In this document: piece by piece, positions 1-40,975 of the stretch
How the letters are laid out: every line of letters starts with the position of its first letter
Position numbering within the stretch: position 1 is the stretch's first letter
DNA from: Clostridiales bacterium
Lineage (GTDB): Bacteria > Bacillota > Clostridia > Lachnospirales > Lachnospiraceae
DNA: 40,975 nt
Assembly: GCA_021202015.1 (NCBI GenBank)
Contig: JAJQDV010000003.1
Span: 1-40,975 of the forward strand
Direction: 5' to 3'
Program-made: the position numbers and the translations under genes
Notes under the pieces: model-generated
Told to the model about the DNA's origin: nothing
Databases searched by the model: none
Seen by the model: the letters and a program-made list of their open reading frames with translations, nothing else

Positions 1-64
1 ATACCTTCCAGGCACCCCTTAATGCATGCGCTTCGCGCGGAAATAACAAGGTATAACTTCCCTC

Positions 65-111
65 TTGCGCATCCTTCGATTTTGTATTAAGATACTACAT
101 ATATCATGTAG
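65..111 (+). promoter_or_regulatory. Promoter and candidate operator of the Rrf2 gene
   Basis: TTGCGC (65-70), a 17-base spacer and TAAGAT (88-93) form a plausible sigma-A promoter. Directly downstream, CTACAT (95-100) and ATGTAG (106-111) form a perfect 6-bp dyad around 5 bases, lying over the expected transcription start. A dyad at that spot is what autoregulation by the encoded regulator would need; this is inference. Confidence 0.5.
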
Positions 112-140
112 GAATAGAGGGAAATGAAAAGGAGGTTCCG

Positions 141-584
141 ATGAAGGTCTCTACAAAAGGAAGATATGCGCTGCGCCTGATGGTCGATCTGGGCGTTTAC
201 AGCAAAGACGGAAAATACGTTTCCTTAAAGGATATCTCTGCCCGGCAGAATATCTCTATTAAATATCTGGAACAGATCGTGACCCCGCTCCATAGAGCCG
301 GCCTGGTCCGGAGCGTCCGCGGCGCGCAGGGCGGCTACAGGCTGAGCCGCGATTCAGAGAAATATACGGCGGGAGAGATTCTCCGCGCCATCGAAGGAAG
401 CTTCGCCCCCATCGCATGTCTGGAAACCGAGGTTAACGAATGCGAGCGGTACAATCGCTGCCCCACCGTGGGATTCTGGGAGGGCATGTATAAGGTGATC
501 TCCGACTATATTGACAGCGTTACCTTAAAACAGCTCATCGACGAACATATCGAGAGTACGCAGGGCGGATGTGTGGAGAAGTAA
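141..584 (+). CDS. Rrf2/IscR-type transcriptional regulator
   Basis: 147 residues with the typical Rrf2 start (MKVSTKGRYALRLMVDL), a winged helix-turn-helix in the first 65 residues and a helical dimer region. Cys93, Cys101 and Cys107 match in spacing the three cysteines that hold a Fe-S cluster in IscR-like members, so it probably senses Fe-S or redox state; that is family knowledge applied here. AAAGGAGG lies 6-7 bases before the ATG. Family members often sit beside cysteine desulfurase and scaffold genes, but here the next feature is tRNA-Arg, so no target is obvious. The upstream sequence (1-64) shows no gene. Confidence 0.88.
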   Translation: MKVSTKGRYALRLMVDLGVYSKDGKYVSLKDISARQNISIKYLEQIVTPLHRAGLVRSVRGAQGGYRLSRDSEKYTAGEILRAIEGSFAPIACLETEVNECERYNRCPTVGFWEGMYKVISDYIDSVTLKQLIDEHIESTQGGCVEK

Positions 585-673
585 TCCGCTTCACACGCAC
601 CGTAAAACCCGGGCGCCGTCCGGCCTGAACATGGAAAACCGGCAGAAAAGCCGGAGAAATTTACATATTTTAC

Positions 674-701
674 TTGACAAAACCGATTCTGAAAGTAAAA
701 T
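674..701 (+). promoter_or_regulatory. Promoter of tRNA-Arg
   Basis: TTGACA (674-679), 16 bases, TAAAAT (696-701). The distance to the tRNA 5' end at 715 fits a very short leader. Confidence 0.75.
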
Positions 702-714
702 AGTTTTTGTCAAT

Positions 715-791
715 GTCTGCGTAGCTCAGTTGGATAGAGCGACCGCCTCCTAAGCGGTAGGTCGGGTGTTCGAGTCACCTCGCGGACGCCA
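715..791 (+). tRNA. tRNA-Arg (anticodon CCT)
   Basis: Cloverleaf is complete: acceptor arms GTCTGCG (715-721) and CGCGGAC (781-787) pair with one G-T, the anticodon stem ACCGC/GCGGT encloses CTCCTAA with anticodon CCT, and the T arm contains TTCGAGT. CCA is encoded at 789-791, unlike the two other tRNAs in the window. It decodes AGG. Confidence 0.96.
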
Positions 792-800
792 GCTAACAAC

Positions 801-840
801 GCCGGAAGCCTTATATTTCAAGGCTTTCGGCTTTCTTTTT
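801..840 (+). terminator. Rho-independent terminator after tRNA-Arg
   Basis: GCCGGAAGCCTT (801-812) pairs with AAGGCTTTCGGC (820-831) with one G-T pair, followed by a T-rich tail to 840. Confidence 0.85.
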
Positions 841-917
841 GCCTTGCAATAAAAAGCAGAGAACATCCGTATTTTAAGGCGGCATGGGACATTCCATGAT
901 CAGGAGGCTGTATTAAT

Positions 918-1073
918 CTGGCGCAGGAAGAAGCGTTTACCCTGTATCATTTGCCGTATAAGATACCGGGGAAGGGAAAGCAGGAAGAAAAGCGGCGGGA
1001 TGATTCCCGGCAGCAGCCCGACAACCGCCAGCTCCCCGCAGCCGGGGTGACACCCCTTCCCTCCACCAGTTGA
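918..1073 (+). other. Possible short reading frame or gene remnant
   Basis: Between the tRNA terminator and the next gene (792-1093) there is no recognised gene. An AGGAGG at 902-907 precedes an open frame that reads, from CTG at 918 (or ATT at 912), LAQEEAFTLYHLPYKIPG and continues about 50 codons to TGA at 1071. No ATG, GTG or TTG start suits it and I do not recognise the peptide. It may be a decayed gene end or chance. Confidence 0.2.
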
Positions 1074-1093
1074 TCCTGTTCGAGAAGCTCCGT

Positions 1094-2266
1094 CTACTCA
1101 TAGATACCGTTGATCGTCACCTCAAACAACGCGTCCTGCCCGTTCAGTTCATCGACCCCGTAATCGTCCGGAAACGTCACGCTGACCTCCACCGTGTCGC
1201 CCACATTTGCACCGATCAGCTGCTCCTCAAAATCATCAATATAACTCCCGGACCCGATCGTGAGATCCGTACCGGCGCCGTCGGTGCTCCCGCCGTCAAA
1301 CTCCGCATCGTCAATATATCCGGTATAATCAATATTCACGGTGTCGCCGTCCTCCACCACCAGCGAGGTATCCGTGGAATAGGAAGCGGTCTCCTCCTCG
1401 GCCGAGCTGTCCGTAGTCTCCGCGTCACCGCTGCCGTTCCGGTAAGCCGCCGCCCCGCCGATGATCGCAGCCACGATCACACAAATGACAACGATGAGCG
1501 CAATCAACCTTTTCCCTTTGATTTTTCCGCCGGACTGTCCGTTTTCCTGCTGTATTTTCTTCAGCATTATCAGCGTCTGCTCCTCCCGGAGCTTCTGCAT
1601 GCGTCCTTTTTTGTCATTGCTGTAATGAAATGTTTTAAGCCGTTCCTCAAAAAGATCGATCACATTTTTTCCGGCCGTGTTCTTCATGAAGAAATCGATC
1701 CCGCTTTCGCGCATGAACGCGATCTTCTCCTCATATTCCTTCGAAAGACAGGCCTGAAAAAACAGATCCACGCGTTGGTCGTCATGGATCATGCCGACCG
1801 GAATAACCGCGATCTGCTCAAACACCGGCATGGACGCAGCGCCGATCCGTTCATAACAGTCCGTCGCCTTCTTCTGGCGGATCAGGTTTCGCACTGTCTT
1901 CCCGTCGTCCACGCTGCAGGCCAGAGAAAACAGCTTCCTGCACTCCTCCGCGTCGGAAAGATCAAACTTTTTGCTGTATTTTTCCAGAACCTCCTGAACA
2001 AATTTTTTGTTCTGAAATACACTGAAATCCAGACGAAGCATGTCAGCGGTAAACGGCTCCTTCTGCCGGCTCAGAAAATCCATGATCTCCATACTGCGAA
2101 GCGACGCGAGCCGACGGCATGTGCGCGTCCGTTCTTCCCCCGTCAGCCCGGTCAGGGCTCCTCCCCTCAGCAGGCTCATCACATTCTCTCTCTGGTAACG
2201 GTCAATGGCATGATTCAGGTTCTCCAGATTCATTTCCTGCACGTTATCCTTCTTTTTATCGCCCAT
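1094..2266 (-). CDS. Membrane-anchored FKBP-type prolyl isomerase with ankyrin-like N-terminal region
   Basis: 390 residues in three parts. Residues 1-240 are helical and hydrophilic with ankyrin-like pieces such as RESGIDFFMKNTAGKNVIDL, probably cytosolic. Residues about 253-275 form one hydrophobic helix (LIALIVVICVIVAAIIGG). After an acidic Ser/Thr-rich linker, residues 303-390 resemble the FKBP domain of trigger factor (VEDGDTVNIDYTGYID, DFEEQLIGANVGDTVEV). The expected role is folding of exported proteins outside the membrane, with the inner part as an unknown adaptor; the topology is inferred from the charged GKIKGKR before the helix. GGAGG precedes the ATG. It stands alone, divergent from the TIR gene. 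Confidence 0.72.
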   Translation of the reverse strand: MGDKKKDNVQEMNLENLNHAIDRYQRENVMSLLRGGALTGLTGEERTRTCRRLASLRSMEIMDFLSRQKEPFTADMLRLDFSVFQNKKFVQEVLEKYSKKFDLSDAEECRKLFSLACSVDDGKTVRNLIRQKKATDCYERIGAASMPVFEQIAVIPVGMIHDDQRVDLFFQACLSKEYEEKIAFMRESGIDFFMKNTAGKNVIDLFEERLKTFHYSNDKKGRMQKLREEQTLIMLKKIQQENGQSGGKIKGKRLIALIVVICVIVAAIIGGAAAYRNGSGDAETTDSSAEEETASYSTDTSLVVEDGDTVNIDYTGYIDDAEFDGGSTDGAGTDLTIGSGSYIDDFEEQLIGANVGDTVEVSVTFPDDYGVDELNGQDALFEVTINGIYE

Positions 2267-2603
2267 GTTCCATCCTCCTTTTCCTTTTTACTTCTTACAA
2301 CAGATTCCCGGTCACGCGAAATCCGCCCTGCTTGGCCCACATTGCCGAAGTGCTCTCCGTCAAAAAAAAGTCCGCTCCTTCTGCCGTATGAAGCTATCTG
2401 TTATCATAGGAAACAAATGTGAAATCTCCTTGAGTAAAATGCGTTCATACTGTGAACCCATCCCGCATAATTTTTATTTGACATTCCGCGGCAGAACAAT
2501 CATAATAGAAACAACAGATTAACCGGAGAAGATTTTTCAATCCACGCGCGGTGTCGATTCTTATTCAGTGCATGGATAAACAGATGTATATGGAGGAAAA
2601 CAA
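2267..2603. other. Intergenic region between divergent genes
   Basis: 337 bases without a convincing gene. It holds the promoter of the TIR unit on the plus strand; a promoter for the minus-strand FKBP gene was not convincingly found. No repeat of families A-C is present. Confidence 0.6.
2478..2506 (+). promoter_or_regulatory. Promoter of the TIR-V4R / asparaginase-like unit
   Basis: TTGACA (2478-2483), 17 bases, CATAAT (2501-2506): near-consensus. The leader would be about 90 bases long. Confidence 0.7.
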
Positions 2604-3623
2604 ATGAAAAAAGAAGTTTTTGTCAGCTATGCTTCCGCCGACAGAGCCTGTGCCATGGATATCGTGGGATATCTGGAGGAGAGAGAGGTTTCATGCTTTA
2701 TCGCACCAAGGGACATCGACCCCGGCGTAGCTTACGCATCTTCTTTGATGAACGCGCTGGAAGATGCCTCCGTGGTTGTTCTGGTCGCCTCTGTTGCCAT
2801 GAACAGTTCGGAACATGTTTTGAACGAAATAGACGTCGTGGTTTCAAAAAAGATTCCGTTCATCCCGTTTTTTATTGAAGATTTTGAGATGAATGACGAT
2901 TTCAGGTATTATCTCGGCAGAAAACAGTACATACTGGCCTATGATAACTACAGTGATTATTTCAATAAACTGTACAAAGCGATCGAACCATATCTGACAC
3001 GAAAGCCGGAAAAACCGGTCGCGCCCGCCGCCCCTGAGACGGATAACGGCGACGATGTCTCAGCCAACACAAAAACCATATTCGAGTATTTCCCCGACCG
3101 CGGCATCATGGTAAACCCCGCCGACCACCAGAGGAACATCAGTTTTCGGAATGACACCCTGATCAATCTGCTGAGCCGGTTATACTACGGGATCGAGAGC
3201 ATATCCGATCGAGAGACGGCAGACAAGCTGTTTTATGAGACAGGTTTTTCATCGGGGAATAATTTCGCGCAGAGACTGAATGAACAGATTGAAATGAGCG
3301 CCAGCCATCGCGTCGGACTCAGTGCCAAGATTGATACCTGGTGTGATTTTGACTCAAACGTGGGCTGGGGCAGGTTTCTATCGGATATTCACATCGACGA
3401 GGAAGAGGGGGAATTATCCGGCACCCTGACCATCAGCGAATGCTTTCTGATCGACAAAAAGGATCAGACGGAGATCTGTTTCTTCATCAAAGGCTACTGC
3501 GAGGGTATCCTGGAGAAATTATTGGGCAATATACCGGTAGAGCTGAAGTGCATCTCGTGCCCGATGAAAAACAAATTCAAGAGCGCCTGCGTCTTCAGTG
3601 TCGGCTTAAAAGAATCATATTAG
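2604..3623 (+). CDS. TIR domain protein with C-terminal V4R-like sensor domain
   Basis: 339 residues. Residues 1-130 are a bacterial TIR domain: EVFVSYASADRACAMDI, the loop CFIAPRDIDPG and HVLNEIDVVVSKKIPFIPFF. Glu75 in HVLNE aligns with the catalytic Glu of NAD-cleaving TIR domains. A Pro/Ala linker (about 131-155) leads to a domain ending ICFFIKGYCEGILEKLLG, then a Glu/Cys/Cys pattern and SACVFSVGL, which fits the V4R (4-vinyl reductase) small-molecule binding fold; this call is by pattern and less sure than TIR. GGAGG lies 7 bases before the ATG. The asparaginase-like gene follows after 42 bases. A ligand-switched NADase is the working idea, not shown. Confidence 0.75.
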   Translation: MKKEVFVSYASADRACAMDIVGYLEEREVSCFIAPRDIDPGVAYASSLMNALEDASVVVLVASVAMNSSEHVLNEIDVVVSKKIPFIPFFIEDFEMNDDFRYYLGRKQYILAYDNYSDYFNKLYKAIEPYLTRKPEKPVAPAAPETDNGDDVSANTKTIFEYFPDRGIMVNPADHQRNISFRNDTLINLLSRLYYGIESISDRETADKLFYETGFSSGNNFAQRLNEQIEMSASHRVGLSAKIDTWCDFDSNVGWGRFLSDIHIDEEEGELSGTLTISECFLIDKKDQTEICFFIKGYCEGILEKLLGNIPVELKCISCPMKNKFKSACVFSVGLKESY

Positions 3624-3665
3624 ATCGTTCTACTCTCAGAGTAACGAATTATTCAGGAGAACAGT

Positions 3666-4625
3666 ATGAAAATATCAGTGATTTTTACAGGCGGAACGAT
3701 CGGCAGCACCGTGGAGGAGAAGTACATCTCCCTGGATGCCGATTCCTATCGCCTGCTTCATATGTACAGAGAAAATTATGATACGTCCGGTCTTCAGTTT
3801 GAGACAGGGAGTCCTTTTTCTATTTTAAGTGAAAACCTCAGTCTGGAACACGCGCTGCAGCTCGCGCGGATCGTTAAAAATCAGGCGGAAAAGACTTATG
3901 ACGCGATCATCCTGACGCACGGCACGGACACAATCCAGTATACGGCTTCCCTGCTCGAATGGATGTGTACCGATGTAAAGATTCCGGTTTTTCTCGTATC
4001 AAGCAATCTGGTGCTGGACGACCCGGACTCCAACGGTCTGATCAATTTTCACGGAGCCGTCGTCGCCGCAGGAGAAAATATCGCTCCCGGCGTATACGTC
4101 AGCTATCAGAATGTCGGCGGGGAACTCTGCATCCACCGCGCTTCCATGCTGCTGCCGCATCGGATTTTTGATGAAAATCTCTACAGCGTCAGAGACAAAA
4201 TATATGCGGTCGTAAAAAATGAGCGGCTGATTCCGATGATTCACGATTTTCACGAGCTGCGTGTTCTGGATGGGCTTGAGATGACCTGCGAACGCCGGAT
4301 TCCTAAGATCGCGATGCTCACGATCTATCCCGATATGGGGGATGTTTTCGCGAATACGGTACTGTCAGAGGAAACGGACGCCGTCATCCTGACCTGCTAT
4401 CATTCGGGGACGCTGCCCACGGAACAGGAGTCTTTTCTCCGGTTCTGTGAAACGGCAAAAAGGAAAAATATCCCCGTCTATCTCTGCGGGATCTATCAGG
4501 AACACGGCTACAGCTCTACAAAAAAATTCGAAGAATTATCCCTGATCCGTATGCCGTGGATCTCACCGATCGCATTGTACACAAAGCTGGTCAGCCTGTG
4601 TGTGTCCGATTTCGGGAAGTCCTGA
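3666..4625 (+). CDS. Asparaginase-like protein, atypical active site
   Basis: 319 residues with the two-domain L-asparaginase pattern: TGGTIGS near the N-terminus (Thr11, nucleophile position), ILSENLSLEHA (substrate-side loop), HGTDT at 85-89 (second catalytic Thr87 and Asp88) and a C-terminal domain with YHSGTLPTEQESF. The catalytic Lys that follows the Arg-x-x pattern in ordinary asparaginases appears to be Met161 (IHRASM). It may therefore use another substrate, work slowly or only bind. AGGAG precedes the ATG, and the short gap after the TIR gene suggests co-transcription. No signal peptide, so cytosolic. Confidence 0.75.
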   Translation: MKISVIFTGGTIGSTVEEKYISLDADSYRLLHMYRENYDTSGLQFETGSPFSILSENLSLEHALQLARIVKNQAEKTYDAIILTHGTDTIQYTASLLEWMCTDVKIPVFLVSSNLVLDDPDSNGLINFHGAVVAAGENIAPGVYVSYQNVGGELCIHRASMLLPHRIFDENLYSVRDKIYAVVKNERLIPMIHDFHELRVLDGLEMTCERRIPKIAMLTIYPDMGDVFANTVLSEETDAVILTCYHSGTLPTEQESFLRFCETAKRKNIPVYLCGIYQEHGYSSTKKFEELSLIRMPWISPIALYTKLVSLCVSDFGKS

Positions 4626-4663
4626 CCGCCCCATGCCCTTCAGCAACAGGATGTCTTCGCAAC

Positions 4664-4754
4664 TCCAAAATCATCCCTCCGGCACCGCTCGCTACAACTC
4701 CGGAATCATCCCTCCGGCGCCGCTCACTACAGCTCCGGAATCATCCCTCCGGCA
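4664..4754. repeat. 35-bp tandem repeat, 2.6 copies
   Basis: Units begin at 4664, 4699 and 4734; the core CTCCGGAATCATCCCTCCGG recurs exactly 35 bases apart (the first copy has AAAA for CGGA). Each core has the dyad CCGGA/TCCGG, so RNA from either strand could fold into a row of hairpins between the two convergent genes. The last copy supplies the final codons and TGA of the HD gene. Confidence 0.85.
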
Positions 4755-5196
4755 TCACATCTCCCTCCAGGATCTTTCTGGCTCTGGCATATTTCTCCCG
4801 CCAGAAGGCCAGACCGTCCTCCGTCACATTCTCACAGCCGGCCAGTCTCGTCTCATCGGAGTTATGCGCGATATCCGCCAGCTTGACCGCCTTCGCTACG
4901 GGATTCTCCCGAATGGCCCGCACATAATCATAGTAATCCGTTCCTTCCTCGTGTGTCAGCAGCCGCACGGCGTCCATGACCTCCGCAGGGAATTCGTTCT
5001 CCAGTTCCTCCAGCGTGACCGGGGTATCCTCCACCACATCATGAAGAAGCGCGGTACAGACCGATATCTCATCCTTCATCTGCTCCGCCACATGATACGG
5101 ATGAAAAATATACGGCTGACCGCTCTGATCTGTCTGACCCTGATGCGCCGCGTAAGCGATACGCATCGCCCTGTTCGTTAACTCTGTGTAAATCAT
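4741..5196 (-). CDS. Small HD-domain hydrolase, MESH1/small alarmone hydrolase-like
   Basis: 151 residues, a stand-alone copy of the HD domain found in RelA/SpoT proteins. Likely metal ligands are His32 or His35 (YIFHPYHVAE), His52-Asp53 (LLHDVVEDT) and Asp108 (KLADIAHNSDE). Single-domain members hydrolyse (p)ppGpp or related nucleotides; the substrate here is not known. No synthetase or TGS domain is present. Start ATG has AGGGG 8 bases upstream. The C-terminus MPEG and stop lie inside the 35-bp tandem repeat, so the end of this protein may vary between strains. Confidence 0.8.
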   Translation of the reverse strand: MIYTELTNRAMRIAYAAHQGQTDQSGQPYIFHPYHVAEQMKDEISVCTALLHDVVEDTPVTLEELENEFPAEVMDAVRLLTHEEGTDYYDYVRAIRENPVAKAVKLADIAHNSDETRLAGCENVTEDGLAFWREKYARARKILEGDVMPEG

Positions 5197-5648
5197 ATCT
5201 TATCCCCTTTTCCGACACCTGATTCTGCCCGCTCGCAGGATATCCGCACCCATGAAACAATCCCATTTCCCATGACAGTTTCCGGATCCGTATTATTTGT
5301 GTATACGCAAGGGTGTAAAAGGAAGATGACAGCTATGCTTTCCGCACCTCGCACGGCGAGTAAGAAGCAAAAACCGCCTTCTACTCGATTACACCATGCG
5401 AATTATACAATATCGACAAATATTTGTATACCGTGGATTTAAAAAAAGCATAAAATATGATCAGAATTGAACAGAAAGTCTTTACAATTACACGATTGCA
5501 TTCTCCGATAAATAATGTTACGGTGTAAAACATCCACGGAAAAGTCCCGTTATCAGCGAGCAGGACGTCACTCCGGAAACGGTATGGCAGAGCAGACATA
5601 AAAACCGCTCCTGTCCGCCATACCGGAAGCAGGAAAGGAGGAAATTCT
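5197..5648. other. Intergenic region before the FUSC gene
   Basis: 452 bases with no convincing gene. It contains the HD gene promoter, a perfect palindrome ACAAATATTTGT (5416-5427), AT-rich sequence around 5400-5520 without a clear plus promoter, and a stem GGTATGGC (5581-5588) / GCCATACC (5617-5624) just before the FUSC ribosome binding site. Confidence 0.6.
5290..5319 (-). promoter_or_regulatory. Possible promoter of the HD hydrolase gene
   Basis: On the minus strand TTTACA (5319-5314), 18 bases, TAATAC (5295-5290). The leader would be about 90 bases. Confidence 0.4.
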
Positions 5649-7220
5649 ATGTCAACACAGATAAAGAACATAAAGGTTACGAAAGAAAGCCTGAAAGGCG
5701 CAGTGATTCCTACGATTGTAGTAACCTGCATTTTTTTCCTCAATTATTTTTGTTTTGGTACGGACAACACGATCATCGGCCCGTGCCTGACCCTGTCCTA
5801 CCTGTATTTTCGCGGCATGAGCAACCCCTTCGGCAGCATGATCAAGACGCTCCTGATCTACATGTCGATCGCGGTCTTCGCATGGATCGCCGGGATCAGC
5901 CTGCCGCTCTGCATTATTGTCAACGCAAGCGCGTTTTTCTGGATTGTATATGAGCTGAACGATGAGCAGCATCCCACGAATTACTATACGCCGGGGATGG
6001 CGTTCATCCTGTTCCAGCTGTTTCCGGTCACCGGCTTCGGCGTGGTCACCCGGATTGAAGCCATAGTGGCGTCCTTCGCCATCACCTTCTTTTTCCTGCT
6101 CATCCTGCCGTCGAGGAAAAACAAAAGGACGGTTCGGGATAAGGTAAAGGAAGGTCTGGATCTCAGTGAGAATCTCATTCAGGCCTACCAGATGGACGAT
6201 GAGGACGGGATCTTCCTGTACCAGGACCGGCTCCGCCGGATCAACGAACAGATCTCGGACGCCATCTATTTACATAACTATTCTTCCTTCCGGCATAACC
6301 GCCGGGTGAACTGGTACTGCCGGTTTGTGGCGCTGTTCCAGGTCTTCACCACACTGTGTGAGACAAAACAGCAGGAGGACCGGACGGAGAATATGCAGAA
6401 TCTGCTGACGAATTTCAAGGCATTATTTGACGGAGAGGAGCAGTTCAGCAGCAAAACGAGGCTGGAGTTCCGCACAAACAAACCGGATATCCGGTCGTTC
6501 CGCCTGCGCTTCGCGCTGCGGCAGGTTATCATCATGACGCCCTGCATGATCTATGCCTACCTCTGCCCCTTCGGAAACGGCTACTGGCTGCCCGTGTCCG
6601 TATTTTTCATGCTGGTACCGCTTTACGAAAACATGGCGAACCGTGTAGGCGGACGTCTGAAGGGCACGCTCGCCGGCGTTGTGCTCTGCCTCGTCCTGTA
6701 CTCCATCTTCCCGGGGACGCAGGCGCACATTGTGCTTATGATTATTTTTAATTTCCTGATCTACAGCGCAAACGGATATGCGACCTCTGTGGCCTACATC
6801 ACCTGCGCCGTGCTCGCGCTCGGAATCACGCCGGATAATATCCTGTTTACACTGGCGGAGCGGCTGATCTACACCTTCGGCGGAGCGGCGCTGACCGTGT
6901 TTGCCAGCAAATTCATCTTCCCCATCCGGATCAAACCGGAGGCGGATTTCCTGTATGAAAAGCTGATTGATCTCCAGGGACAGATGGAGCAGCTGGCCGC
7001 CAGAAAATTTACGGATCGCGAGGAGGAACGGCACGAAAAAGATCAGCTGCTGATCCGCTCCTACCTCTTAAGCAGACGCCTGCGTCTCTACAACGAATCC
7101 CTGCGGGCAGAGGATCAGAACCGCGAGCTCATGGAGCAGCTCAATAGCCATATGATGAACATGTCTTTCTACCTGATCCGGCACTTTACAGGAATCCGGG
7201 CGGATGTGGTGGAGGGGTGA
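5649..7220 (+). CDS. FUSC family membrane transporter
   Basis: 523 residues built as two similar halves: hydrophobic helices in about 15-155, a cytosolic helical stretch of about 130 residues (KEGLDLSENLIQAYQMDDED onward), a second membrane block in about 280-430, and a charged cytosolic tail. This is the FUSC / aromatic acid exporter plan; the pattern PFGNGYWLPVSVFFMLVP in the second half is typical. Family members are linked to export of aromatic acids or similar amphipathic compounds, but the substrate here is unknown. AAAGGAGG lies 6 bases before the ATG. A stem-loop in the leader may regulate it. Confidence 0.8.
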   Translation: MSTQIKNIKVTKESLKGAVIPTIVVTCIFFLNYFCFGTDNTIIGPCLTLSYLYFRGMSNPFGSMIKTLLIYMSIAVFAWIAGISLPLCIIVNASAFFWIVYELNDEQHPTNYYTPGMAFILFQLFPVTGFGVVTRIEAIVASFAITFFFLLILPSRKNKRTVRDKVKEGLDLSENLIQAYQMDDEDGIFLYQDRLRRINEQISDAIYLHNYSSFRHNRRVNWYCRFVALFQVFTTLCETKQQEDRTENMQNLLTNFKALFDGEEQFSSKTRLEFRTNKPDIRSFRLRFALRQVIIMTPCMIYAYLCPFGNGYWLPVSVFFMLVPLYENMANRVGGRLKGTLAGVVLCLVLYSIFPGTQAHIVLMIIFNFLIYSANGYATSVAYITCAVLALGITPDNILFTLAERLIYTFGGAALTVFASKFIFPIRIKPEADFLYEKLIDLQGQMEQLAARKFTDREEERHEKDQLLIRSYLLSRRLRLYNESLRAEDQNRELMEQLNSHMMNMSFYLIRHFTGIRADVVEG

Positions 7221-7248
7221 TTTTCCGGGAAATAGAAACGAAAAACTA

Positions 7249-7277
7249 TTGAATTGCCCTTTTCTTTACTGTATCAT
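7249..7277 (+). promoter_or_regulatory. Promoter of the MNT/HEPN pair
   Basis: TTGAAT (7249-7254), 17 bases, TATCAT (7272-7277), in AT-rich sequence. Confidence 0.6.
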
Positions 7278-7348
7278 GTATAAGAAAATGATATATTTCC
7301 CTTTCAGACAGAAGTAGCGATTACCTTATATATCCAGGAGGTACCATC

Positions 7349-7678
7349 ATGGAAAACGAAAAGATGTTCACAGAATTGGTGAATGGTTTGTGTTATGTTT
7401 TCGGAGTTAATATTCAACAGATCATATTATATGGCTCAGTAGTCAGAAACGAATCTTCAAATGAAAGTGATATTGACATAGCTATCATATTAAAAAACGA
7501 AATGTCAATGACAGAAAAAAACGATTTTCTGGACTTACTATCTGATTTGGATACAAAATATGAAAAAATATTTTCCGTGATAGATATTTCTCAGAAAAAT
7601 ATGGAAACATGGGGGGACATTTTGCCCTTCTATAAAAATATAAAGAAAGAAGGAATCTTGCTTTGGAAGGCAGCTTAA
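7349..7678 (+). CDS. MNT-type nucleotidyltransferase antitoxin
   Basis: 109 residues with the minimal nucleotidyltransferase motif: Gly29-Ser30 followed by Asp41 and Asp43 in GSVVRNESSNESDIDIAI. In MntA/HepT systems this enzyme adds AMP to the HEPN partner and silences it. AGGAGG lies 8 bases before the ATG. The last 16 bases overlap the start of the HEPN frame, a normal arrangement for the pair. The gene is clearly more AT-rich than its neighbours, which suggests transfer. It is intact although its partner is not. Confidence 0.85.
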   Translation: MENEKMFTELVNGLCYVFGVNIQQIILYGSVVRNESSNESDIDIAIILKNEMSMTEKNDFLDLLSDLDTKYEKIFSVIDISQKNMETWGDILPFYKNIKKEGILLWKAA

Positions 7679-8020
7679 AGGTATTGATTCATTACCGAAT
7701 GGAAAGAGCTCACGAAATGCTGTTGGCCTCGGAAGAAAATCTTAAGGCAGGGCAATACAGAACCTCTATGAACCGCTCTTATTACGCTGTTTTTCATGCA
7801 ATGCGAGCAGTCAATGTATTAGACGGATTTGATTCTTCCAAACATTCCGGCGTAATTGCCCACTTCAATAATCAAAGATACTTCATATCTGCGTGAAAAA
7901 TCAGATTATGATGATTTTTATCTGGCAAGCAGACAGGAAGCTGAAACGCAGGTGACGAACGCAAAAAAATTCGTGGAAGCGATAGAAATCTTTTTGAAGA
8001 CAAATATACCTGACAATTAA
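7663..8020 (+). pseudogene. HEPN toxin gene, broken by an internal deletion and frameshift
   Basis: Begins with TTG at 7663 (AAGGA upstream) and reads a HEPN domain with the catalytic Arg38-x6-His45 motif (RSYYAVFH). After KHSGVIAHFNNQ the frame ends at TGA 7894-7896. In the +1 frame from 7877 the expected family C-terminus continues, SYLREKSDYDDFYLASRQ, to TAA at 8018-8020. Compared with intact relatives, about 15-20 residues between the two parts are missing, so this is a deletion of a number of bases not divisible by three rather than one lost base. A truncated 77-residue product could still be made. Confidence 0.82.
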
Positions 8021-8030
8021 TTGAGCAATT

Positions 8031-8045
8031 GTAACTATTCAGGAT
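8031..8045. repeat. Family A repeat, single end
   Basis: GTAACTATTCAGGAT matches the right end (reverse complement) of the family A element at 13396-13530. Only one end is present here. Confidence 0.55.
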
Positions 8046-8064
8046 AATACATGTTCTGATCTGG

Positions 8065-8667
8065 CTACAGCCGACACTCCCGCATGATACACTCCGCGAA
8101 CTTCACGCTGCCCTCCTCAGAAAAATGCACGCCGTCGAACAGCAGCGGAATTCCCCAGTTTCCCGCGCAGGTAAACGCAATCCCCAGTTCATTTGCCAGC
8201 TTCCGGTAAAGGTCATCAAGGCGCACGGACTCCATGCACATCTCATCCGACTCCACCCAGACGCCGGGCTGCAGATGCACCGGGGAGATCAGCCGGAGCC
8301 TGACAACTCCGCCCGCGATCTCCTCACAGTCCATCAGTTTTCTCAGAAAACGCTCCATCCGCTCCGTCGTCATCTCCGCGGTAAAACCGGGATCGTGGAG
8401 CAGATCGTTCGTCCCAAGCATGACCCACAGCCAGACCGGAGCAGGCTTGGCACTCCACCGTTTCAGGCAGTTGCACACGACCTGTATCTCCCTCGAATAA
8501 GAGGGAATACACCGGCCGTTCAGCCCGTAATTTTCCACATTCCAGTCCGTCCGTGCGTTCAGGATCTCCGGCCAGCGTACATTCTCCGGAAAGCGCGCGC
8601 CCAGATATGGTCTCGCGTCATAGCCGTACGTATTGGAATCGCCATAGCATATGATCGTTCCTGACAT
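8065..8667 (-). CDS. SGNH/GDSL-type hydrolase
   Basis: 200 residues. Block I GDSNTYG places the nucleophile at Ser11, Asn50 lies in GLNG, block III is GTND (Gly85-Asp88) and block V gives Asp178 and His181 in FDGVHFSEEG. Such enzymes are esterases or acyl hydrolases; no signal peptide is seen, so it is probably intracellular and may deacylate a small metabolite or sugar. The open frame extends upstream but the ATG at 8667 has AGGAGG at a good distance. A family B repeat separates it from the GH13 gene upstream. Confidence 0.85.
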   Translation of the reverse strand: MSGTIICYGDSNTYGYDARPYLGARFPENVRWPEILNARTDWNVENYGLNGRCIPSYSREIQVVCNCLKRWSAKPAPVWLWVMLGTNDLLHDPGFTAEMTTERMERFLRKLMDCEEIAGGVVRLRLISPVHLQPGVWVESDEMCMESVRLDDLYRKLANELGIAFTCAGNWGIPLLFDGVHFSEEGSVKFAECIMRECRL

Positions 8668-8690
8668 GAAGTCCTCCTCTCCCTGATTTG

Positions 8691-8752
8691 AATAAAGTGT
8701 CGCCTGCAGCAGGTTCTGCTCTGTGGGTACATCCAAAGCGAAGCGTTGCGCA
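8691..8752. repeat. Family B dispersed repeat (copy 1)
   Basis: AATAAAGTGTC, then TTCTGCTCTGTGGGTACATC and AAGCGAAGCGTT. The same order of blocks recurs at 19012 and 34957 and in part at 14851 and 28193. It ends beside the stop codon of the GH13 gene. Confidence 0.7.
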
Positions 8753-8753
8753 A

Positions 8754-10595
8754 TCACTCCCGCAGCAGCCATCGGCAGCCGAAGGCCGGCAGCCGCACAT
8801 CCTTCGCCTCCATCCGGATACCGGAGATCAGGTCTATATACATCCCGTCTTCCTCGCAGATCCATGCAATCCTGTCGTCTCCGCTGAAATTATAAAGCGT
8901 CACCAGCTTATCCGTTCCACTGCTTCGAAGAACACCCAGAACAGTATCATCCCCCGTGTCTACGGTTCGTACATCCGCAATCGCCCGGAAGACATCATGC
9001 GTACTCCGAATCTGCTCCAGCTTCCGAAGCCCGTCAAATATCCTCTGCTGGATACTCCCCTCCGTATGGCGCCTTTCTTCCAGATCCCAGCGAAAATCTC
9101 CGCGGTGCAGGTAACGGGAATCGTCCTGTTTCTTCGGATCAAAATGATAAGAGTAATCATTCGTCTGTCCGATCTCATCCCCGCTGTAGATCACGGGGAT
9201 CCCGGACTGCGCCAGCATAAACGCGTGTAGCGTCAGATCATAGCGGATGGCCTTTTCCGGATCTTCAAAGGCCGCCCGTTCCACTCCGCACAACGAAGCC
9301 GTCGTACCGCACAGCCTGGCGTCGCCCAGCTCTGCACTGTCATTATAGAGTTCTCCTCTGGCAAAGGAGCCGTAAAATTTCCCGGTGAAAAAATCATTCA
9401 GGAATTTCTTATGCGGCACCTCCGCCATGCCGAAATCCCGTAGAAAATCATAATCCAGACCCCATCCGAGGTCGTCGTGGCACCGCAGATAATTCTGAAA
9501 AATGTACTCCTTCGGCAGAGCGTGCATGAGATCCAGCTGACGGCGCAGCAGACGGACATCCTTCGTCGCCACCGTATGCCAGAGAGACGCCATCGTCGTC
9601 ACATTGTAGAGCATATGGCACTCCGGTTTTTCCACGGTTCCGAAGTAGGGAGCTACCTTGTCCGGTTCCATGACCACCTCGCCGAGCAGCAGCACCCCCG
9701 GGCAGACGATCTCGCAGATGATGCGAACCATCCGGACAATATTATGTACCTGCGGCAGGTTCCGGCATTTTGTCCCCGGTTCCTTCCAGATATAGGGAAC
9801 CGCGTCCAACCGGATGATATCAATGCCCTGATTAACCAGAAAAAGCAGGTTCCCCATCATCTCACGCAGCACAGTCGGGTTTCGGTAATTTAAATCCCAC
9901 TGATAGGGATAGAAGGTCGTCATAACCACCTTCCCCGTATCCGGATTCCGGGTAAAATTCCCCGGGGCGGTGGTCGGAAACACCTGCGGCACCGTCTGTT
10001 CAAACTGCGCCGGAATATCATAATTATCATAAAAAAAATACCGGTTCTGATACTCGATCTCTCCGGCCTTCGCCCGTCTTGCCCACTCGTGCTCCTCGGA
10101 AGTGTGATTCATAACAAAATCCATGCACACGCTGATTCCCTGCTTCCGGCACTCCTCCGTCAGGCTTTTCAGATCCTCCATGGTGCCGAATTCCGACTTT
10201 ACCTTTCGGAAATCAGATACCGCATAGCCGCCGTCATTTTTCTTTGCGGGGGAATCCAGAAACGGCATCAGATGGATGTAGTTTACTCCGCAGGATAAAA
10301 AATACGGAATTTTCTCTCTCACGCCGTCCAGGGTCTTCGCGAACGCATTCACATAAAGCATCATGCCCAGCATGTCGTTTCCCCTGTACCACTGCGGATC
10401 GGCACTCCGTCTCAGATCGCTCTCCTTTAAACGCACATCCCGCGCCTGAAAATTCGCATACAGATCGGCGCAGAGGTCATGAAAATCCTCATACCGCTCC
10501 CCGTAGAGCTCCATGTAAAGCCACTTGAGTTCATCATACCAGCGGTTCATGCGAATCCGGTATTCCTTCTCATATGTTTCGATTTGTGCAGACAT
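8754..10595 (-). CDS. GH13 amylosucrase-like enzyme (sucrose hydrolase or glucosyltransferase)
   Basis: 613 residues. An N-terminal helical region precedes the barrel, as in amylosucrases. GH13 motifs are present: region I DFVMNH (Asp159-His164), region II GIDIIRLDAV with nucleophile Asp264, acid/base Glu306 in LLLGEV, and region IV CHDD (His373-Asp374). Family enzymes split sucrose to glucose (or glucan) and fructose. The fructokinase gene overlaps its start by 26 bases, which supports sucrose as substrate and suggests translational coupling. No signal peptide, so it would need sucrose inside the cell; no sucrose transporter is in view. Confidence 0.82.
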   Translation of the reverse strand: MSAQIETYEKEYRIRMNRWYDELKWLYMELYGERYEDFHDLCADLYANFQARDVRLKESDLRRSADPQWYRGNDMLGMMLYVNAFAKTLDGVREKIPYFLSCGVNYIHLMPFLDSPAKKNDGGYAVSDFRKVKSEFGTMEDLKSLTEECRKQGISVCMDFVMNHTSEEHEWARRAKAGEIEYQNRYFFYDNYDIPAQFEQTVPQVFPTTAPGNFTRNPDTGKVVMTTFYPYQWDLNYRNPTVLREMMGNLLFLVNQGIDIIRLDAVPYIWKEPGTKCRNLPQVHNIVRMVRIICEIVCPGVLLLGEVVMEPDKVAPYFGTVEKPECHMLYNVTTMASLWHTVATKDVRLLRRQLDLMHALPKEYIFQNYLRCHDDLGWGLDYDFLRDFGMAEVPHKKFLNDFFTGKFYGSFARGELYNDSAELGDARLCGTTASLCGVERAAFEDPEKAIRYDLTLHAFMLAQSGIPVIYSGDEIGQTNDYSYHFDPKKQDDSRYLHRGDFRWDLEERRHTEGSIQQRIFDGLRKLEQIRSTHDVFRAIADVRTVDTGDDTVLGVLRSSGTDKLVTLYNFSGDDRIAWICEEDGMYIDLISGIRMEAKDVRLPAFGCRWLLRE

Positions 10596-11610
10596 TTTTC
10601 AAAAATCCCCCATTTTCTGATACCGGACAGACCCTGCCCCTGCGAATCAGCGCTTCGATCTCCGCCCGCGTCGGCATCACCTTCAGCGCACCCTTCCGCG
10701 TGGTGATCAGGGACGATCCCGCGTTCGCGAAAGTCAGCAGCTCCCGCAGATTCGTCTCCGTAAGAATCACCTCTCCCGGACGGCCGATCCCATGCTCCAG
10801 AAGATAGTTCAGCGCACAGGCCGCAAACGTATCGCCCGCGCCCGTCGTCTCCACCGTACACTCCTGCAGAAACGGATCCTCCTTCACCGTCAGATCACCG
10901 TAAAAAGCCATGCTCCCCGCCTTTCCCAGCGTCACAAAGACCAGAGGCAGCCTGTACTTTTCGCGAAGCTGCGCCACCCCCTTCTCATAATCCGTCGTCC
11001 CGGTCAGAAATTCCACCTCATTGTCGGATATTTTCAGGATATCGCACACGCCGAGCCCATACCCAATCTCCCGTCTCGCGTCCTCCGGAGAATCCCACAG
11101 CGGTTCCCGCAGGTTCGGATCAAAAGAGAGCACGCAGCCGCTCTTTCGGGCAATCTCCAACGCGTAACGGGTCGCTTCCCGCGCCGGTTCATGTGTGGAG
11201 GAAAGCGTCCCGAAGTGAAAGATTTTCGCTCTTTTTATCAGCTCCTCCGGAATCTCCTCCCGACGAAGCATCCGATCCGCGCCCGGATCACGGTAAAAAC
11301 TGAACTCCCGGTCTCCGTCCGGCTGCGTATGCACAAAGGCAAGCGTCGTAGGCACAGCCTCATCCTCTGCGAGGCCGCTCACATTGATCCCGCAGCTCTG
11401 TACCGCCTCGCGCAGCTGCCTGCCGAAGGCATCCTTCCCGATCTTCCCGATAAAAGCCGTCCGCTTCCCGAGCCCGGAAAGCATCGCCAGCACATTGCAG
11501 GGCGCTCCGCCCGGATTCGCCTCCAGAAGAGGATTCCCCTGCGGACTCCTGCCGTTTTCCGTAAAATCAATCAGCAGCTCGCCCAGAGCAACCACGTCAT
11601 ATCCTGCCAT
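10570..11610 (-). CDS. PfkB family fructokinase
   Basis: 346 residues of the ribokinase fold: Gly34-Gly35 in NPGGAPCNVL, FDPNLREPLW in the middle, and TTGAGDTF with catalytic base Asp260. Close in pattern to bacterial fructokinases, which make fructose 6-phosphate. The frame could begin at a TTG four codons earlier, but that TTG overlaps the GGAGG that serves the ATG at 11610. It starts 33 bases after the gltX stop with no promoter visible, and overlaps the GH13 gene, giving a gltX - fructokinase - GH13 run. Confidence 0.87.
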   Translation of the reverse strand: MAGYDVVALGELLIDFTENGRSPQGNPLLEANPGGAPCNVLAMLSGLGKRTAFIGKIGKDAFGRQLREAVQSCGINVSGLAEDEAVPTTLAFVHTQPDGDREFSFYRDPGADRMLRREEIPEELIKRAKIFHFGTLSSTHEPAREATRYALEIARKSGCVLSFDPNLREPLWDSPEDARREIGYGLGVCDILKISDNEVEFLTGTTDYEKGVAQLREKYRLPLVFVTLGKAGSMAFYGDLTVKEDPFLQECTVETTGAGDTFAACALNYLLEHGIGRPGEVILTETNLRELLTFANAGSSLITTRKGALKVMPTRAEIEALIRRGRVCPVSENGGFLKNVCTNRNI

Positions 11611-11643
11611 GCCATCCTCCAAATGTCTGTGATTATTTTCACC

Positions 11644-13371
11644 TTACTTCTGAGCCGCCGCATCCCGGGCCGTCCGCAGCCGGGCTCTGACTCTGTCCGG
11701 TCCCATCACCTGCATGATCTGGTAGAGATCCGGCGTGTTCCTGCGCCCGGTCAGACCCACGCGAAGCGCTGTGCTCACATCGCCGACATGACCCGGCCAT
11801 TCATCCTTCGCCTTTCTCCAGATCTTTACCTCGCGGGCATAGCCCAGACGCTCCGCCAGATCCTTGATCCGCTCAAACCACTGCTGACTGTCGTCCTCCG
11901 GATTGTAATACTCCTCCGGGTACAGCGTAAAAATCCGTTCCAGCATCTCCGGCTCTGAGATCAGCTGATATTCATACTCGATCTGCACGCTGTCAAACAG
12001 ATCGTCATACATATAGGAAATATAATCTCTGACATCCGACCATCTCCCGATATCTTTTCTCTTTTTCTTAATCTCAGCGCCGCGCTCGATGCCGAATACC
12101 CGCAGCGAGTAATTTTTCTGCTGCAGCATGACGAACAGCATCTCATCGTACCGCTGTGCCCAGGCATACACCTCATCATAAACCCTCTCCGCGGAAAAGG
12201 TCGCGATCACATTCTTTGACACATCGATGAGCTTATCCATGTCAAACAGCGCGCCCTCCGTCGTACTCATTTTCTTTAACGCAAACGGAAAATCGAACAG
12301 ATCCGCATCCGGATTGTTCTGACGCCACATCTCAAAATCCGAGTTTGCGATCGTCATCAGGTACTCCTTCACCGACTCGGCCGGAATGCCTTCGCGGTGG
12401 TAATAGCCGACCGCCGCCTCCGGATCCTTCCGCTTGCTGATCTTGCGCTTAAACATCACCGGCGCCCCGTTCTCATCGAGGACCACCGCTCCGCTCTCAT
12501 CCGTCTTCGCTTCGCTCTTTAACATCGGCGCATAGTGGCAGTACTTAGGCGCCTTAAAACCGAGCGCGTGAAACAGCTCCAGATGCAGCGGAACGGATGG
12601 AAACCACTCGCTGGAGCGGATGACATGAGTAGTGCGCATCAGATGATCATCCACCGCATGGGCAAAGTGATAGGTGGGAAGACCGTCGCCCTTGATGATC
12701 ACGATGTCCAGGATATTCTGCGGCATCTCGACCTTTCCTTTCACCATATCCTTATGCGTGATCCTGCCGTCCTCTCTTCCCATAGCTCTGAATCGGATCA
12801 CATAGCTGTCTCCGTTTCGGATGCGCTCCGCCGCCTCGTCAACAGGAAGATCACGGTAAATGGCCCATTTCCCGTAATATCCGATGTTATTGACGCCGGC
12901 CTCCTCCTGTTTTTTCCGCATCGCGGCCAGTTCATCCTCCGAGGCAAAACAGGGGTAAGCCCGGTCATTGGCCAGCAGATACTTCGCGTATGCCTCGTAG
13001 ATCTCTTTTCTCTGCGACTGGATATAAGGGCCGTAATCGCCGGAGGACTCCGTTTCGCTGATCATGCCCTCGTCAAAAACGATATCAAAATCCTTCATGG
13101 AATCGATGATGCCCTGTACGCCGTTTTCCGTCTTTCGCTTCTGATCCGTGTCCTCAATGCGCAGAATCAGCACGCCCCCGTTCTTTTTCACCAGAGAAGT
13201 CTCAACGATACACTGCTCCAGCGCGCCGATGTGTACAAATCCTGTCGGACTGGGCGCAAACCGCGTCACGACGGCTCCCTCCGGCAGATTCCGCTCCGGG
13301 TATTTTTCCTCATAGTAAGAGATATCCCGCGCATCCGGGAATATCAGGTCGGCAAGCTCCTGTCTGTTCAT
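11644..13371 (-). CDS. gltX: Glutamate--tRNA ligase
   Basis: 575 residues, class I synthetase. HIGH-type motif is HIGA (47-50) in FAPSPTGFVHIGALE and the KMSKS-type motif is KISKRK (310-315). It charges tRNA-Glu, possibly also tRNA-Gln in this group, where no GlnRS is usual. CAGGAG lies 6-7 bases before the ATG at 13371; a longer start at 13416 has no such site and would read through repeat A. The sequence just upstream is the 135-bp family A element, so the promoter is inside or beyond it. Confidence 0.93.
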   Translation of the reverse strand: MNRQELADLIFPDARDISYYEEKYPERNLPEGAVVTRFAPSPTGFVHIGALEQCIVETSLVKKNGGVLILRIEDTDQKRKTENGVQGIIDSMKDFDIVFDEGMISETESSGDYGPYIQSQRKEIYEAYAKYLLANDRAYPCFASEDELAAMRKKQEEAGVNNIGYYGKWAIYRDLPVDEAAERIRNGDSYVIRFRAMGREDGRITHKDMVKGKVEMPQNILDIVIIKGDGLPTYHFAHAVDDHLMRTTHVIRSSEWFPSVPLHLELFHALGFKAPKYCHYAPMLKSEAKTDESGAVVLDENGAPVMFKRKISKRKDPEAAVGYYHREGIPAESVKEYLMTIANSDFEMWRQNNPDADLFDFPFALKKMSTTEGALFDMDKLIDVSKNVIATFSAERVYDEVYAWAQRYDEMLFVMLQQKNYSLRVFGIERGAEIKKKRKDIGRWSDVRDYISYMYDDLFDSVQIEYEYQLISEPEMLERIFTLYPEEYYNPEDDSQQWFERIKDLAERLGYAREVKIWRKAKDEWPGHVGDVSTALRVGLTGRRNTPDLYQIMQVMGPDRVRARLRTARDAAAQK

Positions 13372-13395
13372 AATGTGCTCCTGTATAAAATGACC

Positions 13396-13530
13396 GTAAC
13401 TGTTCAGTACCTTCACAGTTACGAGGAAACGCCCATTTAAAATCGCTGCGCGATGGGGCGTTTCCCCAATATGCTATACGTTTTCATACGGTCTTCGCAG
13501 CAAGTGCGAAGACCTGTCCTGAATAGTTAC
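13396..13530. repeat. Family A element, full-length 135-bp copy with inverted ends
   Basis: Left end GTAACTGTTCAG (13396-13407) and right end CTGAATAGTTAC (13519-13530) are inverted copies with one mismatch. Inside, AAACGCCCAT (13427-13436) pairs with ATGGGGCGTTT (13453-13463), and CTTCGCAGCAAGTGCGAAG (13493-13511) forms a further hairpin. No protein is encoded. It looks like a miniature inverted-repeat element and lies 25 bases upstream of the gltX start. Confidence 0.75.
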
Positions 13531-13539
13531 AAAATACCT

Positions 13540-13755
13540 TCAATATATTTTCTCAATATCCTTCAGTCCGTATAAGTCCAGAAATTCCTGCAGCTCCGCC
13601 GGATTCCGGATCAGCGCGACGTCGTCAAACTTCCCGGTCCTCAGATCCTGAAATCCGGCAACCTGTTCTCCGGTGCAGATGCTGCACTTTAAAACCGGTT
13701 TGCAGACAGACGCGTCATATTCTCTGTGTTCTGTTTTTTTGCGTCTCCCGAACAT
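13540..13755 (-). CDS. Small conserved cysteine-containing protein of unknown function
   Basis: 71 residues from the ATG at 13755, which has GGAGAG close upstream; a TTG start overlapping the trxA stop is possible but weaker. A basic start (MFGRRKKTEH) is followed by Cys18 and a CSIC motif (24-27) in LKCSICTGEQVAGFQD, then an acidic helical end. I recall similar short proteins after thioredoxin genes in related genomes but know of no tested function. It lies 44 bases after trxA and probably shares its transcript, so a thiol-related role is a guess. Confidence 0.7.
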   Translation of the reverse strand: MFGRRKKTEHREYDASVCKPVLKCSICTGEQVAGFQDLRTGKFDDVALIRNPAELQEFLDLYGLKDIEKIY

Positions 13756-13799
13756 AGCCTCTCCTCCGATGATACCTCCGCAGATGTCGGCGCGCCGCG

Positions 13800-14108
13800 T
13801 CAATCCAGCATCGAAAGGATCTGCGCCTTCGGCTGAGCGCCGACCGCCTGCTTTACCATCTCGCCGTTTTCAAAAAGCATCAGCGTGGGGATGCTCATGA
13901 CCTGAAACCGGACAGCCAGATCCTGTTCCTCATCAACATTGATCTTTCCTACTTTGACATCGGCGCGCTCCCCGGCGATCTCGTCCACGATCGGACTCAC
14001 CATCCGGCACGGACCGCACCAGCTTGCCCAGAAATCCACAAGCACAGGCCTGTCGCTGTTTACGACCTCCGACTCAAAATTGTTCTTCGTGATTGTAATG
14101 ATACTCAT
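13800..14108 (-). CDS. trxA: Thioredoxin
   Basis: 102 residues, the usual length. Active site WCGPC at 30-34 in LVDFWASWCGPCRMVSP, and the cis-Pro loop is SIPTLMLF. It is a cytosolic disulfide reductant. AAGGAGG lies 6-7 bases before the ATG; the open frame extends upstream but not with a usable start. It has its own strong promoter and is divergent from the DNA glycosylase gene. Confidence 0.95.
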   Translation of the reverse strand: MSIITITKNNFESEVVNSDRPVLVDFWASWCGPCRMVSPIVDEIAGERADVKVGKINVDEEQDLAVRFQVMSIPTLMLFENGEMVKQAVGAQPKAQILSMLD

Positions 14109-14131
14109 TTTGACCTCCTTAATTTGTTTGA

Positions 14132-14160
14132 AGTATAGCACGTAAAATTATCGCGTGCAA
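14132..14160 (-). promoter_or_regulatory. Promoter of trxA
   Basis: On the minus strand TTGCAC (14160-14155), 17 bases, TATACT (14137-14132). Confidence 0.75.
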
Positions 14161-14186
14161 CATCTTTCCCCATTATCATTTCCATA

Positions 14187-14215
14187 TTGCAAACATTCAT
14201 TACAGAACCTATAAT
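14187..14215 (+). promoter_or_regulatory. Promoter of the DNA glycosylase gene
   Basis: TTGCAA (14187-14192), 17 bases, TATAAT (14210-14215). A family A hairpin lies between it and the gene and would be in the leader RNA. Confidence 0.75.
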
Positions 14216-14236
14216 AGCACTCAGGAAAAATATCTC

Positions 14237-14289
14237 GTAACTGTTCAGTACCTTCGCAGCAAGTGCGAAATACTATCCTGAATCGTTAC
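14237..14289. repeat. Family A element, short 53-bp copy
   Basis: Begins GTAACTGTTCAGTACCTTCG, keeps the inner hairpin TTCGCAGCAAGTGCGAA and ends CTGAATCGTTAC. It looks like the 135-bp copy with the middle removed. Confidence 0.72.
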
Positions 14290-14313
14290 AATATCACAAC
14301 TAAGGATATCTCC

Positions 14314-14811
14314 ATGATGAAATATGAAAAAATCACACACACATTTGAACCCGTCTTTGACGGACACTCGCAGATTCTGATTCTGGGCACCTTCCCTTCG
14401 GTAAAATCCCGGGAAAATCAGTTCTACTACGGACATCCGCAGAATCGGTTCTGGAAGCTGCTCGCGATTCTGACCGGAGAAACCGTACCGACATCAATAA
14501 CAGATAAAAAATCATTCCTGCTGAGAAACGGCATCGCCGTCTGGGATGTGATCGCGGAATGCGAGATCATCGGTTCCAGCGACAGCTCCATCCGGAATGT
14601 ACGGGCAAATGACATGCGCGTCATTCTCGATCACGCGCCGATCCGGAAAATCTATGCCAACGGCGCAAAAGCATATGAACTGTATATGAAATACTGCTGG
14701 CCGGCCGTCGGGCGCGGCATCACAAAGCTGCCCTCCACCAGCCCGGCCAACGCAGCTTACCAGATGGACCGGCTGGCCGGGAGCTGGAAGAAAATTTTTT
14801 ATAATGAATAG
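14314..14811 (+). CDS. DNA glycosylase of the uracil-DNA glycosylase superfamily (deoxyinosine type)
   Basis: 165 residues. GTFPSVKSRE (25-34) and HPQNRFWKLL (41-50) match the motif I region, and LPSTSPANAAY near the C-terminus matches motif II. This pattern is that of the small family active on hypoxanthine (deoxyinosine) in DNA, a product of adenine deamination. AAGGAT lies 6 bases before the ATG at 14314; the preceding frame runs through repeat A and is unlikely to be coding. It has a single-gene transcript with a hairpin at the end. Confidence 0.82.
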   Translation: MMKYEKITHTFEPVFDGHSQILILGTFPSVKSRENQFYYGHPQNRFWKLLAILTGETVPTSITDKKSFLLRNGIAVWDVIAECEIIGSSDSSIRNVRANDMRVILDHAPIRKIYANGAKAYELYMKYCWPAVGRGITKLPSTSPANAAYQMDRLAGSWKKIFYNE

Positions 14812-14831
14812 AATCCCGCTTTGCGGGATTC
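14811..14831 (+). terminator. Hairpin after the DNA glycosylase gene
   Basis: GAATCCCGC (14811-14819) and GCGGGATTC (14823-14831) form a perfect 9-bp stem beginning at the stop codon. No T-run follows, so it may stabilise the 3' end rather than terminate. Confidence 0.45.
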
Positions 14832-14850
14832 CCGCACTGCCATGCGTCTT

Positions 14851-14899
14851 CGTAAGCAGACATCTTCCTTTGCGCGGCATGTACATCCTCGCGAAGCGT
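14851..14899. repeat. Family B dispersed repeat (copy 2)
   Basis: The 32 bases at 14851-14882 (starting CGTAAGCAGACATCTTCC) are identical to 28193-28224. They are followed by ACATCCTCGCGAAGCGT, as in other copies. It abuts the comF stop codon. Confidence 0.75.
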
Positions 14900-15594
14900 C
14901 ACCCGCCGATCGCCGCGCTGAGCACAAAAACGAGACAGCGCCCGCTCCGCCTCAGGCACAGGGCGGCCGCGTCCGCCGTGGCGCCGGTCGTGTAAATGTC
15001 GTCAACCAGAAGGATCCGTTCGCCCGGCAGAATCTCTCCCCTCACCTGAAATGCCTGCGAGAGATTTTTCCTCCTCTCCTGCCCGGTCAGAGACTTCTGA
15101 GCCTCCGTCTTTTTTACGCGGTACAGAAGCTTCTGATCGACCGGCAGACCCAGCTGACGGCCGATTTCCCCGGCAAGCAGCGCCGCCTGGTTGTAACCTC
15201 TCTTTCTCTGCCGGGACGGATGCAGCGGGACGGGAACGATTCGTGCAATCCGCATCCGACGGATCCATTTTCCCAGATATTTTGCCATCTCCCTGCCGTA
15301 GACAACGGCGTATTCCCGTCGATTCGAATATTTCAGTCGATAGAGAGACGGCCGCAGCGCACCCTGATAGGAATAAAGCGCCCGTCCCTGTTCAAAATAA
15401 TGATTTCTCTTTTTACAGTCCGCGCAGTACGCCTCCTGTTCTTCCTCAAGAGGTTTTCCGCATTTCATGCAGTAAGCGTCCGAAACATAGACCAGGCTTT
15501 TTTTACACGCGGCGCAGATTCCCTGCGTTGAGATCTCATCGCACACGGGACAGCGCGGCGGATAAATATAATCAAGAATATTCCTTATTTCCAG
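14899..15594 (-). CDS. comF: ComF family phosphoribosyltransferase-like protein, probable CTG start
   Basis: 231 residues if started at the CTG at 15594, which follows an in-frame TAA and has AGGAGGG 6 bases upstream. That gives LEIRNILDYIYPPRCPVCDE, the usual ComF opening with its first zinc-type CxxC; a GTG at 15546 would cut this motif in half. Further CxxC pairs follow (CAAC, CMKC, CADC), then a phosphoribosyltransferase domain with the PRPP loop VDDIYTTGATADAA. ComF proteins take part in DNA uptake and recombination in competent bacteria. It follows recD2 by 20 bases, likely in one transcript. Confidence 0.82.
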   Translation of the reverse strand: MEIRNILDYIYPPRCPVCDEISTQGICAACKKSLVYVSDAYCMKCGKPLEEEQEAYCADCKKRNHYFEQGRALYSYQGALRPSLYRLKYSNRREYAVVYGREMAKYLGKWIRRMRIARIVPVPLHPSRQRKRGYNQAALLAGEIGRQLGLPVDQKLLYRVKKTEAQKSLTGQERRKNLSQAFQVRGEILPGERILLVDDIYTTGATADAAALCLRRSGRCLVFVLSAAIGG

Positions 15595-15614
15595 TTAAAT
15601 CCCTCCTGTAATCC

Positions 15615-17816
15615 TCACAGCTCCTCCAGGCGGTCCCTCAGCCCGGTATAGCGTTTCTGCTCACTTTCATTCTGCACCATTTTATAAAAAGTGTTCTCAT
15701 CTCCTACCAGTGTGACGCACTTTCGCGCCCGGGTCACCGCCGTGTACAGAAGATTCCGGTTCATCAGCATCTTCGGGCCGCCGAGCAGCGGAATGACGAC
15801 CGCCGGATATTCGCTGCCCTGCGCCTTGTGTATGGTAATGGCGTATGCCAGTTCCAGCTCATCCAGCTGTTTAAAGTCGTACTCAACCATGCGTCCCTCC
15901 TCAAACTCTACCGTAAGCTCTCCCGCAAATGTATTGATCTCCCGAATGACGCCCATATCGCCGTTGAACACGCCCAGACCCTTTTCGACCGGGATCCCGT
16001 ATCTGCTCCTGATCTCCCACTCTGCCTGATAATTGTTTTTGATCTGCATCACCTTATCCCCGACACGAAAAACACTTTCCCCGTGTTCCCGTTCCGCCTT
16101 GTCCGGCGACGGAGGATTGAGATATTCCTGCAGGATGCCGTTGAGACGCTCCACGCCCAGCAGTCCTTTCCGCATCGGCGTCAGCACCTGGATATCGAAG
16201 GGGCGGGCCCGGACATAGGCCGGCATTTTATCCCGGACCAGCTGAATACAGATACTGATGATCACATTGGCATCCGTCCGCTTCAGGAAAAAGAAATCCC
16301 GGCTCTGATTGTCCAGAACAACCTCCTCGCCGCGGTTGATCTTATGTGCGTTCACGATAATATCACTCCGGGAAGCCTGACGGAAAATGCGGTTCAGCCG
16401 AACGACATTACAGGCGTGCGCATCGATGATATCCTGCAATACGCTGCCCGGACCCACGCTTGGCAGCTGATTCACATCTCCCACCAGAATCAGCCGCGTT
16501 CCGGCGACAACCGCCTTCAGCAGCGCGTACAACAGGCTGATATCCACCATGGAAGCCTCATCGATGATGATGACGTCCGTCTCCAGCGGATTCTGCTCGT
16601 TTCGATCAAATCCCGCCTTCTCCTCCGCGCCTCCGGAGATTTCGAGCATCCGGTGAATCGTCTTTGCCTCAAAACCGGTCGCCTCACTCATCCGCTTCGC
16701 CGCGCGCCCCGTAGGCGCGGCCAGACAGATATCCAGCCCCTCCGACTCAAAATAACGGATGATCGTATTGATCGTGGTGGTCTTCCCGGTGCCCGGTCCG
16801 CCTGTGATCACGAGCAGGCCGCTCACAACAGACTCCCGGACCGCCACGCGCTGCAGTTCATCCAGTTCAAGCTCGGAATCCTCCTCCAGCTGCCGGATCC
16901 GGCGCTCCAGCTCCGGCTCGGAGACGTCATATTTCACATTCAGTTCCCGCAGCATCACCGCGGCATTCGCCTCCATGTATTAATATGAAGAAGCATACAC
17001 CTGCAGCTGATCCTCCGCCTGCTTTAATACCAGTTTTTTGTCAATCGCCAGATCCATGTAATGTTTTTCGACGGATGGCGCGTCCACGCCGAGAAGTTCG
17101 CAGGATCGGGCCGTCAGCATCTCCGACGGCAGCCAGGTATGTCCGTCCAGCGACGCCTGCTGCAAACAAAAGAGGATCCCGCTGCGAATCCGGAAATCGG
17201 AATCCGTATGTATGCCGACCCGATGCGCGATCTCATCCGCGGTCTTAAAACCGATACCCTCCACATCCTCTGCCAGCTGATAGGGGTTCTCCTGAATGAC
17301 GCGGTAAGTGTCCATCCCGTAAGCCCGGTAAATTTTCACCGCCAGAGTAAGCGAAATTCCGTAATTCTGCAGATAAATCATCGCCTGCCGGAGATCCCTC
17401 TTCTCCGCGATCTGCTGCGAGATCTCCATCGCCTTCCTCTCGCTGATCCCCCTGATCTCTGCCAGCCGCTCCGGCTCCTCCTCCATAACGCGAAATGTAT
17501 CGTCTTTAAAATGTCGGACTATGCGGGCGGCCAGAGCCGCTCCGACCCCCTTTACCGCACCGGAAGCGAGGTAACGCTCCATGGAGACACTGTCCTCCGG
17601 CGCCAGCACACGGTAATTTTCCACTTTCAGCTGCGGTCCATAGGACGGGTGGATGGTATACTTCCCCTCCATCTCCACGCGCTCGCCCTCACTGATCACA
17701 TGGAAAATCCCTACACAGGTCAGCTCGTCTCCCTCCGACGACACCTGCATGACCGTGTATCCGTTCTCCTCATTCCGGAATACGATATGCTCTACATAAC
17801 CGGTTACTTTCTCCAT
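15615..17816 (-). pseudogene. recD2: RecD2 helicase gene interrupted by one in-frame stop
   Basis: From ATG 17816 the frame runs 278 residues (OB-like start MEKVTGYVEHIVFRNEENGY, then helix-hairpin-helix motifs such as VKGVGAALAARIV) to TAA at 16982-16980, then continues in the same frame TAC ATG GAG for 453 residues to 15615. The second part has Walker A GGPGTGKTTTI, Walker B IIIDEASMVD, LVGDVNQLPSVGPG and YTAVTRARK. Together they give the full RecD2 length of about 733. The expected residue at the TAA is likely Tyr. No ribosome site precedes the internal ATG. It could be a real nonsense mutation, a sequencing error or readthrough. Confidence 0.85.
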
Positions 17817-17984
17817 ATGCTCCCCCTTCCCTCCGTCCCGTGGGGCTTGCAGACTCCCGCTCTATATAAGAAGCCTGCACACTTTGTCGGGCCGATACGC
17901 AGCAAAGGACAGTCCTCCGGACTGCCCTCTCTCAAACCCATATATTCTGTCCGCACATGTGCCGACAGGCAGAAAAGCCATCTC

Positions 17985-18980
17985 CTATTCGTCGTCTCTT
18001 CTCCCGGCCAGAAACTCCACATACTTGCCCGTGCCGATTGCCACGCAGGTCATCGGATCCTCCGCGGTCATCGTGTTGATGTGGGTATGCGCCTCAATCA
18101 GGCTCTCCAGTCCCCGAATCAGAGAGCCGCCGCCGGTGAGGACAATCCCTCTGTCCGCCACGTCCGCCGCAAGCTCAGGCGGCGTCTTTTCAAGAACGCT
18201 GTGTACCGCGTCAACAATCTGCAGTGTCGGCTCCCGCAGCGCTTCCTCCGTCTCCTCCGATGTGACTGTAACCGTCTTCGGAAGTCCGGTCACAAGGTTG
18301 CGCCCCCGCACATCCATCACCATGGGCTCCGCAAGCGGATAACAGGTGCCGATACGGATCTTGATATCCTCCGCCGTGCGTTCACCGATCAGAAGATTGT
18401 GTTTCTTCCTCATATAACGCACGATCGCCTCGTCAAAATCATCCCCGGCGATCTTGATCGAGGTGCTGACCACGGTACCTCCCAGAGAGATGACGGCAAT
18501 ATCCGCCGTGCCTCCGCCGATGTCCACGATCATATTGCCGCAGGGCTTCGCGATATCAATGCCCGCGCCGATGGCGGCCGCGATCGGCTCCTCGATGATC
18601 TTCACATCACGGGCGCCCGCCTGAAAAGTCGCGTCCTCGACGGCCTTCTTTTCAACCTCTGTCACGCCGCTCGGCACACAGACGCTGATCAGAGGCTTGC
18701 GGAATGTCTTCTTCCCGACCGCCTTCTGGATAAAATATTTCATCATCTTCTCGGTAACGGTGTAATCGGAGATCACGCCCTGGCGCAGCGGCCGGACCGC
18801 CACAATATTCCCCGGAGTCCTGCCCAGCATCAGCCTGGCCTCCTCACCGATTGCTTTTATTTTATTTGTATCACGATCAAACGCCACAACTGAGGGTTCC
18901 TTCAGGACGACGCCCTTGCCCTTGACATACACAAGTATACTGGCTGTTCCCAGATCAATTCCAATATCCGTTGAAATCAT
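17985..18980 (-). CDS. mreB: MreB/Mbl-type rod-shape actin homologue
   Basis: 331 residues with the actin-fold ATPase motifs: DLGTASILVYVKG (phosphate 1), IVDIGGGTADIAVISLGG (phosphate 2) and LTGGGSLIRGLE (adenosine). It polymerises under the membrane and directs cell-wall synthesis. AAGGAG lies before the ATG at 18980; the frame extends into repeat B upstream but without a start. No mreC or mreD is adjacent, as for the Mbl or second MreB copies of Firmicutes, so the exact paralogue is unsure. Confidence 0.92.
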   Translation of the reverse strand: MISTDIGIDLGTASILVYVKGKGVVLKEPSVVAFDRDTNKIKAIGEEARLMLGRTPGNIVAVRPLRQGVISDYTVTEKMMKYFIQKAVGKKTFRKPLISVCVPSGVTEVEKKAVEDATFQAGARDVKIIEEPIAAAIGAGIDIAKPCGNMIVDIGGGTADIAVISLGGTVVSTSIKIAGDDFDEAIVRYMRKKHNLLIGERTAEDIKIRIGTCYPLAEPMVMDVRGRNLVTGLPKTVTVTSEETEEALREPTLQIVDAVHSVLEKTPPELAADVADRGIVLTGGGSLIRGLESLIEAHTHINTMTAEDPMTCVAIGTGKYVEFLAGRRDDE

Positions 18981-19011
18981 ATGTGTCTCCTTCTTGTTCT
19001 CCTGTCTATCA

Positions 19012-19072
19012 GATAAAGTACCGCCTGCGGCAAATCTGCCCTCCGGATACTTTTCACGCGAACGGCTGCGCA
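19012..19072. repeat. Family B dispersed repeat (copy 3, diverged)
   Basis: ATAAAGTACCGCCTGC, TCTGCCCTCCGGATAC and CGCGAACGGCTGCGC follow the block order of copy 1 with several changes. It lies in the mreB leader between promoter and gene. Confidence 0.55.
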
Positions 19073-19096
19073 GCAATACTTCTAATGCGCGTATCT

Positions 19097-19124
19097 ATTA
19101 TATACAAATAAATGTGTTTTTCAA
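19097..19124 (-). promoter_or_regulatory. Promoter of mreB
   Basis: On the minus strand TTGAAA (19124-19119), 16 bases, TATAAT (19102-19097). Confidence 0.7.
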
Positions 19125-19281
19125 AGCCTTTTTTTATTTTTCATCAATACTAACATGAAAATTAAGAAAAAGAAACAGAATCTGGTAATTTTGATTTTTT
19201 TTATTTTTACATCACATTTTAGTCACAATATTCACTTATACTTTCCTATGTACTAGCTATTAAGGCTAATATAATTTTTCA

Positions 19282-19362
19282 TAACTCAAGCTTCCCGGTC
19301 TCCCCAAAACCGGGAAGCACTCCCCTTATCATTTACGGATTCCGCACAGGCGGAATTTTTTT
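19282..19362 (+). ncRNA. Candidate C-rich small RNA
   Basis: Inside the 485-base gap between uvrA and mreB, both on the minus strand, the plus strand has TATAAT (19270-19275), then a 9-bp perfect stem CTTCCCGGT (19291-19299)/ACCGGGAAG (19309-19317) with loop CTCCCCAAA, an unpaired stretch with ACTCCCCTTATCATTT, and a terminator ATTCCGC/GCGGAAT (19339-19356) with seven T. No plus-strand gene precedes it, so the terminator has no other purpose. The two CTCCCC segments could pair with ribosome binding sites, as in RsaE-type RNAs. No good -35 box is seen. Confidence 0.5.
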
Positions 19363-19378
19363 ATATTTATCATAAACA

Positions 19379-19398
19379 GGAAAGTTCTCCGAACTTCC
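19379..19398. repeat. Family C palindrome
   Basis: GGAAAGTTCTCCGAACTTCC, an almost perfect palindrome. Related ones lie at 28268, 30202, 35015 and 38115. Confidence 0.55.
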
Positions 19399-19465
19399 GT
19401 CTGCATTGCAAAAAATACCATGAAAGCATGCCGCTGGACAAACCACCGGATTACCATCGCACGGT

Positions 19466-22291
19466 TTAAAAATATCTCCTCAGATATTCTCCCGTAAAGG
19501 AGGCCGGATTCTCCGCCACCTCCTCCGGCGTCCCCTCCGCGATGACCGTACCGCCGCCGTCGCCGCCCTCTGGTCCCATGTCAATGATATAATCCGCCGT
19601 TTTGATCACGTCCAGGTTGTGTTCGATCACTACAACAGTATTCCCGCTTTCTGCCAGACGATGCAGGATCTCGATCAGTTTGTGTACATCCGCGAAATGC
19701 AGTCCCGTGGTCGGTTCATCCAGAATATAGACCGTCCTTCCCGTGGCGCGCCTGCTCAGCTCCGTCGCCAGCTTGATACGCTGCGCCTCCCCGCCGGACA
19801 GCGTAGTGGAAGGCTGCCCGAGTTTTATATAGGAAAGGCCCACATCGTACAGCGTCTGTATCTTCCGGCGAACCGAAGGGACATTGGCAAAAAAGGACAG
19901 CGCCTCCTCCACCGTCATATCCAGAACCTCCTGAATGTTTTTCCCCTTATACCGCACCTCCAGGGTTTCCCGGTTATAGCGCTTCCCTTTGCAGACTTCA
20001 CAGGGCACATAAACATCCGGAAGAAAATGCATCTCAATCTTTATGATGCCGTCGCCGGAGCACGCCTCGCACCGGCCGCCCTTTACATTAAAGCTGAAGC
20101 GGCCCTTCTTATATCCCCGCGCTTTCGCGTCGGCCGTCGCCGCGAAGAGATCGCGGATCTGGTCAAAGACGCCGGTATAGGTCGCGGGGTTCGAGCGCGG
20201 CGTCCGGCCGATGGGCGACTGGTCGATACAGATGACCTTGTCCAGCTGTTCCAGCCCGTCCATCCCCGCGTGCTTTCCCGGAATGCAGCGGGCACGGTTC
20301 AGTTTCCGCGCCAGATTTTTATATAAGATCTCGTTTACAAGGGAGCTTTTGCCGGAGCCGGACACGCCGGTCACACAGGTAAAAATTCCCAGAGGAAAGC
20401 GGACGTCGATCTGCTTCAGATTATTCTCCGCCGCTCCGCGGATCGTAAGCCAGCCGGAAGGACTCCTTCGCGTCTCCGGCACCGGAATCTTCAGCCTGCG
20501 GCTCAGATACGCTCCGGTAACGGACTCCTCACAGGCCATGATATCCGCCGCGGTCCCCGCAGCGACCACTTCCCCGCCGTGCTCCCCCGCGCCGGGTCCG
20601 ATATCCACGATATAATCCGCCGCGCGCATGGTATCCTCATCATGCTCCACCACGATCAGCGTATTTCCCATATCTTTCAGGTTTTTCAGGGCGGACAGCA
20701 GCTTGTCATTGTCGCGCTGATGCAGCCCGATGCTCGGCTCGTCCAGAATATAGGTCACGCCCACCAGACCGGATCCGATCTGCGTGGCGAGGCGGATGCG
20801 CTGCGCCTCCCCGCCGGAGAGACTGCCGGTCGCCCGCGAGAGCGTCAGATAGTCGAGGCCGACCTCCTGTAAAAAACCGACCCTGGCGCGGATTTCCTTC
20901 AATATCTGCGCCCCGATCATCTCCTGCTGTGTTGTCAGCTTCAATTCCTGCATAAACCGATACAGCTCCTTCACGGACATGGATGTCACTTCGTAAATAT
21001 TCTTGTCCGCCACCGTGACCGCTAGCGACGTCTTTTTCAGACGCTGTCCGCGGCAGACCTTACAGGGGCTGATGCGCATATAGCTCTCATACTCTTTTTT
21101 CGTCGTCTCGGAGCTGATCTCCCGATAACGCCGCTGCACATTCCGGATCAGGCCTTCAAACGCGATGTCATACACGCCCACGCCGCGCTGCCCTTTATAA
21201 TGAACCTTTACCATATGTCCGTCTGTCCCGTGAATCAGGATATCATGAATCCTCTGCGGGTAATCTTCAAAAGGCGTATTCAGGTCAAATCCATACTCTT
21301 CCGCCAGCGCCGTAAGCGTCGCGTGCGTAAAGCTCCCCTTCGAATTCGCCGACTGCCAGCCCAACACCTGGATCGCGCCGTCCATGACAGACAGGCTCTT
21401 GTCCGGAATCATCAGATCCTCATCAAACTCCATCTTAAATCCGAGACCCAGACATTCCGGGCAGGCACCGAAAGGATTGTTAAAGGAAAAACTGCGCGGC
21501 TCGATCTCTTCAATGCTGATCCCGCAGTCCGGGCAGGCAAAATTCTCGGAAAACTCCATGCGTTCCCCGCCGATGATCTCCACCGTCATCTGGCCCTCCG
21601 CCAGTTTCAGTACATTCTCGATGGAATCCACCAGCCTCCGGCGTCCCATATCCGGCTTTATGATCAGCCGGTCCACCACGATGTCAATATTATGCTTGAT
21701 ATTCTTGTCCAGCCGGATCTCCTCGCTCAGCTCATAGACACTGCCGTCGATCTCCACCCGGACATAGCCGCTGCGCTTCGCCTGCTCCAGCAGCTTCTGA
21801 TGCATGCCCTTCCGTCCGCGGACGACCGGAGCCAGAAGCTGAATCCGGGTGCGCTCCGGAAGTTGCATGATCTGATCCGCCATCTGATCCACACTCTGTC
21901 TGCGGATCTCCCTGCCGCATTTCGGACAATGCGGGATGCCTACACGGGCATAGAGCAGGCGGAAATAATCATAGATCTCCGTCACCGTACCCACAGTGGA
22001 GCGGGGGTTACGGTTCGTCGATTTCTGATCGATGGAGATGGCGGGGGAAAGCCCCTCGATCTTTTCCACGTCCGGCTTTTCCATCTGCCCGAGAAACTGG
22101 CGGGCATAGGAGGAGAGAGACTCCATATACCGCCTCTGCCCCTCCGCGTAGATCGTGTCGAAAGCGAGCGAGGATTTTCCGGAGCCGGACAGGCCGGTCA
22201 ACACGATAAACTGATCCCTCGGAAGATCCAGATCGATCTTTTTTAAATTGTGTTCCCCGGCTCCCCGGATTTTTATATATTGCTGCGCCAT
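19466..22291 (-). CDS. uvrA: Excinuclease ABC subunit A
   Basis: 941 residues, full length. First ABC unit: [20 protein letters not shown], zinc module CPDC ... CPEC, signature [17 protein letters not shown] and [14 protein letters not shown]. Second unit: [20 protein letters not shown] ... CEVC and [16 protein letters not shown]. It finds bulky lesions in nucleotide excision repair together with UvrB and UvrC, neither of which is here. AAAGGAT lies about 12 bases before the ATG. It has its own promoter, and no LexA-type box was evident. Confidence 0.97.
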
Positions 22292-22342
22292 GAAAACTGA
22301 GATCCTTTCTGTATTCGCAAATCTTTATGAGATCGTGTTCTA

Positions 22343-22371
22343 CTCTACCACAAACAGATTCCTGAATCAAG
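22343..22371 (-). promoter_or_regulatory. Promoter of uvrA
   Basis: On the minus strand TTGATT (22371-22366), 17 bases, TAGAGT (22348-22343). Confidence 0.55.
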
Positions 22372-22376
22372 CGGAT

Positions 22377-22405
22377 TGCAAAACAGTATGCTTTATAGTA
22401 TACTT
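22377..22405 (+). promoter_or_regulatory. Promoter of the small unknown gene at 22471
   Basis: TTGCAA (22377-22382), 17 bases, TATACT (22400-22405). Back to back with the uvrA promoter, 5 bases apart. Confidence 0.65.
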
Positions 22406-22470
22406 TTTCTGCAGTAAAAATTTGCATCGCATGAGAGCATAATTCCCGCAGAACAGAAAGGATACCGCAT

Positions 22471-22767
22471 ATGAACCATTCCGACAACACAGCAAAAATT
22501 CAACGTTCCGATATCTTTAACATACGATTTTATGAGAAAACATGGTTTCACGGAAGCTTTCAGGGAATGCATTACCGCATCGAACGGATTACGAACGATG
22601 ATGACTCAAAAAAACTCCGCGTAACCACCTGGCCGGGGCCGTATAATTTTGACCATACGGATGACAGCCGGAAGGTATCGGCACTGTTTGAGTTCAGCAA
22701 TGAGGGACTTAACAATGCAGCGGATTACCTGAACAGCTTCCACAGGGAGCATTATCCCGTTGCCTGA
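22471..22767 (+). CDS. Small protein of unknown function
   Basis: 98 residues, soluble, no signal or membrane segment. The core FHGSFQGMHYRIERI and TTWPGPYNFD, ending in a helix with ADYLNSFHRE, recalls an uncharacterised family of short Lachnospiraceae proteins, from memory only. AAAGGAT precedes the ATG and a good promoter stands upstream, so it is very likely expressed. Its end holds the possible -35 box of the following antitoxin. Confidence 0.7.
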   Translation: MNHSDNTAKIQRSDIFNIRFYEKTWFHGSFQGMHYRIERITNDDDSKKLRVTTWPGPYNFDHTDDSRKVSALFEFSNEGLNNAADYLNSFHREHYPVA

Positions 22768-22790
22768 GCCGGAAAACGGCGGCATATACT
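22760..22790 (+). promoter_or_regulatory. Weak promoter of the orphan antitoxin
   Basis: TTGCCT (22760-22765), 19 bases, TATACT (22785-22790); the spacer is long. Confidence 0.3.
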
Positions 22791-22814
22791 AATACTATGA
22801 AAAGACGTAACATT

Positions 22815-23024
22815 ATGAGCAACAGAGAACTTGCAAAGCAACTGATAGACCAGATACCGGAAAGTAAACTGTTTTATATCGTCTCATACCTGCAGGGCGC
22901 GGCTGTTCCAGATGAAACGCCGAACGCTGAAACACTGGAAGCCATGGCAGAAGTAGAAAACGGCGACGGCATACTTTTCAAGGGAAACACTGAGGGTTTA
23001 ATAGCCGAGCTGGTGGAGGGATGA
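22815..23024 (+). CDS. Antitoxin of a YafQ-type toxin-antitoxin pair, now without a toxin
   Basis: 69 residues from ATG 22815 (an in-frame ATG at 22797 adds six; neither has a strong ribosome site). Sequence NRELAKQLIDQIPESKLFYI, an AAVPDETPNAETLEAM stretch and a C-terminal GNTEGLIAELVEG match antitoxins that precede YafQ/RelE-like toxins in Lachnospiraceae. It normally binds its operator and the toxin. The toxin start overlaps closely but only 14 codons remain, so this gene may now serve, if at all, against related toxins encoded elsewhere. Confidence 0.65.
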   Translation: MSNRELAKQLIDQIPESKLFYIVSYLQGAAVPDETPNAETLEAMAEVENGDGILFKGNTEGLIAELVEG

Positions 23025-23025
23025 T

Positions 23026-23070
23026 ATGCTCGATGTAAGATACTCCACCAGATTCAGGAAAGACGTTTGA
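23026..23070 (+). pseudogene. Truncated YafQ-type toxin, N-terminal stump
   Basis: ATG at 23026, two bases from the antitoxin stop, reads MLDVRYSTRFRKDV and then TGA. This is the usual opening of YafQ-family ribonuclease toxins, which are about 90 residues; none of the catalytic part follows in any frame. The lost part ends at the terminator of tRNA-Gly, so a deletion next to the tRNA is likely. Confidence 0.7.
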
Positions 23071-23096
23071 ATTTCAGGCAAAAGTGGGTAGTAGGC

Positions 23097-23133
23097 AAAA
23101 AAACAGGGCTTCCACCCAAAAGGCGGCATGCCC
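23097..23133 (-). terminator. Terminator of tRNA-Gly
   Basis: On the minus strand GGGCATGCCGCC pairs imperfectly with GGGTGGAAGCCC around TTTT (23133-23106), followed by TG and seven T (23103-23097). Confidence 0.6.
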
Positions 23134-23160
23134 GAAAAACGTTGAATTTACGCCATTCAA

Positions 23161-23231
23161 AGCGGATGATGGGAATCGAACCCACGTATCCAGCTTGGGA
23201 AGCTGGTGTTCTGCCATTGAACTACACCCGC
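23161..23231 (-). tRNA. tRNA-Gly (anticodon CCC)
   Basis: On the minus strand the acceptor arms GCGGGTG and CATCCGC pair with one G-T, the anticodon stem CCAGC/GCTGG encloses TTCCCAA (anticodon CCC), and the T arm is GTGGG-TTCGATT-CCCAT. Discriminator T; CCA is not encoded. Confidence 0.95.
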
Positions 23232-23262
23232 ATATCTTCCGCCGAGTCAATCAGCGAAGATT

Positions 23263-23291
23263 ATTGTAGCCTGTTTTCGAAACCATGTCAA
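23263..23291 (-). promoter_or_regulatory. Promoter of tRNA-Gly
   Basis: On the minus strand TTGACA (23291-23286), 17 bases, TACAAT (23268-23263). The -35 box overlaps the ppk stop codon. Confidence 0.75.
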
Positions 23292-25699
23292 GAGATTTTT
23301 TCTGCCAGCCGGTTCTTCCTTTTCTGAAAATAGTCCTGCGCCGACAGAGGCTCTCCATCAGCCTGCGCACGCACATATCGGCCGTCCGCCTGCTGCACCC
23401 TGGCTTTTACATTGTCCGCCATCAGAACGCGGAAGATATGAAGCACCTGCGCCCGAATGTCAGGATCCAGAACGGGCGCCGCAACTTCGACGCGTCGGGT
23501 CGTGTTCCGGGTCATAAAATCCGCCGAAGAAATATAGACTTCCTCGTCCCCGTCTCCGAATATATAGATCCGCGAGTGCTCCAGATAACGTCCCACAATG
23601 CTCCTGATCGAGATATTCTCTGTCATGCCGGGGACGCCGGCGACCAGACAGCAGGCGCCGCGGACGATCAGTTCCACACGCACGCCGGCTCCGGAAGCCT
23701 CGATCAACTTGTCCATGATCACCTTGTCCGTCAGGGAATTTGTCTTCGCCCCGATATAAGCCGGTCGGCCCGCCTTCGCAAGAGCGATCTGACGGTCGAT
23801 CTTTTGTAATACCGGTTCACGCAGGCACTTGGGCGCGACCAGCAGATACGCCGTGTCATGCACCACCTGCCCCAGATAAAGATCGGTCATCACGCGGTTT
23901 GCCTCCGCCCCGATGCCCTGATGCGCCGTCATCAGAGAAAAATCCGTATATAAACGAGCCGTTTTTTCATTATAATTACCCGTTCCGATCTGTGTATAGT
24001 AGAAAACGCGTCCGTTTTCACGCGTCGTGATCAGACAGATCTTGGAGTGAACCTTCAGGTTGTCCAGACCGTATATGATACGGCAGCCCGCCTCCTCCAG
24101 CCGCCTGGACCAGCCGATGTTGTTCGCCTCGTCAAAACGGGCCCGCAATTCCACCAGGACATCGACCTCCTTGCCGTTCTCCGCCGCCCGGATCAGCGCC
24201 TCGACCACCTTGCTGTCGCTCGCCACGCGGTAGAGCGTCATCTTAATCGACACCACAGCCGGATTGTATGCCGCCTCCGCCAGCATCCGAAGGAAGGGAT
24301 CCATGCTGTCATAGGGATAAAAAAGGAACCGATCCTTCTCCCGGATCCGCTCCAGCATCCCCTGCCTCCGATCCGAATACTCCGGCATCTGAGGTAAAAA
24401 CCTGTCAAAAAACAGATCTTTTTCGTTGCGCAGAATATCCTGTACAGAGGAAAAAAAGGACAGATCCAACGGGGACTTTGACCGGAAAACATGTCTTTTC
24501 TTTAACTCAAGCCGGTTGCACAGAAGCGTCAGCACCGCCGGATCCATCAGCCGGGTATATTCCAGCCGGATCGGGCTTAAACGCGTCCTCTTATGAACCA
24601 GCTGTTCCATGATATTCCGGAAATCCGCGTCGTCGTCATACATCTCCTCATCCGGGTCGATATCCGCGTTTCGCAGAATCCGGATCAGGGACTTGCTGCG
24701 GATCTCGTAACTGCTGAAAATCTCAGATATAAAATGCAGGATCAGCTCCTCCATCAGCATATAACGGTTTTCATGCCGCGGAATCCGCACGAGACGCGAA
24801 AAAACAGCTACGCTGCAGGGCACGATCCCCAGCTTCTCCTTGCCCTTGCGCACAAGAACTGCCATCGCGTAGATGTCCCGATTGTTCAAAAACGGAAACG
24901 GCTGATTCTTTCCGACAATCTGCGGAGAGAGCAGAGGCAGGATCTCATGGCGGAAACAGGTCTCAAGGAACGCCTGATCCTCCGGATCCGTCTCCGCGAA
25001 GCTCAGAATCTCTATGCCATGCTTCCGCACGCCCTTCATAAGTTCTTCATAGACCTTGTCCTTGCGCTTATTTAAAATCTTCACCTGATCAAAGACCGCA
25101 AGCAGCTGCTCCCGGCAGGTCATATTGGTCTTATTGTCCCGGATCTCCTCCGAGATCAGCATCTGATCATAGAGAGAACCGACGCGCACCCGGAAAAACT
25201 CATCCAGATTCGTCTGGTAGATCGAGGCAAAGGAGAGACGTTCACAGAACGGATTCCGCCTGTCCTCCGCCTCCTCCAACACCCTGGCATTAAACTTCAG
25301 CCAGGACAGTTCGCGGTTATCATAACAGGGTTTCACACCGGGCACGGCTGCCGCCGGAACCTTTTTTTCGGATACGGCTGCCGGGTATGGAGCACCAGTT
25401 ACGGTTTCTCCTCCCGATTCGTCCTCCGGTTTGTTTATCCCGGAATACGAGGCCTCTGTCCCTGCTTCCGCATCCGTTTCATCCGGCTCAGCTGTCCCGA
25501 CCGGGATATCTGTGCCCGTTTCGGCATCCGACACATCCGGTTTGACCGCCTCCGCCGATGTCCCGGATTTTTGCATGCCCGTCATATCCCGGGGCTTCGA
25601 AACAGTCTCACCGGTCTCCTCCGTCTCTGTCGGGGGAAACTGTTTTTTTCCGAAAATACCGCCAAATATTTTTTTTAAAAATGCTCTCAGTTTTTCCAT
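23288..25699 (-). CDS. ppk: Polyphosphate kinase 1 with N-terminal extension
   Basis: 803 residues from ATG 25699. Residues from about 115 on are PPK1: YDNRELSWLKFNARVLEEAE, TNLDEFFRVRVGSLYDQ, DPFLRMLAEAAYNPAVVSIK, the phosphorylated-His site LKVHSKICLI and a second His in EHSRIYIFGDG. It makes polyphosphate from ATP. The first 110 residues are extra: a basic amphipathic helix MEKLRAFLKKIFGGIFGKK and a Thr/Glu/Pro-rich linker. The start is uncertain; AGGAG is 16 bases away, and an in-frame ATG at 25726 lacks a site. The amphipathic helix may hold the enzyme at the membrane (inference). Confidence 0.92.
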   Translation of the reverse strand: MEKLRAFLKKIFGGIFGKKQFPPTETEETGETVSKPRDMTGMQKSGTSAEAVKPDVSDAETGTDIPVGTAEPDETDAEAGTEASYSGINKPEDESGGETVTGAPYPAAVSEKKVPAAAVPGVKPCYDNRELSWLKFNARVLEEAEDRRNPFCERLSFASIYQTNLDEFFRVRVGSLYDQMLISEEIRDNKTNMTCREQLLAVFDQVKILNKRKDKVYEELMKGVRKHGIEILSFAETDPEDQAFLETCFRHEILPLLSPQIVGKNQPFPFLNNRDIYAMAVLVRKGKEKLGIVPCSVAVFSRLVRIPRHENRYMLMEELILHFISEIFSSYEIRSKSLIRILRNADIDPDEEMYDDDADFRNIMEQLVHKRTRLSPIRLEYTRLMDPAVLTLLCNRLELKKRHVFRSKSPLDLSFFSSVQDILRNEKDLFFDRFLPQMPEYSDRRQGMLERIREKDRFLFYPYDSMDPFLRMLAEAAYNPAVVSIKMTLYRVASDSKVVEALIRAAENGKEVDVLVELRARFDEANNIGWSRRLEEAGCRIIYGLDNLKVHSKICLITTRENGRVFYYTQIGTGNYNEKTARLYTDFSLMTAHQGIGAEANRVMTDLYLGQVVHDTAYLLVAPKCLREPVLQKIDRQIALAKAGRPAYIGAKTNSLTDKVIMDKLIEASGAGVRVELIVRGACCLVAGVPGMTENISIRSIVGRYLEHSRIYIFGDGDEEVYISSADFMTRNTTRRVEVAAPVLDPDIRAQVLHIFRVLMADNVKARVQQADGRYVRAQADGEPLSAQDYFQKRKNRLAEKIS

Positions 25700-25745
25700 A
25701 ATAAGCTTTGTACTGCTCCTGAACATAACATGAATTTCCGAAAAC

Positions 25746-25774
25746 AGTATACTTATTTTTTACTTCAAAGTAAA
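25746..25774 (-). promoter_or_regulatory. Promoter of ppk with overlapping dyad
   Basis: On the minus strand TTTACT (25774-25769), 17 bases, TATACT (25751-25746). The 16-base dyad TTTACTTTGAAGTAAA (25774-25759) covers the -35 box and the upstream half of the spacer, so a repressor could act here. Confidence 0.5.
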
Positions 25775-25897
25775 GAATATCCGTGTAATTTTTCTGTCAA
25801 ATATTCGTCAGCTAATCCCGACAGTCGCTTTAAAAAGGATAATTATCAGAAAGCCTGAATCGAAAGAGTTTTGTCGTTTCCTGTAAATAAGAAATAG

Positions 25898-25979
25898 TGG
25901 GCGGAGAAGGATTCGAACCTTCGAAGTCGATGACAACAGATTTACAGTCTGCCCCCTTTGGCCGCTCGGGAATCCACCC
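25898..25979 (-). tRNA. tRNA-Tyr (anticodon GTA)
   Basis: Class II tRNA with a long variable arm. Minus strand: acceptor arms GGGTGGA and TCCGCCC, anticodon stem CAGAC/ATCTG region with anticodon GTA in CTGTAAA, variable arm GTCATCGAC, T arm GAAGG-TTCGAAT-CCTTC. Discriminator A; no encoded CCA. Confidence 0.95.
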
Positions 25980-25987
25980 ATAACGTA

Positions 25988-26016
25988 AGCATAGCACAAC
26001 AAAACCGGATTTGCAA
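25988..26016 (-). promoter_or_regulatory. Promoter of tRNA-Tyr
   Basis: On the minus strand TTGCAA (26016-26011), 17 bases, TATGCT (25993-25988). Confidence 0.65.
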
Positions 26017-26071
26017 TCTTTTTTATCATCGACTACGGAAATCGGATTCTTCTGTATAATGCAATATGAAA

Positions 26072-27451
26072 TCACAGCACCGCCACTTTCTTCTTATAGC
26101 TGCCCCTCAGCAGGAAAATACCGATCACCGTCGTGATGACCTCCGCGATCGGGAACGTCCACCAGACAACGGACGCCGCCACACTGCCGTTTAAGACCAT
26201 ACGGACAAACATCCACGCCACCGGCAGGATGAAGATCAGCTGTCTGCAGACAGAAATAATCAGGGACTGGATGCCGCCGTCGATTGCCTGAAAAACTCCC
26301 TGAAAAGCAATACTTGTTCCCGCGAAGACAAAGCTGATCGAAATGATACGCATTGCCGCGACGCAGAGCTCCTGTGTCTCGCCGGAGATACCGAAAACGC
26401 CGCACAACGGCACAGCCAGGACTTCCAGGATGATCGTCCCCGCAATCATGATCACCAGGGTGTAAATAATGCCGTACTTCATCCCGTCCTGAATCCGGGA
26501 CCTGTTTTTCATGCCGTGCCCGAAGGAAATGACCGGCGTGATCGTATCCCGAAGCCCGAACGCGGCAAACAGGACAAACTGCTGGATCTTGTAATACAGA
26601 CCATAGGCCGTTACCATATTTTCCCCGACAAAAAGGAAAATCCGATTCAGGCCGTAGGTCATGATCGAGATCAATGCCTGCGCAATGATCGCCGGAATGC
26701 CGATCGCGTAGATCTCCCCGATGATCTTCGGAACCGGTTTCAGATAACGGAAGCCGGTTGTAAACTCCTTATCAAACTTGAGATGGAACAGGAACGCCGC
26801 TACAAAGGAGACGATCTGCCCGATGACCGTCGCGGCCGCCGCGCCGCGCACGCCCATCTGCGGAAAAAAGCCGAGCCCGTAGATCAGGATCGGATCCAGC
26901 ACGATATTCGTACCTGCGCCGAGTACCTGCGCGATCGTGGAATAAACGGAGCGCCCGGTCGACTGGAGCAGCTTCTCGAACACGGAAAAGTACACCATAC
27001 CAAATGAGATGATACAGCAGATACGCAGATAGCTGACCGCCATCTCATAGATCACCGCATTCGTCGTCTGCGTCCCGATATACCACTCCACGCCGAAGAT
27101 TCCGAATAATACCCAGAAAATAAAAATAAGAAACGTCATGAAACAGGCGTTGCCCGCCACCCGGTTCGCCTTCTCATGATCTCCCTGTCCCAGCGCCTTG
27201 GACGCGAGCGCGTTTGTGCCGACTCCGGTTCCGAGACCGAGCGCAACGATCAGCAGCTGCACCGGGAACGCCAGCGTCAGCGCGTTCAGCGCCTCCTCAC
27301 CGTACTCCGCCATATTCGAAACAAAAGCGCTGTCCACGATATTGTAAAACGCCTGCAGCATCATTGATAAAATAATGGGGATCCCCATACCCAGCATCAG
27401 CTTATTCACGGGCATGGTTCCCATCCGGCTCTGTTCTGTTTTTTCTTCCAT
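26072..27451 (-). CDS. MATE family efflux transporter
   Basis: 459 residues, 12 hydrophobic segments in two repeats. The start NKLMLGMGIPIILSMMLQAF followed by AFYNIVDSAFVSNM is the typical MATE first helix pair. It would export cationic or toxic compounds using a sodium or proton gradient; the substrate is not predictable. AGGAGG lies 8-9 bases before the ATG. It stands between tRNA-Tyr and the cytidylate-kinase-like gene, all on the minus strand, with a family A hairpin upstream. Confidence 0.92.
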   Translation of the reverse strand: MEEKTEQSRMGTMPVNKLMLGMGIPIILSMMLQAFYNIVDSAFVSNMAEYGEEALNALTLAFPVQLLIVALGLGTGVGTNALASKALGQGDHEKANRVAGNACFMTFLIFIFWVLFGIFGVEWYIGTQTTNAVIYEMAVSYLRICCIISFGMVYFSVFEKLLQSTGRSVYSTIAQVLGAGTNIVLDPILIYGLGFFPQMGVRGAAAATVIGQIVSFVAAFLFHLKFDKEFTTGFRYLKPVPKIIGEIYAIGIPAIIAQALISIMTYGLNRIFLFVGENMVTAYGLYYKIQQFVLFAAFGLRDTITPVISFGHGMKNRSRIQDGMKYGIIYTLVIMIAGTIILEVLAVPLCGVFGISGETQELCVAAMRIISISFVFAGTSIAFQGVFQAIDGGIQSLIISVCRQLIFILPVAWMFVRMVLNGSVAASVVWWTFPIAEVITTVIGIFLLRGSYKKKVAVL

Positions 27452-27475
27452 TTATGTCCGCCTCCTGAAAATCCC

Positions 27476-27502
27476 GCAACTGTTCAACACCTTCACAATT
27501 AC
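27476..27502. repeat. Family A hairpin, diverged
   Basis: GCAACTGTTCAACACCTTCA followed by CAATTAC: same plan as 30351-30377 with three changes. Confidence 0.5.
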
Positions 27503-27525
27503 GGGGAAAAGTCTATTGATCCCGT

Positions 27526-28128
27526 TCATGCCTGCCCGGTATACAGACTGCACAGTATATTCACACAGGACTCTATCCCCAGTGCGCCGCTGTCCAGACA
27601 AACGTGATAGTTCTGTGCCACGCCCCACTCCCTGTCCGTGTAGAAACGATGGTAGGTCTTCCGACGCTTATCCTTATCCTTCACGCGCTTTAAAACGGGC
27701 GTATCATCCATCTCTCCGTAAACCCGCTCCACACGTTCAGCGCGTTTCTCTATATCCGCATGGATAAACACCGTCAGCAGATCCTGCCGATCCCGCAAAA
27801 TATAATCCGCGCAGCGTCCGACGATCACACAGGCTTCCTTTTGCGCAATACCGCAGATCACTTCTCTCTGAACAGACCACACATAATCCTGCATGGAAAA
27901 GCCGCCGTTTGTCCGGTCCGACATGAAAATATTCACCAGCGGATTCGCATGAACGGAATGTTCTTCCTTTTCCTTAATATACTCGCTCGCCAGTCCGCTC
28001 TCCTCGGCAATCTTCTGGATCAACTCCGCGTCATAACAGGGAATCCCGAGGCGTTCCGCCGTCTGCCTGCCGATGGTCCGGCCTGCGCTGCCGAACTCCC
28101 GGCTGATTGTGATAATTCTGTTTGCCAT
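27526..28128 (-). CDS. Cytidylate kinase-like protein
   Basis: 200 residues. The start RIITISREFGSAGRTIGRQT is the modified P-loop of the cytidylate-kinase-like family, followed by LGIPCYDAELIQKIAEES and, later, CVIVGRCADYILRD. The family resembles CMP kinase but sits outside the essential cmk genes, and its substrate is not established. GGGAGG precedes the ATG closely. A separate promoter lies about 230 bases upstream and behind it is a strong hairpin with a T-run, so expression may be attenuated. Confidence 0.85.
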   Translation of the reverse strand: MANRIITISREFGSAGRTIGRQTAERLGIPCYDAELIQKIAEESGLASEYIKEKEEHSVHANPLVNIFMSDRTNGGFSMQDYVWSVQREVICGIAQKEACVIVGRCADYILRDRQDLLTVFIHADIEKRAERVERVYGEMDDTPVLKRVKDKDKRRKTYHRFYTDREWGVAQNYHVCLDSGALGIESCVNILCSLYTGQA

Positions 28129-28192
28129 GTTTTTCCTCCCGATATACAGGAAATGACATTAAGTCGTTTCCTTTGCGCCAGACGCAAGGCTG

Positions 28193-28262
28193 CGTAAGCA
28201 GACATCTTCCTTTGCGCGGCATGTGGGTCTGCCCTGTGGGTACATCCACAGCGGAGCGTTTT
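28193..28262. repeat. Family B dispersed repeat (copy 4)
   Basis: 28193-28224 is identical to 14851-14882. It is followed by GTCTGCCCTGTGGGTACATC and AGCGGAGCGTT, as in copies 1 and 5. On the minus strand it contains a short frame beginning MPRKGRCLLT that also occurs in copy 2 and is not a gene. Confidence 0.78.
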
Positions 28263-28267
28263 TTGTC

Positions 28268-28297
28268 ATATAGAAAGTTCGGAGATCTTTCCTATAT
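28268..28297. repeat. Family C palindrome
   Basis: ATATAGAAAG (28268-28277) and CTTTCCTATAT (28287-28297) pair around TTCGGAGAT. Confidence 0.6.
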
Positions 28298-28347
28298 AAA
28301 AAAAAAGCGTGCGGCAATAACTGGTTTTACGCAATTCGCCACACGCT
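28298..28347 (-). terminator. Terminator-like hairpin in the leader of the cytidylate-kinase-like gene
   Basis: On the minus strand AGCGTGTGGC (28347-28338) pairs with GCCGCACGCT (28315-28306) with one mismatch, followed by eight T (28305-28298). Transcription should start near 28350, so the RNA made would be only about 50 bases. It is either an attenuator for the downstream gene or a very short RNA. Confidence 0.6.
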
Positions 28348-28356
28348 ATGTCAATT

Positions 28357-28384
28357 ATTATAACAATTTCGCCCGAAAATGCAA
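28357..28384 (-). promoter_or_regulatory. Promoter reading toward the cytidylate-kinase-like gene
   Basis: On the minus strand TTGCAT (28384-28379), 16 bases, TATAAT (28362-28357). Confidence 0.65.
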
Positions 28385-28455
28385 GTGTTTTTTCGTTCGA
28401 ATTCACTGCCGGAAAAACAAATTATGAGATTTCCGAAGCAAAAAACGCCCTCATG

Positions 28456-28464
28456 TGTTATACT
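28456..28464 (+). promoter_or_regulatory. Extended -10 promoter of the CPBP protease gene
   Basis: TGTTATACT (28456-28464) has the TGn extension and TATACT; no clear -35 box is present. Confidence 0.4.
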
Positions 28465-28564
28465 GGTGACGTGGAAATATGGAAATCAAAAACCGGAAAC
28501 ACCCGCACAAACAGAATCTCGCAGATTACGGGACATATACCGGGAAAAGGAGTCTCAAAGACCT

Positions 28565-29536
28565 ATGAATAAACGGAAATTTTTTTCAACCATCGGCATG
28601 GCATATTTTCTGCTGCTCCTGCTGATGCTTGCTTTGCCGACGGTTCTGGCCGTCATCCTGGAGGCGGCAGCGCCGGGAAGCCTGTACCGCTATCCGCTGC
28701 TCTACTGGATCGTCTCCCTGGCACCGCAGTATCTGATCGCGATGCCGGTCTGTGTAAAGATCATGCGGCGGCTGCCCGCTGTCCGGCTGTACCGGAACCG
28801 CCTCGGAGGCGGCGGAAAATGGCTTTCCACCCTGTGTATCGCCATGTTTCTCATGGAAGCCGGAAATATCATAGGGAACCTGGTGAGCACTCTGATCAGC
28901 CGGGTCACCGGCCTGGAGGTAATCTCCGGCGTGGAAGAGCTCCTGTCGGAGGGCGATCTCTGGATGGTATTCGTATTCACCGTTATCCTCGCGCCGATCC
29001 TGGAGGAGCTGGTATTTCGCAAACTTCTGATCGACCGCGCCGTCGTATTCGGGGATCGGACCGCCATCCTGCTGTCCGCCCTTTTTTTCGGACTGGCGCA
29101 CGGGAACTTTTACCAGCTGTTCTACGCATTCGCGCTCGGATGCCTGTTCGGTTATATCTATATCCGAACGGGGAAGATCGGATACACCATCTCCTTTCAC
29201 ATGGTAATCAACTTCCTGGGAGGATTTGTCAGCTCCTTCCTTCTGGAAAAGCTGGAATACAACACCTGGATCAACGGAGATTACTCCGAAATGATATACG
29301 CACTGTACGCGCATCTCGGCGCCTTCCTGGGACTGTTGTTGTTCGGCATTCTCATCATCGTTTTATTTATCGCGGGACTGGTGCGATTCATCATGTCGAT
29401 CCGGCATGTGAGGTTGTGCCCCGGAGAATATGAGATGCCGGCAGGGAAGACAGCAAAGGCGGTGTTCGGAAACGCGGGGATGATACTGTTCCTGATCACG
29501 GCGGCGGTTATCTTCATAATTGAAACCATTTCGTAA
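28565..29536 (+). CDS. CPBP family intramembrane metalloprotease
   Basis: 323 residues, about eight membrane helices. The CPBP (CAAX protease and bacteriocin-processing) motifs are complete: Glu147-Glu148-x3-Arg152 in PILEELVFRKLL, His179 in FFGLAHGN and His212 in SFHMVINF. Relatives process peptides or protect against bacteriocins; the target is unknown here. Start ATG 28565 has GGAG about 12 bases upstream; the frame is open further back but through AT-rich leader sequence that contains the promoter. Confidence 0.85.
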   Translation: MNKRKFFSTIGMAYFLLLLLMLALPTVLAVILEAAAPGSLYRYPLLYWIVSLAPQYLIAMPVCVKIMRRLPAVRLYRNRLGGGGKWLSTLCIAMFLMEAGNIIGNLVSTLISRVTGLEVISGVEELLSEGDLWMVFVFTVILAPILEELVFRKLLIDRAVVFGDRTAILLSALFFGLAHGNFYQLFYAFALGCLFGYIYIRTGKIGYTISFHMVINFLGGFVSSFLLEKLEYNTWINGDYSEMIYALYAHLGAFLGLLLFGILIIVLFIAGLVRFIMSIRHVRLCPGEYEMPAGKTAKAVFGNAGMILFLITAAVIFIIETIS

Positions 29537-29565
29537 ATATCCCCTCTTCTTTGCAGCACAGATCC

Positions 29566-29835
29566 TCACCTGTCTCCATAATGCCCTCTGCAGTGAGAGA
29601 TATAGATACGCCCGTTTTCCATGTGATAAACCAGACGATCCTGCTCATTGATACGACGGCTGTACTCTCCCTGCAGATTTCCCGAAAGAGGTTCCGGCCT
29701 GCCGATTCCTTCCATGCAGCCGTTTCGCTCGATATCCTTTATCAGTTTATTGATACGTGCCAGCGTTTTCTTATCCTGTTTCTGCCAGTACAAATAATCC
29801 TCCCACGCATCATCCGACCAGATTTTCTCACTCAT
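29566..29835 (-). CDS. yoeB: Txe/YoeB family mRNA endonuclease toxin
   Basis: 89 residues. Residues matching the YoeB active site are Glu48, Arg67 (EQDRLVYHMENGRIYI), His85 and Tyr86 (HCRGHY), so it looks active. It would cut mRNA at the ribosome. ATG at 29835 overlaps the antitoxin end by 8 bases and has GAGGTGG upstream, the usual coupled arrangement. Of the modules in this window with a clear toxin nuclease, only this one is undamaged. Confidence 0.88.
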   Translation of the reverse strand: MSEKIWSDDAWEDYLYWQKQDKKTLARINKLIKDIERNGCMEGIGRPEPLSGNLQGEYSRRINEQDRLVYHMENGRIYISHCRGHYGDR

Positions 29836-30097
29836 CTTCCACCTCAATCAATTCGTGCGCATGTCCCTTCCCTGACCGAAGCTCCCAAACCGACTTTTCA
29901 ACATACGCAAGATTTTCTTCTGTAAAAAAAGGATCCGGATTATATTCTATCTCAAACGGAATACGGTTCTCTCGAAGAACTGCCTTAACAAAAAGATTGA
30001 TTGCAGCGGATGTATTTAATCCCACATGCGAGCAAAAGGAATCAAAACGAGCCTTATCTCTTTCATCGACCCTTGCTGTTATAGTTGCCTGTGCCAT
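29828..30097 (-). CDS. RelB/DinJ family antitoxin
   Basis: 89 residues. N-terminal ribbon-helix-helix MAQATITARVDERDKARFDS followed by GLNTSAAINLFVKAVLREN; the acidic end (ELIEVEDE) would wrap the toxin. AGGGAG lies about 10 bases before the ATG at 30097. It normally represses its own promoter, which lies directly upstream. Confidence 0.87.
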   Translation of the reverse strand: MAQATITARVDERDKARFDSFCSHVGLNTSAAINLFVKAVLRENRIPFEIEYNPDPFFTEENLAYVEKSVWELRSGKGHAHELIEVEDE

Positions 30098-30132
30098 AGA
30101 AAATTTCTCCCTTCTGTTTGCTGTTTGCATAT

Positions 30133-30161
30133 AATATATCACTATTGTATTCTGATTGCAA
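30133..30161 (-). promoter_or_regulatory. Promoter of the RelB/YoeB operon
   Basis: On the minus strand TTGCAA (30161-30156), 17 bases, TATATT (30138-30133). Confidence 0.68.
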
Positions 30162-30201
30162 TATTTTAAATATATTTACAGGAATCGACATTAAATTTTT
30201 A

Positions 30202-30217
30202 AAAGTTCCGGAACTTT
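30202..30217. repeat. Perfect 16-bp palindrome, family C core
   Basis: AAAGTTCCGGAACTTT reads the same on both strands and matches the centre of the family C palindromes. It lies about 40 bases upstream of the RelB/YoeB promoter. Confidence 0.55.
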
Positions 30218-30256
30218 CACCCGGCAGATACGTGCGCCGCCAGGCGCACCACCTTC

Positions 30257-30300
30257 AAAAGTGCCGCGCCGATTGATTTCTCAGCCGGCGCGGCACTTTT
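30257..30300. terminator. Strong bidirectional terminator
   Basis: GTGCCGCGCCG (30261-30271) and CGGCGCGGCAC (30286-30296) form a perfect 11-bp stem flanked by AAAA and TTTT. It ends the feo operon on the minus strand. A second stem GTGCGCC/GGCGCAC (30232-30249) stands beside it. Confidence 0.8.
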
Positions 30301-30350
30301 CTGTCGTAAATATATACGTTTACAGGAGGTTACTTTCTTACACACTATTC

Positions 30351-30377
30351 GTAACTGTTCAGTATCTTCTCAGTTAC
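30351..30377. repeat. Family A hairpin, short form
   Basis: GTAACTG (30351-30357) and CAGTTAC (30371-30377) pair perfectly around TTCAGTATCTTCT, just after the Cys-rich gene of the feo operon. Confidence 0.65.
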
Positions 30378-30402
30378 AATATTTCCAACTGCATTCCGCG
30401 GC

Positions 30403-30573
30403 TCAGTGACAGCCCCCGCAGCTCCCGCAGTCGCCGCCGCTGCAGCCGGAACAACCGCCGCTGCACCCACCGCAGCCGGTCTTTCCTTTGTGACGGATCT
30501 TGTCGTCCAGCAGATACCAGACGTCCAGACCGACAATACCGAAAACGATAATCGCGACGATCACTGTAGCCAT
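30403..30573 (-). CDS. FeoB-associated Cys-rich membrane protein
   Basis: 56 residues. One membrane helix MATVIVAIIVFGIVGLDVWY, a short basic turn (DDKIRHKGK), then a Cys/Gly tail with repeated CGGC, CSGC and CGSC groups, nine Cys in all, ending CGGCH. AAAGGAG lies 6 bases before the ATG. It follows feoB by 22 bases, where this family is usually found. The Cys tail may handle iron at the channel exit; function is not proven. Confidence 0.88.
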   Translation of the reverse strand: MATVIVAIIVFGIVGLDVWYLLDDKIRHKGKTGCGGCSGGCSGCSGGDCGSCGGCH

Positions 30574-30595
30574 GGCAGTCTCCTTTCTCTTCTGG

Positions 30596-32752
30596 TCACG
30601 CGGTTGCCTCGACGCCCGCTTTCTTGCGGAAAGGGTTCGGCCGAACCAGCATGTATATATAGATGGCCAGTATGATGATCGCGACCACCAGTCCGACCGG
30701 GTGGACGCTTCCGGCCACCGCGCAGCCGATCTGATATACGATGATGGATACCGTGTAGGCCAGGAGGCACTGATAACCGATGGCCGCCCAGAACCATTTG
30801 TTGTTATTCATCTCTCTCCGGATCGCGCCCATCGCCGCGAAGCAGGGTGCGCACAGGAGGTTGAAAAGCATGAAGCTGAATGCCGCGAGCGGCGTGTAAG
30901 CAGCCTGCAGAGCCGCCCAGATCTCGGTGCCGTCCTCCGCGACTTCACTGAATCCGCCGTACAGGATACCGAAGGTACCGACCACATTCTCCTTCGCGAT
31001 CAGGCCGGTGATCGCTGCCACCGTCGCGCGCCAGTTGCCGAATCCGGCCGGGCGGAAAATAATGCACACCGCATTGCCGATCGCCGCGAGGATGGAATCA
31101 TCCGCGTCCGCAACCATACCGAAGCCCGCGCCTGTCATGCCGAAGCCCTGCAGGAACCAGATCAGGACGGTCGCCGCGAGGATAATCGTACCGGCACGCT
31201 TGATGAAGGACCAGCCTCTCTCCCAGGTGGGACGAAGGATGGAACCGATGGTCGGGATACGGTAAGCGGGAAGCTCCATGACAAACGGAGCCGGATCGCC
31301 CGCGAAAGGTTTTGTTTTCTTTAACATGATACCGGAGACGACAATCGCCGCGATACCGATGAAATAGGCGGATACGGAAACCAGACCCTGATGCGCCGGG
31401 AACATCGCGCCCGCGATCATGGCGATGATCGGCATCTTCGCGCCGCACGGCATGAAGGTCGTCGTCATAACGGTCATCCGCCGGTCTTTCTCGCTCTCAA
31501 TCGTACGGGAAGCCATGATCCCCGGAACGCCGCAGCCCACACCGACCAGCATCGGAATAAAGGACTTTCCGGAAAGACCGAACTTGCGGAAAATACGATC
31601 CAGTACAAAGGCCACACGCGCCATATATCCGATCTGTTCCAGAATGGAAAGCATCAGGAACAGTACCAGCATCTGCGGTACGAAACCGAGTACCGCGCCG
31701 ACGCCCGCCACGATACCGTCATTGAGCAGCCCGGCCAGCCACGGAGCCACGCCCGCGGCGTCCAGCGCGTCGCCCAGGACCGCGCAGATCCCGTCTGCAA
31801 ATACCGTGTCGTTTACAAAATCCGTCAGAAACGCGCCGAGGGAGTTCATGGCTACCCAGAACACGAGAAACATCACGCCCACAAAAATCGGAATACCCAG
31901 AATACGGTTTGTCACGATCCGGTCGACCCGATCCGAAATCGTCATGTCATGCAGGTCGGAATTCTTCTGAACCGTGGTCTCGCAGAGTTTACTGATATAG
32001 GTGTATCTCTGGTTCGTGATGATGCTCTCGGAATCGTCGTCCATCTCCTTCTCGCACTCCGCGATATGCTGTTCGATATGCTCCATCAGATCCGCGGGGA
32101 GATTCAGTTCCTCCTGCACCTTATCGTCGCGCTCGAACAGTTTCATCGCGTACCAGCGGAGGTTCTCTTTCGAGACCTTCGACTCAATGGACTCTTCTAT
32201 ATGGGCAATGGCATGCTCCACGCTCCCGGTAAACACATGGAGAGGCTCAGCAAACTTCGCCTTCTGTGCCGCCTCCACCGCTTTCTCGGCAGCCTCCGCG
32301 CCGCCCTCGCCCTTCAGTGCGCTGATCTCGATCACCGCGCAGCCGAGCTGCTGCCCGATCTTCTTTACATCGATCTTATCTCCGTTTTTGCGGACCACGT
32401 CCATCATGTTCACGGCGATAACGACCGGGATGCCCAGCTCCATCAGCTGGGTGGTCAGATATAAGTTTCTCTCAAAATTCGTACCATCCACGATATTCAG
32501 GATGGCGTCCGGACGTTCATTGATCAGATATGTACGGGAAACTACTTCCTCCAACGTATAAGGGGAAAGGGAATAGATCCCCGGAAGATCCTGGATGATG
32601 ACCTCACCCTTATGTCCTTTTAACTTTCCTTCTTTCTTCTCGACGGTAACGCCCGGCCAGTTTCCCACATACTGTGAGTTTCCGGTCAGCTGATTGAACA
32701 GGGTCGTCTTGCCGCTGTTCGGATTGCCCGCCAGTGCGATCTTTATACTCAT
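30596..32752 (-). CDS. feoB: Ferrous iron transporter FeoB
   Basis: 718 residues. N-terminal G domain with GNPNSGKTTLF (P-loop, 9-19), DLPGIYSLSP (G3) and NMMD (G4); a helical domain; then the membrane part with VGVGCGVPGIMASRTIES and MPCGAKMPI, the conserved Cys and Gly gate motifs. It moves Fe2+ into the cell under low oxygen. AGAGGAG precedes the ATG. Third gene of the operon, with two small FeoA genes before it and the Cys-rich protein after it. Confidence 0.96.
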   Translation of the reverse strand: MSIKIALAGNPNSGKTTLFNQLTGNSQYVGNWPGVTVEKKEGKLKGHKGEVIIQDLPGIYSLSPYTLEEVVSRTYLINERPDAILNIVDGTNFERNLYLTTQLMELGIPVVIAVNMMDVVRKNGDKIDVKKIGQQLGCAVIEISALKGEGGAEAAEKAVEAAQKAKFAEPLHVFTGSVEHAIAHIEESIESKVSKENLRWYAMKLFERDDKVQEELNLPADLMEHIEQHIAECEKEMDDDSESIITNQRYTYISKLCETTVQKNSDLHDMTISDRVDRIVTNRILGIPIFVGVMFLVFWVAMNSLGAFLTDFVNDTVFADGICAVLGDALDAAGVAPWLAGLLNDGIVAGVGAVLGFVPQMLVLFLMLSILEQIGYMARVAFVLDRIFRKFGLSGKSFIPMLVGVGCGVPGIMASRTIESEKDRRMTVMTTTFMPCGAKMPIIAMIAGAMFPAHQGLVSVSAYFIGIAAIVVSGIMLKKTKPFAGDPAPFVMELPAYRIPTIGSILRPTWERGWSFIKRAGTIILAATVLIWFLQGFGMTGAGFGMVADADDSILAAIGNAVCIIFRPAGFGNWRATVAAITGLIAKENVVGTFGILYGGFSEVAEDGTEIWAALQAAYTPLAAFSFMLFNLLCAPCFAAMGAIRREMNNNKWFWAAIGYQCLLAYTVSIIVYQIGCAVAGSVHPVGLVVAIIILAIYIYMLVRPNPFRKKAGVEATA

Positions 32753-32825
32753 GAAAATCTCCTCTCTGATTTATTTCATCCGCACCCGATCGTTTCACGG
32801 ATTGCGGTCTGCATCTTATTTTCTG

Positions 32826-33047
32826 TCATTCAACCTCAATCATCTCGGCATCGGCCTTTCGGATACTGAGCTCATAGCCGCGGACATTCAGTTCGATCGG
32901 ATCGCCGAGCGGCGCCACCTTGCGCACCAGGAGCTCCACGCCCTTCGTAATGCCCATATCCATGATGCGGCGCTTCGTCGGTCCTTCGCCGTGAAGCCGT
33001 TTTACCACAGCCGTTTCATTCACCTTTACATCTCTTAATGTTTTCAT
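32826..33047 (-). CDS. feoA: FeoA family protein (second copy of the operon)
   Basis: 73 residues, SH3-like FeoA fold: VKRLHGEGPTKRRIMDMGIT, then GDPIELNVRGYELSIRKADA. FeoA proteins assist FeoB and may touch its G domain. AAGGAG precedes the ATG. The gap to feoB is 73 bases. The GYELSIRK end is the form seen in FeoA proteins directly beside FeoB. Confidence 0.92.
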   Translation of the reverse strand: MKTLRDVKVNETAVVKRLHGEGPTKRRIMDMGITKGVELLVRKVAPLGDPIELNVRGYELSIRKADAEMIEVE

Positions 33048-33098
33048 CCTGTCTCCTTTCTCATCGCTCCTTTTTCGAAAGTCCGCCGTATCCGTGCT

Positions 33099-33311
33099 TT
33101 AAAACATGATCCGGTTTGCCATCGTCCGGTCAAGCGCCACGCGGCTGTCCTTTACCTGAAGAATCAGGTTGCCGCCCACCACATTTACGACCTTGACCGA
33201 CTCCTCTACAACCAGCCCCAGTTCCGCCAGATGCTGCCGGACCTCATCCTTGCCCGTAATCTTTCTGATCACGACAACCTCTCCCGCTTTCGCCATCGAC
33301 AAAGGCATCAT
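33099..33311 (-). CDS. feoA: FeoA family protein (first copy of the operon)
   Basis: 70 residues from ATG 33311, with GGAGG 7 bases upstream (an ATG directly after it and a longer frame are less likely). SH3-like fold: AGEVVVIRKITGKDEVRQHL, AELGLVVEESVKVVN, LILQVKDSRVALDRTMANRI. It differs clearly from the second FeoA, and tandem unlike FeoA proteins are common in Clostridia; whether they have separate roles is unknown. Confidence 0.9.
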   Translation of the reverse strand: MMPLSMAKAGEVVVIRKITGKDEVRQHLAELGLVVEESVKVVNVVGGNLILQVKDSRVALDRTMANRIMF

Positions 33312-33366
33312 TCCTGTTCCTCCCTGATTAGCGCGAGGCAATCACTTTTATCTCGTACTATAAAAT

Positions 33367-33423
33367 GTTAGATTTTTCTAACCCATCGCCCTAGAGTTTA
33401 GCACCGCTAACATTTGTTGTCAA
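33367..33423 (-). promoter_or_regulatory. Promoter of the feo operon with two dyads
   Basis: On the minus strand TTGACA (33423-33418), 17 bases, TAAACT (33400-33395). A perfect dyad GTTAGATTTTTCTAAC (33367-33382) lies just after the start site and a second, TTTAGCACCGCTAAC (33397-33411), overlaps the -10. Both share TTAG-N5/6-CTAA, similar to DtxR/IdeR-type iron operators, so iron-dependent repression is likely but inferred. Confidence 0.65.
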
Positions 33424-33442
33424 GAACTTTCTGGGAAAGTCT

Positions 33443-34045
33443 TCAGTTCTCCCATGGGCGAATCCGGTATTCCGCCCCGATTTTCTCGCATATCCTGCAG
33501 CATTCCTCTTCTTCCGCACGGGTGATCGTCGTCTCAACCGTTGTCATTACAACCCGCGGCACATGCTCCGTGCATTTTTTCGCGAAATCCAGCATGGCCT
33601 CAAAAGAACAGTCGCCGAACCGGCTGCGCACCAGTCCGTGATATCGCTCCGCGTTCGGCGTATTCAGGCTGATGGAAACCGTGTCGATCCGCCCCTCAAA
33701 CTCCGGCGTGATATCCCGGTTCCAAATGAGATTCCCCATTCCGTTCGTATTGATACGGATCTTCTTCCCGAATGTGCTCTTTACATAATCCGCTGCGGGA
33801 AGAAGAACGGGAAGCGCCTCTGTCGGCTCCCCGAATCCGCAGAAAACAACCTCACCGAACCTGTCCATATCATAATCGTCAAACGCCGCAGTCACCTCCC
33901 GCAGCGTGGGCTCCCGTTCCAGCCAGAGACTGCCGGACTCACCGACCCGATCCATGGTCTGCCGCAGACAGAATGTACAGGCGCAGGGGCATTTGTTCGT
34001 CAGGTTGACATACAGATTGTTGTGTACTTTATATAAAATCTCCAT
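33443..34045 (-). CDS. Radical SAM protein of the TatD-associated family
   Basis: 200 residues. The Fe-S cluster motif is Cys19-x3-Cys23-x2-Cys26 in NLTNKCPCACTFCLR, followed by FCGFGEPT (SAM-binding GEPT form) and RINTNGMGNL. The short length and LYVNLTNKCPC opening fit the family often found beside tatD nuclease genes; here it stands instead directly after the pyridoxamine kinase, its ATG touching that stop codon. Its reaction is unknown. Confidence 0.82.
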   Translation of the reverse strand: MEILYKVHNNLYVNLTNKCPCACTFCLRQTMDRVGESGSLWLEREPTLREVTAAFDDYDMDRFGEVVFCGFGEPTEALPVLLPAADYVKSTFGKKIRINTNGMGNLIWNRDITPEFEGRIDTVSISLNTPNAERYHGLVRSRFGDCSFEAMLDFAKKCTEHVPRVVMTTVETTITRAEEEECCRICEKIGAEYRIRPWEN

Positions 34046-34879
34046 TTATTTCGCCAGCTCCCCGAGATGATCCTCAAAGCACACCCCGTCCGTCATCGGA
34101 ATCTCCCGCTCGATCGAGGTGATAATACACTTTTTGATAAAAATCGCAGCCTTTCGCACCGCGGCCTCCAGCAGAGCGCCGTTGACCACATCGGCCGCAA
34201 TGACCGCGGAGAAGATATCTCCCGTCCCGTGGCGGGCCGGACCGACCTTTTTCGTGCGGACCAGCTTTACCTCCTGCCCCTGCTCATAACACAGGTTTGT
34301 CAGGAAGCTGCCCTGCGGGATGCCGGAGATTACGACTTTTCGCGCGCCCATCGCGCAAAGCTTCTCCGCCAGCGCCGCGGTCTCCTCCATTTTCCAGTTT
34401 TCCTTATAGGGAGTGTCCGTCAGGATGCAGGCCTCCGTAAGATTCGGCGTCAGGATATCCGCATAACGCACCAGTTTTTTCATCTCCTGACACATGGCCG
34501 GCGTATAGGTAGCGTACGCCTGCCCGTAATCTCCCATGACCGGATCGACCAGCACCATCGTCTCCTCCCCGGTAAATTCCTCCAGAAACTTTTTCACCAG
34601 GTCGATCTGTTCCTTCGAGCCCAGAAAACCCGTACAGATTCCTTCAAAATGAAGATCCAGCTTCTTCCATTCCGCCATATACGGCTCCATCTTTGCTGTA
34701 AAATCATCAAAATAATAACTGTCGAAAGCCGTATGATTGGAAAAAACGGATGTCGGCAGCGCACAGCACTGCACCTTCATCGCGGAGATGACCGGCAGAG
34801 CCACGGTGATCGAACACCGCCCGAATCCGGAAAAATCATTGATGATCGCTATTTTCTTCTGATTGTTATGTGATTCCAT
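34046..34879 (-). CDS. pdxK: Pyridoxamine/pyridoxal kinase
   Basis: 277 residues of the ribokinase fold: KKIAIINDFSGFGRCSITVA at the start, LVDPVMGDYGQAYATYTP in the middle, LTPNLTEACILTD, and GPARHGTGDIFSAVIAA with the catalytic Asp of GTGD. It phosphorylates B6 vitamers to give pyridoxal phosphate precursors. GAGAGG lies 8 bases before the ATG at 34879; the longer open frame upstream crosses repeats and the trkH terminator and is rejected. PdxK and PdxY cannot be told apart here. Confidence 0.88.
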   Translation of the reverse strand: MESHNNQKKIAIINDFSGFGRCSITVALPVISAMKVQCCALPTSVFSNHTAFDSYYFDDFTAKMEPYMAEWKKLDLHFEGICTGFLGSKEQIDLVKKFLEEFTGEETMVLVDPVMGDYGQAYATYTPAMCQEMKKLVRYADILTPNLTEACILTDTPYKENWKMEETAALAEKLCAMGARKVVISGIPQGSFLTNLCYEQGQEVKLVRTKKVGPARHGTGDIFSAVIAADVVNGALLEAAVRKAAIFIKKCIITSIEREIPMTDGVCFEDHLGELAK

Positions 34880-34956
34880 GGTTGTAACCTCTCTTTTCTT
34901 TTCATTCCGCACACTCAGGAACTTCTCTTTACTGCATATCGCCCGACAACCATATA

Positions 34957-35014
34957 AAATAAAGTGTCTCTTGCGACAGGTCTGCCCTGTGAGTACATCC
35001 TCGCGGAACGTTTT
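34957..35014. repeat. Family B dispersed repeat (copy 5)
   Basis: AAAATAAAGTGTC, AGGTCTGCCCTGTGAGTACA and CGCGGAACGTT keep the block order of copy 1. Confidence 0.72.
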
Positions 35015-35044
35015 TATATCATAGGACGTATTTCCTATGATATA
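35015..35044. repeat. Family C palindrome
   Basis: TATATCATAGGA (35015-35026) and TCCTATGATATA (35033-35044) form a perfect 12-bp inverted repeat directly after the trkH terminator. Confidence 0.65.
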
Positions 35045-35098
35045 AAAAAACTGGCTCCTATCCAAGGTCCAGTTCCCTGCATATATACCAAGCCAGTT
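35045..35098 (-). terminator. Terminator of the trkA-trkH operon
   Basis: On the minus strand AACTGGCT (35098-35091) pairs with AGCCAGTT (35056-35049), followed by T (35048-35045); a shorter inner AACTGG could pair with the same arm. Confidence 0.65.
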
Positions 35099-35136
35099 TC
35101 GCCCACGGCTTTCCGCTTCCCGGCAGCATACCGGAA

Positions 35137-36594
35137 TCATTCCTTCGTCTTTTTCAGGATTCCCTTCCATGTCGGCGGATAGATCAGAATCAGCAGCGGA
35201 AACAACTCCAGCCTTCCCGCGATCATGTCAAACATCAGCACAAATTTACTGAAGTTCGAATAAAATGAATAATTTCCCATCGGTCCGACCAGATCCAGTC
35301 CCGGACCGATATTGTTGATCGTCGCCGCCACGGAGGTAAAGTTCGTGATCAGATCCACATTCTCCAGAGACAGACAGAACATGGAGGCCACAAAGATGAC
35401 GATATATGTGATCAGATAAACATTGACACCGCGAACCACCTCATCCTCCACCGTTTTTCCGTTTATCTTGATTTTTTTCACGCTTTTCGGAAAGAGATAA
35501 GAACCGAACTCCTTTCCCATCGTCTTCATCAGAATGATCATCCGCGATACCTTCATGCCGCCGCCCGTGCTGCCCGCGCAGGCGCCGCAGAACATCAGGA
35601 GCACCAGAATAAACCGCGAGGATTCCGGCCAGAGATTGAAATCCACAGTGCTGAATCCGGTGGTCGTGATGATGGAAGAAACCTGAAACGCAGCCTCGCG
35701 CAGGTTCTGTTCAAATGAGACGGCGGTATTATAGATATTAACCGTGATAAGAATGATCGCCGTCAGGACAATCAGAAAATAATACCGGACTTCTTCCATA
35801 TGAAAGGCCTGTCGCCATTTTTTAAACAGCATCAGATAATAGGCATTGAAATTCACGCCGAACAGAAGCATAAACACAGTGATCACCCACTGAAGATAGG
35901 ACGAGTAACCCGCAATGCTGTCCGACTTCACTCCAAACCCGCCGGTGCCGGCCGTACCGAGCGCCGTCGTCACGGCGTCAAAAAAAGGCATCCTCCCGGC
36001 GGCAAGGAAGACAATCATCAGGACAGTCATGCCGATATAGATCATGTAAACAATTCTGGCGGAATGCATCAGCTTAGGAACCAGCTTGGCCACCGAGGGT
36101 CCGGTGGACTCCGCGCGCATCAGATTCATATTCGAGCCGCCGCTCATCCGAATCACGGCAAGCAAAAAGACCAGAACCCCCATGCCGCCCAGCCAGTGTG
36201 TAAAGCTCCTCCAGAACAGCATGCAGTGGGACAGGGCTTCCACATCAGTTAAGATCGTCGCACCGGTCGTCGTAAAACCGGAAACCGTCTCAAACAGCGC
36301 GTCGGGAAAGGAAGGAATCTCTCCGCTGATCACAAAGGGCAGACATCCGATCAGACTGATCATGATCCAGCTGAGCGCCGTCGCGATACAGCCCTCGCGC
36401 ATATAAAATACCGTTCGTTTCGGTTTTTTCCGCGTGGCCGCCAGCCCTGCGCAGGAACAGCAGATACCGATGATCAGAAATATCCGGGCGGAATCCTCCC
36501 GGTAAACAAGCCCCACCACCCAGGGCAGGAACATAAAGATCCCTTCCAAGGCCAGTATCCAGCTCAAAATATATCGAATCATGGATTTATTCAT
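35137..36594 (-). CDS. trkH: TrkH family potassium uptake protein
   Basis: 485 residues with the four pore loops of the Trk/Ktr family: SGFTTTGATIL, LGTAGTGGFGVKSDS, SSIITTTGFSTVDF and ATINNIGPGLDLVG; each has the selectivity Gly. It imports potassium, gated by the TrkA protein encoded 57 bases upstream. GGAG lies 8 bases before the ATG. Full length with no oddity. Confidence 0.94.
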   Translation of the reverse strand: MNKSMIRYILSWILALEGIFMFLPWVVGLVYREDSARIFLIIGICCSCAGLAATRKKPKRTVFYMREGCIATALSWIMISLIGCLPFVISGEIPSFPDALFETVSGFTTTGATILTDVEALSHCMLFWRSFTHWLGGMGVLVFLLAVIRMSGGSNMNLMRAESTGPSVAKLVPKLMHSARIVYMIYIGMTVLMIVFLAAGRMPFFDAVTTALGTAGTGGFGVKSDSIAGYSSYLQWVITVFMLLFGVNFNAYYLMLFKKWRQAFHMEEVRYYFLIVLTAIILITVNIYNTAVSFEQNLREAAFQVSSIITTTGFSTVDFNLWPESSRFILVLLMFCGACAGSTGGGMKVSRMIILMKTMGKEFGSYLFPKSVKKIKINGKTVEDEVVRGVNVYLITYIVIFVASMFCLSLENVDLITNFTSVAATINNIGPGLDLVGPMGNYSFYSNFSKFVLMFDMIAGRLELFPLLILIYPPTWKGILKKTKE

Positions 36595-36651
36595 GGTGTT
36601 TTCTCCAATCGGGTAAGAGGCAGACGTTCTTTATACCGGCACGCATGCGCG

Positions 36652-38043
36652 TTACAGGAGTATGTCGTCGATCCGGTCGATCCCCGTGTGCGTGGTCACG
36701 ACAATCACACTGTCGCCGGGGCGGATCATATCCCGCCCGCGCGGAATGATGATCCTTCCGCCGTGATTGATACAGGTGATCAGCATCTGGTCCTTCAGCT
36801 TCAGATCCGCGAGCGGAATCCCCGTCACTCCCGTATCCTCTCCCACGAGAAACTCAACCGCCTCGACGCGGTCGCCGAACAGCTGTACCAGCGTCTCAAT
36901 ATCGCTGTGCATCTGCGCCGCCCTGGCGCGCACAAAGGCGATGATCGCCTCTGAGGTAATATATTTCGGAAAGATCAGGCTCCCCAGATCAAGATTCTCA
37001 ATCACCTGATGAAAGCTGATCCGATTGACCTTCGTGATCAGCTTCGCGTTGGTCACCTCCCGCGCGTACATGGTCAGGAGGATATTCTCCTCATCGATGC
37101 CGGTCAGCGCCACCACCGACTGCGCCGTCTCGATCCCAACCTCGCCGAGCAGTTCCGCGTCAGATGCATCCCCGTTGATCACGACCGCCTGCGGCAGCAG
37201 ATTGCTGAGTTCCTCACAGCGTTTCTCGTCCTGCTCCACAATCGTCACGGAAATACCGGCATTCAGAAGATATCTGGACAGATAGTAGGCGCAGCGTCCT
37301 CCGCCGAGCAGAATCGTATCGCGGACCTGATGTGTCTGAAAACCGATCTGTTTCAGAAAATTCCGTCCGTTACGAATCTGCGCGATAAAAACGATCACAT
37401 CTCCCGCCTGCAGGACAAAAGAACCGTCCGGAATCACGACTTGGCCGCCGCGTTCCACCGCACAGATCAGCACATCGCTCAGCCGCTCGCTGCCGAGATC
37501 CATGATCCGTTTCCCGGTCAGCGCATTTCCCTCCGGCAGCTTCAGGCGAATCATATCCGCCTGGCCGCCTGCAAAAACATTCACCGACAGAGCCGTCGGC
37601 ATATACAGGATTCTCGCTATGGCGCCCGCCGCCTGCTGGTCCGGATTGATGATCATGGCAAGTCCCAGCTTTTCCTTCAGGTAATCCGCCTCCGCGCTGT
37701 ACTCCGGCGTGCGCACCCGCGCAATCACATCGCAGTGCGCCGAGCGTTTCGCCACCACACAGCAGAGCAGGTTCAGTTCGTCTGAATCTGTCACCGCGAT
37801 CAGAACATCCGCCTCCTCCACGCCCGCTTCGCTCTGTACCGAAAAGCTCGCACCGTTCCCGACAATACCGATGATGTCATATCGATCCGTAAGATGCTGA
37901 ACACATGCCGGACGCTGATCAATCACCGTAATGTCATGGTTGTCCTGAATCAGCCGCTCCACGAGCGTACTCCCCACCTTGCCGCAGCCGACTATGATAA
38001 TATGGAGCCCTCTGGTCTTGTGCTTCTCTTTCCTTATTTTCAT
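36652..38043 (-). CDS. trkA: TrkA potassium transport regulator (two RCK units)
   Basis: 463 residues, two TrkA-N/TrkA-C units. First nucleotide site IIIVGCGKVGSTLVERLI with Asp in VIDQRP; second LLGGGRCAYYLSRYLL with Glu in VEQDEKRC. Each is followed by a TrkA-C domain (MIRLKLPEGNALTGKRIMD; VEFLVGEDTGVTGIPL). It binds NAD(H) or ATP and opens TrkH. GGAGAGG precedes the ATG at 38043; the frame is open further up but runs through the promoter, terminator and repeat C. Confidence 0.93.
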   Translation of the reverse strand: MKIRKEKHKTRGLHIIIVGCGKVGSTLVERLIQDNHDITVIDQRPACVQHLTDRYDIIGIVGNGASFSVQSEAGVEEADVLIAVTDSDELNLLCCVVAKRSAHCDVIARVRTPEYSAEADYLKEKLGLAMIINPDQQAAGAIARILYMPTALSVNVFAGGQADMIRLKLPEGNALTGKRIMDLGSERLSDVLICAVERGGQVVIPDGSFVLQAGDVIVFIAQIRNGRNFLKQIGFQTHQVRDTILLGGGRCAYYLSRYLLNAGISVTIVEQDEKRCEELSNLLPQAVVINGDASDAELLGEVGIETAQSVVALTGIDEENILLTMYAREVTNAKLITKVNRISFHQVIENLDLGSLIFPKYITSEAIIAFVRARAAQMHSDIETLVQLFGDRVEAVEFLVGEDTGVTGIPLADLKLKDQMLITCINHGGRIIIPRGRDMIRPGDSVIVVTTHTGIDRIDDILL

Positions 38044-38086
38044 GATTCCTCTCCGTCTCGCGGGTACTGCCCGCATCTGTCCATAG

Positions 38087-38115
38087 AGTATATCCGATTC
38101 TTTTAAAAAAATCAA
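38087..38115 (-). promoter_or_regulatory. Promoter of trkA-trkH
   Basis: On the minus strand TTGATT (38115-38110), 17 bases, TATACT (38092-38087). The leader carries a stem GCGGG/CCCGC (38060-38074). Confidence 0.7.
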
Positions 38116-38137
38116 TATAGGACAAACTTTCCTATAT
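38115..38137. repeat. Family C palindrome
   Basis: ATATAGGA (38115-38122) and TCCTATAT (38130-38137) around CAAACTT, between the small-RNA terminator and the trkA promoter. Confidence 0.6.
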
Positions 38138-38140
38138 GAC

Positions 38141-38233
38141 GAAAAAACAGCCAGGTTATGGCTGTTCTTTCTTAAAGAGAAGGTATTTTTGCTATGGGGG
38201 TAGCAAAAACTATATAATGTATTGGGGGTTTTT
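38141..38233 (-). ncRNA. Candidate C-rich small RNA upstream of trkA
   Basis: On the minus strand TATAAT (38245-38240) would start an RNA near 38233 with a first unpaired CCCCC, a 9-bp perfect stem TTTTTGCTA (38209-38201)/TAGCAAAAA (38194-38186) with loop CCCCCA, a pyrimidine stretch ACCTTCTCTTT and a terminator AACAGCC/GGCTGTT (38166-38146) with six T. The trkA promoter lies after the terminator, so this is a separate unit of about 95 bases within the 336-base gap 38044-38379. No protein frame fits. The -35 region is poor (TTTCAA at 15 bases). Confidence 0.5.
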
Positions 38234-38379
38234 ACGGCTATTATAGTACCAGACCCCGCTTTGAAAGTGTGCACAAACTTCAATATTTTCATTCGTGTTT
38301 TTCGTTTACTTTATACATTACTCTCCCGTAACCTCTCCCGATATATCATTCAAGTTTACTATGAATCGTAACATCTGAA

Positions 38380-39135
38380 TTACCACATGGTCCAGCCGCC
38401 GTCGATGACGAGCACCTGACCCGTGATCATGGACGCCTCCTCTGAGGCGATGTAAGAGAATGCCGCTCCCACCTCAGAAGGCTCCACACAGCGGCCTACC
38501 GGAATCATGCCGAGCACCATCTTGCGGTAATCCGGATCCTCAAGACGCGCACGCGTCAGCTCTGTCATGGCAAAGCACGGCGCCACCGCGTTGACCGTGA
38601 TACCGAACGGTGCCAGATCATACGCCAGCCCGCGAACCATGGCATTGATGCCGCCCTTGCTCGCGCAGTACGGCTGCTGGTTCTCGCGAGCCACCAGACC
38701 CGCCTGGCTGCTGGTAAAGATAATGCGGCCGCTGCCCTGTTTTTTCATGACAGCCGCAACCGCTTTCGCTACGAAGAAACCGCCCTTTAAGTTCACATCG
38801 ATAACAGAATCCCAGACCTCTTCCGTGACCTCCTCCAGCGGCATCGGCCGGTTGCGGCCCGCATTGCTCGCCAGAATATCAATCCGACCGTATTTCGCGA
38901 CGATATCCGCCACCGTACTGTCGATGGAATCCTGGCAGGTAACGTTCAGCTCATGTGTGTATACATCCTCCGCCCCGGATTCTTTGATCATGGCGACCGT
39001 CTGATCCAGAGATACCCCCGGAAGGTCTGTCGGCACGACCGTCGCCCCCTGTTTTGCAAATGTCGCGGCAATCGCCTGTCCGAGACCCGCCGCCGCGCCG
39101 GTAACCAGCGCGATTTTCCCGTTCAATTCAAACAT
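38380..39135 (-). CDS. Short-chain dehydrogenase/reductase
   Basis: 251 residues, classical SDR: cofactor loop TGAAAGLG, ASNAG, catalytic Ser in IIFTSSQAGL, Tyr and Lys in YCASK. The end IDGGWTMW is typical. Asp42 region (VPTDLPG) suggests preference for NAD(H). The substrate, probably a sugar acid, polyol or bile acid, cannot be told. GGAGGAGACAGG precedes the ATG at 39135. Single gene with its own strong promoter. Confidence 0.88.
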   Translation of the reverse strand: MFELNGKIALVTGAAAGLGQAIAATFAKQGATVVPTDLPGVSLDQTVAMIKESGAEDVYTHELNVTCQDSIDSTVADIVAKYGRIDILASNAGRNRPMPLEEVTEEVWDSVIDVNLKGGFFVAKAVAAVMKKQGSGRIIFTSSQAGLVARENQQPYCASKGGINAMVRGLAYDLAPFGITVNAVAPCFAMTELTRARLEDPDYRKMVLGMIPVGRCVEPSEVGAAFSYIASEEASMITGQVLVIDGGWTMW

Positions 39136-39233
39136 ATCCTGTCTCCTCCGTTTTCTTTTCTGTTTCTGTTCGGAAACCGTCATAAATAACGCGCATATTC
39201 CGTTATTCATAACCGTCTTCCCTGACACTATTC

Positions 39234-39262
39234 AGTATAAGCTTAGGTTTTGCGCTTGTCAA
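39234..39262 (-). promoter_or_regulatory. Promoter of the SDR gene
   Basis: On the minus strand TTGACA (39262-39257), 17 bases, TATACT (39239-39234). Confidence 0.75.
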
Positions 39263-39308
39263 GGCGGCTTTCCCGAATCAGCTTCCGGCTTTCTGAATTA
39301 AATTTCCA

Positions 39309-40061
39309 TCAAAGCATCCCCTGACAACGTCCGATTTGATATGCAAGCACATCTCGTTCCTGTGACGGTTCTTCTCCTGTCACCCATTCCAATGCCGCAG
39401 TACAATCCAGATGAAAGCCCGGGCCAAAATACCGGAACATTTTCATGTGAGAACCGCTGAACGGTCTGGCGGTCACTCTTTTTACATTCTCCGCAATCGT
39501 AAAATGGCGGTTTATGCTTTTGTTGGCTGTCAACAACGAAATGCCATTGTCAAAAATCGGCGCACACTCAAACCGGTCCTGCCGAAAGATCAGGCCAAGA
39601 TTATTAAAATGGCGATCTTCATTTAATATGATAAAATCTAATGTAATTATATTCCTCAGATAATCCGTCACATCCACTCCACAGCTCTGTCGAACGAATC
39701 GGATCACATATTCAATCCTTTCCTCCATAGTTTCCATATGATTCGTAACTTCTGATAAATCATGCCCAAACTCGTTATAGTAAAGGCGATAAAAAGTCAG
39801 GAACTCATCTTCCGGCGAAAGGAAATTCCGGCTCCGGCAACCCGGTCTTCCGTTAATCGTTCCCTGTTCATAAGACACATAATCCTCACTGCCCAGGTCA
39901 CTGAACGTCAGCAATTTTGACGCAAGGTATTCCGCAAGCCCCTCCCTGCCATGGCAATCCGTCTTGTACCAGTAGTTACCCTTTTTATATTTTATCTGCG
40001 TACCTTCACTGGTACACGCCTGCAAAACAAGATATTCCTCACCAATCTCTTCCCGAAACAT
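39309..40061 (-). CDS. HipA-like serine/threonine kinase, catalytic part
   Basis: 250 residues. The kinase motifs of the HipA/CtkA group are present: the catalytic loop LDFIILNEDRHFNNLGLIF (Asp and Asn) and the metal site APIFDNGISLL. An N-terminal KGNYWYKTDCHG would supply the ATP-binding lobe with Lys. GAGGTGAGGG lies directly before the ATG, which is 3 bases after the upstream stop. The usual N-terminal module of longer HipA-like proteins appears to be supplied by the upstream gene. Likely a growth-arrest kinase; target unknown. Confidence 0.75.
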   Translation of the reverse strand: MFREEIGEEYLVLQACTSEGTQIKYKKGNYWYKTDCHGREGLAEYLASKLLTFSDLGSEDYVSYEQGTINGRPGCRSRNFLSPEDEFLTFYRLYYNEFGHDLSEVTNHMETMEERIEYVIRFVRQSCGVDVTDYLRNIITLDFIILNEDRHFNNLGLIFRQDRFECAPIFDNGISLLTANKSINRHFTIAENVKRVTARPFSGSHMKMFRYFGPGFHLDCTAALEWVTGEEPSQERDVLAYQIGRCQGML

Positions 40062-40064
40062 CCC

Positions 40065-40751
40065 TCACCTCATCAAAACATCCTCAGCGGTCAATCGTTC
40101 ACCCGGAAACCGAAACCAGATAAAGTCATTATAAGAAATACCGTGCGTCTTTCTGACAATCTCACGCGGGTTGTACTCACTCAGTCCCAATCCCTTCAAA
40201 ATATCCTGAATATCAGCGCGATTCCTGTCCCAGCATCTCATTTCAAAAATATGATTCAACTGATGCCGTGTCATACTGCGTGACGCAAATAACTGCTTCA
40301 ACGGATGATCAGAAAATCTGGAAACCTTCACCCTGCTCCCCTGCACATGAACCCGAGCTGTAATTTCATCTTTCCAGAAGACCTCAAAAAAGTAATCCTC
40401 CACTGTTTTTTCCTTCGCCCGTTCTTTCTGCAGACCATGCAGGATGTTTTCCAGATGGCAGATAACGGACTCCTGTTCCTTCTTTTGCGCTGCCAGATCT
40501 TTCGCATATTGCACCCTGGTCTCCTCCTCGCAGACTGCGCCCGGACAGACAGCGCACAGGTATTTCCACCGCACCCCGCCATTCTCCCGCCACTGCATAT
40601 AATAATACAGCTTTCCCTTAATCTGCTTAATCACAATAGAGCGGCCGGAATCAGGGAATACTCGTAATTCATCTTCCAGTTTTTTCAACTGAGCTTTTGC
40701 CTGAGCCAGTTCATAACTCAACAATCGGTAAAGCCTGTCATACTCATTCAT
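40065..40751 (-). CDS. Coiled-coil partner protein of the HipA-like kinase
   Basis: 228 residues. Residues 1-35 and about 80-115 are charged heptad-like helices (YELAQAKAQLKKLEDELR); between them KQIKGKLYYYMQWRENGG forms beta strands. The C-terminal 85 residues, with NRADIQDILKGLGLSEYNP and HGISYNDFIWFRFPGE, resemble the small N-terminal segment that precedes the kinase in HipA-like proteins. No helix-turn-helix is visible. GGAGG precedes the ATG. I know no tested function; an antidote or an adaptor is possible. Confidence 0.65.
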   Translation of the reverse strand: MNEYDRLYRLLSYELAQAKAQLKKLEDELRVFPDSGRSIVIKQIKGKLYYYMQWRENGGVRWKYLCAVCPGAVCEEETRVQYAKDLAAQKKEQESVICHLENILHGLQKERAKEKTVEDYFFEVFWKDEITARVHVQGSRVKVSRFSDHPLKQLFASRSMTRHQLNHIFEMRCWDRNRADIQDILKGLGLSEYNPREIVRKTHGISYNDFIWFRFPGERLTAEDVLMR

Positions 40752-40770
40752 CTATCACACCTCCGCCATC

Positions 40771-40811
40771 ATGTTAACATATGTTTTTTATTTTTTCAAC
40801 ATTTATATGTT
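40771..40811 (-). promoter_or_regulatory. Promoter and paired operators of the HipA-like operon
   Basis: On the minus strand TTGAAA (40799-40794), 17 bases, TAACAT (40776-40771). AACATATGTT (40776-40785) and AACAT-TTAT-ATGTT (40798-40811) are dyads of the same half-site at the -10 and -35 boxes, and TTAACATAT/ATATGTTAA (40774-40782, 40805-40813) is a larger dyad that includes both. Confidence 0.5.
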
Positions 40812-40816
40812 AAGAC

Positions 40817-40849
40817 CTGTCACAAGATGCTCACGTTATTTTGTGACAG
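40817..40849. repeat. Inverted repeat upstream of the HipA-like operon
   Basis: CTGTCACAA (40817-40825) and TTGTGACAG (40841-40849), perfect 9-bp arms around 15 bases. In 40850-40975 I see no gene or clear signal. Confidence 0.6.
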
Positions 40850-40975
40850 ATCCTTATCTCGAATCATTCACTCTGCAGACAGTTCTGTGTAATACTTTTT
40901 TATTGTCGCCGCCCTTTTATTGTGAACTTCCACGGAAAATTAACTCTCTAACCTGTTTTTAATCGTCACTTTCGG

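Follow-up and report, generated by a model that had tools for sequence, protein, structure and literature searches.

Results

The locus encodes a TIR-V4R protein and an asparaginase-like partner

The locus lies in a 40,975-nucleotide stretch of Lachnospiraceae DNA (hereafter the window) and consists of two genes, both on the + strand and 42 nt apart. The first (2604–3623) encodes a 339-residue protein with a TIR domain (residues 5–122; 2616–2969) and a V4R-like sensor domain (about residues 156–339; 3069–3620), and the second (3666–4625) encodes a 319-residue asparaginase-like protein (PF00710, E 1.1e-29) of what we name here the SEN subfamily. The + strand also carries, at 2478–2506, the promoter proposed in the preliminary description, a near-consensus sigma-70-like site (TTGACA-17-CATAAT, 11/12 matches), and no terminator-like site is listed between the two genes. 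The two-gene unit itself was confirmed, and the asparaginase-fold gene is probably cotranscribed with the TIR-V4R gene.

The TIR-V4R protein exceeded the curated cut-off of TIR_2 (PF13676) with 64.3 bits versus 28. By sequence profile, the best solved chain for the TIR domain was TIR-APAZ of the short Argonaute system SPARTA (E 6.5e-7), and the alignment placed Glu75 (2826–2828) at Glu77 of that protein, which we take to be its catalytic glutamate. Glu75 was conserved in all four TIR-V4R proteins found, in keeping with its earlier assignment as the putative catalytic residue. Judged from the fold and from Glu75, the TIR-V4R protein probably destroys NAD+. It differs from SPARTA in that no Argonaute or APAZ was found here, and a V4R-like sensor domain stands in their place.

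The C-terminal domain has a V4R-type fold and four invariant cysteines

That a TIR domain is joined to a V4R domain, as first described, is supported by fold and not by Pfam score: the C-terminal domain has the fold of the V4R/MopR-type sensor superfamily, while it reached 12–13 bits against V4R (PF02830), under the curated 31. The hhalign match of this domain to V4R was moderate. DUF2507, the other family put forward for this part, gave no profile match and was rejected. The structure models were built from 4-row alignments and had pLDDT values of 68–69; with VIA-align, the 50 matches listed for the TIR-V4R protein were, but for one DNPH1, TIR or MopR/PoxR/DmpR chains. An hmmsearch of PDB sequences with the V4R part gave nothing at E 10.

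Four cysteines, all putative zinc ligands, are invariant in the four TIR-V4R proteins, and their spacing is similar to that of the Cys-rich zinc site of V4R/MopR domains: Cys292 (3477–3479), Cys316 (3549–3551), Cys319 (3558–3560), and Cys329 (3588–3590), all on the + strand. The hhalign match covers only Cys292, aligned to the first conserved V4R cysteine, and stops short of the last three; Cys316 lies close to where other V4R domains have a Glu, an equivalence drawn by eye, and Cys319 and Cys329 follow at spacings of 27 (from Cys292) and 10 (from Cys319). According to the part of PMC10715001 available to us, the zinc set of MopR, PoxR, and DmpR is three Cys and one Glu, versus the putative four Cys of the TIR-V4R protein. 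For MsvR, an excerpt of PMC3729527 gives V4R cysteines C206, C232, and C240, a conserved spacing of 26 and 8 versus 27 and 10 here. The settings differ as well: in MopR/PoxR/DmpR the aromatic sensor controls a sigma54-type activator and here it is fused to a TIR domain, while MsvR is an archaeal DNA-binding redox regulator. Zinc binding is predicted, and the V4R domain is probably a zinc-stabilized dimer.

The SEN partner lacks, by alignment, the catalytic lysine of asparaginases

The preliminary description had called the partner amidohydrolase-like. That label does not hold without qualification. The partner retains the catalytic Thr and Asp, but the catalytic Lys that type I/II L-asparaginases have is absent, by alignment, in 44 of the 45 SEN rows. 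Thr11 (3696–3698, + strand), the counterpart of the nucleophile, is found in 45/45 rows, Pro164 (4155–4157, + strand) occupies the column of the canonical Lys in the window's protein, and an invariant Ser-Glu stands where asparaginases have Ser-Ser/Thr/Pro. The portion of PMC8256714 that we consulted names five crucial residues in E. coli EcAII (Thr, Tyr, Thr, Asp, and Lys). This set is incomplete in the window's partner, in which Thr11, Thr87, and Asp88 are present and the Lys is replaced by Pro164; Tyr20 lies in a poorly aligned column, with Tyr in one of six ordinary enzymes. The partner also missed the cut-off of the type I L-asparaginase model TIGR00519 (99–100 bits versus 260.5). An ordinary asparaginase as the full description of the partner was rejected in view of the absent Lys and the score far below cut-off. 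According to an excerpt of PMC7567106, turnover of Asn (kcat) by Pseudomonas 7A glutaminase-asparaginase falls from 31 to 0.00028 per second when this Lys is replaced. Because the catalytic Lys is absent in 44/45 rows, the SEN partner is probably not a fast asparaginase; the subfamily may be slow, or may act as a binder instead of an enzyme.

Every TIR-V4R gene found adjoins a SEN gene

Relatives of the TIR-V4R protein are rare. A pattern scan of contigs from 84,980 species (a single genome per species), which detects close relatives only, returned three proteins 45–46% identical to the window's, and two of these are the two other full-length matches in 397 family genomes. The full-length profile gave two full-length matches in 392 order genomes. 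With the C-terminal profile, matches were seen in 3/397 family and 1/391 class genomes (overlapping draws; the window's own genome is one of the three and is the single class match), and within these draws the V4R part was not found alone or with other effectors beyond the known ones. Carriage of the TIR-V4R gene by phages or plasmids was rejected: there were no relatives among 200 pattern stretches in viral contigs (0/43 for the V4R part) and none in plasmids at E 1e-4. The SEN query gave distant matches only in a phage collection (20–33% identity, 10 records), and the SEN alignment gave one match in viral contigs (28% identity).

The four TIR-V4R genes (the window's genome and three MAGs) come from the window, a Roseburia MAG, Lachnospiraceae SIG300, and Clostridia RGIG8780. 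At all four loci a SEN gene lies downstream on the same strand, as the adjacency described for the window would predict, with gaps of 42, 22, 2, and 12 nt that depend on the chosen start codons (a longer frame in Roseburia would overlap, and the SIG300 start is TTG). Chance adjacency of two unrelated genes is barely credible here, given that order and strand are kept in 4/4 cases at 46–47% protein identity while the flanks differ, even though 42 of 46 SEN loci have other neighbors. Since the pairing recurs amid different gene neighborhoods, it probably represents a genuine switch, one that is rare and so far undescribed.

The dependence is one-sided, because the SEN gene mostly occurs without TIR-V4R. 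SEN members are present in 45/397 family genomes, mostly without a TIR gene, and no TIR-V4R neighbor was seen at 42 of the 46 SEN loci read (two of the 42 had no readable upstream ORF). The 46 loci include the four pairs by construction, and the neighbor counts lean toward TIR because the SEN profile derives from the four TIR-linked proteins, and RGIG8780 itself entered through a TIR query. Tight co-occurrence in one direction (0 of 4 TIR-V4R genes found without a SEN partner) and short gaps would suit a toxin-antitoxin-like guard, in which the bound partner holds the TIR-V4R protein off and NAD+ destruction starts once the partner is lost. We consider this quite unlikely, as the partner family is far commoner than the TIR-V4R gene (45 versus 3 of 397 genomes) and the TIR-linked SEN proteins diverge more from the window's copy than the TIR-V4R proteins do (34–40% versus 46–47% identity), unlike a dedicated antitoxin.

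The pairs lie in different gene neighborhoods

The window's pair is flanked by FKBP and HD genes. The divergent upstream gene (1094–2266, − strand) encodes 390 residues with a C-terminal FKBP-type, trigger-factor-like domain preceded by a membrane segment (by eye). An MntA-like nucleotidyltransferase gene (7349–7678; PF18765 E 1.4e-12, PADLOC PDC-S09 E 7e-22) lies 2.7 kb downstream of the pair, followed at 7663–8020 by a sequence that, by eye, resembles a HEPN-type reading frame but is divided between two frames (7663–7896 and 7856–8020). In RGIG8780 an AraC-like gene lies in the flank (by eye). The Roseburia pair has CbiC upstream; directly downstream on the same strand (649–6798 of its contig) are genes for a TIR-Sel1 protein, a STAND/NACHT-like NTPase, an uncharacterized protein, and a T4SS coupling protein, a possible defense or mobile context. 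Defense-type neighbors were seen at this locus only, as a second TIR gene and the STAND/NACHT-like NTPase, whose matches are weak and under cut-offs; by eye and with a few scans, no recognized defense gene was found directly beside the pair at the other three.

In SIG300 the pair directly follows aspS-gatC-gatA-gatB (L101 3450–10105, by eye), a set of Asn/Gln-tRNA amidation genes. The pair might be a nitrogen or amino-acid stress regulator and not a defense system, with the partner setting an Asn/Asp-type pool and the TIR-V4R protein tuning NAD+ or signals. One lone SEN gene (L097) likewise follows a GatB gene, and in the window's own genome, which is 91% complete, the type I asparaginase model gives no further match at E 1e-10. 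On balance we hold this reading to be unlikely but worth serious consideration: the amidation neighborhood is found at one of four pairs only, the loss of the Lys speaks against fast Asn hydrolysis, and the patchy presence in 3/397 family genomes resembles an accessory gene more than core regulation.

No partner common to the lone SEN genes emerged: besides TIR, no Pfam family occurred in more than 3 of their 77 scanned neighbors. Two lone SEN genes (L063 and L070) lie within 2 nt after an Mfd (TRCF) gene, and two others (L083 and L090) just before a SpoVT-type gene. Two near-identical rows of one genus (L057 and L058) have a downstream gene in common, of which one copy was scanned, and a lone Roseburia-genus SEN gene is followed by what by eye is an NADH pyrophosphatase (L059 610–1446). 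In a further genome (G188) a TIR gene lies about 2 kb from the SEN gene with two genes between, and its TIR protein has no V4R match at E 0.01.

The tree does not unite the TIR-linked SEN proteins

In a tree of 47 rows, including two ordinary asparaginases, the four TIR-linked SEN proteins were not a clade, although the bootstrap had not settled (0.987) and the window's protein sits on a long branch that pairs with a second long one (L095). Grouping the four was rejected by the AU test (p-AU 0.0035; 0.0054 without the window's row), run after the tree was inspected and on a group defined through linkage to TIR-V4R rather than through topology. The treekit group table gives the four rows as one change, counted against the two ordinary asparaginases only, with 41 rows not counted. 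The Roseburia SEN protein groups with a same-genus SEN protein (97/89) whose genome (68% complete) is absent from the TIR-V4R matches, and the RGIG8780 protein sits with a pair of lone SEN proteins from a single different genus (86/84). Because the TIR-linked partners are not a clade, and with the long branches as a caveat, the tree suggests either repeated joining of the TIR-V4R gene to resident SEN genes or its loss on many occasions.

Discussion

Earlier descriptions of this pairing were sought and not found: in a library of open-licence papers, none mentioned both a TIR domain and a V4R domain, and none mentioned TIR, V4R, and asparaginase together. The main text of PMC9503650, which surveys NAD+-ADPr systems, mentions neither asparaginase nor V4R. 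One paper, a TLR therapy review, mentions asparaginase, TIR domain, and defense system. Provisionally, we regard the TIR-V4R/asparaginase-like pair as an undescribed variant among TIR effectors.

Thoeris is among the closest known arrangements, in that it also pairs a TIR gene with a partner gene, and its effector carries SIR2-SLOG or macro-domains where the partner here has an asparaginase fold. The pair could work in a Thoeris-like manner: the TIR protein would produce a signal built on ADPR, and its asparaginase-fold partner would bind this signal as receptor or effector. Its two-gene layout fits, as does an amino-acid pocket without fast turnover, which could serve as a receptor, and a TIR system with a histidine-ADPR signal is mentioned in the part of PMC11204291 available to us. 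The TIR domain also matches ThcB4 and ThsB models, though weakly and under the Thoeris ThsB/ThcB cut-off (ThcB4 26.4 bits versus 220). No ThsA-type effector was found beside the TIR gene, the partner lacks any evident killing domain and gave no PADLOC match at E 0.1, and the SEN subfamily mostly lacks a TIR-V4R neighbor, so that we doubt this reading about as much as the toxin-antitoxin-like guard.

We tentatively favor, at a confidence somewhat short of probable, a zinc- or ligand-gated TIR NADase regulated by the asparaginase-fold partner, in which the activity, the zinc, the ligand, and the direction of control are all predicted. In this two-gene switch, the TIR domain would cleave NAD+ and the C-terminal V4R domain would restrain it. 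Binding of a small ligand to the V4R domain, or oxidation or metal loss at its cysteine/zinc site, would lift this restraint; the TIR domains would then assemble and NAD+ would be destroyed. The partner would act as a regulator, binding an amino-acid or amide metabolite or converting it slowly; it would thereby set what the V4R domain reads, or would touch the TIR-V4R protein directly. Any role in phage defense would be putative. A combined scheme seems to us more doubtful than any of the readings above except chance adjacency. It would be a new class of TIR switch: a zinc/thiol V4R-fold sensor would gate NAD+ destruction, a catalytically handicapped asparaginase-fold protein would receive or trap a signal that is based on an amino acid and perhaps conjugated to ADPR, and the sensor gene would have been attached repeatedly to resident SEN members.

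The SEN subfamily itself presents a puzzle: replacement of the catalytic Lys cripples kcat elsewhere, yet 45 of 397 family genomes retain a member of this subfamily without it. For most bacterial TIR effectors described so far, the trigger is a protein, a nucleic acid, or a nucleotide. Fusion of a TIR domain to a domain with the phenol-sensor fold would instead place NAD+ destruction under the control of a metabolite or of the redox state.
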